From Gloeobacter morelensis MG652769 (GTDB lineage: Bacteria; Cyanobacteriota; Cyanobacteriia; Gloeobacterales; Gloeobacteraceae), in contig NZ_CP063845.1 of NCBI RefSeq assembly GCF_021018745.1, forward strand, positions 248,001 through 312,000: a DNA stretch of 64,000 nucleotides. Direction: 5' to 3'. The first letter of the stretch is position 1; the number at the start of each line of letters is the position of its first letter. Shown piece after piece: positions 1 through 64,000 of this stretch. A model generated the notes under the pieces. The model did not search any database and was not told where the DNA came from. It worked only from the letters and a program-made list of their open reading frames with translations. Made by a program: the position numbers and the translations under genes.

Positions 1-660
1 GACAAAATTGTCCACGTCCAGGATCGTATAAGTCCCAGGTTTCAGGGAAGGTGTACTGAACCTGAGCTGGGAACTGAACAGGTCCGCGGGCAGTAGAGTT
101 TCATCAACCGGCTGCGAAAGCCTCAGCACCAGTTGCCCCGCGTCCGTAGAACCGGTGGCCTCGTACTGGGTTGCAAGATTTGCTGCTCCCAGTTCCTCGG
201 CTGACAACCCGAGCAGGGCTGGCCGTAGGTAGTCGCTGAATGATTCCCCGGGACCGGGGGCGATCACGTCGATATACCTCAGACCAAGCCGCTCCACCAG
301 GGCTGGCTCCGCGACTTTCGCGATGGTGGAGAAGGCAACCCAGAGGTCTTCCACAAAAGTCTCGAACCGGTCGTATCGGCTTGTTTCGAGAACGACGAAG
401 TTCTGGGATAGGACAACCGCCTGGGTGTTCTCCCGATTCGAGAAAATCCAGCGGGTAAATGGCTGGATGCTGGGCTCCGGGGTGAACACCAGCTGCTGGC
501 GCTGGTCCTGGATGAACCCAACGTAGCCGCTGCGGCGCATCCGCTCCTGGATCTCGGGTACAAAGCGGTCCATGCGCAGCACGGGAGAAAACACCGCCTG
601 GGCAAGCACGTACACCAGTGGCGACTTCAAGAGGTGGAGAGGCGGAAAATCCCGAGCCAT
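1..660 (-). CDS. TIGR04255-family protein, 3' part beyond window
   Basis: An open frame runs without a stop from an ATG at 660 to the first base of the window (220 codons), so the C-terminus lies outside. The start reads MARDFPPLHLLKSPLVYVLA and a later stretch LVERLGLRYIDVIAPG matches my memory of TIGR04255, a sporadically distributed bacterial family of unknown function. I see no signal peptide or membrane segment. The next gene inward (crtW-like) is on the same strand, ending at 795. Family assignment is from remembered motifs; the function is unknown. Confidence 0.7.
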   Translation of the reverse strand, partial: MARDFPPLHLLKSPLVYVLAQAVFSPVLRMDRFVPEIQERMRRSGYVGFIQDQRQQLVFTPEPSIQPFTRWIFSNRENTQAVVLSQNFVVLETSRYDRFETFVEDLWVAFSTIAKVAEPALVERLGLRYIDVIAPGPGESFSDYLRPALLGLSAEELGAANLATQYEATGSTDAGQLVLRLSQPVDETLLPADLFSSQLRFSTPSLKPGTYTILDVDNFV

Positions 661-794
661 CGTTGTGACTTTACACGAAACCTTACATATTCAGCGTAGC
701 GCGATAGCGACATGTTCTACGAACCAGCAACAAAATTCAGCATGGGTACCGTTCCAACTAGACACAGGTTCCTACAGACTTTTGCCGAAACGCC

Positions 795-1565
795 TTAGCG
801 GCGAGCCTCGGGCAGCCGGTGCCAGGGAACGAGCGGGTATTCGTGGTGCTCCCAGTGGTACCCGAAGTGGTAGCAGCTGACAAACGACCAGAAGCTCGAA
901 AGGCGGTTGCTGGTGGCCCGGTGGCGGTTGCGGTAGCCGCCGTCGGGTTGGCGGTGGGGCAAGTAGGTGCCAAAGTAGAACAACTGCAAGGAACTGAGCA
1001 CCAGCGGCAACAGCCAGAACAGTGCAAGGTTGACGAGCGGAACGCCCATCAGCCAGGTGCACACCACGAACACCACAGCCATGCCCGCGATCAAAAACGG
1101 GGTGTTTCGGCTCTCCATGTAGTCTTTCATAAATTTCAAGTACCACCGAAAGAAGCCACTGTGCTCGCCGTCGTGGTAGTCGGGGTCTTTGCCGGTGGCT
1201 GGAAAGCGGTGGTGCAACTGGTGTTTAATCAGCAGTTCGCGGTAGGGCAAAAAGGCGTACAGACCGACGGCGGCGGTGCCCAGCCAATCGTTGATGCGGT
1301 AATTGCTGGGAAACACGGTTCGGTGCATCGCGTCGTGGGCAGTAATAAACAGACCCGTGTGCAGAAAGGTTCTCAGTACCACCACGCCGATGACGGCTTG
1401 CAGCGATAACTCACCAAGGGGTAAGCGCAGTGCCGCGGCGAAACTGAAGATCCACAGGCCGATAATCACCAGAGCCCACCAGAGGCTGGAAGAATCGCTC
1501 TTGTGGGTGATAACCCCTCCGGCAACCCCCTCCGAAGAACGTTCCTTTACCGCCGAGCCACGCAT
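795..1565 (-). CDS. crtW: CrtW-type beta-carotene ketolase (fatty-acid-desaturase superfamily)
   Basis: Integral-membrane di-iron oxygenase of the desaturase superfamily, predicted to add 4-keto groups to beta-ionone rings (echinenone/canthaxanthin). The His boxes are visible: HDAMH, HQLHH and a C-terminal [16 protein letters not shown], with hydrophobic helices between them. From the ATG at 1565 the protein is 256 aa, the usual CrtW size. The frame stays open to 1652, so a longer 285-aa form is possible, but its extra N-terminus looks non-conserved. Gloeobacter is known to carry a CrtW ketolase and to accumulate echinenone. Substrate specificity is inferred from the family. Confidence 0.85.
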
Positions 1566-1698
1566 ATTAGACCTTGTAGATTCAAAATTGAGCTTCGCCC
1601 CCACTTTGTAGACTGCGTCGCGCAAAGCGAGAGCGATCGTTGCTACCTGCATCTTAAGCGCGCCCGCCCGAAAGACTGTCTATCCGGAGTAGGGTTCA

Positions 1699-2334
1699 AT
1701 GCCTGCCGGATTGAGGATCCCCAGGACGGCAATCCGTGACAATGGAGTGCGAATCCACCGGGCGCGATTGGAGAGGGGCGTGTACGAAATCGTCAAAGCC
1801 GGAGATCCGGTGCTGCGTCTGGCAGCCAGGCCCTTGAGCAGCGATGAGATCCAAGGCGAAGCGATCCAGCAGCTGATCGCCGCGATGGCTGAGCGGATGC
1901 GCGAGGCACCCGGGGTGGGCCTCGCCGCCCCCCAGGTGGGAGTCTCGGTGCAACTGGTGGTCATCGAGGATCGCCCCGAGTACATCGAGCGGCTCAACGA
2001 TGCGGAGCGGCGCGAGCGGGAGCGCGAGCCGGTGCCCTTGCACGTGCTCATCAACCCCGTGCTGAGCGTGGAAGGTGAAAAATCGGCCGTTTTTTTTGAG
2101 GGTTGCCTGAGCATTCCCGGTTACCAGGGACGGGTGGCCCGGGCGCGGGCAGTGCGGGTCGAAGCCCTGGATGAGCGGGCCACGCCGCTGACTATCCGGG
2201 CGCACGGCTGGTACGCCCGCATCCTCCAGCACGAGATCGATCACCTCAACGGAATACTGTGCGTGGATCGCATGGATCTTCGCACCCTGACCACCCTCGA
2301 AAATTACGACCGCTACTGGCGGGCCGGGCGCTAA
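1699..2334 (+). CDS. def: peptide deformylase
   Basis: Removes the N-formyl group from nascent proteins. All three class motifs are visible: GVGLAAPQ (motif 1), EGCLSIPG (motif 2, metal Cys) and HEIDHLNG (motif 3, two metal His and the catalytic Glu). At 211 aa it is longer than typical enzymes (about 170-190) because of an N-terminal extension of about 27 residues before [17 protein letters not shown] at 1780 could be an alternative start, but the ATG at 1699 has a GGAG upstream. A small unknown gene follows 31 bp downstream on the same strand. Confidence 0.93.
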
Positions 2335-2365
2335 TCTGGCTATCAACAGCAGAAGGGCAAGCCTC

Positions 2366-2707
2366 GTGAAACTGCGCAAAGATCAACTGGTCTGCCTGCG
2401 CCTGGACGACGCTGCGCAGGTGCTCCTGGCGGAAGTCAAAGACATTGTCGTCAACGCCCGGGGCGAACTCACCTGTTGGGCGAGGCCATTGGTGCTGCGC
2501 AGCGGCGAAGGCCAGGTTCAGGATGTGCGCCAGGCGCCGGATCTGCTCTGGCCCGCGACCGAATTCGAGGCGGCCCTCGACGCCGAGGTCGCCCCGTTGC
2601 TCGCTGTACTCGCCACCGAAGCGCTCTTTCCCGATCCGGTGCGCACGGCCTCGCTGCTGCAGTTCGTGCGCGGCTGCACGGAGAGCCGCACGCGACGGGC
2701 CGGGTGA
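2366..2707 (+). CDS. hypothetical protein, 113 aa
   Basis: GTG-started frame directly downstream of def and probably co-transcribed with it. The protein begins MKLRKDQLVCLRLDDAAQVLLAEV and has an acidic, Leu/Ala-rich middle; no membrane segment, signal peptide or catalytic motif is seen. Its stop (2705-2707) nearly abuts the convergent ABC ATPase stop at 2709. I do not recognise the family. Codon use fits the GC-rich neighbours, which supports a real gene. Confidence 0.6.
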   Translation: MKLRKDQLVCLRLDDAAQVLLAEVKDIVVNARGELTCWARPLVLRSGEGQVQDVRQAPDLLWPATEFEAALDAEVAPLLAVLATEALFPDPVRTASLLQFVRGCTESRTRRAG

Positions 2708-2708
2708 T

Positions 2709-3434
2709 CTAGCCGCCCATCGCCCGCGATCTGGCCATCGATGCTTCGTCGGCCTGGACCACCCGGCCGTCGAGCAGGTGGATGGTGCGCTCGGCGTAAC
2801 CGGCGAAGCGCGGGTCGTGGGTGACCATGCAGATGGTGGCCCCGCCCCGGTGCAACTCGCCCAGCAAATCCATCACCGCCTGGCCGTTGGCCGAGTCGAG
2901 GTTGCCCGTCGGCTCGTCCGCCAGTAGAATGCCCGGCGACCCGGCCAGGGCGCGGGCGACGGCGACGCGCTGCTGCTGGCCGCCCGACAGTTGCGCCGGA
3001 TAGTGCCCCAGACGGTGGGACATCTCGACGCGACCCAGCGCCTGGGCGACCCGCTTTTTGCGCTCCGTCTCGCTGAGGCCCCGGTAGGTGAGCGGCAGTT
3101 CGACATTCTCGGCGACGGTCAGATCGCCAATCAGATTGAAGCTCTGAAAAATAAATCCGATTTCACGGTTGCGGATGCGCGAACGCTCGACCAAGTCCAG
3201 ACTCTGCACCAACTGGCCGCGCAACCGATACGTGCCTTCGCTGGGCGAATCGAGCAGGCCCAAAATTGCCAGAAGCGTCGATTTGCCGCAGCCGGAAGGG
3301 CCGGCGATGGCGACGTATTCGCCGGTGCAAATTTCGAGATCGACCTGCGAGAGGGCGCGGGTCTCGACCTCGTCGGTCATGAACACTTTGCTCACCCCTT
3401 CGAGGCAAATGAGCGGCCGAGTAGATGCGGTCAT
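2709..3434 (-). CDS. ABC transporter ATP-binding protein, MacB/LolD type
   Basis: Nucleotide-binding subunit of a lipoprotein/macrolide-exporter-type ABC system. Visible: Walker A GPSGCGKST (about residue 45), Q-loop region IFQSFNLIGDLTVAENVELP, signature LSGGQQQR, Walker B ILLADEPTGNLDS and H-loop VTHD. The 241-aa length is typical. It is the last gene of a minus-strand set with a membrane fusion protein (now split by an IS) and an ADOP/MacB-type permease. The IS upstream may reduce its transcription by polarity. The substrate cannot be told from sequence. Confidence 0.92.
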   Translation of the reverse strand: MTASTRPLICLEGVSKVFMTDEVETRALSQVDLEICTGEYVAIAGPSGCGKSTLLAILGLLDSPSEGTYRLRGQLVQSLDLVERSRIRNREIGFIFQSFNLIGDLTVAENVELPLTYRGLSETERKKRVAQALGRVEMSHRLGHYPAQLSGGQQQRVAVARALAGSPGILLADEPTGNLDSANGQAVMDLLGELHRGGATICMVTHDPRFAGYAERTIHLLDGRVVQADEASMARSRAMGG

Positions 3435-4289
3435 AGCGATGGCTCCTGAAGGCTTACTGTAGACGGATGCGATCGAAGCGGTCTTGGGCGGACATGTCGG
3501 AGAGGATGGCCCGCTCTCCGACCGTGAGCCCCGAGAGCACCTCGATGGTGCTCACCGAGCCCTTGCCGAGGCGCACCGGCACCCGCACCGCCTCCGTGCC
3601 GTCCTCTGTGAGCTTGAAGAGACTCACAGAGGACGATTCGCCCCCAAAAGCGGGCCGGCCGATGTAGAGCACATCGGCGACGCGCTCCAGCTCGATGGTG
3701 CCGTCCACGCTCAGATCCGGCCTGGCACCCTTAGGGAGCGTCCCCACCAGGCCCACTTCCACCGTCACCGTGCCGCCCACCACCGCCGGGTCGATGCGGC
3801 GCACCCGGCCCGCCGCCGTGCCGTTATGGGTGTCGATGAGCGCGCTTTGACCGAGCAGAATGTCCTTCGCCTGGGTCTCGGCGATCTTCACCTCCGCCTT
3901 GAGGGTCTTCGGATCGGCCACCCGGGCCAGATTGGTACCCGGCGCCACCCGCTGGCCTACTTCGAGGGGCAATTGCTGGAGCACGCCGCTCATCCCGGCG
4001 CGCACTTTGAGAGCTGCCACCTGGCTATTGCGCAGCTGTGCGAGCGTGCGCAGCTGCTCGACTTTGGTGGTTTGCACTGCAATCTGGGCACGCCTGGCGT
4101 CCACGGCAATCTCAGAGCGCTGTTTTTCGAGCTTCCAACGGGTGGCCAACTCCTCGGCTTTGACGGTCGAGAGCTTTGCTTGCAGGCTGCCGATGAGCCC
4201 CTGGCGGGCCAGATCGTCGTTGACCTGCCGCTGCAATTCGGCCTGGCGAAAATCCGACTGCACCGCAGCGAGGGCCGCGCGCTGGATTA

Positions 4290-5252
4290 ACGTCAGTTCG
4301 GGATAAGGAAAGGCGGTCCGCCTAGGCTGGGATTAGCACATCACAAGCCACGGACCGCTCGCTATGCCCAGTCTAGAAGCGCTCTTTTGCCATGTCGATG
4401 ACTTCTGCCAACGCTTCGAACCGCTCTGGCAGCAACAATTGCTCGACGATGGCCTGCGACACAGGCGACGGCCACGCCGACTCTGCCTCAGCGAAATCCT
4501 GACGATTCTGATTGCTTTTCACCAATCCGCCTACCGCCACTTCAAGGCCTTCTACACCGAAATGGTCTGCGCTTACTGGCGAAGCGCTTTTCCTGGACTG
4601 GTCAGCTACGCGCGCTTCGTCGAGTGGATGCCCTCTACCCTTATGCCGCTCAGTGCCTACCTGCGCCACTGTTTTGGCCCCTGCACCGGCATCAGTTTTA
4701 TCGATTCGACTCCACTTGCCGTCTGCCATGTGCGCCGCGTCCACGCCCACAAAGTCTTTGTCGGTCTGGCCGCCTGGGGCAAAAGCTCGGTGGGCTGGTT
4801 TTACGGCTTCAAGCTGCACTTGGTGGTCAATGAGCGCGGCGAATTGCTGGCGATGAGCGTGACGGCTGGGAACACTGACGATCGCAAGCCTGTGCCTGAA
4901 CTGCTCAAAGACTTGCACGGCAAAGTGTTTGGCGACCGCGGCTACATCAGCAGCAAGCTTGGCAGGCAATTGCGCGAGGAGCTGGGCATGGCGCTGATCA
5001 CCAAGTTGCGGCGCAAGATGACCAATCGGCTGATGGTGATGACGGACAAACTGCTGTTGCGCAAGCGCGGGATCATCGAAGCAATCAATGACCAGTTGAA
5101 GAACATTTCGCAGATAGAGCACACCCGCCATCGCAGCGAAGTGAATTTTTTGGTGAACCTGGTGTGTGGGTTGATTGCCTACTGCCACAAACCGAACAAG
5201 CCGTCGGTGGCGTCTGATGCCGACCAGCTCAATGCTTAACCCGAACTGACGT
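4290..5252 (+). mobile_element. IS982-family insertion sequence (963 bp)
   Basis: Bounded by perfect 13-bp terminal inverted repeats, acgtcagttcggg at 4290-4302 and cccgaactgacgt at 5240-5252. It is flanked by a direct 7-bp duplication tggatta (4283-4289 and 5253-5259). Length, single transposase and repeats fit the IS982 family. Perfect ends and an open transposase frame suggest a recent, possibly still active insertion. Confidence 0.93.
4364..5239 (+). CDS. IS982-family DDE transposase
   Basis: Full-length 291-aa transposase. The DDE catalytic residues can be placed at [10 protein letters not shown] (first Asp), FGDRGYIS (second Asp) and [14 protein letters not shown] (Glu), the usual IS982 spacing. 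The N-terminal part ([23 protein letters not shown]) is typical. The stop codon overlaps the start of the right inverted repeat by one base, common in compact IS elements. No frameshift or internal stop, so the protein is likely functional. Confidence 0.93.
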
Positions 5253-5745
5253 TGGATTAGTAACTGGCTTGCAGTCTGCACTTGCAAGTTGGCCAGTTCC
5301 GATTCGGCGGCCTTCAGCTGCAACCGCGCGTCGAGGGCGCTCTGCTCCAATTCGGGATTGGCTAGTTCCACCAGCACCGTCCGGGGGCTTACTACCGCCC
5401 CTGGGCGCACGGCAATCCGCTCGACCCGCCCTTCACTCTGAGCCGGGATCCAGCGAATCCGCTCAGGAACCAGGGTACCCAGGCCGCGCACCTGGCGAAT
5501 CAGCGCCCCGCGCCGGACAGTGTCGATCCAGACGGTGGAGCGCTCGACTGCCGGGGCGGCGGGCTTCAGGTTGGCCAGCCCCATGGTGGCCAGCACCACG
5601 GCACTCGATGCGGCCAGGGTGATGAGGGCGGCCCGCCACCGGCGGCTTGCCAGGCTCGGTTTGTCGCGTGGAATATCCATTGACACTCGCGGGATTGAAA
5701 ACAGGGGCCAATCGCGGCAACCCAGCCCCCTCAAGCATCCAGGCT

Positions 5746-5793
5746 GGATATATCCGTTGTGGATAATTTAGCGATTTCGGCGGCGGCCGTCAA
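5746..5793 (-). promoter_or_regulatory. promoter plus GGATATATCC palindrome upstream of the membrane fusion gene
   Basis: On the minus strand a -35 box TTGACG (5788-5793), a 17-bp spacer and a -10-like TAAATT (5765-5770) precede a perfect palindrome GGATATATCC (5746-5755) near the expected transcript start. The same arrangement with matching flanks occurs at 8512-8559 before the permease prefix gene, arguing for shared control. The regulator is unknown. Confidence 0.65.
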
Positions 5794-5810
5794 TCCCTTT
5801 TGGGTATTTG

Positions 5811-8195
5811 CTATTCGTGGCGCAGCGCCACCATCGGATCGACGCGGGTGGCGCGGCGGGCGGGCAGGTAGCAGGCCAACAGCGCCACCGATCCCAATAG
5901 CAGGGCGATAGCGCCCAGGGTGCGCGCATCGGTGGCGCTCAGGCCGAAGACGAAGCTGCCCAGCAGGTCGCCCAGGAAAACAGAAGCGGCAAGACCTGCC
6001 GCCAGTCCGACGGCCACCAGGGTGCCGCCCTGCCGCAAGATCATCCGGGTGATGTCCCCGGCGGTGGCTCCCAGGGCCATACGCACGCCGATTTCGCCGG
6101 TGCGCTCGGTGACCGCCTGGCTGAGCACCCCGTAGATGCCGACGGCAGCATTGATCAGGGCAATCACGGCGAACACCGCAAACAGGCTGGCGGTGAGCAG
6201 AGGACGGCGCACGGCGTCATCAACGGCTGCAGAAAGCGGGCGCACGCTGGTCACCGGCTGGTCCGGGTCGATGGCCTGGATCGTGCGCCGCAACTCGCCT
6301 GCCAGGGCCTGCGGATCGCGATCGCTTTTGAGGAGGACCGAGAGGTAAGGCCACGGATCCTGGGCGTAGGGCCGGTAGATCTGGGGGTGGGGCTGCTCGC
6401 GCAGATCGTTCTGGCGGATGGAGCCTACCACCCCCACGATCGTGAGCCAGCCGTCGTAGCCCTCAATAGATAGCTTCTGCCCGAGGGGCGAGCGGCCTGC
6501 AAAGTAGCGCTCAGCCATCACGTCGTTGATGATGATCACCTGGGGAGATGCCGGCTTATCCAGCTCGTTGAAGTAGCGCCCGGCCACCAGCGGAATAGCG
6601 AGAGCCCGAAACAGATCCGGGCTGCCCCCCAGATAGTCGGCCATCGGCTCCTCGCGCAGCGGGCGGCCGAAAATTTTGAATTTGGTTTGACTCTGGAATC
6701 CGGATAAAGGCGCGACCACGGTGACGGCGGCCGTGCGCACCCCAGGTAAAGCGCGCACCCCTTCGATGAGATCGCGCACGAAGCGGCGCTGGGCATCGCC
6801 GTTCGGGTAATGCCGCTCGGGCAGCACGAAGCTGCCTGTAAGCACCCCGTCGGTCTCAAAACCAAGAGGGACGCCGCGCAGGTTGAAAAAACTCTGCACC
6901 ATCAATCCCGCTCCGCTGAGTAGCACCAGCGCCAGACCGACTTCGGCGACGATGAGCGCCCCGCGCAACCGGCGGCGGCCAAGCCCGGCGGTTGAACGAC
7001 TGCTTTCTTTGAGCACCTCCGCCAGCCGGGAGCGCGAAGCGGTCCAGGCGGGAACCAGCCCGAAGAGGACTCCGGATCCCAGGGCGATGGCGAAGGTAAA
7101 CAGCAGCACCATCGGATCGATCGAGACGCGGTCTGCCCGAAACATCGTCCCCGACAGCAGGCTGGTCAGCCAGGGCAGCGCCGCCCAGGCAAGCAGCAAT
7201 CCCGCGAGCCCACCGGCTGTGGCAAGTACCAGATTCTCGGTGAGCAACTGCCGCACAATCCGCCCTCGACCGGCTCCCAAAGCGAGGCGAATGGCGATTT
7301 CGCGGCGGCGGACGGCGGCGCGGGCGATCTGCAAATTGGCGACATTCGCCACGGCAATCAGCAGCACGAAGACGACCGCCCCCATCAATATCCGCAACGT
7401 CGGCCGCGCCTCGCCCTGGTAGAATTCCTCCAGCGCAGTGATATAGGCGCTCACGCCGCGGTTGCTGTCGGGGTACTGGCGCTCCAGCTGGGCGGCGCGG
7501 GCGGTCAGTTCGGCCTCGACCTGCAGCGGGGCGACCCCCGGCGCGAGGCGGGCCACCATCACCAGCCCGAGGTGGTTGTTGCGATCCCACGGATCCGACA
7601 ATCCCAACTTGGGATCGCGGCCCGGCGTGATCCACGAACCCAGGGAGGTATAAAGCTTTTCGCCACGGGAAACCGTAAACTCCTCGGACATTACCCCAAC
7701 CACGGTGTGGGGCCGGCCATCCAGGATGAGGCTTTTGCCGACGATAGCCGGATCGCCCCCGAAGCGCTTCTGCCACAGTGCGTGGCCCAAAATGACGCTG
7801 CGGTTGCCGGCGATATCGTCCTCGGGCAGAAAATTGCGGCCCAGGGCTGGTTTGACCCCGAGCACGTCCAGAAACGCGGCCCCAATCACCAGGGCCGACA
7901 GCTGCTCCGGCGCTTTGTTGGGCTCGGTGAGCGTCTGGCCGATCCGCACGTAAAGAGCGCTGGCGGCGAGGCCACGGCTGCCCTCGCGGTAGTCGAGGTA
8001 GTCCGGATAGCTCACCGTGTACCCCTCCTGACCATCGAGCTTCGAATCAATCATCACCAGCCGCTCCGGCTGGTAAAAGGGAAAAGGGCGCAGCAGCACG
8101 GCGTTCACGACGCTGAAGACCGCCGTGTTCGCCCCGATCCCCAAAGCCAAAGTGACAATCGCCGCCAGCGTCAGGCCGGGGCTGCGGCGCATCAT
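5811..8195 (-). CDS. ADOP/MacB-type ABC transporter permease (duplicated FtsX domains)
   Basis: A 794-aa permease of the ADOP class: an N-terminal membrane helix (GLTLAAIVTLALGIGANTAVF), a MacB-type periplasmic domain, a three-helix FtsX block, then a second periplasmic domain and FtsX block ending ARRATRVDPMVALRHE. Intact family members usually begin about 100 residues earlier with a prefix ending LKQDLRYALRM. Here that prefix is a separate ORF in the same frame, ended by a TGA two codons before this ATG. It therefore starts by reinitiation, or the gene is a recent nonsense mutant. Probable export or envelope-stress function with the neighbouring ATPase; substrate unknown. Confidence 0.88.
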   Translation of the reverse strand: MMRRSPGLTLAAIVTLALGIGANTAVFSVVNAVLLRPFPFYQPERLVMIDSKLDGQEGYTVSYPDYLDYREGSRGLAASALYVRIGQTLTEPNKAPEQLSALVIGAAFLDVLGVKPALGRNFLPEDDIAGNRSVILGHALWQKRFGGDPAIVGKSLILDGRPHTVVGVMSEEFTVSRGEKLYTSLGSWITPGRDPKLGLSDPWDRNNHLGLVMVARLAPGVAPLQVEAELTARAAQLERQYPDSNRGVSAYITALEEFYQGEARPTLRILMGAVVFVLLIAVANVANLQIARAAVRRREIAIRLALGAGRGRIVRQLLTENLVLATAGGLAGLLLAWAALPWLTSLLSGTMFRADRVSIDPMVLLFTFAIALGSGVLFGLVPAWTASRSRLAEVLKESSRSTAGLGRRRLRGALIVAEVGLALVLLSGAGLMVQSFFNLRGVPLGFETDGVLTGSFVLPERHYPNGDAQRRFVRDLIEGVRALPGVRTAAVTVVAPLSGFQSQTKFKIFGRPLREEPMADYLGGSPDLFRALAIPLVAGRYFNELDKPASPQVIIINDVMAERYFAGRSPLGQKLSIEGYDGWLTIVGVVGSIRQNDLREQPHPQIYRPYAQDPWPYLSVLLKSDRDPQALAGELRRTIQAIDPDQPVTSVRPLSAAVDDAVRRPLLTASLFAVFAVIALINAAVGIYGVLSQAVTERTGEIGVRMALGATAGDITRMILRQGGTLVAVGLAAGLAASVFLGDLLGSFVFGLSATDARTLGAIALLLGSVALLACYLPARRATRVDPMVALRHE

Positions 8196-8198
8196 CTG

Positions 8199-8504
8199 TC
8201 AGGCGTAGCGCAAATCCTGCTTCAGCACGCCCCACTGCTCAGCCAGGGCCGCCCAGATTCCATCCATCACCATCTCCAGCGACAACCGCAAAGCTTTCGT
8301 CTTTCCCCGCGCCCGGTACTCCGCGCGCAGGTTATCCAGGAACATCTGCACCTGCGCCCGCCCGTACTCGGCTTGAAACTCCACCGGATACAGCACCAGC
8401 ACCAGCCGGAAAAGATGCTGCAAACTCCGCAGCCCAGACGGCAGCTCGGCATAATGATCTGGGTTGCTGCGCGGGGGCTCAGGCGGAGGTGAAGGGCGAA
8501 CCAT
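8199..8504 (-). CDS. permease prefix ORF, split from the ADOP permease by an in-frame TGA
   Basis: Codes for 101 aa ending WGVLKQDLRYA. In ADOP-family permeases this motif runs directly into the first transmembrane helix. The stop TGA (8199-8201) is followed in the same frame by CAG and then the permease ATG (8193-8195), so one codon change would restore a single protein of about 897 aa. The promoter block at 8512-8559 lies just upstream. It may be a real separate peptide, a pseudogene piece, or the result of one sequencing error. Confidence 0.7.
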   Translation of the reverse strand: MVRPSPPPEPPRSNPDHYAELPSGLRSLQHLFRLVLVLYPVEFQAEYGRAQVQMFLDNLRAEYRARGKTKALRLSLEMVMDGIWAALAEQWGVLKQDLRYA

Positions 8505-8511
8505 CCAATCT

Positions 8512-8559
8512 GGATATATCTTTTGCGGATAACCTACCTGCTCAAGCCGCGCCCGTCAA
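8512..8559 (-). promoter_or_regulatory. promoter plus near-palindrome upstream of the permease prefix gene
   Basis: Minus strand: -35 TTGACG (8554-8559), 17-bp spacer, -10-like TAGGTT (8531-8536), then the near-palindrome region 8512-8521 (one mismatch to GGATATATCC). Box order, spacing and several flanking bases (AAAAGGG before the -35, TTATCC after the -10) match the element at 5746-5793. Confidence 0.6.
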
Positions 8560-8718
8560 TACCCTTTTGGCCTGCCCTCGCCGAACATCTGCGGTGAAGA
8601 ATACCGCTTCGTCACTTTGCGTTTTTCCTTTGGCGCGCTGCAGGCAACTGTCCTTGCACCCGGACTGGTCGCTGGGTTTGATAGCCTATTATCCTGATTT
8701 AGAAAGTGAACACTCTAT

Positions 8719-9174
8719 ATGTCCGATTTCGCTCTCGAAGTCACGCTGCGCGAGATTACCAGAGAGAACTTGAGGAGTATTCTCCGCTTAAAAGTCGCTC
8801 TCCATCAGGAGCAGTTCGTGGCGTCCAATGCTGTATCCCTTGCAGAGGCGCACTTTGAGCCGGAGCTTCCCTGGTTTCGCGCCATCTACGCAGGCGAAGT
8901 ACCAGTGGGATTTCTGATGCTGGAATATAACGCCGAGGAGCAATTTTACTTCCTTTGGCGGTTGATGCTCGATGAGCGATACCAGAAGCATGGCTATGGG
9001 CGGCGAGCATTGGAGTTACTCTTCGCGTACGTCAAGACTCTTCCCAATGCGGATGCACTCTATACCAGTTGTGTGCCAGCCGAAGGCGGCCCCGGCCCGT
9101 TCTATGAGAAGATGGGTTTTGTCTATACCGCAGAGGAAGAGGACGGCGAGCTGTACATGCGGCGCACGTTGTGA
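8719..9174 (+). CDS. GNAT-family N-acetyltransferase
   Basis: A 151-aa acetyl-CoA-dependent acetyltransferase. The CoA-binding motif A region is visible as LMLDERYQKHGYGRRALELLF (Q/R-x-x-G-x-G), followed by FYEKMGFVYT, the usual GNAT motif B. The pattern most resembles the diamine/spermidine acetyltransferase (BltD/SpeG) branch, but the acceptor cannot be fixed from sequence. It stands alone between the minus-strand ABC locus and a small unknown ORF. Confidence 0.85.
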   Translation: MSDFALEVTLREITRENLRSILRLKVALHQEQFVASNAVSLAEAHFEPELPWFRAIYAGEVPVGFLMLEYNAEEQFYFLWRLMLDERYQKHGYGRRALELLFAYVKTLPNADALYTSCVPAEGGPGPFYEKMGFVYTAEEEDGELYMRRTL

Positions 9175-9217
9175 GACAGCGGCAGGATGTGGGTGAGAGT
9201 CGCCCAACAGTCCGGAG

Positions 9218-9475
9218 TTGTACCCTATCGAGCGGGTGCGGTTGTACCCGAAGGACCGGTTGGTCTGGAAGGCATTCGAGATTCTGGGGGATCTGGAGAC
9301 AAAGGTGGGCGAACAGTTACAGAGGCTGGATGCCGCAACGATCCTGTCGCTGACGGCCTACCCGTTTCTTATCGACACCCTACTCCGCTCATTATGCTGC
9401 ACAGAGGAGCAGGGAGCCTGCGCGGAGATGGCCCTTGCCCTTTGGAAGGTCGCGGACCTACCGGCGGTGTACTGA
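9218..9475 (+). CDS. hypothetical protein, 85 aa (TTG start)
   Basis: The frame has an upstream in-frame stop near 9193 and only a TTG start, reading MYPIERVRLYPKDRLVWKAF. Composition is protein-like (amphipathic helices, no low complexity). Its TGA (9473-9475) sits in one arm of a symmetric hairpin whose other arm carries the stop of the convergent cytochrome gene, which mildly supports it as a real gene. Family and function unknown. Confidence 0.45.
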   Translation: MYPIERVRLYPKDRLVWKAFEILGDLETKVGEQLQRLDAATILSLTAYPFLIDTLLRSLCCTEEQGACAEMALALWKVADLPAVY

Positions 9476-9494
9476 AAAAGTGCTACTTTTTCAG
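9472..9494. terminator. symmetric hairpin between convergent genes
   Basis: A perfect 10-bp inverted repeat, ctgaaaaagt / actttttcag, with a 3-nt loop. Both arms contain the stop codon of the gene entering from that side and give an A-tract/T-tract, so it could act as a bidirectional terminator. The stem is AT-rich and therefore weak. Confidence 0.5.
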
Positions 9495-10015
9495 GCACCG
9501 GCAGTCATGCGCCTGCTCAGGCGCTTCCACGCACCCAGAATGTACTTGCGCTGGGCAAGCAAGTGTACGGCAATCAAGCTTGCAAAGAGGTAGGCGATCC
9601 AGCCGTGCGCCTCCCCGGCCGCATCCGCGAGGGCTTTGTTTTCTCCAAACAGCGTCGGCATCGGGATACCGAACAGCGCCACTTCCCGACCGGCGGTGTT
9701 CGAGTAGAAATAGCCGCTCAAAGGCACCACCACCATGAACGTGTAGAGAGCGGTATGCAAAGCCGCCACCGGCAACCAGTTTTTGGGCCGCGCCGGGGCA
9801 AGGGAACGAATCATCACCAGGATGCGCGCACCCACCAAAAACAAAATCAGCACGCCCATCGACTTGTGGAAACTGTACAAAGAAGGCCGGTAGGCCACCT
9901 CCCGGGGCAGTTCGGTCATGATCATGCCGGTGGCAAACAAAATTACAAACGAAATTGCCATCACCCAGTGCACCACCCACAGCCAGTTGCGCGCCGCACT
10001 CCTGCTTGCCGCCAT
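9491..10015 (-). CDS. cytochrome b561-like membrane protein
   Basis: 174 aa with four predicted membrane helices (LWVVHWVMAISFVILFATGM; LYSFHKSMGVLILFLVGARI; ALHTALYTFMVVVPLSGYFY; GWIAYLFASLIAVHLLAQRKY). Histidines in or next to the helices (VVHW, SFHK, ALHT, EAHG, AVHLL) are typical b-type haem ligands of the bacterial b561 family. Likely moves electrons across or within the cytoplasmic membrane. ATG at 10015; the gene appears to be monocistronic. Confidence 0.82.
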   Translation of the reverse strand: MAASRSAARNWLWVVHWVMAISFVILFATGMIMTELPREVAYRPSLYSFHKSMGVLILFLVGARILVMIRSLAPARPKNWLPVAALHTALYTFMVVVPLSGYFYSNTAGREVALFGIPMPTLFGENKALADAAGEAHGWIAYLFASLIAVHLLAQRKYILGAWKRLSRRMTAGA

Positions 10016-10103
10016 AAAAAGCTCCCCATAGAAACAGGCTTACACCCGACAAACGACGGGTCTATCCTGATTTTATGTTGAAATGTAAAGTCGGCCAAGC
10101 ACC

Positions 10104-10685
10104 TCAAACGGGGGCATCCGCCCGGGCGAACACCTGGGCAAGCTTCAGGCGCACCACCCGCTCCGGATCGGCAGCCAGGGTGGCCAGAGCGGCGCGGGTT
10201 TGAGGGGTGAGTCCCCGCTCGCAGAGCATCTGAATCGCGTAGTAGCGCACCACCCAGACTTTGTCTTCGAGGGCCTTAAGCAGCAGCGCCTCGGTATCGG
10301 GAAAACGCGCCAGACCCTTCACACAGATGCAGCGCACGCCGGGAATGATATCGGCCCCGAGCCAGTATTCGTAAGCGGGTCTGGCGCGCGGATCGCCAAT
10401 CGCCACCAGGGCGCGCAATGCCCGGTAGCGCGCCCCATAATCCATGCCGTCCAGGCTGGCTAATAGCGGCTCCACCGCCGGTTCACCGATGGCTGTGAGT
10501 CCTTCGATGGCGATGTCGTGGAAAGCGGCGTCGTTAAAGGTCAGCGCCCGAAGCAGCGGATCGGCCGCACGCGGATCGGCTGAGGTGGCAAGGGTGCGCA
10601 CGATGGTGAGCAGTGCGGCTGGAGCGCCCACCCGGTCAAATTCCGCCAGGGCGCGCTCGACGGCCATCTTTTCGGTGGTGCTCAT
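10104..10685 (-). CDS. cpcF: phycocyanobilin lyase subunit CpcF (HEAT repeat)
   Basis: Second subunit of the E/F-type lyase that attaches phycocyanobilin to Cys84 of CpcA. The 193-aa protein is made of HEAT/PBS-lyase repeats (AADPLLRALTFNDAAFHDIAIEGL; GARYRALRALVAIGDPRARPAYEY; VRYYAIQMLCERG). The start at 10685 follows the cpcE stop by 7 bp, as in other cpcEF operons; a longer frame to 10745 overlaps cpcE and is less likely. It is the last gene of the rod-linker operon. The E/F family also includes isomerising and phycoerythrobilin lyases, so the exact bilin is inferred from position. Confidence 0.85.
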   Translation of the reverse strand: MSTTEKMAVERALAEFDRVGAPAALLTIVRTLATSADPRAADPLLRALTFNDAAFHDIAIEGLTAIGEPAVEPLLASLDGMDYGARYRALRALVAIGDPRARPAYEYWLGADIIPGVRCICVKGLARFPDTEALLLKALEDKVWVVRYYAIQMLCERGLTPQTRAALATLAADPERVVRLKLAQVFARADAPV

Positions 10686-10692
10686 CGCAAAT

Positions 10693-11436
10693 TTAGAGAA
10701 TCGAATCGATAAAGGGCAGAACGGCGGCCGCCGGTTCATCGCCACTCTGCACGTCGGCCAGTTGCTTGAGGGCGAGCAATTTCAACGTTGCCGTCACATC
10801 GGCGTGCACGATCTTGGCGGCGGCGGGCAGATAGCCCGTATCGGCCAGATCGAACAGGGCCGCCCGGCGGATGTGCGAATCGGCGCTTGCCAGTCCTCCG
10901 AGCAGCATGTCAATCAGCGCCACGTCTCCAGTCAGCTGAAAGAGCGAACGGGCGGCGGCGTAACGCACCCGCTCGGAGCGCTCCTGCAAAAAAGGCTCGA
11001 TGAGCGACACTGCCCGGTGGACGCGCAGATCCCCGAGCGCCTCGATGATCGCTTCGTAGGGCTGAGAACCGCCCTGGCCGAGCAACGCCACCAGCGGCTC
11101 CACCGCCAGCGCGTCTCCGATGCGCGCCAGAGACCAGGCGGCAGCTTCGCGCACGTAGTAATCTTCGCACCCGAGCATCTCGATCAGCCCCGGCACCGCC
11201 CGCGCCTCGCCGATGCGGCCCAACGATTCGGCCGCCTTGCGCCTGAGCGGATAGCCGCCCATCTCCGTGCGGTCCGATTCGTCGGCGAGGGCGGCGACGA
11301 GCGCTTCTACCGCGCGCGGGTCCTCGAGGTAGCCCAGGTACCAGGCCGCATAGTAGCGCTGGCTGAGATCTTCCCCGCGCAACTGCTCGACGGCCTCCTC
11401 GACCGTCATCGTGGTGTCCGGTGTAATGAGCGACAT
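10693..11436 (-). CDS. cpcE: phycocyanobilin lyase subunit CpcE (HEAT repeat)
   Basis: 247-aa HEAT-repeat protein with the CpcE hallmark stretches DLSQRYYAAWYLGYLEDPRAV, RTEMGGYPLRRKAAESLGR and CEDYYVREAAAWSLARIGD. With CpcF it forms a heterodimer that ligates bilin to the alpha-phycocyanin subunit. It lies immediately downstream of two free CpcD-type linkers, the classical cpc operon order. It starts just after the upstream small linker (about 6 nt between stop and ATG). Confidence 0.92.
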   Translation of the reverse strand: MSLITPDTTMTVEEAVEQLRGEDLSQRYYAAWYLGYLEDPRAVEALVAALADESDRTEMGGYPLRRKAAESLGRIGEARAVPGLIEMLGCEDYYVREAAAWSLARIGDALAVEPLVALLGQGGSQPYEAIIEALGDLRVHRAVSLIEPFLQERSERVRYAAARSLFQLTGDVALIDMLLGGLASADSHIRRAALFDLADTGYLPAAAKIVHADVTATLKLLALKQLADVQSGDEPAAAVLPFIDSIL

Positions 11437-11442
11437 GAGTGC

Positions 11443-11655
11443 TTAGGAGACCACCGGTTCGACCGAGAGCACCTTGCCGCCTTTATTTTTGATGAGCTGC
11501 ATCTCGGGCAGCAACCGGGCGAGCGGCACGGTCACAAAGTAATTGCTCTGGCTGAGGTTGTTGGTGTCGAGCCCGTCGGCGTCGGGAAACTGGGCAACGG
11601 TGATCTTGAAGACCTTGCGTCCCCACTCGGTGTTGGCTGTGACGTTGTTGTACAT
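11443..11655 (-). CDS. cpcD: CpcD-type small rod-capping linker
   Basis: 70-aa free-standing CpcD domain (PF01383): GRKVFKITVAQFP ... VPLARLLPEMQLIKNKGGKVLSVEPV. It closely resembles the C-terminal domain of the linker at 13757-14614, including the DGLDTNNLSQSNY insert, so it may derive from or compete with that linker at rod ends. It would terminate rods at the distal hexamer. It precedes cpcE by a few bases. Confidence 0.9.
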   Translation of the reverse strand: MYNNVTANTEWGRKVFKITVAQFPDADGLDTNNLSQSNYFVTVPLARLLPEMQLIKNKGGKVLSVEPVVS

Positions 11656-11754
11656 CGGAGCGGTTCTCCCTGGTGCGTGCGTGGTCTGTCTATCAAGATA
11701 CCCGACGCCGCGCCCGGCGAACCGGCGCGGCGTCGGGCGATGGAACTTGGCTTT

Positions 11755-11985
11755 CTAGGGGGTCTCAGCCTCGCCGCCGTTGCCGCCCGGCAAGGTGACC
11801 CCCACGACTTTGCCGCCCATGCGGTTGATGAGCTGCATCGTCTGGGACATGCGCGCGTGGGGGACTTTAAAAGTCGTGTTGCTGCGGCGCATGCGGTCCT
11901 GGCGCATCCCGGTCACCTCGATGACCACGGTGCGGTTGTCGTAGTCGCTCAGTGCAGCGACACCGGTGGTAACCATGCCTGACAT
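11755..11985 (-). CDS. cpcD: CpcD-type small rod-capping linker (second copy)
   Basis: 76-aa CpcD domain: NRTVVIEVTGMRQDRMRRSNTTFKVPHARMSQTMQLINRMGGKVVGVTLPG. It lacks the insert seen in the copy at 11443-11655 and has a longer acidic tail, so the two caps are distinct. Two free CpcD proteins in one operon fits rods that can end in phycocyanin or phycoerythrin. ATG at 11985 with an AAGGAG-like site upstream. Confidence 0.9.
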   Translation of the reverse strand: MSGMVTTGVAALSDYDNRTVVIEVTGMRQDRMRRSNTTFKVPHARMSQTMQLINRMGGKVVGVTLPGGNGGEAETP

Positions 11986-12023
11986 GGAAAGGACTCCTTG
12001 AATGCAAGAACAATTGGACAGAA

Positions 12024-12788
12024 TCAGGCGACTTCGCTGATGGCGACGATCCGGCCGCCGGCTTTGTGAATATTCTGCACCTGCTGGGTCATCTTGTCGT
12101 AGCTGACCACGTACTCGATGTTGCTGTAGCGCACGCGCGGGCCGGCGTTCGCCTTGGCTACGGAGATTCGGAAGCGCTTGGCGGTGTTGCTGTAGGAACC
12201 GGCCCCACTGCGGGCGGGCGCTTTGATGGGCGGGGACATGTTGGCCGCAAGCGAAGTAATCAACCGCGCGCGGTTGTCGCCGTCGCTGCTCGCAGCCCCG
12301 CGCATCAGGGCGAACATGCGGTTGAAGCCGACGTTCTTGAGGCCCACCTGGGTGCGCACCGCCCGCGGGTACGGCACGACGTTGTCGCCAAAATTTTCGA
12401 TGTACTCGTCGCTGTCGATGTAACTGTCGATCTCCGCGTCGTAGCCGCTCTCGCTGTAGAGGCGCACGTGCTCGGAGATCTCGGTCTGATCGACCGGAGC
12501 GCGGCCCAGAAGGTGTTTGAAGTTCAGTTCGATAAAGCGGTACTGGGAAGTGGTTTCAAAAAACAGCGCCCGGTAGAGGTCGGACTTGGCGACCAGGCTC
12601 ACAAACTGGCGTACCGTGATGTCGCCGTTGCGCAACAGCGATTCGGCCGCGGTGAGCCGCTCGCTCTCCATCAGGTGTTCGTTGCCCAGCACTTGCTTGT
12701 AGACCGCGCGCACGACCGTCTGCAAATCGTCTTCGGTGGTGTTCGGCAATAGTTCGACGGTGGCTTGTTCGGTGGCCCAAAGGGACAT
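12024..12788 (-). CDS. phycobilisome rod linker, CpeC/CpeD/CpeE-like
   Basis: 254 aa: an N-terminal PF00427 linker domain (about residues 15-165; [39 protein letters not shown]) and a C-terminal CpcD domain (about 195-254; [13 protein letters not shown] ... [15 protein letters not shown]). It joins hexamers within a rod. A clear AAGGAGAACCGCC precedes the ATG. It is a sister of the next gene upstream; together they are likely phycoerythrin rod linkers, but which of CpeC, D or E each is cannot be fixed without alignment. Confidence 0.88.
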
Positions 12789-12883
12789 GGCGGTTCTCCT
12801 TATCCAAAGTTGACGTGTTCAAAAGGGGGCGCGAAAAACGCGCCCGCCGCAATCGCACCCAAAAGCGAGACAGGTATTAGATG

Positions 12884-13651
12884 CTAGACAACTTCGGTGA
12901 TGCTGACGATGGTGCCGCTCGTCCGGTTGATCCGCTGGATCTGGGCCGTCATGTGGTTGGCGGGGACCAGATATTCGACGGTGCTTCTGCGCAGGCGACC
13001 GGTGTATTTGGCGCCCGAGACGACGATGCGGAACGACTTGGCTGTGTTGCCGGGGCGCAAAGGCGGCTGCACGCGGGTGGAGCTGTTGGTGGCGACCGAA
13101 TAGAGCAATTGCGCCTCTTTGACACCCTTGTCGGCTTCGGCCGGGCCGCGCAGCAGGAAGGACATGCGGTTGAAGCCCACTTGCTTCTGGCCTACCTGGC
13201 TGAGGGATCCGCGCGGGAACGGCACGGTATCCTCGCCAAAAGCGTCCTGGTACTCGTCAGAATCGAGGTACGAATCAATTTCTGCCTCGTAGCCCTGCTC
13301 GACGCACAGGCGCACGTGCACCGAGATCTCGGTTTGATCGAGCGGGGCGCGGCCCAACAGGTGTTTGAAGTTCAGTTCGATAAACCGGTAGGGACCGCAG
13401 GTCTCAAAAAAGCGCGTTCGGTACAGCTCGGACTTGGCCACCGTGCGCACGAACTCGCGCACCGAGATTTCGCTGTTTTTGAGCTTCGATTCGTCGCGGA
13501 TCAGCCGCTCACTCTCCATCAGGTGCGGGTTGCCGAGCACCTGCTTATAGACTGCCCGGATGACGATCTCTACTTCATCGGGGGCGCTGTTCGAAGAAAG
13601 GTACAGGCCCAGATCGCCCGCACCCACAGCCCCGGTCATCACTGTACTCAT
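12884..13651 (-). CDS. phycobilisome rod linker, CpeC/CpeD/CpeE-like
   Basis: 255 aa from the ATG at 13651, which has an AAAAGGAGAACCGACC Shine-Dalgarno; the frame is open 24 codons further but without a ribosome site. PF00427 domain ([55 protein letters not shown]) then a CpcD domain (KSFRIVVSGAKYTGRLRRSTVEY ... RINRTSGTIVSITEV). Close paralogue of the gene at 12024-12788, consistent with tandem duplication. Binds a rod hexamer and sets its order. Confidence 0.88.
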   Translation of the reverse strand: MSTVMTGAVGAGDLGLYLSSNSAPDEVEIVIRAVYKQVLGNPHLMESERLIRDESKLKNSEISVREFVRTVAKSELYRTRFFETCGPYRFIELNFKHLLGRAPLDQTEISVHVRLCVEQGYEAEIDSYLDSDEYQDAFGEDTVPFPRGSLSQVGQKQVGFNRMSFLLRGPAEADKGVKEAQLLYSVATNSSTRVQPPLRPGNTAKSFRIVVSGAKYTGRLRRSTVEYLVPANHMTAQIQRINRTSGTIVSITEVV

Positions 13652-13756
13652 GGTCGGTTCTCCTTTTGGGACACTCGACGGACAGGACGGCTGCGCTGTT
13701 GAACTCCGGTCGATATACATCACAGCCGTCGCAGTGCGCTCTCCTGCTATCGGCCC

Positions 13757-14614
13757 TCAGGCGACGACGGAGGTGATATTCAAAATGCGCCCGCCCTTGC
13801 GCTTGATGTTCTGCATCTCGGTGAGCATGCGGTTGAGCGGTACGACGATCGAGTAGCTACTGTCGCTCGGATCGTAGGTATCGAGGCCGTCGGTGGGAAC
13901 GGGAGCCTGGCCCACTGTGATGCGCAGAACCTTGCTGGCCCACTGCGAGTTGCCCGTCAGCACGTTGTACTGGGTCTTCTCCGAGGTGGGCAGCGTGTTG
14001 ATGGTGAGCACCGGCACCGCCGTCCCCTGGATAATCAGGCGGTTGAGCCGCGGGGTGGCCAGATCCGGCAGGCTCGCTTTATCGCTGGTGGAAGCGCCGC
14101 GCAGCAACTTGAACATGTGGGTAAATTCGACCATCGTCTGGCCCGGCTGGGTGCGGTATCCCCGATAAAAAGGCACCGTCAATTCGCCGTAGGCGTCCTG
14201 ATATTCGTCGCAATCAAGATACGCATCGATCTCGGCGTCGTGGCCGCCCTCATCGAGGATCCGGCTGTGCTCGGCCATCTCGGCGTAACTGTTGGGGGCA
14301 CGGCCCAACAGGTGCTTGAAATTGAGCTCAATCGCGCGGTAGCGAGGAACCGCGTCGAAGAAACGCTTGCGATAAAATTCGGACTTGGCGACTTCGCGTA
14401 CAAATTCGCGCACGCTAATCTCCCCAAGCTTCAGCTGCGACTCAGGAACGACCAGCCTTTCACTCTCCATCACGTACGCGTTGCCCAAAACCTGTCGGTA
14501 GACCGCCCGAATCACCGTTTCCACTTCTTCGACGGAGCGCCCGGGTTTTAACTCAACCGGATCTGTGTCTTCAAACAAGCTGATACCGAGCTCCGATGCC
14601 GGACCGATGGCCAT
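13757..14614 (-). CDS. cpcC: phycocyanin-type rod linker CpcC-like
   Basis: 285 aa: PF00427 domain (about 25-180; [48 protein letters not shown]) and a C-terminal CpcD domain (about 218-285) with the DGLDTYDPSDSSYS insert shared with the small cap at 11443. Length and two-domain order match the 32-35 kDa phycocyanin rod linkers. The last helix keeps the linker signature in altered form. A hairpin and promoter-like elements lie between it and the large linker upstream, so it may have its own transcript. Confidence 0.87.
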   Translation of the reverse strand: MAIGPASELGISLFEDTDPVELKPGRSVEEVETVIRAVYRQVLGNAYVMESERLVVPESQLKLGEISVREFVREVAKSEFYRKRFFDAVPRYRAIELNFKHLLGRAPNSYAEMAEHSRILDEGGHDAEIDAYLDCDEYQDAYGELTVPFYRGYRTQPGQTMVEFTHMFKLLRGASTSDKASLPDLATPRLNRLIIQGTAVPVLTINTLPTSEKTQYNVLTGNSQWASKVLRITVGQAPVPTDGLDTYDPSDSSYSIVVPLNRMLTEMQNIKRKGGRILNITSVVA

Positions 14615-14673
14615 GCACTGCCTCCTCGCTAGACATTCGCCTATGTATTATTGTTCAAAGTTGCATCTTGAAT

Positions 14674-14699
14674 CGTCAAGATTTGTGACATTTGTGACA
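14674..14699 (-). promoter_or_regulatory. tandem 9-bp repeat beside a -35-like box upstream of cpcC-like gene
   Basis: Two abutting perfect copies of tttgtgaca (14682-14690 and 14691-14699, plus-strand reading) sit immediately upstream of a minus-strand TTGACG (14674-14679), with AT-rich candidates for -10 near 14649-14655. Direct repeats of this spacing are typical of dimeric OmpR/PhoB-type response-regulator sites. The bound protein is not known. Confidence 0.45.
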
Positions 14700-14741
14700 G
14701 AAGCGTGTTTACAGGTTCGCTTACTATCAGAGACTCCGAGC

Positions 14742-14776
14742 GCCTGCTGCGCACCGGCAGGCGATGCGCAGCAGGC
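14742..14776 (-). terminator. 12-bp hairpin between the large linker and downstream linkers
   Basis: Perfect inverted repeat gcctgctgcgca / tgcgcagcaggc with an 11-nt loop, starting about 20 bp after the large-linker stop. No T-run follows, so it may be a partial terminator or an mRNA-stabilising stem that sets different linker levels from one operon. Confidence 0.55.
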
Positions 14777-14796
14777 ACCAGAGGCCGAGGAAGCGC

Positions 14797-17271
14797 CTAT
14801 ACGATACCGCGGCCCGATCGCAGCAGTTCCTGGGGGTCTACCTGGCGCAGCTGGCCCTGCCGATTGCGGTCGGTATCGCTACCGGCATCGCCGCCGTAGA
14901 GCTTGAGGGTGCGCTCGAAGACCCCGGCGGTCTGACCGGTCTGGTATTTGAGGCCGCGGAAGTAGGGCACGGTATTTTCACCAAACACCCGCCGGTACTC
15001 GTCACTGTCGATGTAACTGTCGATCTCCGCGTCGTAGCCGGATTTCTGGTAGCGGTCGAGGTGCTCAACGAACTCCGACTGGTTGTAGGGGGCACGGCCC
15101 AACAGGTGCTTGAAGGTGAGTTCGATAAAGCGGTTGTTGGAGGTGCAGTAAAAGAAGCGCTCCTTGTACAGTTCGGACTTGGCCAGTAACCGCACAAATT
15201 CGCGGACGCTAATGGAGCGGTTGCGCAACAGTGATTCTGCCTGGATAACCCGGTCGGCTTCGAGGATATAGGTGTTGCCAAACAGTTGCCTGTAGGCGGC
15301 GCGGATCACTTCCTGCAGCTCGGCCTCGCCGAAGTTGGGGCGCAACTCGACCGCCGGGGCGGGGGCCACCGCGGTGATGCCGAGCTTGGTTTGGGCGGCG
15401 GCATCGGCGGTCGCCCGGGGGGCGGGACGGTTGTAGTAACCGGCCAGCGGCATCGCCGGGGCGGTAGGGGCAGTGGGGGATGTCGTCCTGCGGGTAGAGA
15501 CAGGGGTGACAGTCAACTCCCGGGCCATGCGGGTGAACATCTCCAAGCCGTCGCTGGTGGCAGCGCCGTTCTGGGAGGACGGGAAGTAGGCCGAGCTCAA
15601 CCCAAGCGGACGCGAAAGCGGAAAAGTGAGCTTGGCGGCGGGTTGGGCACCCACACCCCGGTCGGTGTCGCTGCCGGCCTCCCCGGCAAACAGCTGCTGC
15701 ATCTGGTCGAAGCCCCGGGCGGCCTGGCCGACCTGGTATTTGAAGCCGCGGAAGTAGGGCACGGTATTTTCACCAAACACCCGCCGGTACTCGTCACTGT
15801 CGATGTACGAATCGATCTCCGCGTCGTAACCCGACTTGTGATAGCGGTTGAAGTGTTCGCCGATTTCCGCCTGGCTGTAGGGGGCGCGGCCCAGGAAATG
15901 TTTGAAGTTCAGTTCGATAAAGCGGTTATTGGAGGCGGTGCGGAAGAAACGATCTTTGTAGAGATCCGACTTGGCCAGCAACCGCACGAACTCACGAACA
16001 CTAATCGAACCGTTGCGCAACAGCGATTCTGCAATCACCACCCGGTCCGCTTCGAGGATATAGGTGTTGCCGAAGATCTGCTTGTAGGCGGCGCGGATCA
16101 CTGCCTGCACCTCGGTCTCGCCGAAGTTGGGACGCAACTCGACTGGCTGGTCGGGAGCGACGGCGGTGATGCCGAGCTTCGTCTGGGCGGCGGCGTCTGG
16201 GGTAGCCTCGACGGCGGGAGTCAGATACTGCGCGTAGGGTGCCACCCGCTTCGGTTCGACCACGATCGCCTTCTGGCTGTAGTCGTTCTGGGAAATCAGG
16301 TCGCGGGCGGCATCGAGCCAATTGCCCAGGCTCTCGTCTAGAGCGGCGAGCCTACCGGCCGCGCCCTTACCCCCCGGAACATCGACGCGGGTGAGGGCGT
16401 AGTCGGTGCGGGCGCGCACGGGCTGGTTCGGAGCGGCAAGCCCGGCGGTCAGTTCGGTGCGCTGGCCGTTCTGGTTGCGGTCGGTGTCGCTGCCGGCATC
16501 GCCGCTGTAAAGGGCGCGCATGCGCTCGAAGGCGGCGGCGGACTGACCGACCTGGTATTTGAAGCCGCGGAAGTAGGGCACGGTATTTTCACCAAACACC
16601 CGCCGGTACTCGTCACTGTCGATGTACGAATCGATCTCCGCGTCGTAACCCGACTGGCAGTAGCGATCGAGGTGCTCGGCGATTTCGCCCTGGTTGTAGG
16701 GAGCGCGGCCCAACAGATGCTTGAGGTTCAGCTCGATGAAGCGGTTGTTGGAGGTGCAGCGGAAGAAGCGCTCCTTGTACAGATCCGATTTGGCCAGGAT
16801 CCGGATAAATTCGCGGACACTGATTGAGCCGTTGCGCAACAGCGACTCCGCCTGGATGACCCGCTCGGACTCGAGAATGTAGGTATTGCCAAAAAGCTGC
16901 TTGTAGGCGGCGCGAATTACCGTTATCACATCGGCTTCGCTAAAATTTGGGCGCAACTCGACGCCTTGATCCGGGGCAACCGCGGTGATCCCCAATTTGG
17001 TCTGGGCGGCAGCATCGGTGGTCGCCTGATCGGCGGGGCGCACGAACGCACTATAGTCGATAGCGCGCGTCTGGCTCAGCCGGTCCATGTAACCGCGGCC
17101 GAAGATGTCGCGCACCATCGAAAGCCACAGTTCTTCGGGCTCCTCGCGATCCTCCGGCACCCCGGAGCGGATCATCCGCGACATGCGCACGAAGGGTTCG
17201 AGCCCGGCGGCCGGTCCGTTCGTGGAACCGGGGGCGTAGGCCTTGGATTGGTCATCAAGGACAGTTGACAT
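14797..17271 (-). CDS. giant phycobilisome rod linker with three PF00427 domains
   Basis: 824 aa (about 91 kDa). Three linker domains at about residues 103-266, 376-536 and 639-802, each preceded by a near-identical AAQTKLGITAVAP lead-in, each with [20 protein letters not shown], and each closing in GSDTDR. The domains are separated by Ala/Pro/Thr-rich spacers of about 100 residues; no CpcD domain is present. Linkers of this kind are described from Gloeobacter, where they are thought to tie rods into bundles without the usual core arrangement. It heads the linker-cpcEF operon. The repeats arose by internal duplication. ATG at 17271, preceded by GGGAGAACGCGCC. Confidence 0.93.
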   Translation of the reverse strand: MSTVLDDQSKAYAPGSTNGPAAGLEPFVRMSRMIRSGVPEDREEPEELWLSMVRDIFGRGYMDRLSQTRAIDYSAFVRPADQATTDAAAQTKLGITAVAPDQGVELRPNFSEADVITVIRAAYKQLFGNTYILESERVIQAESLLRNGSISVREFIRILAKSDLYKERFFRCTSNNRFIELNLKHLLGRAPYNQGEIAEHLDRYCQSGYDAEIDSYIDSDEYRRVFGENTVPYFRGFKYQVGQSAAAFERMRALYSGDAGSDTDRNQNGQRTELTAGLAAPNQPVRARTDYALTRVDVPGGKGAAGRLAALDESLGNWLDAARDLISQNDYSQKAIVVEPKRVAPYAQYLTPAVEATPDAAAQTKLGITAVAPDQPVELRPNFGETEVQAVIRAAYKQIFGNTYILEADRVVIAESLLRNGSISVREFVRLLAKSDLYKDRFFRTASNNRFIELNFKHFLGRAPYSQAEIGEHFNRYHKSGYDAEIDSYIDSDEYRRVFGENTVPYFRGFKYQVGQAARGFDQMQQLFAGEAGSDTDRGVGAQPAAKLTFPLSRPLGLSSAYFPSSQNGAATSDGLEMFTRMARELTVTPVSTRRTTSPTAPTAPAMPLAGYYNRPAPRATADAAAQTKLGITAVAPAPAVELRPNFGEAELQEVIRAAYRQLFGNTYILEADRVIQAESLLRNRSISVREFVRLLAKSELYKERFFYCTSNNRFIELTFKHLLGRAPYNQSEFVEHLDRYQKSGYDAEIDSYIDSDEYRRVFGENTVPYFRGLKYQTGQTAGVFERTLKLYGGDAGSDTDRNRQGQLRQVDPQELLRSGRGIV

Positions 17272-17305
17272 GGCGCGTTCTCCCTACTCTCTCGATTGAC
17301 AGACA

Positions 17306-17334
17306 AAATTTGTGAGCCGCTGACTCGCCGTCAA
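17306..17334 (-). promoter_or_regulatory. possible promoter of the large-linker operon
   Basis: Minus strand: TTGACG (17329-17334), 17-bp spacer, AAATTT (17306-17311), in the 100 bp between pebB and the large linker. The -35 is good, the -10 poor. Confidence 0.4.
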
Positions 17335-17371
17335 TGATAGCAGCGCTTTAAAAGCCGAAACAGTCCAAACT

Positions 17372-18109
17372 CTAGCGGTGGAAGGCCTCCCGGCGGCGTT
17401 CGAGATCGAACAAAAAACCGTGGATATATTCCTCGGTCCACTGCGGTCCGTAAAAGCGCCGAAACATCCCCCGGGCCGGATCTTTTTCGGCCCGGTAGTG
17501 CAAATAGCGCAACTGGGCCTGCTCGACGGCCGCGAGCCCCTCGGGGTGCACCACAGGTTCGGCGCGCTCGACAAAGTCCAGATACGCGTTCAGATAATCG
17601 ACAAAGGCGGCGAACACGCGCGTCTCGACCAGACTGGTTTCCTTCGGGCGCGTCCACAAAAAGGCGGGCGAGAAAAACGGCCGCGCCTCCTCCGGAAAGT
17701 CACCGCCCCATTCGAGGTGGGCGCGGTGCGCTTCAAACAGCGGCAAAATCGGCTCGGTGTACTTTGCCCGGTAAGCCGGGTCGTCGCGAAACAAAGGTTG
17801 CATGTCGAGGGCAATCAGATGCCCCCCCGGCAGCGTCACCAGGTCCGCCCCAAAAAAGGGCAGATCGTATTCGAGCCGGGGCGAAATCACAAAGTTGAGC
17901 ACCTGCAGCGCGCTGCCGCCCTGGACATGGGCGGCGCGAATCTGCCTGAGCTTGGGGGAGTGCCAGGCGGTACTGGTGGTCACCACCGCCTCGCCGCGCA
18001 CCACCGCCTCCTTGCGCTCAAAACCCTCCGCAATCGGGTAGGGTGCCAGTTCCAGCCGCCGGGTGAGCAGCTCCCGGGCACCTTCGAGAAAGGGTTCGTA
18101 AAGGGTCAT
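17372..18109 (-). CDS. pebB: phycoerythrobilin:ferredoxin oxidoreductase PebB
   Basis: 245 aa. Reduces 15,16-dihydrobiliverdin to phycoerythrobilin with ferredoxin. Family stretches are visible: [49 protein letters not shown], and the C-terminal [20 protein letters not shown]. The conserved Asp residues of the bilin reductases are in DLPFFGAD and KDPARGM. The start is the ATG at 18107-18109, which overlaps the pebA stop as ATGA, so the two are translationally coupled; a longer frame to 18181 inside pebA is unlikely. Confidence 0.93.
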
Positions 18110-18840
18110 CGCCCGGGCTGGCCCACCGCCAGCGGCACGGCATCTTCGAACAAAAATTCGTACAAAAACCGCTCGGCCCACTCGTGGCCAAAGTAGCTGC
18201 TGAACAGTCCCGAGGCCGGGTCGCGATCGGCGCTGTACTGGTCGTAATCTTTTTGGGCCTTGACGATGCGCCGGACATCCTCCGGATCGTCCAGGGGCAC
18301 CGCCGCCGCCAGCAGTTGCCAGTACAGATCCAGGTAGTCGCAGTAGGCGGCAAACATCCGGCCCTCGATCGTCTCGGCGTCGGTGCGCGCAAAGAGCAAG
18401 TACTTCGAGAAGTACTGATTGGCGTCGTAGAACTTCATCTCTACGTCCTGGGCCACATCGCTGTAGCGCTCCCGCAGGATCCGCATCGGCTCGATATAGC
18501 GTGCCAGGTACGCCTCGTCGCGAAACAGCGGCTGAAAATCGAGCACGATCAGATTTTTCTTCTTGCCAAAAGAAAGCAGGTCGACGCCCAGAAGGGGCAG
18601 TTCATAGCCGTGAGATGGGTAGATAACGCTATTGAACACCTGGGCATTTTCGCCCCCGTCGATGTAGGTGTAGCGAATCTTGCGCAGTTCGGGGCAGGTG
18701 TAGCACCAGCTCTGGATCGTCGTCGGCTGCCGACCGCGTTCATTTGCTCGGTAGTCCAGTCCCGCAGGAATAGTTAGAGGTTGCAAATCAAAACTCGACT
18801 GCAATTTCTGTTGCAAATGCTCAAGAAACGGTCTGTACAT
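18106..18840 (-). CDS. pebA: 15,16-dihydrobiliverdin:ferredoxin oxidoreductase PebA
   Basis: 244 aa from the ATG at 18840. Reduces biliverdin IXalpha at the 15,16 bond; PebB then finishes phycoerythrobilin. Matching features: [61 protein letters not shown]-like [14 protein letters not shown], and [22 protein letters not shown] 4-bp ATGA overlap with pebB suggests product channelling and equal synthesis. The frame is open to 19062 but the extra N-terminus is not family-like. A CpeS-family gene lies 193 bp upstream on the same strand. Confidence 0.92.
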
Positions 18841-19033
18841 ATTTCGCCAACTGCGCCCCAAGCTTTCTCTACCAGAGCATAAAATGCGTGCCCGGGCGCG
18901 GCAGCCCATTGCAAAAGAAAGCAACAATACGTAATACGATGTCAGACTGTCGCCAGGGACGGCTTGATCCCATTCAACCGGGCAGATTTCCCAGGTCCGG
19001 CGCCCGTCCAATCCAGAATAAATCGATACGAAT

Positions 19034-19603
19034 CTATCTAGGAGCGGCCACCTCGGCGGCATGGCGGCTGCGCATCGCTTCGAGGCTGTCGGGTAGGACG
19101 CAGCGGCGTTCGGAGCAGTAGGTCATCAGGTTGACACCGCCCATCAGACGCACGGTGCTCACCCGGATCCGAAAGTGATCGCTGACGAACCAGCAGCGCT
19201 CCTGGCCCTGGTTGTTGATGTACTCGGTGTCGATGGTGAGCACACCGTCGGGCGCAAAGGCGTAGCGGCTGGCGACCGGGATGTTTTCGACATAGCCCTG
19301 GTTGCGCAGCAATCGGCCGCTGCGGCGGCTTGCATCGGTGGGCAAATCCACCAGGATGGCGGCGCGGTTCGGGCCGGGATCGTCGGTCTCCAGGTTGTCC
19401 TGCCAGGTAAAGGCCGCCCCGCCAAGCGCCCGGGCCGGGTCGATGCGCTGGGCTTCGCACACCTGCAGCACGAGCGGATCGTTCGCCCCGAGCACCCGCA
19501 CGATCAAATTCGACTCACCCGATTCGTCGGCGACCGCATCGAAGTGGTGCACGGTCCGCTGCGTAAACCAGGTTCCTTCGCTTTTGCGAAAGAAATCCAT
19601 CAT
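19034..19603 (-). CDS. CpeS/CpcS-family bilin lyase
   Basis: 189 aa from tandem ATGs (19603/19600): MMDFFRKSEGTWFTQRTVHH is the S-type lyase N-terminus, followed by the lipocalin-like barrel strands and a C-terminal FRIRVSTVRLMGGVNLMTYCSERR. S-type lyases load bilin on Cys82 of beta or alpha subunits. Position next to pebAB suggests a phycoerythrobilin substrate (inference). One of three S-type genes in the window. A longer frame to 19756 would overlap the divergent pentapeptide gene and is unlikely. Confidence 0.85.
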   Translation of the reverse strand: MMDFFRKSEGTWFTQRTVHHFDAVADESGESNLIVRVLGANDPLVLQVCEAQRIDPARALGGAAFTWQDNLETDDPGPNRAAILVDLPTDASRRSGRLLRNQGYVENIPVASRYAFAPDGVLTIDTEYINNQGQERCWFVSDHFRIRVSTVRLMGGVNLMTYCSERRCVLPDSLEAMRSRHAAEVAAPR

Positions 19604-19754
19604 CGTCGTCGGTGGAGAAAATCGCATCGCAGTAGCAAAAAAAGCGGTCCTCGGGCGCCTGTGCGACCCGGTCGCCATGGTAGCGGACCCGACCGCGGGT
19701 GTCCACCGACGGCCCCAGGCTACGATGGCTCCGTGAGTTTTTCTGCACCGCACC

Positions 19755-20609
19755 ATGGCCGAATCCTCCTTGCCTCCCGCTGCTCAACCGGCATTGCCGG
19801 ACCGTGAGGCTGTCCAAGCCCGGATCACCGCAGGTGCGAGTCTGCGCGGGGCCGACCTGCAAAACCTGGATTTGAGCGGGCTGGATGGCCAGCGGGTGGA
19901 CTTTTCCGGGGCTGACTTGCGCGGGGTAAACCTGGACGGTGCGGTGCTCATCGGTGCCGATTTGAGCGGCGCCCGTATGCAGGGCGCCCGGCTCGCGGGT
20001 GCCGACCTGCGCGGAGCGGACCTCTGCCGCGCCGATCTCTCGGGGACCACTCTGGAGCGCAGTTGCCTCAACCGGGCGGATTTGCGCGCGGCGGACCTGG
20101 TCGGTGCCCGCCTGGAGGGTGCCCAGTTGCAAGCCGCCCGGTACGACGGTGCCACGCGCTGGCCGGAGGAGTTTGTCTACCGCACCTCGGGGGCGGTCGG
20201 GCCGCGCGCCAACCTGAGCGGAGCGTATCTCAACACCGCCAACTTGCGCGGGGCGGATCTCGAAGGGGCGAATCTGCGCGGCGCGTACCTCAGCGGCGCG
20301 GATCTAAGCGGCGCCAGGTTGCAAGGCGCCATCCTCAGCGGTGCGAATCTGCAAAAAGCCTTTTTGACCGGCGCGGATCTACGCGAGGCGCGCCTCAACG
20401 GCGCCGAATTGCAGATGGCGGACTTGCGCGCCGCCGATCTGCGCGGTGCCGAACTCAACGACATCCCGAGCATCGCCGGGGCGGATTTCAGCCGCTCCAT
20501 CGGCCTGGGCGAGGCGGCCAAAGCCCGCCTCGCTTCCCGCCCGGCCCGCGAACTGGATACCTGGAACCCGTTTACGCGCACCACGACGCGCGCCAGCCTC
20601 ACAAGCTGA
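19755..20609 (+). CDS. pentapeptide-repeat protein
   Basis: 284 aa, mostly A(D/N)LXX repeats forming a right-handed quadrilateral beta-helix, in two blocks (about 25-125 and 150-235) split by a non-repeat insert YDGATRWPEEFVYRTSG that recurs in cyanobacterial members. No signal peptide or membrane helix, so probably cytoplasmic. Function of these proteins is mostly unknown; its location between bilin lyase genes may be meaningful or chance. Starts 151 bp from the divergent CpeS-family gene. Confidence 0.88.
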   Translation: MAESSLPPAAQPALPDREAVQARITAGASLRGADLQNLDLSGLDGQRVDFSGADLRGVNLDGAVLIGADLSGARMQGARLAGADLRGADLCRADLSGTTLERSCLNRADLRAADLVGARLEGAQLQAARYDGATRWPEEFVYRTSGAVGPRANLSGAYLNTANLRGADLEGANLRGAYLSGADLSGARLQGAILSGANLQKAFLTGADLREARLNGAELQMADLRAADLRGAELNDIPSIAGADFSRSIGLGEAAKARLASRPARELDTWNPFTRTTTRASLTS

Positions 20610-20613
20610 GCCT

Positions 20614-21267
20614 CTACGGCGAACTTGCCGCTGTGGCGACGCGCCGGTCCTCGTCGCGCGCCAAGTAGGCAAGCGCCGCCTTCGCCCTCGGATCGTCCGC
20701 GTGGGGTTGCAGGGCGCGGGCGACACGGTAGCGCGTGCGCCACTCCTGGTCTGCCACCTTGGGCAGCAGTAGCGCCAGCGCCTCGGCGCGCTTTTCGGTG
20801 CGCCCGAGCGCCCCCAATCCGTCGATTCCCGCTTCCACCACAGTCAGGTCGGCGTCTTCGAGGGCGAGGACGCAGATTTGGTAAAGCGCTTCGGTGTGGG
20901 GCGATTCAATCAGCGCCGCCAGGATGCTGCGGCGCACCAGCCACTGATCGTCGAGGCGAAACGCTTCGAGCAGATGGGGCAGGGCGCTCTCGCCGTACAT
21001 CGACAGCGAATTGGCCGCCTCGGCGCGCACGTTATAGTCCCCATCGCCTTTGAGCAATTCCAACAGCGCTGCAAAGGACTCCTCGGTGCGGTGCCGCCCG
21101 AGTCCCATCGCCACAAACGAGCGCACCATAAATTCGGGGTCGCGCCGCTTGGCGAGCAACAGCGGCACCGCCGTCTCGGTGTCGCTGTTGCGCAACTGGG
21201 TCAACCCCCGCAGGCGGTCCTGGGGGTTGTCGCTGGCAAGAGCTTCGCGGACCGCGTCGATGTCCAT
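20614..21267 (-). CDS. HEAT-repeat protein, NblB/CpeF-like
   Basis: 217 aa of HEAT repeats: MDIDAVREALASDNPQDRLR, RSFVAMGLGRHRTEESFAAL, DDQWLVRRSILAALIE, EWRTRYRVARALQPHADDP. The layout (about six repeats, 210-220 aa, short DxxxRxRGLxQLR start) recalls the NblB/CpeF group, which includes phycobilisome-degradation factors and a phycoerythrin beta-subunit bilin chaperone/lyase. The assignment is by remembered pattern and needs a tree. Convergent with the pentapeptide gene with only 4 bp between stops. Confidence 0.7.
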   Translation of the reverse strand: MDIDAVREALASDNPQDRLRGLTQLRNSDTETAVPLLLAKRRDPEFMVRSFVAMGLGRHRTEESFAALLELLKGDGDYNVRAEAANSLSMYGESALPHLLEAFRLDDQWLVRRSILAALIESPHTEALYQICVLALEDADLTVVEAGIDGLGALGRTEKRAEALALLLPKVADQEWRTRYRVARALQPHADDPRAKAALAYLARDEDRRVATAASSP

Positions 21268-21370
21268 GGGTATATCCGGTAGCGGTTTTTACCATTTTTA
21301 ACAATGATTGGCTCCCCGGTACAGTTAGGTGAGGGCGCTACCATGGCTGGTGACGACGCAAGGAGCAAGC

Positions 21371-21613
21371 ATGTCTGACCCACCGGCCGCCCCCGCCTCC
21401 GAGCAAGAAATTGAAGCGGTGATCGCCGAACTGGAACAGTATCGCCAGCGGATCATCGACGATGCGCTGCGCATCGCCAAGTTGGCCAAGGTACCAAAAC
21501 AGGTGACGATGGGCCACCTGGAGAAGCACCCCGAAATTCACCGCATCGATGCGATGCTCGCAGCGCTGCGCGCGGGCGAATCGTTCTCGCTGCCCACCTC
21601 CACAGCCGGGTAG
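21371..21613 (+). CDS. small conserved-looking protein, 80 aa
   Basis: ATG at 21371 with AAGGAGCAAGC upstream. The product begins MSDPPAAPASEQEIEAVIAE and is a single predicted helical hairpin (AVIAELEQYRQRIIDDALRI; HPEIHRIDAMLAALRAG). It is followed after 3 bp by the 290-aa HEAT protein and then the phycobiliprotein-like gene, so the three are probably one operon. Function unknown; it may be a partner of the HEAT protein. Confidence 0.7.
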   Translation: MSDPPAAPASEQEIEAVIAELEQYRQRIIDDALRIAKLAKVPKQVTMGHLEKHPEIHRIDAMLAALRAGESFSLPTSTAG

Positions 21614-21616
21614 CCC

Positions 21617-22489
21617 ATGGTCGACCCGCAACCGTCGGCGCCCACCGCCGAGGCGACCGACCGACTGCTCGATGCGGTGAACGCCCAACTGACCATCGGC
21701 ACCTTCGACACTTCTGACATCGCCCTTTTGGGGCAGATGGTCGCATCGCTGGCCGACGGCCGCGGCATGGTGCGTCTGGGTCTGGTGGAGGCGTTCGGCA
21801 AGATTGGTCTGCCGGCGGTGCCGATGCTGCTGGAGGGCTTGTCCCACCACCCCAACCCGGTGGTACGCCGCTCCTGCGGCAAGGCGCTCGCCAAGACCAG
21901 CGACCCGCAGGCGGTGCCCGTGTTGATCGAAGCTCTGCTGCACGACGAGGACACGGTCGTGCGCAGTTCCGCCGCCGGTGCCCTGGCCAAGATGGGCGAA
22001 GCGGCGGTGCCGCAGTTGATTGCCCTGCTCACCTCCGAGCACTCCGAGACTGCCAAAGGCCATGCCGCCTGGGCCCTCGCCTTCATGGGGGCCGAGGTGG
22101 CCGAACACCTCTACACCGCCTACACCCACCCGGCCGCCGCCGTGCGCACCGCCGTCGTCGCCGCCGTCGCCAACCTCACCCAGGAGACGACCGACGATCG
22201 CGCCGTCACCTTGCTCGAATCGGCGCTCACAGACAGCGCCCCGGAGGTGCGGGCCGAGGCGGCGGCGGCCTTGGGCACCCTGGCCCACCAGCCGGCTGTG
22301 CCGCTGCTGATCGAACAGCTGACCGACCCGAGCCCCGAAGTGCGCAAAACCGCTGCCCTGGCGCTGGCCAAAATTGGCGATCCGACCTCCCTTGGGCCGC
22401 TCGAAGCCCAACTGGCCCGCGAGTCGGGCGAATTGCAGCGGGTGGTGGCCATGGCGCTTGCGCAGCTACAAAAGCGGGCGATGGCTTGA
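21617..22489 (+). CDS. HEAT-repeat (PBS-lyase-like) protein, 290 aa
   Basis: At least six HEAT/PBS_HEAT repeats (MVRLGLVEAFGKIGLPAVPM, VVRRSCGKALAKTSDPQAVP, VVRSSAAGALAKMGEAAVPQ, VRAEAAAALGTLAHQPAVPL, VRKTAALALAKIGDPTSLGP) after an N-terminal segment TEATDRLLDAVNAQL-like. The scaffold is shared by E/F lyases, NblB and non-phycobilisome adaptor proteins. I cannot tell lyase from chaperone. It sits between a small helical protein (3 bp upstream) and the orphan phycobiliprotein-like gene, which may be its client. Confidence 0.8.
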   Translation: MVDPQPSAPTAEATDRLLDAVNAQLTIGTFDTSDIALLGQMVASLADGRGMVRLGLVEAFGKIGLPAVPMLLEGLSHHPNPVVRRSCGKALAKTSDPQAVPVLIEALLHDEDTVVRSSAAGALAKMGEAAVPQLIALLTSEHSETAKGHAAWALAFMGAEVAEHLYTAYTHPAAAVRTAVVAAVANLTQETTDDRAVTLLESALTDSAPEVRAEAAAALGTLAHQPAVPLLIEQLTDPSPEVRKTAALALAKIGDPTSLGPLEAQLARESGELQRVVAMALAQLQKRAMA

Positions 22490-22512
22490 ACAATCTTCTG
22501 GAGAGCGAGACT

Positions 22513-23118
22513 ATGCAATCGCCATTGAGTGACCAGGTTAAAGTCCTTATCGCCAAAGCCAAAATCATGGGTTTTGACGATTGGCAGGGCGCCTATCCCG
22601 CCGAGGCCCTCGCCCTGCTGCGCGCCGCCGACGCCGAGAGCCGTTATCTCACCGACGCCGATCTAGACCGTCTAGCTGCGCTGCTGCCGGAGGTGGCACC
22701 TGCGCTGGAGGCGGTGCGTTTTTTGCGCGAGCAGGCCAATCCCATCGTCTCGGCAGCCCGCTCGCAGGTGCTGGAGGAATTTCCTGGCATCACCGAACCT
22801 GGGGGCGATCTTTACCCTCCCGTGCGCGCCGAAGCTTGCTGGCGCGACTACTGGCATTTTCTGCGTTCGATTACCTACGGCATTGCCGCCCGCCGTCCAA
22901 ATTTCACCAGCCCCGAAGGCGTGCACTACCTGCACCTGCTGTATGAGGAGTTGCGGGTGCCGCTTGGAGCGATGCTTCTGGGCATTCACTGCCTTAAAGG
23001 GGCGAGTTTGCAGCATTTTTCGGTCGCTGAGCAGCAGGCGCTTGGCCCCTATTTTGATCATCTGGCGCAGCGGGTGGGGTTTGATCCCCCCCTGCCCCCC
23101 CCTGGGCAGGGGGGGTAG
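22513..23118 (+). CDS. orphan phycobiliprotein-like protein (PF00502 fold)
   Basis: 201 aa from the ATG at 22513 (a TTG at 22486 would add nine residues). The middle aligns with phycobiliprotein alpha chains: EFPGITEPGGDLYPPVRAEACWRDYWHF keeps the bilin-binding Cys (residue 109) and the Arg-Asp of the K-C-x-R-D motif of CpcA/CpeA, followed by LRSITYGIA and VPLGAMLLGIHCLK, ending YFDHLAQRV. The N-terminal 60 residues differ from known subunits. It could be a bilin-binding sensor, an assembly factor or a decayed subunit. The last residues GFDPPLPPPGQGG are encoded by an inverted-repeat element and are not part of the fold. Confidence 0.75.
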   Translation: MQSPLSDQVKVLIAKAKIMGFDDWQGAYPAEALALLRAADAESRYLTDADLDRLAALLPEVAPALEAVRFLREQANPIVSAARSQVLEEFPGITEPGGDLYPPVRAEACWRDYWHFLRSITYGIAARRPNFTSPEGVHYLHLLYEELRVPLGAMLLGIHCLKGASLQHFSVAEQQALGPYFDHLAQRVGFDPPLPPPGQGG

Positions 23119-23332
23119 CCAGGCGGTCCGCGGCGGGCCCGTTGCCTCGCCCGCCCGCTTGAGTCAGTACCGCGCGCGGGCAGTGCGGTTGAGCAGCCAC
23201 AACCTGGTGTCCCTCACCTGCCGGATACCTACACCTCCCCATCCCTCAAGGCGGACCGGAAACCCGGTCCGCCGAACCGCCCAACTCCCCCCCCTTCCCA
23301 GGGGGGGGCAGGGGGGGATCAAACCCCACCCG
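23071..23332. repeat. 262-bp element bounded by a 32-bp perfect inverted repeat
   Basis: The 32 bases at 23071-23102 are the exact reverse complement of 23301-23332; similarity continues imperfectly inward for about 15-20 more bases. The arms are C/G-run-rich (core ggtttgatccccccctg) and each contains its own smaller hairpin. No ORF lies inside. It resembles a MITE or dispersed cyanobacterial palindromic repeat. It forms the 3' ends of both convergent genes. Confidence 0.75.
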
Positions 23333-23899
23333 CTTCTCAAAGCGCAACGGCCCCGCCTGCGAACCCCAGATTTGCCGGTGGGTTTCGCGGTCCATGCCGC
23401 GATCGAGGCTCACCCAGGTGCTCTCGGTGAGTTCGACTTCACTTACCAGATAGGTCCAGTGCCCATCGCGGGGGATAAGACAGTGGTTGCCAGGTTCGAC
23501 ACTGCCGCGAAAACAATCTCCCTCGCGGCGGAAAACCATCGCGCAGCCCCGGCGCAGTCGCAGACAGTCGGTGGGGATAGTCGCCAAGATCTCAGGGTCG
23601 TGTCCGGCCCCGGCGTAGAGCCCCGCATCCTGAAGGCCATAATTTTCGATATAGATGCTGCCGCCCTCCCGGTCGAGCAGGCGGTGCAGCCCCTGGCGGT
23701 AGGGGCTCCAGAGGTCGTAGTCGTAGGTTTGCTCGGAGTAGAAGCCCACGGCGCCAAAAAAAGCCAAGGGCAACGGCCGGAAGAAAATACGGATGTGCGC
23801 AAAGGTCTGCGGTTGGGCGAGGGCCTGCTTCTGGTTGCTAAAATCGCCCGCCATCCAGCGCGCCAGGGTCAGCAAATCCTCGGAGGGTGCGGTTGCCAT
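23246..23899 (-). CDS. cpeT: CpeT/CpcT-family bilin lyase
   Basis: 217 aa. T-type lyases attach bilin to the Cys153-165 site of beta subunits. Signature stretches: LLTLARWMAGDFSNQKQALA, FAHIRIFFRPLPLAFFGAVG, YSEQTYDYDLWSPYRQGL, WVSLDRGMDRETHRQIWGS. The usual family end is near GPLRFEK; the extra tail (GFDPPLPPPGKGG onward) comes from the inverted-repeat element. The start at 23899 is 3 bp after the stop of the S-type lyase gene, giving a cpeS-cpcS-cpeT operon. Phycoerythrin specificity is inferred from nearby cpeBA. Confidence 0.87.
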   Translation of the reverse strand: MATAPSEDLLTLARWMAGDFSNQKQALAQPQTFAHIRIFFRPLPLAFFGAVGFYSEQTYDYDLWSPYRQGLHRLLDREGGSIYIENYGLQDAGLYAGAGHDPEILATIPTDCLRLRRGCAMVFRREGDCFRGSVEPGNHCLIPRDGHWTYLVSEVELTESTWVSLDRGMDRETHRQIWGSQAGPLRFEKRVGFDPPLPPPGKGGELGGSADRVSGPP

Positions 23900-23901
23900 C
23901 G

Positions 23902-24444
23902 CTACTTCGCAAGAGCACGGATTTCAGAAGAAAACGAAGCGGTCGTCACCCCGGCTCCGTCGCGCGTGCGGATAAGCGAGACGCGAAAGCGCACGTTGGG
24001 CGTTGCAAACCAGATGCGCTCCTCCGCGCTTGCCCGCTCGTAGTCTGTGAACAGCACAAAGGTGCCGTCGGGACCCAAGGCATACTCGCCCACCGCCGCC
24101 ACCGTCTCGGCGTAACCTTGATCGCGCAGCAGCTTGCCTCTGGTGGCGTCGCCGGGATCGGGCACCGGTACCAGCACGGTGGAACCCTCGAACGTGGCGT
24201 TTTCCTCCCAGTCCGACTCGCCCTGCCAGCGCATGCGAAATGGGTGGGTGATCGCTTCGGCACAGACAGCGTAGCGCTGGCACAGCGCTACCACCGCCGG
24301 GTCGGCAACCGTGAGCGGCTCGATGTCGATGGTCGAGCGCACCTCCTCAAAGTGGCTGAAGGCCAGGTGGTGACCGCTGCGCTGGGAGCGCCAACGGCCG
24401 AAGGACTGCTCAAAAAATTCGGCGACGTGTTTGACGATGGCCAC
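23902..24444 (-). CDS. CpcS/CpeU-family bilin lyase
   Basis: 180 aa, GTG start at 24444. S-type lyase fold: EFFEQSFGRWRSQRSGHHLAF, then FTDYERASAEERIWFATPNV and VRFRVSLIRT. Second of a tandem S-type pair (10 bp after the upstream gene), which in other cyanobacteria can act as a heterodimer (CpcS/CpcU or CpeS/CpeU). Bilin and target site are not determinable from sequence. Confidence 0.84.
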   Translation of the reverse strand: MAIVKHVAEFFEQSFGRWRSQRSGHHLAFSHFEEVRSTIDIEPLTVADPAVVALCQRYAVCAEAITHPFRMRWQGESDWEENATFEGSTVLVPVPDPGDATRGKLLRDQGYAETVAAVGEYALGPDGTFVLFTDYERASAEERIWFATPNVRFRVSLIRTRDGAGVTTASFSSEIRALAK

Positions 24445-24454
24445 GGCAGGGAAG

Positions 24455-25060
24455 TTACCAACCCCACAGTGAGTAGGAGCGCTCCGTCTTGACGGCGGTG
24501 CGCGCCTGGGGTTCTACGGCTGCCGCAGCGGCAGCCACCCGCTTCTCGGCGCAAAAAGTCGCTGTGCTGAAACCGCCGAAGCGCTTGAGGGTGCTGGTGC
24601 GCAGACGCAAATCGGGAGCCGCGAACCAGAAGCGCTCCACTACGCTCATCGTTTCGTACTCGGTGATCAGGTTCAGGCCGTCCTCTGCGTCCATGGCGTA
24701 CTGCCCCGCCACCGGCGCCACCTCGGCGTAGCCGCGCTCGCGCAAGAGCCGCCCCCGACGGCCGTCCGGGCTATCTGGAACGATCACCATCACAGTCGAG
24801 CCTTTGTGCTGTTCCTCATCCTGGCGATCCCAGTCCATACGACCGTGCCAGCTGACCAGGGCGCCGCCCGCCGCCAGGGCCGGGTCTACGCCGTGGTAGG
24901 TACAAAGCTCGGCTACCGCCGGATCGGCGGCGGCCAGAGCCTCCACCACAATGTCCGATTCACCCAGCTCCGAGCGCCGAAAGGCCAGGTGGTGGGTCGT
25001 TCGTTGCGACTGCCAACGCCCCGCGCTCAACCGAAAAAATTCCATAGCATCTGTCGCCAC
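24455..25060 (-). CDS. cpeS: CpeS-family bilin lyase
   Basis: 201 aa from a GTG at 25060 that has AGGAG eight bases upstream; ATG at 25045 (MEFFRLSAGRWQSQRTTHHL) is the alternative. Typical S-type features: TTHHLAFRRSELGESDIVV, LITEYETMSVVERFWFAAPDLRLRTS (in pieces) and a C-terminal TFCAEKRV. Likely loads phycoerythrobilin at Cys82 of CpeB. It is divergent from cpeBA, sharing a 308-bp intergenic region, so may be co-regulated with it. Confidence 0.86.
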   Translation of the reverse strand: MATDAMEFFRLSAGRWQSQRTTHHLAFRRSELGESDIVVEALAAADPAVAELCTYHGVDPALAAGGALVSWHGRMDWDRQDEEQHKGSTVMVIVPDSPDGRRGRLLRERGYAEVAPVAGQYAMDAEDGLNLITEYETMSVVERFWFAAPDLRLRTSTLKRFGGFSTATFCAEKRVAAAAAAVEPQARTAVKTERSYSLWGW

Positions 25061-26453
<1,393 letters not shown>

Positions 26454-26486
26454 GTTCCGCTTCGGTGTCCCACCGATCGCCATAGT

Positions 26487-26547
26487 CGAAAAACCCCTGG
26501 TGTGCGGCGGCACTTTTGCGAGTGCCCCTTCCCATCGGGGTTTTTCG
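26487..26547 (+). terminator. hairpin between cpeA and cpeY (possible attenuator)
   Basis: An 11-bp perfect inverted repeat, cgaaaaacccc (26487-26497) and ggggtttttcg (26537-26547), enclosing a smaller GC-rich stem. The right arm ends in a T5 run, so it can act as a leaky terminator that makes subunits in large excess over the downstream lyase genes. Confidence 0.6.
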
Positions 26548-26583
26548 GCGCTTTGGCATGGTTCACCCCAGAGGCTGGTAATC

Positions 26584-27867
26584 ATGGAAAACCGCTTTTT
26601 GAATATTTTTCCCGGCCTCAGCGAGGAACGGGCGATCGAACTGTTGTACACGCCGATGGACCAGCTTGAGGATGCCTCCGAGCGCTATATCGCCGCTGCC
26701 CATCTGGTCAATTTCCCGAGCGATCGGGCCGTCGACGCGCTTATCGCCGCGGTCGAAAACGGCGATTCGGCCCTCGACAACCGCATCGTGCGCCGCAAAG
26801 CGGTGGAGACGCTCGGGCGGCTCAAAGTCGAGCGCTCCCTGCCGGTGATCCGCGCCTGTCTGCAGGACGAGGATAACTATCTGGTCGAAAACGCCGCCTG
26901 GGCGATTGGCGAAATCGGTTGCAACGACCCGGAAATCCTCGAAGAACTGACCGCGCTGCTTGCCAAACCCCGCCAGAGCTACCGCACGATCATCCAGACG
27001 CTCGCCAAGCTGGGCTACACCCCCGCCACCGGGCGCATCGCCGCTTTTGAGCAATCGCCTGAGCCACCGATTGCCAGTGCCGCGATTACCGCCGTGGGCC
27101 GTCTGAGCGGCGAGCGGGCGGGGCTGGAGCGGCTGCTGCCGTTTTTGCAGCACCCGAATGTCAACGCCCGGCGGGGCGTCATTCAGGATCTGATGGATAG
27201 CGCATACTGCGAAGCCATCCCCCGCATCGCCGCCTGCCCGGTCTCAGCCGTATTCCGGCTGCGCGGCATCCGACATCTGGCCGATGCCGGGGTGCCGACC
27301 GGAGCGGTTTCCTTTGAGCAGGTAGAATCCAGCCTCGACCGGGTGATCGTCGATCATCCCCGCTTTCTGGAGCCGGTGCACTGCTACGAGCGCACCCCCC
27401 GGCTGGAGGAATTGATCGAAGAACTGTACAGTACCGACTTCGGCCGCTGTTATCTGGCCACCCAGACGATCGTCGATCACTACCCCGACGCCGGTCCCGC
27501 CCTGGTCGCCTCCTTTGAAGCTGCAGGCCACAACGACTACGGTGCCCACTACCACATCGTCAAGCTGTTGGGCTGGCTGCGCTTCGCCGAGGCGCAGGAC
27601 ATTGTCGTTGGGGCTTTGCACGACCGCCGGCCGCAATTTATGAAGTCGCGCGCCGCCGCCGCCATCGCCCTGGCCGAGTGGGGAGATACCCGGGTGCTGG
27701 CGGATTTGCGCGCGTGCCTGGATTCGTTTATCTGGGAACTCAAGTACGCCTGCCTGATTGCCCTCGAACACCTCGAAGATCCGACGGGGGCGCAAGTTGC
27801 CCTGCAGGACGCCGATTGGGTCGTGCGCGCCAAGGCCGAACGGCAGTGCGCTGCGCTTGCAAAGTAG
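26584..27867 (+). CDS. cpeY: phycoerythrin lyase/chaperone CpeY
   Basis: 427 aa, the typical CpeY length, of HEAT repeats. Starts MENRFLNIFPGLSEERAIEL; other recognisable pieces are ASERYIAAAHLVNFPSDRAV, LDNRIVRRKAVETLGRL and EDNYLVENAAWAIGEIG. CpeY ligates phycoerythrobilin to Cys82 of CpeA, assisted by CpeZ, which is encoded 70 bp downstream. The frame opens at 26500 but the hairpin region and lack of homology argue for the ATG at 26584. Confidence 0.92.
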   Translation: MENRFLNIFPGLSEERAIELLYTPMDQLEDASERYIAAAHLVNFPSDRAVDALIAAVENGDSALDNRIVRRKAVETLGRLKVERSLPVIRACLQDEDNYLVENAAWAIGEIGCNDPEILEELTALLAKPRQSYRTIIQTLAKLGYTPATGRIAAFEQSPEPPIASAAITAVGRLSGERAGLERLLPFLQHPNVNARRGVIQDLMDSAYCEAIPRIAACPVSAVFRLRGIRHLADAGVPTGAVSFEQVESSLDRVIVDHPRFLEPVHCYERTPRLEELIEELYSTDFGRCYLATQTIVDHYPDAGPALVASFEAAGHNDYGAHYHIVKLLGWLRFAEAQDIVVGALHDRRPQFMKSRAAAAIALAEWGDTRVLADLRACLDSFIWELKYACLIALEHLEDPTGAQVALQDADWVVRAKAERQCAALAK

Positions 27868-27937
27868 GTGTCAGCCTGACGCCTGACACAATTGTGAGAA
27901 TTTGTCCTCAAATTGATCACTTTATTGTGTGAATGCG

Positions 27938-28552
27938 ATGTCTCTCGAAGAAAGGTATCCGCAGCTCAAGCACAAAAATCCCCGCCTGCGCGAGCGGGCC
28001 ATGCACCAGGTGGCCGACGAGCGCACCGAAGATACGCTGGCGCAGTTGATGGCTGTCCTCGCCGAGGAGGATGTCACCTACCGGCGCACGGCGGTGCAGA
28101 CTCTGGGCATCATCGGCCCGGATGCAGTACCGGCTCTGGCGCAACAGTTGACCGACCATCCCAACACCACCGTGCGGGCTAGTTGCGCCAAGGCGCTCGC
28201 CGCCATTGCCCTCAACTACCCGGAAATTCCCATGGCTTCGGAGGGGCTTGAAGCCCTTGCCACCGCCCTGCGCGACCCGGATCCGGTGGTCAAACTCTCG
28301 GCGGTGGGCGCCCTGGGTACTGTGGGAAGCCCGGCCTTCGATATTCTGGCTGCGGCTCTCGATTTGGATGACCTGGCCGTTTCGATGGCGGTTATCGGAG
28401 CGCTCGCTTCCGTGGGGGATCCGCGCGGCCGGACGATCTTGGAATCGCTGGCGGCCCGGCCCAATCTCGATGCTTATCTGTACGAAGCGGCTACCGGCGC
28501 TCTGTCACGCCTGGCCGAGCATCGCCCCTGGAACAGCGGCTCATCTCAATAG
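27938..28552 (+). CDS. cpeZ: phycoerythrin lyase accessory protein CpeZ
   Basis: 204 aa from the ATG at 27938 (a GTG three codons earlier is possible; neither has a clear ribosome site). HEAT-repeat protein with the CpeZ pattern LKHKNPRLRERAMHQVADER, EEDVTYRRTAVQTLGIIGPD. CpeZ acts as a chaperone-like partner of CpeY and stabilises phycoerythrin subunits. Its stop region overlaps the convergent cpeR stop by 7 bp. Confidence 0.92.
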   Translation: MSLEERYPQLKHKNPRLRERAMHQVADERTEDTLAQLMAVLAEEDVTYRRTAVQTLGIIGPDAVPALAQQLTDHPNTTVRASCAKALAAIALNYPEIPMASEGLEALATALRDPDPVVKLSAVGALGTVGSPAFDILAAALDLDDLAVSMAVIGALASVGDPRGRTILESLAARPNLDAYLYEAATGALSRLAEHRPWNSGSSQ

Positions 28553-28860
28553 ATCGACCGCTCGTCAAAGCGGGTATAGAGACTCCCGTACTTGATCCAG
28601 TACTGCTTGAGAGCATGCTGTTGGGGAGTATTCAAGCTCGCCTTGGCGCGGTAGAGAATCACCTGGCGGTGGTTGCCCATCCAGATCTTGTCGATCGGAT
28701 CGACGTTGATCAGCGCACCACCCAGACTGGAAACACACTCAGAAAAACGTTCGACCGTGGAGTAGCCGAGCGTTTCGAGGACAAGAAAATTACCCGCGCA
28801 AATCAAATGTCGGCTTCGAATCCAGCTTTGCATTTTCTTGCAAGCTTGCGGTGGAAGCAT
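28546..28860 (-). CDS. cpeR: phycoerythrin regulator CpeR
   Basis: 104 aa from the ATG at 28860 (MLPPQACKKMQSWIRSRHLI). It matches the CpeR family by memory: CAGNFLVLETLGYSTVERFSEC, IDKIWMGNHRQVILYRAKAS, ending YTRFDERSIY. CpeR is an activator required for phycoerythrin linker/lyase operon expression in Fremyella and Nostoc. The mature length fits. It is antiparallel to cpeZ, overlapping its end, so read-through from either gene would produce antisense to the other. Confidence 0.85.
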   Translation of the reverse strand: MLPPQACKKMQSWIRSRHLICAGNFLVLETLGYSTVERFSECVSSLGGALINVDPIDKIWMGNHRQVILYRAKASLNTPQQHALKQYWIKYGSLYTRFDERSIY

Positions 28861-28889
28861 GCTCCAAGCTCGATAACTCCAACGACGAC

Positions 28890-28931
28890 TACAAAGCGGT
28901 GCGCCCCCTGGCACCTGCGCACCGCTTTGTA
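28890..28931. promoter_or_regulatory. 14-bp perfect inverted repeat upstream of cpeR
   Basis: tacaaagcggtgcg (28890-28903) and its exact reverse complement (28918-28931) with a 14-nt loop, 30 bp before the cpeR start. No T-run follows on either side, so an operator or a stable 5' leader stem is more likely than a terminator. Confidence 0.5.
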
Positions 28932-29124
28932 CCGCCTCTCCCTGCGCTCCTCCAGCTCCCTATCGGCACTCGGCCCACACTCGAAACAATCGCAACGACG
29001 TACACTTCCACCTCTGACGCGCTGCGTGTCAAACAGTTGATGATTCGGTGGCGCAGTGGCGCTTCACATGCTCCGAGGCTGGGCGCTGTGCATCACGCCG
29101 AAGCCGATAATTTCAAAAGTCAAC

Positions 29125-29158
29125 ACAAACAGGCAGGCGCTGCAACCTGCCTGCTTGT
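29125..29158 (-). terminator. rho-independent-like terminator of cpcBA
   Basis: Minus-strand stem of 13 bp including one G-T pair (core caggcagg / cctgcctg, 8-nt loop), followed on the minus strand by a T-rich stretch (GTTGACTTTTG). Lies about 70 bp after the cpcA stop. Confidence 0.65.
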
Positions 29159-29229
29159 GCCAAACTATGCGACTGTCGTACCTGCCGGTCTGCAACATCG
29201 CCTGCCCCAGGTAGCTCAGCCGAGAGCAG

Positions 29230-29718
29230 TTAGCTCAGGGCGTTGATGCAGTAGTCGATGTAGGCGTTCGCCTCGGTGAGCGGCTGGCCCGACAGCTGCG
29301 AACCCACCTTGCCCTTGATGTGCTTCAACGCCTCGATGTACCAGCTCGGCGACAGGTTGAACGCCCGGTTCACCTCCCGCAGACCCGCCACGATGTAGTC
29401 GTCCAACGGACCGGTGCCACCCGCCACCAGACTGTAAGTAATAAAGCGCAGATAGTGGCTGATATCGCGCGCGCACTTCGCCTGGTTGGTGTCGCCGTAG
29501 CCCATCTGACCCGGCTGCGTCAGGTACGGAAACTTGTTGTACACCTCTTGAACCGCTCCTTTCACCAGCGAATCGGCGTTCGCGGTCAGCGCCCGCGCCG
29601 CTTCCATCGAGGACACCGCCCGCTGGAAACGGCCGTTCGCCGCCTGCAACTCGGTGTTGTTCAAAAAACGTCCCTGGCTGTCCGCCGAGGCGATCACTTC
29701 GGTAATCACGGTCTTCAT
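29230..29718 (-). CDS. cpcA: C-phycocyanin alpha subunit
   Basis: 162 aa. Single bilin Cys at 82 (Cys84 in standard numbering) in [15 protein letters not shown], with the classic [22 protein letters not shown] following. Starts [20 protein letters not shown] after a CAGGAGAACGACAAGC site. It follows cpcB by 32 bp. Its bilin is attached by CpcE/CpcF, encoded about 19 kb away in the linker operon, so lyase and client are unlinked here. Confidence 0.97.
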
Positions 29719-29750
29719 GCTTGTCGTTCTCCTGTCTCGGTGGGTGAAAG

Positions 29751-30269
29751 CTAGGCGATGCTCGCAGCAGCCTTGTCAAAATAGGTGGCCGCTTCGTTGA
29801 CCAGCGCCGAACAGTCGCCGCGGGTCACCCCGGCGGGGCTGTTGACGTAGCCTATCGCCGATTCTTTCATCAGTTGGACCGCGCGGGCCACCGAACGGGT
29901 CGGGGTGCCCAGCGCCACGTAGGTCTCTTTGAGGCCGTTGAGGCAGCGGTCTTCGAGCACCGACGCGTCGCCGGCCAAAAGCGCGTAGGAGACGTAGCGC
30001 AGGATGATTTCCATGTCGCGCAGGCAGGCGGCCATGCGGCGGTTGGGGTAAGCGTTGCCGCCCGGACGAATCAGGTCGGTCTGCTCGGCGAACAGTTTGT
30101 GGGCGGCATCGGAGATGATTTCGGCGGCGTTGCCGGTGATGGCGTTGACGGCGTCGAGGCGCTTGTTGGATTCTTTGACCAGGTTGGTCAGCTGGTTGAG
30201 TTCCTGCTCGTTGAGGAACGACCCGCGCAGATCCGCCGCAACAATGGCTTTGGTGAATGCGTCTTGCAT
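29751..30269 (-). CDS. cpcB: C-phycocyanin beta subunit
   Basis: 172 aa, the exact usual length, from the ATG at 30269 ([20 protein letters not shown]); the longer frame to 30404 has no homologous N-terminus. Bilin cysteines at 82 ([10 protein letters not shown]) and 153 (TRGDCSALV), plus the structural C109. No Cys50/61 pair, distinguishing it from cpe[13 protein letters not shown] carries the Asn72 methylation site. First gene of cpcBA; loaded by S-type and CpcT lyases. Confidence 0.97.
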
Positions 30270-30568
30270 TACATTGCTCTCCTTACACTTTGGAAACGTT
30301 GTCTGCGTGCGAAGCAGCTTCTGACTGGCGAAGACTCCCTTACCCCGGCCTATCCTCCCCAAACACCCAAAGTGGATCGGAAGTAGCCACTCAGATCCAC
30401 GCAAAGATAAGTAGAATTTCGTGACTCATCTTTAACATTTTTTTCTGAGTGAACGGCTGAAAGCCAAGCGCCGGAAGAATCTCCCCTGTTTTTTCTAACA
30501 CAGAAGTTGTTTGCCGATTCATTAAATAATATGTATGAAGTAACGCCTGTCTTGAAAACAAATGTTAC
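30270..30568. other. 299-bp leader and control region of cpcBA
   Basis: No gene. An AAGGAGAGC-type ribosome site precedes cpcB. The distal part (30380-30540) is AT-rich compared with the neighbours and is the likely promoter and 5' leader, but I cannot assign firm -35/-10 boxes. Confidence 0.45.
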
Positions 30569-30781
30569 TCAGGCCAGATCGGCGGGCCAGCGCTCGTACT
30601 GGGCGCGCTGTTCGGGAGTGGCTTGCGCCAGGCATTCGCGGTGGATGGCCTCCAGCTGCTCGATGTACTGTATGTCGGAGGCGACTTCGGAGTTGGCGCG
30701 GCTGGCGGCGATAAATGTGCGCTGTGCGCGCAGCGGCAATTGGCGAAACACCGCCAGGCGGACTTCGAGGGGAGCGCTCAC
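30569..30781 (-). CDS. small protein co-encoded with cpcT, 70 aa
   Basis: Its ATG overlaps the cpcT stop (ATGA, 30778-30781), strong evidence of translational coupling. Product: MSAPLEVRLAVFRQLPLRAQ followed by a basic-then-acidic helical region (IEQLEAIHRECLAQATPEQR). I compared it mentally with NblA and the allophycocyanin linker ApcC and it matches neither. It might be a CpcT partner. Function unknown. Confidence 0.65.
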   Translation of the reverse strand: MSAPLEVRLAVFRQLPLRAQRTFIAASRANSEVASDIQYIEQLEAIHRECLAQATPEQRAQYERWPADLA

Positions 30782-31386
30782 GGGCGGGCCAGGGCGAGCA
30801 CTTCGGAGGCGAAATCGACCTGCTTGGTAAAATGAAACGGTCCGGAGACCGAGCCCCAGACTTGCTCGTCGCTTTCGAGGTCGCGCCCTCGGTCAATACT
30901 TTTGTAGTAGTCGGCGCTCACGGTCGCCTCGCCGTCGAGATAGGTATCGCGACCTTTGCGAAAGACGCGGCAGCCCTTGCCGGGCCGCACCCGCCCGCGA
31001 AAGAGATCGCCTTCTCGCTTAAAGAGAAACGTGCAGCCGGGCAGCGGCTCCATCTGCTCGGGGGTGAGTCGGTGCAGCCGTGGGCGTTCCGCTTCGCGGG
31101 CGGCGCCCCTATAGGCGGCTGTATCCTTCAGGGCGTAGTTGCGGCACTCGATGATGCCGTCGGGCTGTTCCACCAGGTTGAGCACGACGATGCGGTAGGG
31201 GTGGGCCCAGTCGTAGTCGTCGGCCTGCTCGGAGTAGAGCCCGTAGCCTTCAAAGACATGCCAGGGCAGGGGCCGCATGCAAAGCCGGATGTGGGAGAAA
31301 AAGGCGGGCGCGTCCCAGGCCTGCTCCCGGTTGCTGAAATCGCCCGCCAGCCAGCTGACGAGGGTGACGAGGTTGTGGCTGCTCAT
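30778..31386 (-). CDS. cpcT: phycocyanin Cys153 bilin lyase CpcT
   Basis: 202 aa. T-type lyase: NLVTLVSWLAGDFSNREQAW, FFSHIRLCMRPLPWHVFEGY, PGCTFLFKREGDLFRGRV, DRGRDLESDEQVWGSVSGPF. These follow the CpcT pattern more closely than the CpeT-like protein at 23246-23899. CpcT attaches phycocyanobilin to Cys153 of CpcB, which lies just downstream. It starts 5 bp after the apcD stop, in an apcD-cpcT-small ORF operon. Confidence 0.88.
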   Translation of the reverse strand: MSSHNLVTLVSWLAGDFSNREQAWDAPAFFSHIRLCMRPLPWHVFEGYGLYSEQADDYDWAHPYRIVVLNLVEQPDGIIECRNYALKDTAAYRGAAREAERPRLHRLTPEQMEPLPGCTFLFKREGDLFRGRVRPGKGCRVFRKGRDTYLDGEATVSADYYKSIDRGRDLESDEQVWGSVSGPFHFTKQVDFASEVLALARP

Positions 31387-31391
31387 GGCGG

Positions 31392-31877
31392 CTACTGCAT
31401 CGCGCCGATGACGTAGTCGAAGTAGGGAGCGGCGATTTCCGCTTCCGCCGGGCTCAACAGTTCGAGCGCTTCTTTTTTGAGCAGACGTATCGATTCGATC
31501 ATGGCGGGGATCGGAACTTCCAGCACGCGGTACATCTCGAAGATGCCCGTGAGGCCGATGCGTTCGACCGGTTCGTTGTTGCCCGCCACGATCGAGTAAG
31601 TAATCAGGCGATAGTACCAGCCTAGATCGCGGATGCAGCTGCCCAGTCGCTTCTCACCGTAGGCGTTGCCGCCGGGGTTGTTGAGATCGGGGCGGCGCTG
31701 GAACAGCCCGGCGGACGCCTGCTTGACCACCCGGTCGTTCGCGTCGCTCAGGGTCTTGGCGACCTTGAGGCGCAGGGCGCTGTCTTCCATGAAATTTTTG
31801 ATCTGTTCGAGTTCGCCGACGCTCGGGTAGCGCAGTTGCTGATCGGCGTTCATGATCGTCGTGAGCACGACACTCAT
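31392..31877 (-). CDS. apcD: allophycocyanin-B alpha subunit ApcD
   Basis: 161 aa. Aligns with ApcD: MSVVLTTIMNADQQLRYPSV, NAYGEKRLGSCIRDLGWYYRLI with bilin Cys81, YSIVAGNNEPVERIGLTGIF and PYFDYVIGAM. ApcD is a core terminal emitter that passes energy preferentially to photosystem I. It is the only core protein gene in the window. GGAGAACACC precedes the ATG. Confidence 0.9.
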   Translation of the reverse strand: MSVVLTTIMNADQQLRYPSVGELEQIKNFMEDSALRLKVAKTLSDANDRVVKQASAGLFQRRPDLNNPGGNAYGEKRLGSCIRDLGWYYRLITYSIVAGNNEPVERIGLTGIFEMYRVLEVPIPAMIESIRLLKKEALELLSPAEAEIAAPYFDYVIGAMQ

Positions 31878-31951
31878 GGTGTTCTCCTTCGATTGTCAGG
31901 TGTTCTGTCACTCGATGCTTCGCACAGGCGGGGCGCCCTCGCTCAGCGGAC

Positions 31952-33130
31952 CTAGACACGCATTTTACTTGAGAGCAGCCCCGGCGGCGGGGCCAGCTGC
32001 AGCAAAAAGTGCTCCAGCAATTCCCGAATGCGCGCCTGGGCGATGTCGCCGCGCAGTTGTCCGAGGGTTTGCCGGCCGTCGCAGCGCTCCAAAAATGCGA
32101 CTTCCGCCTCGCTCAGTTCCACCAGTTCGTACTCGTGGTCGAAGACTTGGCGCTCGGGCCAGGGGTAGAGATAGGGACTGCGCACCGGCAGGGCCGCATC
32201 GAGCCAGTGATCGCCCATCTCCAGGCGCTCCAGGGGAGGGGCGCCCAGGAAAAATTCGTAGTGGGCCACCACCGGATCGAGCAGCTCGATGAGTCGAAAG
32301 CGTTCTTGATCCGATAGGGCAGCGGCGCGCTCCAACAGCCATGGGGCTTTGCCCACCAGCCGCTCAAGCCGCCAGAAGCCCGGGTTGGAAAATCCCAAAA
32401 ATTCGAGCCCCGACGCAGCGATCAGATCAAACAGTGTCGGGATCGTGTAGCGAATCTCCTGCACCTGCACGTACATGTCGACAAAGCAGGCGTCGTGGTG
32501 GTTCTCCAGAACCCAACGCCTGTCGGCAAGCTTCAGGCGATTGTCCTCCGGCAGGGCTCCAAATAGCGCCCTGCCGACTTTAAGACCGTCCGCGAGCGGG
32601 TCGCGCCCGTCGCGCAAGAGACGGATGGCTTCTTGCATCAGCCGGATCTCCCAGCGGCCAAGCTCGCCGTAAACGAAAATGTGCAGCAATCCGCCGGGGG
32701 CGAGTTTGGCCGCCAGGGCCGCAAGCCCCGCTGTCGGGTCGGCCAGGTGGTGCAGTACCCCCACGCAGTTGATGAGATCGAACGATCCCTCCAGGCCTCC
32801 CGCATCGGTGAGGCTCATCTGGGCGAATTGGACATTGGCATAGCCGGCACAGCGTCGCTTTGCGAGCGCAAGCGACGCCTCGGAGATGTCGATGGCCGTC
32901 ACCTGAGCCTCGGGGTTTTGCACCGCCAGGTACTCGGTGCTCACCCCGGTGCCGCAACCGGCGTCCAGAATGCGGATGGGCCGTGGTTCGGGCCGCCAGC
33001 CCAGGCAGAAACTGTGGGCAAAACTGTAACTCCACCGCCAGTTCCACCCGGGAGGCGGCTTGTCGCTGAGCGGATCGGGCGGAAACGGGTAGCGTTCGTA
33101 GAGGCTCTGTACGGCGCGGGTGATGTCCAT
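31952..33130 (-). CDS. class I SAM-dependent methyltransferase
   Basis: 392 aa. The Rossmann SAM site is clear: ILDAGCGTGVSTEYLAV (motif I), VTAIDISEASLALAKRR (motif II), INCVGVLHHLADPTAG (motif IV) and LAPGGLLHIFVYG. The N-terminal 45 residues (LYERYPFPPDPLSDKPPPGW) and a C-terminal helical domain of about 180 residues are extra to the core fold. The substrate is not evident. It lies between the apcD operon (same strand, 74 bp) and a sugar epimerase. Confidence 0.85.
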   Translation of the reverse strand: MDITRAVQSLYERYPFPPDPLSDKPPPGWNWRWSYSFAHSFCLGWRPEPRPIRILDAGCGTGVSTEYLAVQNPEAQVTAIDISEASLALAKRRCAGYANVQFAQMSLTDAGGLEGSFDLINCVGVLHHLADPTAGLAALAAKLAPGGLLHIFVYGELGRWEIRLMQEAIRLLRDGRDPLADGLKVGRALFGALPEDNRLKLADRRWVLENHHDACFVDMYVQVQEIRYTIPTLFDLIAASGLEFLGFSNPGFWRLERLVGKAPWLLERAAALSDQERFRLIELLDPVVAHYEFFLGAPPLERLEMGDHWLDAALPVRSPYLYPWPERQVFDHEYELVELSEAEVAFLERCDGRQTLGQLRGDIAQARIRELLEHFLLQLAPPPGLLSSKMRV

Positions 33131-33166
33131 CCCCTGATTTTGCCGGATCCGGCGCGCCCCAGCAAT

Positions 33167-34228
<1,062 letters not shown>

Positions 34229-34368
34229 ATCCTTCCAGAACGTGTATTCGGCGAAATTACCCCGTTTGCCGTTTCCGGCAGTTTCATATCTTATCATCCT
34301 GCCCACGTACGGTACCGGGTCGCCCCGGCGCGTGCCACATCGGCCTGATTTGCGGTACAATTCGCGCG

Positions 34369-35253
34369 ATGACCGTCAAAAACTCCCGTCCCATGCCTTT
34401 GGAGGCTTCGCTGTGGTGGTTGCTGCTCGCCGCCGTGGGGGGGTGCTTTGCGCCGGTATTGCTCGCCTGCGCGCTGCTTTGGGCAGAAGGCGGCGGCTTG
34501 GAGAATCGGGCGGTCGCCTTGGTTGCCGCAGGCTATCTATTGCTGCGCAACCGGGCAATGCTTCTCGAAGCGGCGGTCTCGCCTGTATTTGAGGCTGCTG
34601 GTCTGGCCTGCCTGCTGGGGGGGCTGCTGCTGGTGCAGCTACCGGCATTGAGTGTGCAGAGTCTGGCCTTTTGTTTCGCCCTCGCGGGGCTGGCGCTGTT
34701 GCGCTGGGGGAGTGCGGGCCTGGCACGGCTCGCCAAGCCGCTCATCATCGTTACCCTGGCGATGCTCGCGAGCGGTCTTGCCGACAGCTGGCTGCCCCGC
34801 TACACGCCGGTGGTCCTCTGGTTGCAGCAGCTGGTGGCGGGGCTTGCGGCTTACGCGCTCTGGATGGCGGGCTTTGCCGTCGAGTGGCAGCAGACGGTGA
34901 TCCGCCTGGGCGATACGGGCGGTGTCGAGGTGAACGCCACCTGCTCAGGGGTGCGCAGTCTGCTCGAAGTTGGGGTGCTCGCCACCGCCGCCATCTTCAC
35001 CCTCTCGCGGCGCTCCCACCGGGACAATGGGTTCTACCTGGCGCTGTGCGCGGCCCTGGTGATAGCCCTCAACGCCGTGCGTGTGCTGCTGCTTGCCGTG
35101 GCAAGCGTTTACTGGGGTCGGCCGCTCTTCGACGCGCTGCACGAAGGTTGGGGTGCCCAGCTTTACAGCGGCGGCATCAGCGCCGCCACGATCCTGTTCA
35201 CCTGCTGGTATTTTCGGTGGAATCCCTTCGACACTCCCAAAACCGGTTTGTGA
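34369..35253 (+). CDS. exosortase (cyanoexosortase type)
   Basis: 294 aa, about eight membrane helices. The exosortase active-site pattern is visible: Cys in [17 protein letters not shown], Arg in [15 protein letters not shown], and His in [16 protein letters not shown]. Exosortases cut PEP-CTERM-type sorting tails and process surface proteins alongside polysaccharide export. Its stop overlaps the start of a small anchored partner gene (GTGA). A glycosyltransferase follows and an epimerase is divergent, fitting a surface-polymer context. No PEP-CTERM substrate is seen in this window. Confidence 0.87.
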
Positions 35254-35825
35254 TCCTCGCAGTCCTCGCGGCAGCGGTGGCGGGCTGGCAACTCTGGAGC
35301 GGTCCGGCCAACCCGCTGGTCTACCGGGCGGCGGAGCGCTCGGCGCGCGAGCGGCTGCCCGAGGTGGCGCAACAGCTGACGGGTTTGCTGTCCGGGGCCG
35401 CGCTTGTGGAGGTGGAGCGCGAGGAGGCCCGGGTGAGCTGGACACCTCCGTCCGGGCCTCCTCGGACGGTCGAAATGCTCCTGCTGCATACCGGCGGCCT
35501 GCTCAACGCCGATCACACCCTGGCCTGGCAAAAGCGCGGCTATCGAGTAGACGGACAATCGGCAGTCTTCGGGGGCCGATGTGACGAGTTGACTGGAGCC
35601 CAAACCCGCTTTCGGCTGGTGTCGTACTATCTGACAGCCGACCGGCGCCTGGCGGATCTGGGGTCGCTGCAGCGGCGGCTGGCCACCAGCCGATTTGGCG
35701 CGCGGCGCGTCGAGTGGCTGGTGCGAGTAGAGATTGCCACCGACTTGGGCTGCCACGACCGGCGGCTACACGCCTTTGCCGGCACCCTCGATCGGCGGTT
35801 GCAAAACTGGCTGGGCTCGCTGTAG
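35250..35825 (+). CDS. cyanoexosortase-associated protein (EpsI-like)
   Basis: GTG start overlapping the exosortase stop by four bases, giving 191 aa. One N-terminal membrane segment ([16 protein letters not shown]) followed by a soluble domain with a TLAWQKRGYRVDGQSA-like core and RFRLVSYYLTADRRLADL, reminiscent of the EpsI/DUF3485 partners of exosortases. Probable periplasmic co-factor of the exosortase. The much longer frame back to 34671 is a shadow of the exosortase gene. Confidence 0.78.
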   Translation: MILAVLAAAVAGWQLWSGPANPLVYRAAERSARERLPEVAQQLTGLLSGAALVEVEREEARVSWTPPSGPPRTVEMLLLHTGGLLNADHTLAWQKRGYRVDGQSAVFGGRCDELTGAQTRFRLVSYYLTADRRLADLGSLQRRLATSRFGARRVEWLVRVEIATDLGCHDRRLHAFAGTLDRRLQNWLGSL

Positions 35826-35837
35826 GAGAACGCGGCG

Positions 35838-36893
35838 GTGCGGATCACCTTTGTGATTCCCTTTTTAAATCCCACCGGCGGCATCCGGGTGGTGCTCGAC
35901 TATGCCAACGCCCTGCACCGCCTGGGGCATCGCGTGCAGGTCGTCCATCCGCTCTGGCCCTACCGCTTTCACCACAGCCGCCCCCGGCAACTGCGGGTGT
36001 TTGCCCGCCACCTGCTCACCGGTAACCGGCTGGGCTGGTTCGACCTCGAAGCGCCGCTGGTGCAAGTGCCGCGGATTGCCGATGCCCATCTGCCCGAAGC
36101 CGATATAGTAGTGGCGACGGCCTGGCCCACCGCCTACGATGTCGCCTGTCTGGAAGCGGCCAAGGGCCGGAAAATCTACTTTATTCAGCTCTACGAAATC
36201 GACAGCGGCCCTGTAGATCAGGTGGACGGCAGCTACCGGCTGCCCCTGGCACCGGTGGCTGTCTCCAGCCACCTGGCCGAATGGATCGAGGTGCGCTTCG
36301 GCCGCCGCTGCCTCGGGGTGATCCCGCCGGGGGTGGACCCGGCGGTCTTCTATGCGGGCGGGCGGGTGGAACCGCTCACGGTGGTGATGCCCTACCATCC
36401 CGACGCGCGCAAGGGCGGCGAGGATGGCCTGGCCGCCCTGCGGCTGCTCAAAGGGCGCTTGCCGGGGCTCAAAGTGCGGCTTTTCGGCCACCGGCGGCCG
36501 ACGGATTTTGATGGGGCGTGGATGAGCTTTGAGCGGCAACCGACGGCCGGGCGGCTCAGAGCGCTGTACGCCGAGAGTGCCGCTTTGCTCTACCCGAGCC
36601 GCTTCGAGGGCTTCGGACTGCCGCCGCTGGAGGCGATGCGCTGCGGTTGTGCGGTGGTGACCACCCGGGTAGGGGAATTGCCGCGCTTGCTAAGTGACGG
36701 CTGCGACGCGCTTTTGGTGCCTCCCCAGGATGGGGCTGCGATGGCGCGGTGCCTTGAGCGGGTCCTGGTGGACGAGGCTTTACGCGCTGCGCTGGTGGCC
36801 TGTGCGCTGGAGCGATCGCAGGGGTTTTTGCTGGAGCGGGGGGTACAGCGGTGGCTCGCGGTACTGGAAAAACCGACGGGCGATCCTGGCTGA
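35838..36893 (+). CDS. glycosyltransferase family 4 (GT-B) protein
   Basis: 351 aa, GTG start with TAGGAGAACGCGGCG upstream, 12 bp after the exosortase partner. N-terminal ITFVIPFLNPTGGIRVVLDYA is the usual GT4 donor/acceptor loop (TGGI). The C-terminal domain has GVIPPGVDPAVFYAG and the sugar-nucleotide E-x7-E-like motif LLYPSRFEGFGLPPLEAMRC. Probably transfers a hexose in exopolysaccharide or lipid-sugar synthesis. Part of the exosortase operon. Confidence 0.88.
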   Translation: MRITFVIPFLNPTGGIRVVLDYANALHRLGHRVQVVHPLWPYRFHHSRPRQLRVFARHLLTGNRLGWFDLEAPLVQVPRIADAHLPEADIVVATAWPTAYDVACLEAAKGRKIYFIQLYEIDSGPVDQVDGSYRLPLAPVAVSSHLAEWIEVRFGRRCLGVIPPGVDPAVFYAGGRVEPLTVVMPYHPDARKGGEDGLAALRLLKGRLPGLKVRLFGHRRPTDFDGAWMSFERQPTAGRLRALYAESAALLYPSRFEGFGLPPLEAMRCGCAVVTTRVGELPRLLSDGCDALLVPPQDGAAMARCLERVLVDEALRAALVACALERSQGFLLERGVQRWLAVLEKPTGDPG

Positions 36894-36899
36894 GGGTGG

Positions 36900-39800
36900 T
36901 CAGCTTCCACCGCCGCCCGGGTGCTCCACCGCTCCAAGGGCAATCAGGGAGGCGCGCTGGGCTTCACTCAGACCGACAGCTCCGGAAATATCCATGTCGG
37001 CGTGGGGGCCGGGGGCGCGCAGCACCTGCAGGCACTCGCCGCAAGCTACCGACCAGAAGCGGATCGCTCCATCTTCGCAACCGGCGATGAGTACCTGGCC
37101 GTGGCTCTCAAAAGCGATCGAACGCACGGCGCTTTCACAGGCCATAGACCGCAGCAGATTGCCCTCGGGAAAGCTCCAGAGGCGGATGGTGCCGTCCATG
37201 CTGCCGACGGCCAATCGGCGCTCGTCGGGGCTGATGGCCACCGACCAGACCCAGCCGCCGTGATCCTCCAGGTGCTTCAGGCAGCGACCAGTGGCCACCT
37301 CCCAGATCCGCACGCTGCGGTCGGCGCTGCCGGTGGCCATCAGGCGGCCGTCCGCACTGGTGGCGAGCGACCAGATCCAGCTGGTGTGGCCCGCGAGGGT
37401 TCTCAGGCACCGACCGGTGGCCGCATCCCACAGCCGCACGGCCTGATCGACGCTACCCGCCAGGGTGAGACCGTCGGGCATAAAGGCGACGGTCAAGACC
37501 CGGTGATCGGCTTCTATGCTCGTTCTGAGGCATTGGCCGGTGGCGGGGTCCCACAGCCTGACGGTCCGGTCGGCGCCGCCGCTCGCCAACCGGCGACCGT
37601 CGGGACTGAAGGCCACCGACCAGACCCAGCTGGTGTGTCCCTGCAGGATGCGGGTGCACCGGCCACTCGCCCTATCCCATAGCCGCACCGCATGATCCGC
37701 GCTGGCACTGGCCAGGGTGGCGCCGCCCGGCGCAAAGGCCACCGACCAGATCGGGTGGGTATGTCCGCTCAATACCCGCGTACATCGACCGTCCGCGGTG
37801 CTCCAGATCCGCACGCGGTGGTCGGCGTCACCGCTTGCGAGCGTTCCCTGGCCGCCGACGGCGACGGCGGCGACGCCGCCGCTGTGGCCCTTGAACGAAT
37901 ACACACACTGGCCGCTTTGCAAATCCCACAGCTTGACGGTCTGGTCGATGCTGCCCGTGGCAAGCAGGCCACCATCCGGGGCAAAGGCGACCGACCGGAC
38001 GATCCCGGTGTGGCCGCGCAGGATCGATTGGCACCGGCCGTCGACATCCCACACCCGGACGGTGGCGTCCCAACTGCCGCTGGCCAGGCGTTGCCCATCC
38101 AGGCTCCACGCGACTGTGCGCACTTTGTCCTGGTGACCGGACAGTGCCTGTTTGCAGGCACCGGCGTGGGTATCCCACATCCGCAGCGTCCGGTCCGAAC
38201 TGCCGCTGAGCAACGTGCGGCCGTCGGGACCGAGGGCCACCGACCAGACCTCGTCGGTATGTCCGCGCAGCGTGCGCAGGCAACGGCCGCTCTGGACGCC
38301 CCACAATTTGACCGTGCCGTCGTTGCTGCCGCTGGCCAGGCACCGCCCGTCCAGGCTCCAGACGACCGATGCCACCACATTGCGGTGACCGGTCAGGGTG
38401 AGCCGACACTGGCCGCTCTGGGCGTCCCACAGCTTGATGGTGCCATCGAGGCTGCCGCTGGCGATCAGGTGACCATCGGGGGAAAAGGCGACCGAGCGCA
38501 CCCCTCTACTGTGGCCGGTGAGGGTAGCTTGCAGTTGGCCTGCGACCACTTGCCACAGCCGGATGGTGCCGTCGAGACTGGCGCTTGCCAGCACCTCGCT
38601 GTCCGGGCTGAAGGCAAGACCCTCGACCCAACCGCTGTGACCCGCACAGACAAAGCGCTGCTCCCGGCTTTGCACCAGGCACAGGCGCACCTCGCCGCGC
38701 GTGTCGGCCATGGCGAGCCAGCGACCGTCCGGGCTGAAGGCGAGCGCCAGAACGCCGCAAAAATGATCCGCAAAGGCGCTGCGGATAAAACGGCTGCCGG
38801 CAAAGTCGGTTTCGCGCAGGCAAGCCTCCCGCAGATCGGCCTGGCGGATGGTGAGGCCGGAAAAATTCCAGCCGCGCAGGTCGGTTCCCAGGTGCACCAG
38901 CACATTGAGCAGGTTGCCCGCGGCGTAGCCTGCCCCACCGCCGTGCAGAAGACGGGAGAGAACTTGCCTGAGGCGCTCTTCGAGGGCGTTTTTGCCGCCG
39001 CCTAGCGCCAGCAGACGGTGGACGGTCGGTTCAACAATCAGCCGCAACTGCGCCTCGCGCAGGTAGTCTCTACCCCGGGCATTGAGCAGGGCATGGCTCT
39101 CGAGCAGCCCGACCTCGCCAGCCATGATTTCCTGGCAGACCCGGTCGATCAGCCGGTTGGTGACAAACTCCAGGACCACCGGTTGCAGCGTGAAGCCCTC
39201 GCCGGTTTTTTCGATGAGCGAGCGGCGGCTGAGGGAGCGGAGCACCTCCACCAGCTGTGGCTGGGCGGCAGGCGAGACGAAGCACTCGCGCAAGCGGGCG
39301 AAGGTGGTCGGCGCGCGCTCCACCGCCAACCAGAAGGCCACGGACCGCTCAGGTTCCGAAAGACGGTTGAACTGTTTTTGCAGCAACTCCTCGATGTCGC
39401 CAAAAAGTGCCATTCCGCCTCGAATCAGATCGACCAGTGCGCCGATGTGGCCCTCGAAAAGCTCCTGCACCGTCGGAGCGACCATCTTCAAAGCCAGAGG
39501 ATTGCCGGCGTAATGGTCAATCAGCGTGCGCCAGTCCGCTTCGGACCCAAAAAAAGCGCCCCGGCTCTGAAACACCTGGCGGCCCTCGGTCTCTCCCAGA
39601 CCAGGAAGCGCCAGAGAGCGCACCGGCAGGGCATAGCCCTCCAGAGCGCTCAACTCGCGGGGCTTTTCCCGACCGGTCACCAGCAGGCAACTCTGGTGGG
39701 CGATTTCGCCCGCGCTGCGCAACAGCTCGCCGTACCCTTCGTAGCCTTCGCGGTAGTGCCCGGCCCAGTTGCCCTCCCGCAGCACCGTCTCGATGTTGTC

Positions 39801-40460
39801 GAGCACCAGCAGGCAGCGCTGCTGGCGCATCAGTTGCAGGACCCGGTGCAGTTTGCCGTCGAGGTGGGACGGTGCCTCGACCTCGGGCCTTTCCTCTAGA
39901 AAACGGAGCACCTCCGAAAGGATCTGCTCGACAGGCGGCGCGTTGCGCAGCGAACGCCAGATGACGCGCTCGAAGGCCGAGCGCTGCCCCTCGACAAACC
40001 GGGCCGCCAGGGCGGTCTTGCCGATGCCGCCCATTCCCAGCAGGCTCACCACCCGGCAGCGCTCCTCGACAATCCAGCGGCGCAACAGGGCCAACTCTTC
40101 GGTGCGCCCGCAAAAGTGGGTCACATCGATCGCTTCGCTGCAGTCCACGCGCGTCGCTGGGCCGTCGGCTTCCGGCAGGCGGGCATAAACGCAGTCGCCA
40201 GCTTCAAGGGTCAGCTCAAAAACTTGAAACAGCAGACCGATGGAACTGGAATCTACTCCCTCTTTGCGATCCAGAATGCGCTTGACGGTGTTGTGATGCA
40301 TTCCCGGCAAGCCGGCCAACTGCGCCTGCAACGCAAGCTTGCGGGCAGTGCAGCGCACACCGGTCCTGAACTCCCAATCGCGCATTTTGGCCTGCAACTT
40401 GCGCCAGCCATTCTCCGTTAAGACGTATCCTCGCTGGCGGCCGGCTTTCAAGGTCTGCAT
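36900..40460 (-). CDS. STAND NTPase (NB-ARC) with 14 WD40 repeats
   Basis: 1186 aa from the ATG at 40460, with GGAG six bases upstream (a GTG at 40559 would add 33). Layout: an N-terminal HTH-like segment (about 10-85), a NACHT/NB-ARC ATPase with Walker A SLLGMGGIGKTALA and sensor-like QRCLLVLDNIETVL, a helical arm, a few pentapeptide-like residues (ADLREACLRETDFAGSRF), then 14 WD40 units (LDGTIRLW, ADRTVRLWD and so on) to the end, enough for two seven-bladed propellers. Such proteins are signal-sensing switches in filamentous and unicellular cyanobacteria, some with immune roles; no effector domain is recognised here. Convergent with the GT4 gene. Confidence 0.88.
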   Translation of the reverse strand: MQTLKAGRQRGYVLTENGWRKLQAKMRDWEFRTGVRCTARKLALQAQLAGLPGMHHNTVKRILDRKEGVDSSSIGLLFQVFELTLEAGDCVYARLPEADGPATRVDCSEAIDVTHFCGRTEELALLRRWIVEERCRVVSLLGMGGIGKTALAARFVEGQRSAFERVIWRSLRNAPPVEQILSEVLRFLEERPEVEAPSHLDGKLHRVLQLMRQQRCLLVLDNIETVLREGNWAGHYREGYEGYGELLRSAGEIAHQSCLLVTGREKPRELSALEGYALPVRSLALPGLGETEGRQVFQSRGAFFGSEADWRTLIDHYAGNPLALKMVAPTVQELFEGHIGALVDLIRGGMALFGDIEELLQKQFNRLSEPERSVAFWLAVERAPTTFARLRECFVSPAAQPQLVEVLRSLSRRSLIEKTGEGFTLQPVVLEFVTNRLIDRVCQEIMAGEVGLLESHALLNARGRDYLREAQLRLIVEPTVHRLLALGGGKNALEERLRQVLSRLLHGGGAGYAAGNLLNVLVHLGTDLRGWNFSGLTIRQADLREACLRETDFAGSRFIRSAFADHFCGVLALAFSPDGRWLAMADTRGEVRLCLVQSREQRFVCAGHSGWVEGLAFSPDSEVLASASLDGTIRLWQVVAGQLQATLTGHSRGVRSVAFSPDGHLIASGSLDGTIKLWDAQSGQCRLTLTGHRNVVASVVWSLDGRCLASGSNDGTVKLWGVQSGRCLRTLRGHTDEVWSVALGPDGRTLLSGSSDRTLRMWDTHAGACKQALSGHQDKVRTVAWSLDGQRLASGSWDATVRVWDVDGRCQSILRGHTGIVRSVAFAPDGGLLATGSIDQTVKLWDLQSGQCVYSFKGHSGGVAAVAVGGQGTLASGDADHRVRIWSTADGRCTRVLSGHTHPIWSVAFAPGGATLASASADHAVRLWDRASGRCTRILQGHTSWVWSVAFSPDGRRLASGGADRTVRLWDPATGQCLRTSIEADHRVLTVAFMPDGLTLAGSVDQAVRLWDAATGRCLRTLAGHTSWIWSLATSADGRLMATGSADRSVRIWEVATGRCLKHLEDHGGWVWSVAISPDERRLAVGSMDGTIRLWSFPEGNLLRSMACESAVRSIAFESHGQVLIAGCEDGAIRFWSVACGECLQVLRAPGPHADMDISGAVGLSEAQRASLIALGAVEHPGGGGS

Positions 40461-41057
40461 CGGTCTCTCCGCAGAAGTAACAGGCAACTGGACGAAGACA
40501 TTTTGGATGGAGCGAAGCTTCGCCCTTCCGTCGGGAGCAATCAATTGCAATCTATACACAGGTAATCGAATACCTAGGGATCAGGCAGGCAGATTCACTG
40601 TACTTGGGGTGGGCGGTCGCCAGCTTCGGCTGCAGCCCTGGGAGGGTCTCCAGCAATTGGGGTGCTGGGCAGTCCATAACATATATCACCCGGCCCCAAA
40701 AATCAACGAACCTGGACACAAATTCTCGATCACAATATTCAAATCAAGCATTTCCTGCGCCGGATCATAATTTGCCCTGTTCGCTCACGACAAAGCAATC
40801 CATATTTGGAGAGCATTCGGGCCTGGAGCGCTAGTTTGCCATGGGCGAGCTTCAAGGTACACAAAGGGTTTAAACCCAGCATTACAGCTCATCAAACATC
40901 CACATCATCAATTCAAAATCGAGTCTGTTCATCGCCGATATACCAGCGACAAGAATTACACACTTTTATGGATATAAACCGAAGGTGTTGAAGGTTGAAT
41001 CTATCGAACAATTGTGAATCACAGGCTCACTCACTCGAACCATTTAATGTCTTTTAC
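40461..41057. other. 597-bp AT-richer intergenic region before IS4 element
   Basis: No supported gene. It includes the upstream region of the STAND gene and a stretch from about 40680 that is AT-richer than the flanking genes, ending in the left copy of the 9-bp target duplication. Short frames here have poor codon use. It may be decayed or acquired DNA. Confidence 0.5.
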
Positions 41058-42337
41058 TTCAAGGGGTGACAGAGTAGCTCACAAACCGGACTGGACAAGC
41101 ATTCCAGGCATCGCTACATAGGAAAATGGACTTGGGATGTCGCCCAAGTCCATCCAAAAAAACAATGATGCCTGCATTCTACCAGACCTTCTTCGCACAC
41201 CTGCTCACTGCGCGACAGTCTCTGTTTTTGCATTTGCTTGTCGCCACTTTGCAAACCCACAAACAGCTCGCCTTGGGCAAACTCTCCCAGGCACTGCCGC
41301 TGCCGATCACTGCCGACAGTCGCAAGCGCGCTCTCCAACGCTTTCTCACCCTCGACAAACTCAATATTTTCGAGGCTTGGTTCCCATTGGTTTTGTACCT
41401 GGTACTGACCCACTTTTCCAAGACAACCACACTCAAACTGGCGATCGACCGCACCGACTGGTGGCACTACAACGTGCTGACAGTGGCCCTGGTGTGGCAT
41501 AGACATGCCTTGCCACTCAATTGGACCTTGCTCGACCATCCTGGCAACAGTAACCTCGAAGACCAACAACTGTTACTCTCACCGGTTCTGTCTCTACTTT
41601 CTGCCTATCGCGTCGTGGTGTTGGGGGACAGAGAGTTTTGCAGTGTCAAGCTGGCCAATTGGTTGCGCAGTCGAAAGGCCGGCTTTTGCTTGAGATTAAA
41701 AATCAGTGAATATATTCGACAACAAGGTGCAGACTTTCGCTCGCTAAAGTCTTTGGAACTACAACCTGGAATGTCGATGTTTCTTGGCGGAGTGCGCGTC
41801 ACCAAAAATCGTAAAAACAAGGGATTCGAGCCGTTCAATATTGCTTGTATCTGGAAACGAAAAATCCGGAATATGCAACCGGGTGAAGGCTGGTATATTT
41901 TGACAGACCGGCCAAAGTTACACGAAGCACTTGAGCTGTATGCTGACCGTTGGGGAATCGAAGTTTGGCACAAAGACGTCAAATCCTGTGGCTACCATCT
42001 TGAAGAAGTACGCGTCAGTCAGGAACGGATGATGCGGGTACTGTTGTTAGCATCGATTGCCTGGAGTGCAGCGATGCTCAACGGTCTGCAACTGGAGCGA
42101 ATAGGGGTGGACAAGTACACCGGCAGGGTTCAAGAAAAGCAGCGACGCTTGCGGCGTCACAGCCCTTTTCGGGTTGGCCAGTACGCTTGGCACTGGGCAC
42201 AGGCGGTGCTGGGTTTGGGTGACTGGCTCGACAATTTGATAGACACCTGTAGGAACAAAGCCCGGGACTATCGACGCGGGTTGCGGGCTGCAAGGTTGAT
42301 GCTGAGCGTCACGTAGCCTTGTCTGTCACCCCTTGAA
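41058..42337 (+). mobile_element. IS4-family insertion sequence (1280 bp)
   Basis: 15-bp terminal inverted repeats ttcaaggggtgacag (41058-41072) and ctgtcaccccttgaa (42323-42337), flanked by a 9-bp direct duplication gtcttttac (41049-41057 and 42338-42346). One intact transposase. Perfect ends indicate a recent insertion, in a non-coding AT-rich segment. Confidence 0.92.
41126..42316 (+). CDS. IS4-family DDE transposase
   Basis: 396 aa. Catalytic positions: KLAIDRTDWW (Asp1), VVLGDREFC (Asp2) and a YREK-like ADRWGIEVWHKDVKSCGYHLEE region (Glu3). ATG at 41126; ends 21 bp before the right inverted-repeat boundary. No internal stop or frameshift. Lower GC and a somewhat different codon choice than neighbours, as expected for an imported element. 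Confidence 0.9.
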   Translation: MDLGCRPSPSKKTMMPAFYQTFFAHLLTARQSLFLHLLVATLQTHKQLALGKLSQALPLPITADSRKRALQRFLTLDKLNIFEAWFPLVLYLVLTHFSKTTTLKLAIDRTDWWHYNVLTVALVWHRHALPLNWTLLDHPGNSNLEDQQLLLSPVLSLLSAYRVVVLGDREFCSVKLANWLRSRKAGFCLRLKISEYIRQQGADFRSLKSLELQPGMSMFLGGVRVTKNRKNKGFEPFNIACIWKRKIRNMQPGEGWYILTDRPKLHEALELYADRWGIEVWHKDVKSCGYHLEEVRVSQERMMRVLLLASIAWSAAMLNGLQLERIGVDKYTGRVQEKQRRLRRHSPFRVGQYAWHWAQAVLGLGDWLDNLIDTCRNKARDYRRGLRAARLMLSVT

Positions 42338-42346
42338 GTCTTTTAC

Positions 42347-42674
42347 ACTCAAGCTGTTTATCCTGTTTACAGTGCTTTTGTGCGTCTCATACTATCCATT
42401 TCGACGGCTTCATCGTGTCCGCTTGTTGTGGTGGCAAGCCCTGCGATCGAAAGCATATTTGGGAGACTTGCATAGATAGTCGATTGTACTTGTCCGTGAG
42501 GCGTCCGTCGGCAACTGCCCGCCGGCCTTTTTAGGGCAGGTGCCAGGTGCCAAGGAACAGCATCTGCCCGATGGCATCTGGGCCTCCTGCATCGGTTTGC
42601 ACTCGACGGTGCCCGCAATCTCCAGAACGACTGCGGGCACTATTTTCTGCTGTTGCAACCCTACGAAATCAGCA
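42347..42674. other. 328-bp intergenic region
   Basis: Sits between the IS4 target duplication and the DoxX gene. No supported gene or RNA. A short stem ending gcctttttagggc around 42515-42540 might be a terminator remnant, but I would not rely on it. Confidence 0.35.
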
Positions 42675-43172
42675 TCAGCGATCAGACGTTCCGGCAGTCG
42701 GCCTGCGCCAGGAAGCGGCCGGGGGCAGGCCCCCGGCCCGCACCTTGACCTCTTCCCAGACCACACAGATCCAGACGTTGATCATGATGAACACGTTTTT
42801 GTCCCAGGTCGATTCGTTGCTGGGAAAGAGGCCCGCCGCCGGGAACAAACCGAAAGCCAGGATGAAGCTCGACAGCATCAGCAGCATGAGCGCCCCGGCA
42901 AATTTTGTCCAGCGACCCAGGGCGAACAGGGTGCCGGCGGCGATTTCCGCCGCCGGCAGCAAGTAGGCGTACGGGAGTGCCATCCAGGCTGGCAAGGGGC
43001 CGATACCGCCGAATCCCAACCCCCAAAGCCGTAACTTGGCTGAGAGTAAGGTTTCGAGCAGACCGCCGCTTTCGTAAAAGTGCAAATAGTTCGCCATGCC
43101 TGAGAGAACAAAAAATACCCCCAGCACGATACGCGTGGCGGTCAAAGTGGTGTCGAGGGTCGCGCAATTCAT
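42675..43172 (-). CDS. DoxX-family membrane protein
   Basis: 165 aa from the ATG at 43172. Four predicted membrane helices: TATRIVLGVFFVLSGMANYL, LPYAYLLPAAEIAAGTLFAL, KFAGALMLLMLSSFILAFGL, and VFIMINVWICVVW. The R-I-(V/L)-x-G-x-x-F start and PxAEIxAG are typical of DoxX/DoxD proteins, linked to thiosulfate/quinone or oxidative-stress chemistry in other bacteria. The long frame to 43253 has no family N-terminus. Confidence 0.8.
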   Translation of the reverse strand: MNCATLDTTLTATRIVLGVFFVLSGMANYLHFYESGGLLETLLSAKLRLWGLGFGGIGPLPAWMALPYAYLLPAAEIAAGTLFALGRWTKFAGALMLLMLSSFILAFGLFPAAGLFPSNESTWDKNVFIMINVWICVVWEEVKVRAGGLPPAASWRRPTAGTSDR

Positions 43173-43461
43173 CGATGTTCTCCACAGTTGCGGGTGCGCC
43201 AGGCTTGACCACTGTGGTTGATCCGCCGATAGATCGGGCAAGAGATAGCCCACTTAGCGGCGAAGTTTACGGTCCGACGGGGTCGATGGTGCCCACGGCT
43301 TATCTTGTGGCCTAACCGGTACAACTTCGCCGACCCCCCAGACTTTGCCGCCCATAATGGGCCCAAGCTGCTCAAAAAGCACAGATCACCTTCACAGCCT
43401 TGCGCGATGGGTTTGGGCGGTTTCGCCTGCATCCGCAGACCAACCTTCAGAAATCGAGGAT

Positions 43462-43941
43462 ATGCCGATGTCCAAAGCTGTTGTTGCCCTCGCCCTTGCC
43501 CTGGGCACCGCCCTTGCGATCGCCCCAGCGGCCCGCTCCGGCTCCACCGGGCTGGTAGCGCAATCCGCCATGAGCGACTCCAACCCCGGCGCCACGGCGG
43601 TCTCTGTCGAAACCCAACCTTTAAACCTCGTCAGTGTGGACGCCAAAACCACCGGCACCGGACGGATCGTCGTCGAGAACGGCAAGTCCTACGTTCAACT
43701 GAGCGAGGACTTCACCATCGGCGAAGCGCCCGCCATCCGGATGACACTCTACAAAGACGCCACTCCGCCTCAGAAGACCTACGACGCGAAGAAGTACGTC
43801 GATTTGGGAGCCCTGGTCAGCCGCAAAGGTGCCCAGCGCTACGCCATCCCTGCCAATCTCAAAGTGAAAGACTACGGCTCGATCGCCATCTGGTGCAAAA
43901 AGTTCGACGTCACCCTGGCCTACGCCAAGATCGACCGCTAA
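43462..43941 (+). CDS. secreted DM13-domain protein
   Basis: 159 aa. Signal peptide (SKAVVALALALGTALAIAPAARS) followed by a DM13 domain: GTGRIVVENGKSYVQLSEDF, a metal/redox-like acidic loop, and a C-terminal SIAIWCKKFDVTLAYAKI with the conserved single Cys. DM13 domains are proposed redox or electron-transfer modules of extracytoplasmic proteins. A downstream NADH dehydrogenase is on the same strand. GAGGAT precedes ATGs at 43462/43468. Confidence 0.82.
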   Translation: MPMSKAVVALALALGTALAIAPAARSGSTGLVAQSAMSDSNPGATAVSVETQPLNLVSVDAKTTGTGRIVVENGKSYVQLSEDFTIGEAPAIRMTLYKDATPPQKTYDAKKYVDLGALVSRKGAQRYAIPANLKVKDYGSIAIWCKKFDVTLAYAKIDR

Positions 43942-44081
43942 TTGGGGAAAAAGCCCCGGGCAAAGGAGCGCAGACGGGTTCAGCGCTCCTTTGCCCCTCC
44001 CTGGAGCATGCCTTCGTCGACCGGGAGGGAGCGCAAAGAATCAGCTATCCAGCGAAATGCACTCGACACAGGAATCTGCCG

Positions 44082-45344
44082 ATGCCGACCATGATGCCCA
44101 GCGACCGCACCGTGATTCTGGGCGGGGGGTTCACCGGCCTGTTTACCGCCCTGCGCCTCAACCGTCGGCGCTATCCCCACCCGGTCGTGCTCGTCGACCG
44201 CTCGGAGCGCTTTTCGTTCAAGCCCTTACTGTATGAGTTGCTGAGCGGCGAGATGGACGCCTACCAGGTCTGGCCGCGCTTCGAAGAGTTGCTGCGCGGC
44301 AGCCGCATCACCTTCATCCAGGATTCGGTCCGGATCATTGACCTGGAGGGGCGCTGGGTCGAGTTGGAATCAGGACTTTCTTACGCTTACAGCAACCTGG
44401 TGCTGGCTCTGGGCGGCGCTGTCGGCAGTACCGGACCCGACAACCGGCACGCTTATTTTTTGCGCACAGGCGAAGAGGTGCTCAAATTGCGGCAGCACCT
44501 GCGCTTCTGCCTGCAGCAGGCCACCCAGCTTGGCGGGCTGGACGAGCGAAAACGGCTGCTGACGGTAGCGGTGGTGGGCGGCGGACCCGCAGGTATCGAA
44601 CTGGCGGCGACGCTCGCCGACTGGTTGCCCGCGAGCTTCAACCGGTTGGGGGGTGACGGCCGGGAGGTGCGCGTAGCCCTATTGCAAAGGGGGATGCAGT
44701 TGTTGCCCCAGGACATGAGCCTCTACCTGCGCAAAACTGCCGTGGACGCGCTCGCCCGGCGCGCTGTGCCGGTGGAGGTGGTCCTGGGGGCGTCGGTCAA
44801 AAAGGTCGAGCCGGACGGGGTGTACTACGAACGCGAAGGCACCGCCGAAATGATCCCGGCTGCGGCCGTCGTCTGGACGGGCGGGGGCGGCGGTGGGGTG
44901 GCGATGCCGTTCAAGCTGCAGGGGTTGCCTCCAGAGGGGTACAACAAAAACGGACGTCTGCTGGTCACCCCGACTTTGCAGTTGCCGAATTTTCCGGAAG
45001 TCTTTGCCGGGGGGGATCTGGCCCTCGATCCGGACCACCCGCAACCTACCACGGCCCAGGCCGCCTACCAGGAGGGCGAGGCGATTGCCTACAGCCTCGA
45101 AGCCCTTGCGCGCGGGCGGCAGACCGCGGTAGCCCCTGTGCGTCTATTGGGAACGATGATGAAACTCGGCTTGGGCGAAGGGGCAGTCGAAATTTTTGAC
45201 CGCTACGAGGTGGCGGGCCGCCTCGGTCTGCTCATCCGCCAGTTGCGCTATCTGGGGCTGTTGCCCACGCCGATTTACAGCTTCAAGGCCACCGCCTACT
45301 GGTTGACCGATTTACTGTGGCCGCGCTCGGGCATGGCCGCCTGA
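44082..45344 (+). CDS. type II NAD(P)H:quinone oxidoreductase (NDH-2)
   Basis: 420 aa. Two Rossmann dinucleotide sites: [18 protein letters not shown] (FAD) and [20 protein letters not shown] (NADH), plus the C-terminal FAD contact [14 protein letters not shown] and [15 protein letters not shown]. No transmembrane helix; NDH-2 enzymes dock on the membrane by an amphipathic C-terminus, here [20 protein letters not shown]. It oxidises NAD(P)H with quinone without pumping protons. It heads a run with the two oxidative pentose phosphate dehydrogenases. Start at 44082. Confidence 0.9.
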
Positions 45345-45366
45345 AGACCATGGAGGAGACAACGCG

Positions 45367-46353
45367 ATGCAACTTGGCATGATCGGACTCGGGCGCATGG
45401 GTGCCAACATTGTCCGGCGCCTGCTGCGCCACGGTCACGAGTGTGTGGTCTACAACCGCACCGCCGAGAAAGTCCGGCAACTGGAGGGCGAAGGGGCCAT
45501 CGGTGCGACGACCCTCGACGCTTTTGTAGATAAACTCGCCACCCCCCGCGCAGTTTGGGTGATGCTCCCCGCGGGGGAGCCCACCGAGCAGACGATCGGC
45601 GCTCTGGCCGAACGGCTGCAGCCGGGGGACATCGTCATCGACGGCGGCAATTCTTATTACAAAGACGACGTGCGCCGCGCCCGCCTCCTGGCCGAGAGGG
45701 GCATCGGTTTTGTCGATGTCGGCACCTCGGGCGGGGTCTGGGGGTTGGAGCGGGGCTACTGCCTGATGATTGGCGGCGAGGAGCAGAACGTTCGTTATCT
45801 TGACCCGCTGCTTGTGGCCCTCGCCCCCGGGCGCGGGGAGATCCCGTCCACCCCCGGGCGCGAGGGGCTCGACGCGCGCGCCGAGATGGGCTACCTGCAC
45901 TGCGGTCTGGTGGGCGGGGGACACTTCGTCAAAATGGTCCACAACGGCATCGAATACGGCCTGATGCAGGCCTACGCCGAGGGCTTCGACATCCTGCGGG
46001 GTGCGGGCGCGCCCGAGTTGCCCGAGGGCCACCGCTACCACTTCAATCTGGCGGATGTCGCCGAAGTCTGGCGCCGGGGCAGCGTCGTCTCTTCGTGGCT
46101 GTTGGATCTCAGTGCCATTGCCCTAGCCGGCGACCCGCAGCTTGCGGGGTATTCCGGTTTTGTGCAGGACTCGGGAGAAGGGCGCTGGACGGTGGCCGCC
46201 GCCCTCGAAGAGGGGGTGTCGGCGGAGGTGCTCTCGGCGGCTCTGTATACCCGGTTTCGTTCCCGGCAGGAGCACACCTTCGCCGAAAAGGTGCTCTCGG
46301 CGATGCGCTTTCAGTTCGGCGGGCACACCGAGCACACCGGCGCGGGAGGGTGA
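45367..46353 (+). CDS. gnd: 6-phosphogluconate dehydrogenase, short (decarboxylating) form
   Basis: 328 aa, the short NAD-type or GntZ/YqeC-like class rather than the 470-aa form. N-terminal [20 protein letters not shown] (NAD(P) GxGxxG), catalytic-region [16 protein letters not shown], and substrate site [20 protein letters not shown] with catalytic Lys and HN. Makes ribulose 5-phosphate, CO2 and reduced cofactor. It ends 5 bp before the zwf ATG. ATG with GGAGGAGAC-like ribosome site. Confidence 0.93.
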
Positions 46354-46358
46354 AGGCG

Positions 46359-47897
46359 ATGGCAACCGATTCGACGACGCCCTCCCCAAACGCCCCACCG
46401 GCTGGACCCTGCGCGATGGTCGTCTTCGGGGCGGCCGGGGATCTGACCAGTCGGCTACTGGTGCCGGCGCTCTACAACCTGGCCGCAGGCGGGCTATTGG
46501 GTGAAAAATTTGTCTTGATCGGGCTGGCCCGCGCCCCCCTCACCGACGCCGATTTTCGGGCGCAACTGGGCGAGGCTTTGCTTCGCCATGCCACCGCTGC
46601 GGTCGATCCGGCCGTTTGGGATGCCCTTGCGCAGCGGGTTTTTTATCTGGAAGCCCACTTCGAAGCCCCCGATACCTACGCTCGACTGCGGCGGCGGCTG
46701 GCCGAGGTGGAAGGCGAGTTCAACACGGGCGGCAATGCCCTGTTTTATCTGGCGACCGCCGCCGAGCACTTCGGCGGCATCGTCGAGCAGTTGGGCTGGG
46801 CCGGTCTGACCCGCGAGCAGACTGATCACTGGCGGCGCGTCATTCTCGAAAAACCCTTCGGCCAGGACCTCGCCTCCGCCCAAACCCTCAACGCCCGCCT
46901 CCGGCGCGACCTCTTAGAAAAACAGGTCTACCGCATCGACCACTACCTGGGCAAAGAAACCGTCCAGAACATCTTGGTACTGCGCTTCGCCAACGGTCTA
47001 TTTGAGCCCCTCTGGAACCGCAACCACATCGACCATGTGCAGATCACCGTCGCCGAGAGTGTCGGGGTCGAAAAGCGGGGCGGCTACTACGACCGGGCCG
47101 GGGCGCTCAGGGACATGGTGCCCAACCATCTTTTCCAGTTGCTCGCCCTCACCGCGATGGAGCCGCCCACCTGCTTCGGGGCCGATGCCGTGCGCACCGA
47201 GAAGACCAAGCTGCTGGAAGCCGTTCAGGCGCTCAAGCCCGCGCAGGTACCCGCCCACGTCGTGCGCGCCCAGTACGCCGCGGGCACTATCGGGGAGCGG
47301 GCCCTCCCGGACTACCGCTCCGAGCCGCGGGTGGCGCCGGATTCGACCACCGAGACTTTTATCGCCCTCAAACTCGCCGTCGATAACTGGCGGTGGGCGG
47401 GGGTGCCCTTTTATCTGCGCACCGGCAAGGCCCTCACCAGGCGCAGCACCGAGATCGCCATCCGCTTCAAGCAGGCGCCCTACGCGATGTTTCGCGATAC
47501 GCCGGTGGAGCGCCTCACCCCCAACTACCTGGTACTGCACATCCAGCCGGAGGAGCGCATCAGCCTCGAATTTGGCGCCAAAGTGCCGGGGCCCGCAGTG
47601 CGTATGACCGGTGTCGGCATGGACTTTTGCTACAATCGCCACTTCGGCGGCGAGCGGGCGATCGGCTACGAGACTTTAATTTACGATTGCATAATGGGTG
47701 ATGCCACCCTCTTTCAGCGCTCGGATACGGTGGAGGCGGCCTGGGGGGTCGTGGAGCCCATCTTTGCCGCCTGGAACAATTCGATGGCGGACCTGCTCAC
47801 CTACCCGGCCGGCAGTTGGGGTCCGCAGCAGGCGGAGGAGATGCTCGGGCGCGACGGTCGGCAGTGGCGGAGCACGGACCATGATTCTTGCAGGTGA
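46359..47897 (+). CDS. zwf: glucose-6-phosphate 1-dehydrogenase
   Basis: 512 aa, the standard length. NADP site AMVVFGAAGDLTSRLLVPAL, active-site RIDHYLGKETVQNILV with the catalytic His, and EKPFGQDLASAQ. First enzyme of the oxidative pentose phosphate route. The start ATG 46359 follows gnd by 5 bp and the C-terminal codons overlap the glucokinase start by 17 bp, so gnd-zwf-glk are one operon. No opcA gene is visible here. Confidence 0.95.
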   Translation: MATDSTTPSPNAPPAGPCAMVVFGAAGDLTSRLLVPALYNLAAGGLLGEKFVLIGLARAPLTDADFRAQLGEALLRHATAAVDPAVWDALAQRVFYLEAHFEAPDTYARLRRRLAEVEGEFNTGGNALFYLATAAEHFGGIVEQLGWAGLTREQTDHWRRVILEKPFGQDLASAQTLNARLRRDLLEKQVYRIDHYLGKETVQNILVLRFANGLFEPLWNRNHIDHVQITVAESVGVEKRGGYYDRAGALRDMVPNHLFQLLALTAMEPPTCFGADAVRTEKTKLLEAVQALKPAQVPAHVVRAQYAAGTIGERALPDYRSEPRVAPDSTTETFIALKLAVDNWRWAGVPFYLRTGKALTRRSTEIAIRFKQAPYAMFRDTPVERLTPNYLVLHIQPEERISLEFGAKVPGPAVRMTGVGMDFCYNRHFGGERAIGYETLIYDCIMGDATLFQRSDTVEAAWGVVEPIFAAWNNSMADLLTYPAGSWGPQQAEEMLGRDGRQWRSTDHDSCR

Positions 47898-48864
47898 TGT
47901 GGGCGGAACCAACACGCGGCTGGCGGGCTTCGAGCCGGTCGCGGGTAACTTGATGCCGATCGTGGCTGAGACCTATGCCAGCCGGGATCATTCCAGTCTC
48001 GACACAATCGTCTATCTTTTTATTTCTGAGTACCGTCTGCGGGTCGCCGCCGCCTGCTTCGGGGTGGCGGGGCCGGTCAGGCGGGGCCGGGCCGAGACGA
48101 CCAACCTGCCCTGGTCGATCGACGCCAACGCCCTGGCGGCCGGGCTCAAGCTGCCGACGGTGGGACTGATCAACGATCTGGAGGCCAACGCCCACGGCAT
48201 TGCACTGCTGGGACCGGCGGATTTTGCCGTACTCAACCCGGGGGCGGCGGATGCGATGGGCAACCAAGCCGTCATCGCGGCCGGGACGGGGCTCGGGGAG
48301 GCGGGGCTGTTTTGGGACGGCAGGCGGCATCGGCCCTTCGCGACCGAGGGTGGGCACTCCGATTTTGCGCCCGGCGACGCGCTGCAGATCGAGTTGCTGC
48401 GCCATCTGCGGGTGCGCTTTGCCCATGTGAGCTGGGAGCGGGTGCTCTCCGGTCCGGGGTTGGTCAATCTCTATCAATTTCTGCGGGACACCGGGCGCGG
48501 GGAGGAACCCGATTGGCTCACCGAGGAGCTGCGCAATCATCCCAATCCGGCGGCGGTCATCTCGCAGGCAGCACTCGCGGGCAAGTCCTGGTTGTGCGAA
48601 CAGGCACTTGATTTGCTGATTGTTCTGTACGGTGCAGAGGCGGGCAATCTGGCCCTGAAGGTCACTGCCCTGGGCGGAGTGTTTCTGGGGGGCGGCATCG
48701 CCCCCAAACTGGTGGACCGGCTCAAAGGACCGGCATTTTTGGAGGCGTTTTTTTCTAAGGGGCGCCTGCGGCCGCTCTTGGAGGCGATGCCGGTGCGCGT
48801 CATCCTCAACGAGCGGGCCGCCCTGCTCGGAGCCGCCCACTGCGCCATGCAAACTTTGATCTAG
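47881..48864 (+). CDS. glk: glucokinase
   Basis: 327 aa. ROK-unrelated bacterial glucokinase (Glk/PF02685) type: N-terminal ATP site MILAGDVGGTNTRLAGF, catalytic/sugar region VGLINDLEANAHGIALL, AAGTGLGEAGLFWDG, PFATEGGHSDFAP and C-terminal LGGVFLGGGIAPKLVD. Converts free glucose to glucose 6-phosphate for zwf. Overlaps the zwf stop by 17 bp, suggesting coupling. Consistent with use of glucose freed by the next gene's glucosidase. Confidence 0.93.
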   Translation: MILAGDVGGTNTRLAGFEPVAGNLMPIVAETYASRDHSSLDTIVYLFISEYRLRVAAACFGVAGPVRRGRAETTNLPWSIDANALAAGLKLPTVGLINDLEANAHGIALLGPADFAVLNPGAADAMGNQAVIAAGTGLGEAGLFWDGRRHRPFATEGGHSDFAPGDALQIELLRHLRVRFAHVSWERVLSGPGLVNLYQFLRDTGRGEEPDWLTEELRNHPNPAAVISQAALAGKSWLCEQALDLLIVLYGAEAGNLALKVTALGGVFLGGGIAPKLVDRLKGPAFLEAFFSKGRLRPLLEAMPVRVILNERAALLGAAHCAMQTLI

Positions 48865-49052
48865 CGGCAGTGGGCCGCATGGACAAGATTTTGACATCGT
48901 TTTGTTTGTAGCGCCTGTGCTCCACCTTCACGGGCAAGCCCATCGCCCGGTTGCCGGTTGTTCGACCTCAGCCGGCTGGACGCACCGTGTCCTTCCCAAC
49001 GGCACCTTCCGCAACCGGTAGATGCCCATTCGACCTCCCGGAGGAACAGGCC

Positions 49053-51743
49053 ATGACCCAAGAAGAAGAGAGATTGCTCGAAGCCCGCTCCCGCGCAGTC
49101 CACTGGCGGCGGTGGGGGCCGTACCTGAGCGAGCGGCAGTGGGGCACAGTACGCGAAGACTACAGCGATCACGGTACGGCCTGGGACTACTTTCCCCACG
49201 ACCACGCCCGCAGCCGCGCCTACCGCTGGGGCGAAGACGGCATCGCCGGGGTGAGCGACAACCACCAGTACCTGTGCTTCGCCCTCGCCCTCTGGAACGG
49301 CAGGGATCCAATCCTCAAAGAACGCCTGTTTGGCCTGTCGGGCAGCGAGGGCAACCACGGGGAGGATGTCAAAGAGTATTACTTTTATCTCGACAACACA
49401 CCCACCCACTCGTACATGAAATATTTGTACAAATACCCGCAAGCAGCTTTTCCCTACGCCGAACTGGTGGAGGAGAACCGGCGGCGGGGGCGGGGGCAAC
49501 CCGAGTTCGAACTGTTGAACACGGGGGCATTCCGGGAGGACCGCTACTTCGACCTCACCGTCGAGTACGCCAAAGTTTCGCAGGACGACATCCTGATTGA
49601 GATCAGCGCCACCAACTGTGGGCCGGAGGAGCAGCACCTGCACCTGCTGCCGACGCTCTGGTTTCGCAACACCTGGTCGTGGGACGGGTCGGCAAAACCC
49701 ATCTTGAGGGCGACTGGCTCCGGTTCGGTCGCCGCAGTCGTCGAGGCCGACCATCCCACCCTCGGTCGACGGTGGCTCTACTGCGAAGGGCCGGAGGAAC
49801 TGCTCTTCACCGAGAACGAGACCAACTACGCCCGCCTGTTTGGCGTGCCCAACGCTTCGCCCTACGTCAAAGACGCCTTCCACGCCCACGTCGTCGGTGG
49901 AGACGCTTCGGCAGTCAACCCCGATCGAGTCGGCACCAAGGCTGCGGCCCACTACACCCGAGCGCTCCGCCCCGACCAGACCGCGGTGATCCGCCTGCGC
50001 CTGTGCGACCGGCCCGACCTCGCCCAGCCTTTCGGCGGCGAATTCGAAACGGTCCTTAAGACCCGGATCCGCGAGGCGGACGAATTCTATGCGCGGGTGT
50101 GCCCCGATGGATCGCCCGACGATCGCAACATCCAGCGCCAGGCCTTCGCCGGGATGCTCTGGAACAAGCAGTTCTACCATTTCGTAGTCGAACGGTGGCT
50201 CAAGGGAGACCCCGCCGCGCCCGCGCCGCCCGCGAGCCGCCAGCTGGGGCGCAACCACGAATGGCCCCACCTCTATAACGACGACATCCTCTCGATGCCC
50301 GACAAGTGGGAGTACCCCTGGTTCGCCGCCTGGGACTTGGCCTTCCACGCCATTCCGCTTGCGATGGTCGACCCCGACTTCGCCAAGGGCCAGCTCGAAC
50401 TACTCACCCGCGAGTGGTACATGCACCCGAACGGCCAGCTCCCCGCCTACGAGTGGCAATTCTCCGACGTCAACCCGCCCGTGCACGCCTGGGCCGCCCT
50501 ACAGGTCTACGAGATGGAGCAGCAAATCTACGGCCGCGCCGACCGCAGCTTCCTGGAGCGCGTCTTCCAGAAGCTGCTGCTCAACTTCACCTGGTGGGTC
50601 AACCGCAAGGACGCCGAGGGCAAGAACGTCTTCCAGGGCGGCTTTCTGGGCCTTGACAACATCGGCGTGTTCGACCGAAGCGCAAGGCTGCCGACCGGCG
50701 GCCACATCGACCAATCCGACGGCACCAGCTGGATGGGCATGTACTGCCTGAACATGCTCGCCATCGCCCTCGAACTGGCCAAAGAAAACATGGCCTACGA
50801 AGACATCGCCTCGAAATTCTTTGAGCACTTTCTCTACATCGCCGACGCGATGAACCACATCGGCGGTGACGGTATCGCGCTATGGGACGAGGAGGACGGG
50901 TTTTTCTACGACGTGCTGCACCTCGACGACCGGCACCTCTGCCTGAAAGTGCGCTCGATGGTCGGGCTCATCCCGCTCTACGCCATCGAGACCCTGGGAC
51001 CGGAGACCCTGGAGCGGTTGCCCAACTTTAAGCGCCGACTGGAGTGGTTCGTTCGCAACCGCCCCGACCTCAGGCGCAACGTCGCCTGCATGGAGACCGC
51101 CGGGATCGGGGCATACCGGCTGCTGGCGATTGTGAGCGGCGACAAACTCGAACGGGTGCTGCGCCGCCTGCTCGACGAGGACGAGTTTTTGAGCCCCCAC
51201 GGGATCCGGGCCGTCTCGCGCCACCACAAAGACCACCCCTACGTCTTTTCGAGCGACGGAATGGAACACCGGGTGGACTACGAACCGGCCGAGTCCACGA
51301 GTGGCCTGTTCGGCGGCAACTCCAACTGGCGCGGTCCGGTGTGGTTCCCGGTCAACTACCTGATCATCGAGGCTCTGGAGCGCTTTCACCGCTACCTGGG
51401 AGACGACTTCAAAGTCGAGTGTCCGACCGGCTCGGGCCGCTACTTGAGCCTGGCGGAGGTCGCGGCGGAACTGGCCCGCCGACTCGTCTCGATCTTCAAG
51501 CCCGACGAGCACGGCATGCGGCCTGTCTTCGGCAGCGCCGATCTGCCTTTCGAGGAGGATCTGCTGCTTTTTTACGAATACTTCCACGGCGACAACGGCG
51601 CGGGGATCGGGGCGAGCCACCAGACGGGTTGGACCGGCCTGGTCGCCGCCCTCATCCAGCGGGCCGCCCGGCAACGCCCGCCCGTACCCGAAGCACCCCG
51701 TGAGCCACAGACAACTGCACCCGAACCGCTCTCCACCTGTTAG
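49053..51743 (+). CDS. GH63-like glucosidase (MGH1/YgjK family)
   Basis: 896 aa, ATG with GGAGG upstream. No signal peptide, so cytoplasmic. Catalytic general-acid Asp region [20 protein letters not shown] and a C-terminal Glu region [21 protein letters not shown] match the (alpha/alpha)6 barrel of GH63. N-terminal beta-sandwich starts [20 protein letters not shown] and includes [20 protein letters not shown]. Cyanobacterial members are thought to act on glucosylglycerate, mannosylglycerate or similar small glucosides; exact substrate unknown. Located between glucokinase and glucose dehydrogenase. Confidence 0.88.
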
Positions 51744-51785
51744 CGCCCCGACCCAGTTCGCCCCAACCCGACAGGAACCGAACCT

Positions 51786-52892
51786 ATGAAAGCGATCGTC
51801 GTTTTTCCCGGTCAACCCGACAGCATTCACCTCGCCAACCTGCCCAAGCCGGGCGTGGACGATGTCCCGGGCGGCCGGGGCGTCCTGGTCAAGATTCTGC
51901 GCGTCGGTGTGGACGGCACCGACAAAGAGATCAACGCCGCCGAATACGGGGCGGCCCCGCCCGGCTGCGATTTTCTGGTGCTTGGCCACGAGAGCTTCGG
52001 CGTCGTCGAAGCTGTCGGATCGCACGTCACCGAACTATCCGTCGGCGACTACGTCGTCGCCACGGTGCGCCGGCCGGGCAGCAGCATCTACGACCGGATC
52101 GGCCAGTACGACATGACCCTCGACGACACTTACTACGAGCGCGGCATCAGCCTCCGCCACGGCTTTCTTACCGAGTACTACGTCGATGAGCCTGAGTACA
52201 TCGTCAAAGTGCCTCCGGGACTGAAGGCGGCCGGGGTGTTGCTCGAACCCGCCAGCGTCATCGAAAAAGGCATCCACCAGGCCTACGAGATCCAGCGCCG
52301 GCTGCGGGTCTGGCAGCCGAAGCGGGCGGCGGTGCTCGGGGCGGGCACAATCGGGCTGCTTGCCACCCTGGCACTGCGCCTGAGGGGACTGGAAGTGTGC
52401 ACCTTCGCCCGCACCCGTCCCCCTTACCTCAACTCGGAACTGGTCGGGCAGATCGGCGGCTGCTACCACAGCAGCCAGGATCTGAACCTGGCGGAAGCCT
52501 CGAAGGCGCACGGCCCCTTCGACCTCATCTTCGAGGCGACCGGTTTTGCTCCGCTGGTCTTCGAGGCGATGAACATCCTCGGCAAAAACGGCGTGCTCGT
52601 TTTGTCGAGCGTGACGGGCGGTGGGCGCAACATCGAGATCCCAGCCGACCGGATCAACCTGGGTTTTGTGCTGGGCAACAAAGTCGTCGTCGGCACGGTC
52701 AACGCCAACCGCGAGTACTTTGAACTGGGTGTCCGGGATTTTTGCCGGGCCGAAATGCAGTATCCCGGCTGGCTTGCGAAGCTGCTCACCCACCCGGTCG
52801 GGGGCCTGGAGAACTATCAGGAGTTGATCGACACCCTGACCGAGGCAAAAGGGGCGATCAAAGTCTTTTGCGAGATCGCTCCTATTGTCTAG
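51786..52892 (+). CDS. gdh: glucose 1-dehydrogenase (zinc-type MDR)
   Basis: 368 aa. Medium-chain dehydrogenase: zinc ligand region GVDGTDKEI (Asp in place of the usual Cys, as in archaeal glucose dehydrogenases), [13 protein letters not shown] (His-Glu), [11 protein letters not shown] (Glu), and Rossmann [17 protein letters not shown]. The protein lacks the structural-zinc Cys cluster of classical alcohol dehydrogenases, as far as I can see. Oxidises glucose to gluconolactone. Placement after the glucosidase gives a path parallel to the glk-zwf route. Confidence 0.87.
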
Positions 52893-52955
52893 TCGCAGCC
52901 CGACTGTAAACTTGCCAGAAGTACCAGAGGGCCGTGGGGCCTTTTCGGAGGTCAC

Positions 52956-53516
52956 ATGGACAACAGGTATTCGTTTTTGGGCGGGAAGCGGGGCCCGTGG
53001 CGGGTCGCCCGGTTGGACGGCCTTCGGGGGGAGGGTCTGGAGGCGGTCGAACGACTGCAGATTGTGCAGGGGGAATGGGCGGAATCGGCTTCAGAGGCGG
53101 CGTGGGTTCTTCGCGGCCTGACGAGCAACGTGCGTTATGCCACACGGCCCGAGGTGGATGCCCTGCGGGAGCGCCAACCGGCCCTGGCCCGCCCGGAGGC
53201 GCGCTACGCCGCGCTCATCCCGATCAAAAAATCGGCCCGGTGGTGGGAACTAGCCCAGGACGAGCGGCGGGCCATCTTCGAGGAGACCTCGCATCACACG
53301 GCGATCGGCATGGAGTTCCTGCCGGCGGTCGCCCGCCGCCTTCACCATTGCCGCGACATCGGCGAGCCGTTCGATTTTCTCACCTGGTTCGAGTACGCCC
53401 CGGAGCACACCCGCGCTTTCGAAGATCTGCTCGACCGGCTCCGGGTGACGCGCGAGTGGGACTTCGTCGAACGCGAGGTGGACATCCGGCTTGTGCGCAT
53501 CGACGAAGGGACCTGA
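52956..53516 (+). CDS. chlorite dismutase (Cld)-family haem protein
   Basis: 186 aa, the short two-lobe-lacking clade size. Distal Arg region AWVLRGLTSNVRYATRPE and proximal His region HTAIGMEFLPAVARRLHHCR followed by PFDFLTWFEYAPEHTRAFED. Members either dismutate chlorite or are haem peroxidase/coproporphyrin enzymes; short cyanobacterial forms with the distal Arg can have real chlorite activity. It is 63 bp after glucose dehydrogenase on the same strand. Confidence 0.87.
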   Translation: MDNRYSFLGGKRGPWRVARLDGLRGEGLEAVERLQIVQGEWAESASEAAWVLRGLTSNVRYATRPEVDALRERQPALARPEARYAALIPIKKSARWWELAQDERRAIFEETSHHTAIGMEFLPAVARRLHHCRDIGEPFDFLTWFEYAPEHTRAFEDLLDRLRVTREWDFVEREVDIRLVRIDEGT

Positions 53517-53557
53517 GCCCCGGCAGCACTTCGGAGGTGGGCAGCGCCGCCATCGCC

Positions 53558-53950
53558 TCACCTGAGCCTTTCGGCGAGGTGGTCGCCCACCCGCAGGGCG
53601 ATGGCGACGATCGTGAGGGTCGGGTTGACGGCGGCCGAGGATGGGAAGAAGCTGCCGTCCACTACGTAGAGATTTTCCACTGCGTGGGCGCGGCAGTCGA
53701 GGTCGAGCACTGGGGTGGCCAGGTTGGGACCGAAGCGGCAGGTGCCGCACTGGTGGCCGACCGCCGCCAGGGGAGACTGGGTGCGCGGGTAGAGCCCGAA
53801 GGGCAGCATCGTCTCGGCTTCGTCCACGGCCTTGAGCGCCGCAGTCCAACGGCGCACCAGTGCCTCGTGCGCCTCGGTATTGTTCGCGGCACAAGAAAGG
53901 TATATCTCACCGTCTTCGAGCGTTACCCGGTTGCCGGGGTCGGGGAGATC
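53558..53950 (-). pseudogene. C-terminal fragment of a GMC oxidoreductase
   Basis: Reads DLPDPGNRVTLEDGEIYLSC and ends with the GMC C-terminal signature HQCGTCRFG...VENLYVVDGSFFPSSAAVNP...TIVAIALRVGDHLAERLR. 130 codons before the stop. Its 5' side meets the IS1182 element at CTAG. The rest of the gene (FAD site and middle) is missing apart from a fragment on the other side of the element. Confidence 0.9.
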
Positions 53951-53954
53951 CTAG

Positions 53955-55616
53955 AGCGTCGGTCCAGAACCCGTAGTTGACGGTAGAAGCCACATCCTCT
54001 TTTCTGGAGACGTCCTCTACCGTCCTCGCTTATGCAGCCTCCCGAGTGGCGACCACCCGTAGAACCTTCACCCGCCGAGCAGGCCATCCTCAAACGCATC
54101 CGCCGCGCCAAGCTCTTCGGCTTCCTGCGACGCATCCGACATCGACTCTTCGACTCCGCTTTCCAGACAGAACTGGCCGGTATCTATAAACAAAGCCCTT
54201 GTGGTCAGCCGCCCGTCCCACCGGCGCAACTGGCCCTCGCCACCGTCTTGCAGGCTTACTCGGGTATCTCCGACGACGAAACCATCGAAGTCTTGACCAT
54301 GGACCGCCGCTGGCAGATGGTGCTCGACTGCCTCGACTGTGAGGAGGCCCCTTTCGGCAAAGCGACCCTGATACGCTTTCGCCAGGCCCTCATCGCCCAC
54401 GGCCTGGACCGGCGGTTGATAGAGCGCACTATCGAATTAGCAACCACCGATGGCGGGTTCGGCCCGCGGGCCTTGCGCGCCGCCCTCGATTCGAGCCCCT
54501 TGTGGGGGGCGGGGAGGGTGGAAGACTCTTTTAACTTGTTGGGCCATGCGATGCGCAAAGCGTTGAGCATCATGGCGTGCCAGATGGGGGTGGGACTGGC
54601 ACATCTGGCCGCCGAAAGCGGCACTGCGGTCGTAGCAAGCAGCAGTTTGAAAGCAGCCCTGGACATCGACTGGAGCGAACCGGACGAGTGTGCCGAGGCA
54701 CTCGGCAGGCTGCTCGGGGCGCTCGAATCGCTGGAAAGCTGGCTCGATGGGCAACTCCAACCGCCACCGACCGAGGTTGAGCAATGTCTCGAAGATGCTG
54801 GGCAAGTGCACCAACAGGACGTCCAACTCAACTGACGCGGACAGTTCGTGCTGCGGCGCGGGGTCAGTCCCGAGCGACGCATCAGTCTAGAAGACGCCGA
54901 GATGCGGCATGGGCGCAAGAGTCGGGCGGTGCGCATCGACGGCTACAAGCGCCACATCCTCAAGGACCTCGACAACGGCCTGGTGCGGGCGGTGGGCGTT
55001 ACGCCTGCCAATCAACCGGAAGCGAGAGTGACGGTGGAAATCCGGGCGGACCTCGAACCGCAAAAGGTGCGGGTAAGCGAACTGCACATCGACCGGGCCT
55101 ATTTGAGCAGCGAGTGGGTCAGGCAGCGTTCTGAGGACTTGCAAATTTACTGCAAAGCCTGGCCAGTCAGGAATGGGCCGTACTTTCAGAAGACAGCCTT
55201 TGTACTCGACTGGGAAGTAATGACCGTGCGCTGTCCCCAAGGCGTCACTCAGCCTTTTGAAGTGGGCGGGAAAGTGCAGTTTCCGGCAACGCGCTGTCGG
55301 CACTGTCCGCTCCAAGGACGCTGCACGACCAGCCCGAAAGGTCGCAGCGTGTCGATTCATCCGGATGAACGTCTACTCGTGGAGCTGCGCGAACGGCAGC
55401 AGACAAAGGCGGGTCGAGCAAAGTTACGAGAGCGGGTGAGTGTCGAGCACAGCCTGGCGCATATCGGTCAGTGGCAGGGACGCCGAGCCCGCTATTTGGG
55501 AGTACGCAAGAATCTATTCGACCTGCGTCGGGTGGCAGTGGTGCACAACCTGCACGTGCTGGCCCGACAGGAAGCGGCCAGGGTTTTGCAAGCGGCTTAG
55601 GTTCTGGACCGATGCT
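53955..55616 (+). mobile_element. IS1182-family insertion sequence (about 1.66 kb)
   Basis: Terminal inverted repeats of about 17 bp with one mismatch (agcgtcggtccagaacc and its partner agcatcggtccagaacc). The flanks on both sides are CTAG (53951-53954 and 55617-55620), a possible 4-bp target duplication. The transposase gene is split by an in-frame stop. Confidence 0.85.
54032..55600 (+). pseudogene. IS1182-family transposase with in-frame TGA
   Basis: Two ORFs, 54032-54835 (267 aa) and 54848-55600 (250 aa), are in the same frame, separated by TGA at 54833-54835 and four codons (RGQF). Joined they give about 522 aa, the usual IS1182 transposase length. First part: ERTIELATTDGGFGPRALRAALDSS; second part: RRISLEDAEMRHGRKSRAVR and CRHCPLQGRCTTSPKGRS (Cys cluster). 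A CGA-to-TGA change is the simplest explanation; programmed read-through is not excluded. Confidence 0.85.
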
Positions 55617-55952
55617 CTAGTACCAGTCGGCGACGGCGATCGTCTTCTGGTAGACCGCCGGGTTGCGCCGGATGCTGAGGGCGGCTATCGCCGTGGTCAG
55701 GTGCTTCATCAGGTTGCGGCCCACCTGGTCCGACCCGTTGGCGAGGGCAATGAGAAACCGCCGTCGGTCGGGCTCGGGCAACCACTGCGGCAGCCCCCAG
55801 CCGGGGTATTCGAGGAGGGCTGTGAACAGGACGGCCGAGACCATGGCCCAGGCTTCGATCAGATATTCGGGCCAGTGGCGGCGCAAGCGGTCCGCGGTGG
55901 CGTCGTCGGGGGCCGGGTTTTTGCCGATTTGACCGGCACCTCCGGGCAGGAT
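55617..55952 (-). pseudogene. chimeric remnant: aquaporin-like N-terminus fused to GMC oxidoreductase middle
   Basis: An open frame after a TAA (55953-55955) reads DRLRRHWPEYLIEAWAMVSA then LLEYPGWGLPQWLPEPDRRR, which resembles the N-terminus of cyanobacterial MIP/aquaporin proteins. It then switches to ANGSDQVGRNLMKHLTTAIA and RRNPAVYQKTIAVADWY, typical of the middle of GMC oxidoreductases, and stops at the TAG inside CTAG at the IS edge. The junction at FLIALANGS could be a short-homology deletion. The family calls on each half are from memory. Confidence 0.65.
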
Positions 55953-55971
55953 TTACGCAAGCGGTCTAGAG

Positions 55972-56013
55972 CGGTTTTCAGTTGCACAAAAACAGCCGGC
56001 CGGCTGAAAACCG
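55972..56013. repeat. inverted repeat next to the decayed locus
   Basis: cggttttcag (55972-55981) and ctgaaaaccg (56004-56013), 22-nt loop. Could be a terminator relic or part of a dispersed repeat. Confidence 0.4.
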
Positions 56014-56060
56014 TCGCCCGCCGAGGTTTTTGTCCTGACACCTGGCACCTGAAACCTGCT

Positions 56061-56285
56061 CTAGTGAGTGATCTCGATTTCCAGCCCGTTATCACGGATA
56101 CGCCTGGGTACTTCTTCTGGAAACAGTCCCAGTTCGCGGGCCACCTCGGTGGCGATGTCACTCAGGTGAGCCATGTCCTCCTGCAATTCGTCGATGTCGT
56201 CCTTCCAGTAGGTGCCGTGGGCCGCCTGACCCTGCTGGGCCAGATCGTAAAGGATGTCTCGAAGTCGCACGGTCGCGTCCCCCAA
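56061..56285 (-). CDS. hypothetical protein, 74 aa
   Basis: Frame starts at a TTG (56285); no upstream ATG is available, so the start is uncertain. Sequence is a charged helical protein (RLRDILYDLAQQGQAAHGTY, DIDELQEDMAHLSDIATEVA) without membrane segment. Ends EVPRRIRDNGLEIEITH. Position downstream of the anti-sigma gene on the same strand suggests it might belong to that operon. Family unknown. Confidence 0.5.
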   Translation of the reverse strand: MGDATVRLRDILYDLAQQGQAAHGTYWKDDIDELQEDMAHLSDIATEVARELGLFPEEVPRRIRDNGLEIEITH

Positions 56286-56337
56286 AATGTACCGTCTGCG
56301 GACGGCGCCCCCTAGGGACGCTTTTTGCCGGTGAAGC

Positions 56338-57063
56338 TTAAATACTGCTGGTCATCACCATCGGCCCCACCGCCTGGGAAGCGTCGCCGCGCTCGCGGGT
56401 CACCACCAGCGGCGCGGTGAGAAAATTGCCGTTGAGGGGCAGTTTTACGTAGACACTGCCCGCCTCTCCCGGCATGAATTCGCCGCAGGCCACCTTGCGG
56501 CCGTCCACCACCGCCCACAGCCGGTAGACTTCTCCCCGGGCGGGCATGGGTAGATTGCCGAGGGTGACGACCACCTCGGGGGTGCCGGGGGTGATCAGAA
56601 TATTCCCCGAGGCGCTTCGGGCAGAATCCATCCCGCGCAGCGACACCAGGCGGGTAGTGTCCTGCTGCAGCATGCTCACCAAGTCGCGGTAGCGGCCGAC
56701 TTCCTGACGGCTTTGGGTCAGTTGGGCGCGCAACTGCCAGCTGTCGAATCCGAGGGTAACCACCAGCGCGGCGGCGACGGCCGAGGCGGCCCAGGGCAGC
56801 CACCCGGAGCGGGTACGGCGGCCGGCGGCCGGCTGTGCATTGCTCGCTTCCAGGATGCGGTTGCGCAGGGCGGCGGAGGGGTTGTTATCCTCCGGCAGGG
56901 CGTAAGGCAGCAGCGAAAGGGTTTCTTGCAAACGGGCCAGTTCGGCGCGCGCCTCGGGGTGTTTGGCAAGCCACGCCTCGAAGGTCCGGCGCTCCTCGTC
57001 ACTCAAGTCGCCCAGGACATAGCCCGCCATCAGTTCTTCCCACTCGCCCGGTTGCCTGTTCAT
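56338..57063 (-). CDS. anti-sigma factor, RskA/anti-sigma-K type
   Basis: 241 aa. Cytoplasmic N-terminal sigma-binding domain (MNRQPGEWEELMAGYVLGDL, EERRTFEAWLAKHPEARAEL) without a Zn-binding HxxxCxxC, one membrane helix (WLPWAASAVAAALVVTLGFD), then a periplasmic RskA domain (PEVVVTLGNLPMPARGEVYR, GEFMPGEAGSVYVKLP). It starts 3 bp after the stop of the ECF sigma gene, so the pair is coupled. It would hold the sigma factor inactive until an envelope or redox signal. Confidence 0.9.
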   Translation of the reverse strand: MNRQPGEWEELMAGYVLGDLSDEERRTFEAWLAKHPEARAELARLQETLSLLPYALPEDNNPSAALRNRILEASNAQPAAGRRTRSGWLPWAASAVAAALVVTLGFDSWQLRAQLTQSRQEVGRYRDLVSMLQQDTTRLVSLRGMDSARSASGNILITPGTPEVVVTLGNLPMPARGEVYRLWAVVDGRKVACGEFMPGEAGSVYVKLPLNGNFLTAPLVVTRERGDASQAVGPMVMTSSI

Positions 57064-57066
57064 ACG

Positions 57067-57624
57067 CTACCCCACGAGATCCCGCAGCAGATTGCGGAGC
57101 TTGAGCAGACCTTGGCGGCTGCGGGTCTTGACGGTGCCGAGGGGGGTTTCGAGCCGACTTGCGATCTCCGACTGGCTCAAACCCTCGTAATATGCCAGTT
57201 CTAACGCCTGACGCTGGGCTTTGGGAAGTTGCTCCAGGGCAGTTTTGACCTGCCGGGCCACTTCGGCGTTGGCTACGCGCTCGAAGGGAGTCGGGCCAGG
57301 GGCAGTGCCGGTGCCCAGCTCCTGGGTCCACTTTTGCAAAAAACGCAAATTCGAGCCGCGCGAGCGCACCCGGTCGATGGCCCGCGAGCGGGTGAGGGTC
57401 AGCAAATAGTTGCTGAGGGTCCCCCGGGCCGGGTCGTAGGCTTTTTTTTGCCAGAGGATGAGAAACACTTCTTGAGTGAGATCTTCGGCCTCCTGGTTGT
57501 TGGCGAGGATGCGCACCGCCAATCGGTAAACCAGCCTGCCGTGCCGGTCGTAGAGCACCCCGAGGGCCGATGCGCTGCCCCGCTTGAGGTCTGCGTATAT
57601 CTCGGCGTCGCTGGGCGGGTCCAT
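57067..57624 (-). CDS. ECF RNA polymerase sigma factor (SigK-like)
   Basis: 185 aa from the ATG at 57624, which has AGAGGA five bases upstream; upstream starts in frame add up to 91 non-conserved residues. Region 2 (LGVLYDRHGRLVYRLAVRIL, AEDLTQEVFLILWQKKAYDP) and region 4 (ALEQLPKAQRQALELAYYEG, SEIASRLETPLGTVKTRSRQ) are clear. Directs a small regulon, with the linked anti-sigma as its inhibitor; targets unknown. Confidence 0.92.
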   Translation of the reverse strand: MDPPSDAEIYADLKRGSASALGVLYDRHGRLVYRLAVRILANNQEAEDLTQEVFLILWQKKAYDPARGTLSNYLLTLTRSRAIDRVRSRGSNLRFLQKWTQELGTGTAPGPTPFERVANAEVARQVKTALEQLPKAQRQALELAYYEGLSQSEIASRLETPLGTVKTRSRQGLLKLRNLLRDLVG

Positions 57625-57919
57625 GGCATTCCTCTGGTTGCCGCCGGCAGTCGGCAGCAAGTTGCGCCCTGGCCGGATCTCCTCCACAGAATAAATGGCT
57701 TGCGGCCACAGGCTGAAAAAATCGTTCGCCGACGCCAGGATATCCATGATCGCTTGCTTGTCTCCTTGGGCTGCTCTAGGCGGTATACGGACAGCCGTTG
57801 GCTGCGGATTGGCGCGTCTCACCCTCATCCGATCTGGGTATTGTTCCGTATGCCATATAACACCAAAAAGACCCCGGCCCCGGCCGGTCGGTCCCATTGA
57901 CGTTCATGGAGTCCAGGCG

Positions 57920-58528
57920 ATGCCCGAGTTCCCCACCTTCGATCAATTCCCACCCGCCCTGCAGGCCGCGGCCGTCCGCCGGAAACTGCAAAGCGGCGAA
58001 TCGGTTTTCCGCCAGGGCGATACGGCCCTGGCTTTCTACGCGGTCGAGCGGGGGCGGATCCGCGTGGTCAGCCACACCCGCACCGGCCGCACGGTGCTAT
58101 TGTACCGGGCGGTCGCGGGCGAATGCTTCGCTGAAACCTCGCTGTTCGCCGAGCAGTACAGTTGCGAGGCGATCGCCGATGTGCCTGCGCAGGTGGTGAG
58201 CTTTCCTACAGCGGCGCTGGTAGCGGCTCTGCGCTTCAAGCCGGAATTGGCGGAGCACTTCTTGCAGATGCTCTCCGAGCGCATCCACAGTCTCAAGGAG
58301 CGCGTCAATCTCCAGAACATCGCCCCGGCGCGCGACCGCGTGCTGGAGTACCTGTTCGTGGCCGTGCCCCCCGGCCAGACGACCGTCGCCTTCGACCGCT
58401 CCTTTCGAGAGATCGCCGACGAGCTGAACCTGACGCAGGAGACGCTCTACCGGACACTGGCCGAACTGGAGCGCGAAGGGGTGATTAGCCGCCAAAAGCG
58501 TTCGATCACCCTGCGGCGCACCGCCTAG
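57920..58528 (+). CDS. Crp/Fnr-family transcriptional regulator
   Basis: 202 aa from the ATG at 57920. N-terminal cyclic-nucleotide-type barrel (LQSGESVFRQGDTALAFYAV, GRTVLLYRAVAGECFAETSL), dimer helix, and C-terminal HTH (FREIADELNLTQETLYRTLAELE). No Fnr-type four-Cys iron-sulfur cluster and no obvious cAMP-binding Arg-Ser pair in the usual place, so the effector is unknown. Divergent from the sigma/anti-sigma pair. A small secreted coiled-coil protein follows on the same strand. Confidence 0.88.
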   Translation: MPEFPTFDQFPPALQAAAVRRKLQSGESVFRQGDTALAFYAVERGRIRVVSHTRTGRTVLLYRAVAGECFAETSLFAEQYSCEAIADVPAQVVSFPTAALVAALRFKPELAEHFLQMLSERIHSLKERVNLQNIAPARDRVLEYLFVAVPPGQTTVAFDRSFREIADELNLTQETLYRTLAELEREGVISRQKRSITLRRTA

Positions 58529-58629
58529 TCGTCCAAAAGCTGATCTGGATCATAGAATCCGGTCAAAACCGCTCTGTACAATCGGCCCGCCTGTCCGTAT
58601 CCACCAAACCGTCGTTTCAGGAGTCCGTT

Positions 58630-58905
58630 ATGCGCCCTATTGGTTTGCCTCTACTGTTGGCCGCCGCCCTGGCAGCCCCCCTTTCGCCGGTCTTCGCCGC
58701 GGACACGCCGCTGGTTGTGGCTCAGCGGGAATCGTCGCCTAACCCCCGCAGCGGCGGCGACACCTCGGATGAGTTGCGGACGTTCTTTGAAAAAGAAATT
58801 GCCGCCTTGCGCAGCGAAATGGCCGCCTTGCGCAGTGAAATGAGTGCGATGCGCGCGGAGATGGGCATGATGCGCTCTCAGATGCCCAGCAACATGAAAA
58901 AGTAG
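58630..58905 (+). CDS. small secreted coiled-coil protein, 91 aa
   Basis: Signal peptide MRPIGLPLLLAAALAAPLSP followed by VFAAD, then a heptad-repeat coiled coil (EIAALRSEMAALRSEMSAMR, with further Met-rich heptads to the end). Probably periplasmic, possibly metal- or protein-binding through the Met residues. It has an upstream Shine-Dalgarno (CAGGAG) 6 bases before the ATG. Family unknown. Confidence 0.7.
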   Translation: MRPIGLPLLLAAALAAPLSPVFAADTPLVVAQRESSPNPRSGGDTSDELRTFFEKEIAALRSEMAALRSEMSAMRAEMGMMRSQMPSNMKK

Positions 58906-59072
58906 ACGCTTGCACTTTGGGCAATCCGATAGGCGGGGCGCTGCGTATGCCAAGCGTCCCGCCCGGCAAAACCCCGGCGGGTATGCCCATGATCCGCGTC
59001 ATGGACATGCTTCTACGCCGCTCCAGACAATGGGCGGTGCCCACGCCAATCCCACGTGTTCAAGGAGTTGTC

Positions 59073-59348
59073 ATGCTCAAAGTGTGTGTGAATCTACTGA
59101 CGGCCGCTGCGCTGACCCTGTCTGCCCCGGCGGCTTTCGCCGCGCAACCGACCCTGCTTGCGCAGGCGGGCGACGCCATGAAGGGTGACGCCATGAAGGG
59201 CGATGCCATGAAGGGTGACGCCATGAAGGGCGATGCCATGAAGGGCGATGCGATGAAAAAAAGCGATGCTATGAAGAAGGGCGATGCCATGAAAGGCGAC
59301 GCCATGAAAGGCGACGCGATGAAAGGCGACGCCATGAAGAAGCCTTAA
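59073..59348 (+). CDS. secreted pentapeptide (DAMKG) tandem-repeat protein
   Basis: 91 aa. Signal peptide (LKVCVNLLTAAALTLSAPAA) then about a dozen tandem DAMK(G/K) repeats, the pentapeptide MxKDx-like family. AAGGAGTTGTC precedes the ATG at 59073. The DNA repeat unit is 15 bp with near-identical copies, so copy number may vary between strains. The repeats are acidic-basic and Met-rich; the role is unknown, with metal binding a guess. Confidence 0.75.
   Translation: MLKVCVNLLTAAALTLSAPAAFAAQPTLLAQAGDAMKGDAMKGDAMKGDAMKGDAMKGDAMKKSDAMKKGDAMKGDAMKGDAMKGDAMKKP
59166..59345 (+). repeat. 15-bp tandem repeat array inside the DAMKG gene
   Basis: Roughly 12 copies of a 15-bp unit (consensus gacgccatgaagggc-type, with some AAA/AAG variants). 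Likely to expand and contract by slippage, altering protein length in 5-residue steps without breaking the frame. Confidence 0.85.
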
Positions 59349-59435
59349 CCCGGCTGTCGCGTTCTTCTTGTTACCCCATGCCCTTCGAACCTGCGGAGGG
59401 CATGCCCCTTTCCACCTCACGCACCAGAGGTCTCG

Positions 59436-60035
59436 ATGACCGCGCAAGCGACACCGCGCAAACCGGCGATTCCCAAGCAGGCTCTGGCTGCCAAGGCCTT
59501 TCACTGGGTCAATCTGGTCGCTTTGTTCGCCATGATGGGCAGCGGCTTGCAGATCTACAACGCCAATCCGGTCTTCGGCGGCCGGGCAGGCTATCATTTT
59601 CCCGATTTTTTGCTCCTGGGCGGCTGGCTTGCCGGGGGGCGGCACTGGCACTTTTTTTTCATGTGGGTCTTCGGCCTGAACCTGCTATGGTATGGGCTTT
59701 ACGTCTTTTTCACGCGGCGCTGGAAAAATCGCTACGCGGGCAAAAACGACCTGGAGGCACTCCAAAAGTCCACCAACCCCAGGCGGCGCAACTACGCCGT
59801 GCACCGGCTGGTCTATACCGCCTTCATCCCGGTGTTGCTGTTGGCGCTGCTTACCGGTCTCGGGATGTGGAAACCGGTGCAGTTCGGCTGGATCGTGGCG
59901 ATGTTCGGCGGCTGGCAGGCATTGCGCACGGTCCACTTTCTGACCATTCCGACGGTGCTGGGGCTGATGGCGGTCCACTCGCTACTCGCTCTCAACGTTG
60001 GCCAATGGAAACTGGTGCGCTCGATGTTTACTTGA
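59436..60035 (+). CDS. cytochrome b561/b-type membrane subunit
   Basis: 199 aa, four membrane helices (FHWVNLVALFAMMGSGLQIY; HWHFFFMWVFGLNLLWYGLY; VYTAFIPVLLLALLTGLGMW; FLTIPTVLGLMAVHSLLALN). Haem-ligand His candidates FHW, RHWHF, VHF and AVHS. Like the membrane partner of MsrP/sulfite-oxidase-type enzymes, it would deliver quinol electrons to the molybdoenzyme whose gene starts 10 bp downstream. Confidence 0.87.
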   Translation: MTAQATPRKPAIPKQALAAKAFHWVNLVALFAMMGSGLQIYNANPVFGGRAGYHFPDFLLLGGWLAGGRHWHFFFMWVFGLNLLWYGLYVFFTRRWKNRYAGKNDLEALQKSTNPRRRNYAVHRLVYTAFIPVLLLALLTGLGMWKPVQFGWIVAMFGGWQALRTVHFLTIPTVLGLMAVHSLLALNVGQWKLVRSMFT

Positions 60036-60045
60036 GGCACACGCG

Positions 60046-60792
60046 ATGAGCGATTTTCTGCGGATCGGACGGCGCAAACTCGTCAGCCTGGGCGGCATGA
60101 GTCTGCTGTTGGCTGCCTGCGGGCGCGGTTCGGTGCAAACCCAGATCGAACAAAAACTCTTCGAGCTGTCGGACCCGCTCAACCGCAGCTTCGAGCAACT
60201 GCTGTTCAGCTCCCAGCGCCTCGCCCCGGAGTTTCAGCGCCAAGAGATCGAGCCCGAGGCGCTGCTGGTCAACACCGCCGAGGATTTCCCGCCCCAGATC
60301 GACCCGGGCACCTACCGCCTCACCGTCGGCGGCCTGGTGAAAAAGCCTGTGAGCTTGAGCCTGGAGGAGATCCGCAAGTTGCCCTACCGCTCCGAAATCA
60401 TCCGCCACGTCTGCGTCGAAGGGTGGGCGGCCATCGTCCAGTGGGGCGGCCTGCCGCTGGTGGAGTTGCTCAAATTCGTGCAGCCCAAGCCCGAGGCGCG
60501 CTATGTGTTCTTTCGCTCGGCAGAAGGCTTCCGCAACAGCCAGGGTGAGCTATACGGCTTCTACGAGACCTGGGATCTGGCAAGTTGCGTTCACCCGCAG
60601 ACGGTGATGGCCTACGAAAAAAATTTCAAGCCGCTACCGGCCAGTAACGGCGCGCCTATGCGCCTCGCCTCGCCCATCAAGCTCGGATACAAGCAGATCA
60701 AATGGGTAACCGAGATTATGCTGCTGGCGGCACTGCCGGAGCAGTTGGGTTACTGGGTCGATTTCGGGTACGAGTGGTACGGCGGGATCTAA
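60046..60792 (+). CDS. sulfite-oxidase-fold molybdopterin protein (MsrP-like), Tat lipoprotein
   Basis: 248 aa. N-terminal twin-arginine motif (IGRRKLVSLGG) and a lipobox-like LLLAACG, then the sulfite oxidase/MsrP core: DPGTYRLTVGGLVKKPVSLS, RHVCVEGWAAIVQWGGLPLV with the molybdenum-ligating Cys, and GAPMRLASPIKLGYKQIKWV. Likely an exported methionine-sulfoxide-type reductase or related oxidoreductase. Forms an operon with the b-type cytochrome. The N-terminal anchor is unusual for a periplasmic MsrP. Confidence 0.88.
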   Translation: MSDFLRIGRRKLVSLGGMSLLLAACGRGSVQTQIEQKLFELSDPLNRSFEQLLFSSQRLAPEFQRQEIEPEALLVNTAEDFPPQIDPGTYRLTVGGLVKKPVSLSLEEIRKLPYRSEIIRHVCVEGWAAIVQWGGLPLVELLKFVQPKPEARYVFFRSAEGFRNSQGELYGFYETWDLASCVHPQTVMAYEKNFKPLPASNGAPMRLASPIKLGYKQIKWVTEIMLLAALPEQLGYWVDFGYEWYGGI

Positions 60793-61421
60793 AGGTTGCT
60801 GGCCTGTGCAATAGTCTTATCGAGCCACTGGGTAAGCAAGGCGAATCGCGGACACCGCGCTGCTATACGGTCCGGACGGATCTTTCCCAGCAACTGGGAT
60901 GCGTGCTTAATCTTTGCGTACTCGCCTTTTTGAGTCTGTTGGGTGGCACGAGTGAGGGCAGCGTAGATTGCTTGTTTGGGTTCTTCTTCAAGATTTTGAC
61001 GCTGGGGTAGTGCACTGCTGTTGAATCCCTGACCGTAGTAGCGTCTGAGCGCGTCGATGTCTGCGACAAGCCATGTTTCCATTGTCTGTACCATCAAGTG
61101 GACACGGTCGGGGCAAACAGCTGAAAGTTTCCATTTATCACGTTGTTCCAGGTGAGTAACGTGTGCCTTATTTCCCTGATAAGTAATACGTTCCTCAGCA
61201 TCCACCAGCAGAACAATAATTTGGTTTGCATGATGCGCTGTCGCATGGATAAATGCCTCGTAAGTTTGCTGACGACTTCCGCGCATCGCAAGTCTCCAAA
61301 GCACTCGGTGTTTGCGTGCAGCTTGCTTCTGGGAATCTAGAAGCGCATCAAATCCTTGCCTAAGCTCTTGCATATTTCCAGTGCTGCCACCTTCGACGAA
61401 AATCTTGATTTCAAGCGTCAC
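60789..61421 (-). CDS. DUF4276-family protein (TOPRIM-like)
   Basis: 210 aa. Matches the DUF4276 pattern: MTLEIKIFVEGGSTGNMQEL (acidic VEG motif of TOPRIM-like nucleases), IIVLLVDAEERITYQ (second acidic motif D-x-E), VHLMVQTMETWLVADIDALR. The start (ATG, 61419-61421) overlaps the ATPase stop as ATGA. AAA ATPase plus DUF4276 pairs recur in bacteria and are suspected abortive-infection or nuclease systems. GC is lower than the surroundings. Confidence 0.85.
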   Translation of the reverse strand: MTLEIKIFVEGGSTGNMQELRQGFDALLDSQKQAARKHRVLWRLAMRGSRQQTYEAFIHATAHHANQIIVLLVDAEERITYQGNKAHVTHLEQRDKWKLSAVCPDRVHLMVQTMETWLVADIDALRRYYGQGFNSSALPQRQNLEEEPKQAIYAALTRATQQTQKGEYAKIKHASQLLGKIRPDRIAARCPRFALLTQWLDKTIAQASNL

Positions 61422-62578
61422 GGATTGCCCCCAAGATCACCCATGCGCCAGAGATCGCCAAGTCGGTATTTATCAAGCCAGTACTTTAATTTATCTAACT
61501 CAAGACGCGAGAAGACTGTCCCTTCTAGATACTCACAAACAAGCACAGATTCAACTTCTTCAGTGAGCGCGGAAAGCAAAGCATCTGAGTGTGTGGTGAC
61601 TATGAGCTGAGTTCTCTCACGTGCCAACATGAACAACTCTGCAAGAAGGGTCATTGTGTCCGGATGCAGGCCAAGCTCTGGTTCTTCAATACAGACAAGC
61701 GGTGGTGGGTCGGGCATCAGCAGCAAAGCAGCCATGGCCAAAAAACGAACGGTGCCATCCGACAGACGCGCAGCTGGCACAGGAGTCTTGAGACCTTGCT
61801 CATGCAGAAATATTTGTACGGTATCTCCTTCAACTGAGGTACTCAGTCCCTCATAACGAGGCAGAAATCGTTGAAGTATGTTGTCCAAGATATATTTTGT
61901 ATCGCTGTGTTCCAGGCGATTTAAAATATTGCCAAGTTTCCTGAAGTCTTCTGGAAATCCCGCACGCTTTGACTGCCCTAAGTGTCCTATACTCCATTCT
62001 CGAAATATCTGTATGTTTGCAAACTGCATCGCAAACCATCTCAGCTTGGGATAATCAGGGAGATCTGTGTAATGTGAGAGAACAGACTCGTTGTAAGCGA
62101 GATCTTCAACCAACCTGTGGCTGTATTCTTCCTCCGCAAACTCATCAATCCATGCAGAAGATAAAAATACCCGCGAACGCCTGAAAGTATATCCATCTTG
62201 GCTTATACCTGTATTCTCTGTCTCAATTTCCATAAGCGATTCAGTTTCAATCACCGGCATATCAGCTAAGTCTTTAAAACTTAGCTGATAATATAGAGAA
62301 TGCTTGAATTCGTCCTTTAGGTGTGCATCGATTGTCGCCTTCACTTGGTCATTCCATTCACTGCCTTTCCAAAGCCACTCTCGGATGCCACCGCCGTTAT
62401 TGATTGCTGATGCGAAATTTGTAGGAGTGGCATGGAGTAACTCAATGGCCTTAATGAAGTTCGATTTTCCAGAACCGTTGGGGCCGATGATGACATTAAG
62501 ATCGCGCAGTTTTACTGCAGGTGATCCTGGCGGAAAAGAAAGCAAGCTGTCGAGACGTAGGGATTTAACGAATATCAT
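61418..62578 (-). CDS. AAA ATPase (RecF/SMC-like) paired with DUF4276
   Basis: 386 aa. ABC-ATPase-like AAA domain: Walker A IIGPNGSGKSNFIKAIELL, a coiled insertion, signature-like LSDGTVRFLAMAALLLMPDP, Walker B PPLVCIEEPELGLHPDTM and H-switch LIVTTHSDALLSAL. The same order occurs in OLD-family, PARIS AriA and related immune ATPases. Overlaps the nuclease-like partner by 4 bp. Lower GC and AT-rich codons suggest acquisition from another lineage. Confidence 0.87.
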   Translation of the reverse strand: MIFVKSLRLDSLLSFPPGSPAVKLRDLNVIIGPNGSGKSNFIKAIELLHATPTNFASAINNGGGIREWLWKGSEWNDQVKATIDAHLKDEFKHSLYYQLSFKDLADMPVIETESLMEIETENTGISQDGYTFRRSRVFLSSAWIDEFAEEEYSHRLVEDLAYNESVLSHYTDLPDYPKLRWFAMQFANIQIFREWSIGHLGQSKRAGFPEDFRKLGNILNRLEHSDTKYILDNILQRFLPRYEGLSTSVEGDTVQIFLHEQGLKTPVPAARLSDGTVRFLAMAALLLMPDPPPLVCIEEPELGLHPDTMTLLAELFMLARERTQLIVTTHSDALLSALTEEVESVLVCEYLEGTVFSRLELDKLKYWLDKYRLGDLWRMGDLGGNP

Positions 62579-62773
62579 AATTAGCTAGGCTCACAAGCAC
62601 AGGGCCATCTGTGACGGCGTTGATTAAATGTACTACCGGCGCTCGACAGGGGATTCTATCACCTCTAATCTATCAAGCTCACTCAGCGCACGCGAGAGTG
62701 CTTCGCGGTCTTCCCTCAGCAAGAAGTACTCGGGGAGGGAATTTCCACCCGAGCGCTGCTAACCTGGATCGGC

Positions 62774-62998
62774 ATGAAGGAACTGCCCCGCAAGGCACTG
62801 CCTCTGCACCCCTGTCCGGTATGCGGCCAATCGACCAAGGGTTTCTGGCCGGTCTTCACCGCGGATCGCCGTCTTGAAAAAGCCGGTTGCCGCGACTGCT
62901 TCGCCGCCCAGTACCGTCGCGATTGCCCGGGGTACGCCGCGGATTTTCTGGCCCGGGTCGAAGAATTCTACCTGCGCTCCGACCCGAGCGACCCTTGA
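62774..62998 (+). CDS. small CxxC protein, 74 aa
   Basis: MKELPRKALPLHPCPVCGQS with CPVC at 14-17 and a second Cys pair (GCRDC) near 39-42, which could bind one Zn as a ribbon. The rest is helical (ADFLARVEEFYLRSDPS). No ribosome site is obvious. Convergent with the sensor kinase. Unknown family; may be a zinc-ribbon adaptor. Confidence 0.55.
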   Translation: MKELPRKALPLHPCPVCGQSTKGFWPVFTADRRLEKAGCRDCFAAQYRRDCPGYAADFLARVEEFYLRSDPSDP

Positions 62999-63006
62999 GA
63001 GGCTCA

Positions 63007-64000
63007 TCAACGATCGATCAGAATCGGTGGCTGAGCTGTGGACGCCGCTGCTGCCGCCGTCGGCATCTGCCACGACAGAGCGACCGTGACGCCTCCCTGC
63101 GCCCGGTCGGTGCGCTGCCAGTTGCCGCCGGGCAATTCCCCGGCGATCGTGTTCATGATCTTGGTGCCGTAGCCGCCGCCGGTAGCCGAAGCCGCGAGGG
63201 GGGGTCCGTCGTTTTCGACCACCAGGTGGGCGGTGTAGCCCTGTTGAGCGAGTTCGACCCGCAGCCACCCGGCTCCGTGCGGCTGGGCGTGGCGGATGAC
63301 ATTGACGAGCGCTTCTTTAAAAAAGCGAAACAGGTCCTCGCGGGCATCCAGCCAGGTGCTGTCCGCACTCGGTTCCTCCAGGGGCATGATGTCGCGCTCG
63401 ACCGTCAGCGTCAGCTCGCCCGCGTCCAGCAGCCGGTCGAGTTCGGCGTGCAAACCGGCGTGCAGGCCATCTTTGAGCGAAGGGGTGATTTCGAGTTTGG
63501 CCGCCACCTGCCTGAGGTCATTTAATTCGACGCGGATCGCCCGGCCGACCTGCTGCAGAGCCGCCAGGGCCTCATCGACGGCGTGCGCCTCCGGCGATGG
63601 AGCGGGCAGTGTAAGCAGCAACTCTTCGAGATTATCCATCACCAGCTTCAACTCCTGCAGCGGCCGGTCGTGGATGTCGGTGGCCACCCGGAACAACAGT
63701 TTTTTGGCCTGCTTGAGGATGGCCTCGCGCTCGGCCCGCCGCAGCCGGTTGATTTCTTCCTGCTGGGCGGTGAGGCGGGCCCGGGTAGCCGCCCGGGCCC
63801 GCAGATAAAAAAGCGTGTTGCCCGTAAAGACAAAGGCCGCCAAGGGCGGCAGCACCGGCAACAGCAGCGTCGGCTCGGTGCGCAAGGCAGCAACCACCAC
63901 CGCGGCGAAACCGACCAAAAGCGCCGGGGCAAGCCAGCGGGCGTAGCGCTGGTCGAGGCACCAGCCGCTCAGCACTCCGAAACCCAAAATCAGCAGCAGA
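63007..64000 (-). CDS. sensor histidine kinase (NarX/LiaS-type HisKA_3), 5' part beyond window
   Basis: Open frame of 330 codons running to the window edge, so the N-terminus (likely a CHASE2-type sensor) is missing. Remaining parts: three membrane helices (LAPALLVGFAAVVVAALRTE; LLLPVLPPLAAFVFTGNTLF), a linker coil, the H-box ATDIHDRPLQELKLVMDNLE with the phospho-His, and an HATPase with N-box EALVNVIRHAQPHG and G-box GGGYGTKIMNTIAGELPGG. The response regulator is not in the window. Confidence 0.85.
   Translation of the reverse strand, partial: LLLILGFGVLSGWCLDQRYARWLAPALLVGFAAVVVAALRTEPTLLLPVLPPLAAFVFTGNTLFYLRARAATRARLTAQQEEINRLRRAEREAILKQAKKLLFRVATDIHDRPLQELKLVMDNLEELLLTLPAPSPEAHAVDEALAALQQVGRAIRVELNDLRQVAAKLEITPSLKDGLHAGLHAELDRLLDAGELTLTVERDIMPLEEPSADSTWLDAREDLFRFFKEALVNVIRHAQPHGAGWLRVELAQQGYTAHLVVENDGPPLAASATGGGYGTKIMNTIAGELPGGNWQRTDRAQGGVTVALSWQMPTAAAAASTAQPPILIDR

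Follow-up and report, generated by a model that had tools for sequence, protein, structure and literature searches.

An AplA-type allophycocyanin-like protein of Gloeobacter morelensis, probably a non-antenna accessory of the phycoerythrin programme

In this study, we have examined a gene at 22513..23118 (+) in a window of Gloeobacter morelensis MG652769 (the whole 64,000-nucleotide stretch of DNA that was analysed), and we are nearly certain that its 201-aa product is a member of the AplA, or allophycocyanin-like (Apl), family. Our preferred reading, which we hold as likely, is that AplA is a soluble, bilin-binding, non-antenna accessory of the phycoerythrin (PE) programme, derived from allophycocyanin and acting as a single subunit outside the phycobilisome. 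The parts of this reading differ in strength. Judged from sequence and model, covalent bilin binding is highly probable and a non-antenna role only slightly less so, and both are supported by an invariant CWRD bilin site, a predicted globin fold and the lack of a close counterpart among solved phycobilisome chains. A role in phycoerythrin biogenesis or bilin supply is a tentative proposal, to which we give somewhat less than an even chance. The AplA family itself is known already and functionally unsolved, no established function having been reported for this biliprotein since 2004 as far as the surveyed literature shows, and the Gloeobacter gene is a well-supported additional member. What is new here is the invariance of the CWRD site, the tracking of phycoerythrin together with carriage alongside its genes on plasmids, the displaced X-Y helices of the model and a recurrent HEAT-repeat neighbour.

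Family identity, bilin site and predicted fold

The reading frame is genuine, with an ATG start, and its assignment draws on the ORF, Pfam, alignment and a tree. As the initial annotation had it, the middle of the protein (residues 36-187) is PF00502-like, with an E-value of 1.3e-46 that lies well past chance level. The top NCBIfam models are ApcA (69 bits, cut-off 270) and ApcB (66 bits, cut-off 228), those for CpeB, CpcB, CpeA and CpcA score lower, and no curated phycobilisome-subunit model (ApcA/ApcD type) is passed at its equivalog cut-off; scores so far under these cut-offs mark the product as a phycobiliprotein relative and no standard subunit. In the PDB, the top match is an ApcA chain (ApcA2) with 73 bits only, and no close match was found among solved phycobilisome chains, Gloeobacter violaceus entries included, in a comparison made by sequence that an unsolved or distant relative could escape.

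The Apl family is said to have been named by Montgomery et al. (2004, J Bacteriol), with AplA of Fremyella diplosiphon as its type member, and to have been defined by a 28-residue extension, retained chromophore residues and absence from phycobilisomes. In our maximum-likelihood tree, all 41 relatives (the query and 40 orthologues) form a single clade with 100/100 support, separate from CpeA, CpeB, CpcA, CpcB, ApcA, ApcB and ApcD. The clade includes the marine Synechococcus gene termed aplA in the literature, recognised by gene order: in most of the 13 picocyanobacterial relatives aplA is followed by a rod linker (cpcGII) and then a pentapeptide gene, and Six et al. (2007; PMC2246261) place aplA between unk4, which precedes it, and cpcGII, which follows. 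For these authors AplA is a photoreceptor, a homologue of ApcA that has no phycobilisome link, and Apl proteins are also described elsewhere (PMC8622606). We therefore filed the gene as aplA on the 28-residue offset, the picocyanobacterial locus order and the 100/100 clade, a filing that rests on the clade and the published locus order, the F. diplosiphon type sequence lying outside the tree. This takes away the label of orphan under which the gene had first been annotated. Like Apl proteins, the Gloeobacter protein is closest to allophycocyanin, has a 28-residue N-terminal extension and keeps the bilin cysteine, and its gene has no partner gene; this member from the Gloeobacter lineage differs in that its gene stands behind a CpeF-like one in a presumed operon and has a tail derived from a palindrome.

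The bilin site, C109-W110-R111-D112, is encoded at 22837..22848 (+), with the Cys109 codon at 22837-22839. In the alignment, Cys109 coincides with the central bilin cysteine of ApcA, CpcA and CpeA, and of all beta chains, and is followed by Arg111 and Asp112, in agreement with what had been claimed for both. The motif is unchanged in 41/41 family members, at identities to the query down to 30%. Its Cys, Arg and Asp are shared by all of the 40 canonical phycobiliproteins compared, and the Trp is specific to the AplA family. L12, L46, L100, P102, R105, F116, R118, Y122, G136, Y144, V149 and P150 are likewise fixed in all 41 members. The family is without the equivalents of canonical Gly127 (97% Gly in canonical subunits), Gly139 (100% Gly) and Glu142 (100% Glu). 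Among the equivalents of the classical alpha-beta contacts, Asp40 is kept in 85% of AplA sequences and Arg118 and Tyr122 always, so AplA could still form a dimer. Compared with ApcA/ApcD, AplA thus shares the PF00502 fold, the central Cys-x-Arg-Asp site and the Arg118/Tyr122 equivalents, and differs in its roughly 30% identity, its N-terminal extension, the Trp after the Cys, the missing Gly/Glu positions and, in the model, the placement of the X-Y helices.

The N-terminus, initially taken to be novel, turned out to be shared. The ApcA alignment offset, orthologue conservation and the model delimit an extension encoded at 22513..22596 (+): AplA residue 37/38 pairs with ApcA 9/10, which gives an extension of exactly 28 residues followed by a collinear domain. 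The extension carries a LIxKARIxSFxxW motif conserved among orthologues, and AlphaFold2 predicts a helix in it at residues 7-15.

Whether the fold would be globin-like had been named as one of the points on which the initial annotation should stand or fall; AlphaFold2, given a 41-row alignment, predicted a confident globin core, with a mean pLDDT of 93. Over 130 residues, this core (residues 60-191) comes within 1.7-2.0 A of smURFP and of a far-red biliprotein derived from allophycocyanin. When residues from about 24 to 189 are taken together, the agreement with most ApcA chains is poorer, at 3.7-4.6 A for the 144-148 residues matched, and Foldseek puts the full alignment at about 8.4 A. ApcA of the same genome, predicted from a 29-row canonical alignment and used as a control, reaches 1.7 A against ApcA structures across 160 residues; this control is inside the AlphaFold training set, so the contrast is itself a prediction. 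The X-Y helices before residue 60 are where AplA and ApcA differ. In antenna proteins these helices clasp the partner subunit, and the model points to a loss of the canonical X-Y pairing geometry in AplA. Like smURFP (7uqa) and 6hrk, AplA would have a globin core that stands without the antenna clasp, which makes these stand-alone biliproteins its analogues; they are engineered or derived fragments, in contrast to the natural AplA with its additional helices at the N-terminus.

Distribution and gene neighbourhood

We followed AplA through 292 genomes spread evenly over the phylum, counting as an orthologue any match of at least 75 bits that reached into the N-terminal extension. Orthologues with intact ORFs were present in 38 of them. 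CpeB was above cut-off in 43, seven of which are small, Prochlorococcus-like genomes without phycobilisomes. Phycobilisomes are present in 118 genomes, of which 34 carry both AplA and CpeB, four AplA only, two CpeB only and 78 neither (Fisher p 9e-23, a value that ignores kinship). Seven genera that hold genomes of both kinds (g7, g13, g18, g21, g34, g46 and g48) provide a partial control for kinship, and within them AplA follows phycoerythrin exactly. The four AplA-only genomes have neither CpeB nor PebA and retain the CWRD site. Their bilin would therefore be phycocyanobilin, and the role of AplA cannot strictly require phycoerythrin; a strict dependence on phycoerythrobilin (PEB) is ruled out by the same four genomes. 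In one genome without aplA (G099), pieces of a broken pebA with stops remain at C1:1934390-1935436 and adjoin an intact HEAT gene (C1:1935569-1936204) of the type that neighbours aplA elsewhere, which looks like the loss of a phycoerythrin programme.

The association extends to plasmids. In Rippkaea PCC 8801, Gloeothece PCC 7424 and Pseudanabaena PCC 7367, aplA sits with phycoerythrin genes on plasmids, where it is annotated merely as "phycobilisome protein" or "phycocyanin". One of these three plasmids (L079, L080 and L081) is typed as mobilizable and one as conjugative, and those of Rippkaea and Gloeothece hold a near-complete phycoerythrin set (cpeBA, pebAB, lyases, linkers). No aplA was found in the phage records or viral contigs searched.

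In the window, aplA would be the third gene of a presumed operon. The first is a small conserved ORF of 80 aa (21371..21613, +) without a Pfam match; several genomes of phycoerythrin producers have a relative of it adjoining the CpeF-like HEAT gene. After 3 bp comes that HEAT-repeat gene (21617..22489, +), which ends 23 bp upstream of aplA. Its presence equals that of phycoerythrin in 42/42 genomes tested, and it is probably CpeF, the lyase for a doubly linked bilin. Gloeobacter is among the genus names listed in a published CpeF/MpeV tree (PMC7948978). As a partner of AplA this gene is ruled out, since it tracks phycoerythrin rather than AplA. A second HEAT-repeat gene, of the NblB/CpcE-F class (20614..21267, -), is the recurrent neighbour: genes of its type lie within three genes of aplA at 17/28 non-picocyanobacterial loci, often divergent and directly adjoining it even at loci without a phycoerythrin gene nearby, and are found, at 140 bits or more, in 20/25 non-picocyanobacterial AplA genomes. 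Eight genomes with this HEAT gene and without aplA, and five with the reverse, dispose of it as a strict dedicated partner.

On the other side, facing aplA, lie genes for a CpeT-family lyase (23246..23899, -; PF06206, E 6.5e-69) and two CpeS-family lyases (23902..24444, -; PF09367, E 8.7e-64; and 24455..25099, -; PF09367, E 1.1e-71), followed by the phycoerythrin subunit genes cpeB and cpeA (25369..26453, +) and by cpeY and cpeZ-like HEAT-repeat lyase/chaperone genes (26584..28552, +). The setting of HEAT proteins and bilin lyases that had been noted for aplA is therefore real, as is the absence of a partner subunit: none adjoins, and the subunit genes nearby are ordinary cpeBA, cpcBA and an apcD-like gene. 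A further copy of the cpcBA pair (29236-30248), identical to it in family scores, lies at C1:1889815-1890827.

Possible roles of AplA

The initial annotation had offered a bilin-binding assembly factor or a light sensor. The bilin binding in this proposal has good support from the invariant site and the globin fold; as to the choice, the association with phycoerythrin biogenesis favours the assembly factor and still allows the sensor. In the latter, AplA would be a photoreceptor by virtue of a covalent bilin and would signal the colour of light by way of a partner protein, a role that the original describers of AplA reportedly suggested as well. We consider this unlikely, though it is the strongest competitor of our preferred reading. 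It was put forward by Six et al. (PMC2246261), and both the invariance of the bilin site and the persistence of AplA in the four genomes without phycoerythrin speak for it. Against this, AplA has no output domain in Pfam, the loci compared show no recurrent kinase or regulator gene next to aplA, and the protein is tied tightly to phycoerythrin genes and not to colour-sensing systems; moreover, the phycoerythrin of Gloeobacter violaceus is reportedly constitutive, no regulator of chromatic acclimation being known in this species (PMC9415938).

The other explanations are harder to reconcile with our data. If AplA were a globin-fold chaperone of phycoerythrin subunits that carries no chromophore, its cysteine being a relic, its phycoerythrin-linked distribution would be accounted for; a relic would drift, however, and Cys109-Trp-Arg-Asp holds in every member while the rest of the protein diverges, which makes this improbable. 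We regard as slightly more improbable still that AplA is a minor antenna subunit replacing an alpha chain at some phycobilisome position. Its PF00502 fold and its Asp40, Arg118 and Tyr122 would suit such a place, but it has no close counterpart among solved phycobilisome chains, the extension, the lost Gly139/Glu142 equivalents and the repositioned X-Y helices of the model argue otherwise, and AplA of F. diplosiphon is reported to be unlinked to phycobilisomes (PMC2246261). Finally, aplA is among the fastest-evolving genes of the cluster (89% identity to its sister vs 99% for cpeA/B), as a decaying paralogue without function would be; we give this almost no credence, as its dN/dS of 0.34 against Aphanocapsa lilacina indicates purifying selection, and intact ORFs across 38/292 genomes and the invariant site point the same way.

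Returning to the non-antenna accessory that we prefer, a possible sequence of events would start with the attachment of a single bilin to Cys109 by an S-type lyase (CpeS/CpcS), allophycocyanin being loaded by lyases of this class. The N-terminal extension and the repositioned X-Y helices would cover the face on which a beta subunit could otherwise dock, and the protein so capped would stay out of antenna trimers. Holo-AplA could then serve phycoerythrin biogenesis as a bilin reservoir or sensor, or as an assembly factor, holding or reporting the state of bilin or light, possibly via the neighbouring HEAT-repeat protein. A more specific version, which we offer as speculation and rate as rather doubtful, would make AplA a checkpoint of phycoerythrin synthesis, a single subunit that receives its bilin from the same lyases, reports bilin supply (or light) to phycoerythrin assembly through an adjacent HEAT partner and travels with the phycoerythrin genes as part of a mobile pigment module. 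The tie to phycoerythrin, the one HEAT-repeat neighbour and the predicted loss of the clasp replace the label of photoreceptor with a few testable roles for AplA. The presence of AplA in the Gloeobacter lineage points to an early reuse of antenna proteins outside the antenna in the history of cyanobacteria, or else to movement of the gene between lineages along with phycoerythrin genes.

A palindrome-derived C-terminal tail

The end of the Gloeobacter protein lies outside the features of the family. Its final ~12 residues (GFDPPLPPPGQGG), encoded at 23079..23118 (+), arise from a G/C-rich palindrome at the 3' end of the gene, and we rejected this tail as a family feature on that ground. An inverted copy of the palindrome endows the facing cpeT ORF with an identical type of tail. 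The ~200 bp between aplA and cpeT (23079-23325) are flanked by these inverted C7/G7 palindrome copies, and the segment gives both facing genes the tail VGFDPPLPPPG(Q/K)GG. It is absent in Aphanocapsa lilacina (L039), which has a single palindrome. Partial copies occur elsewhere in the Gloeobacter morelensis genome, and the segment looks like a small mobile repeat.
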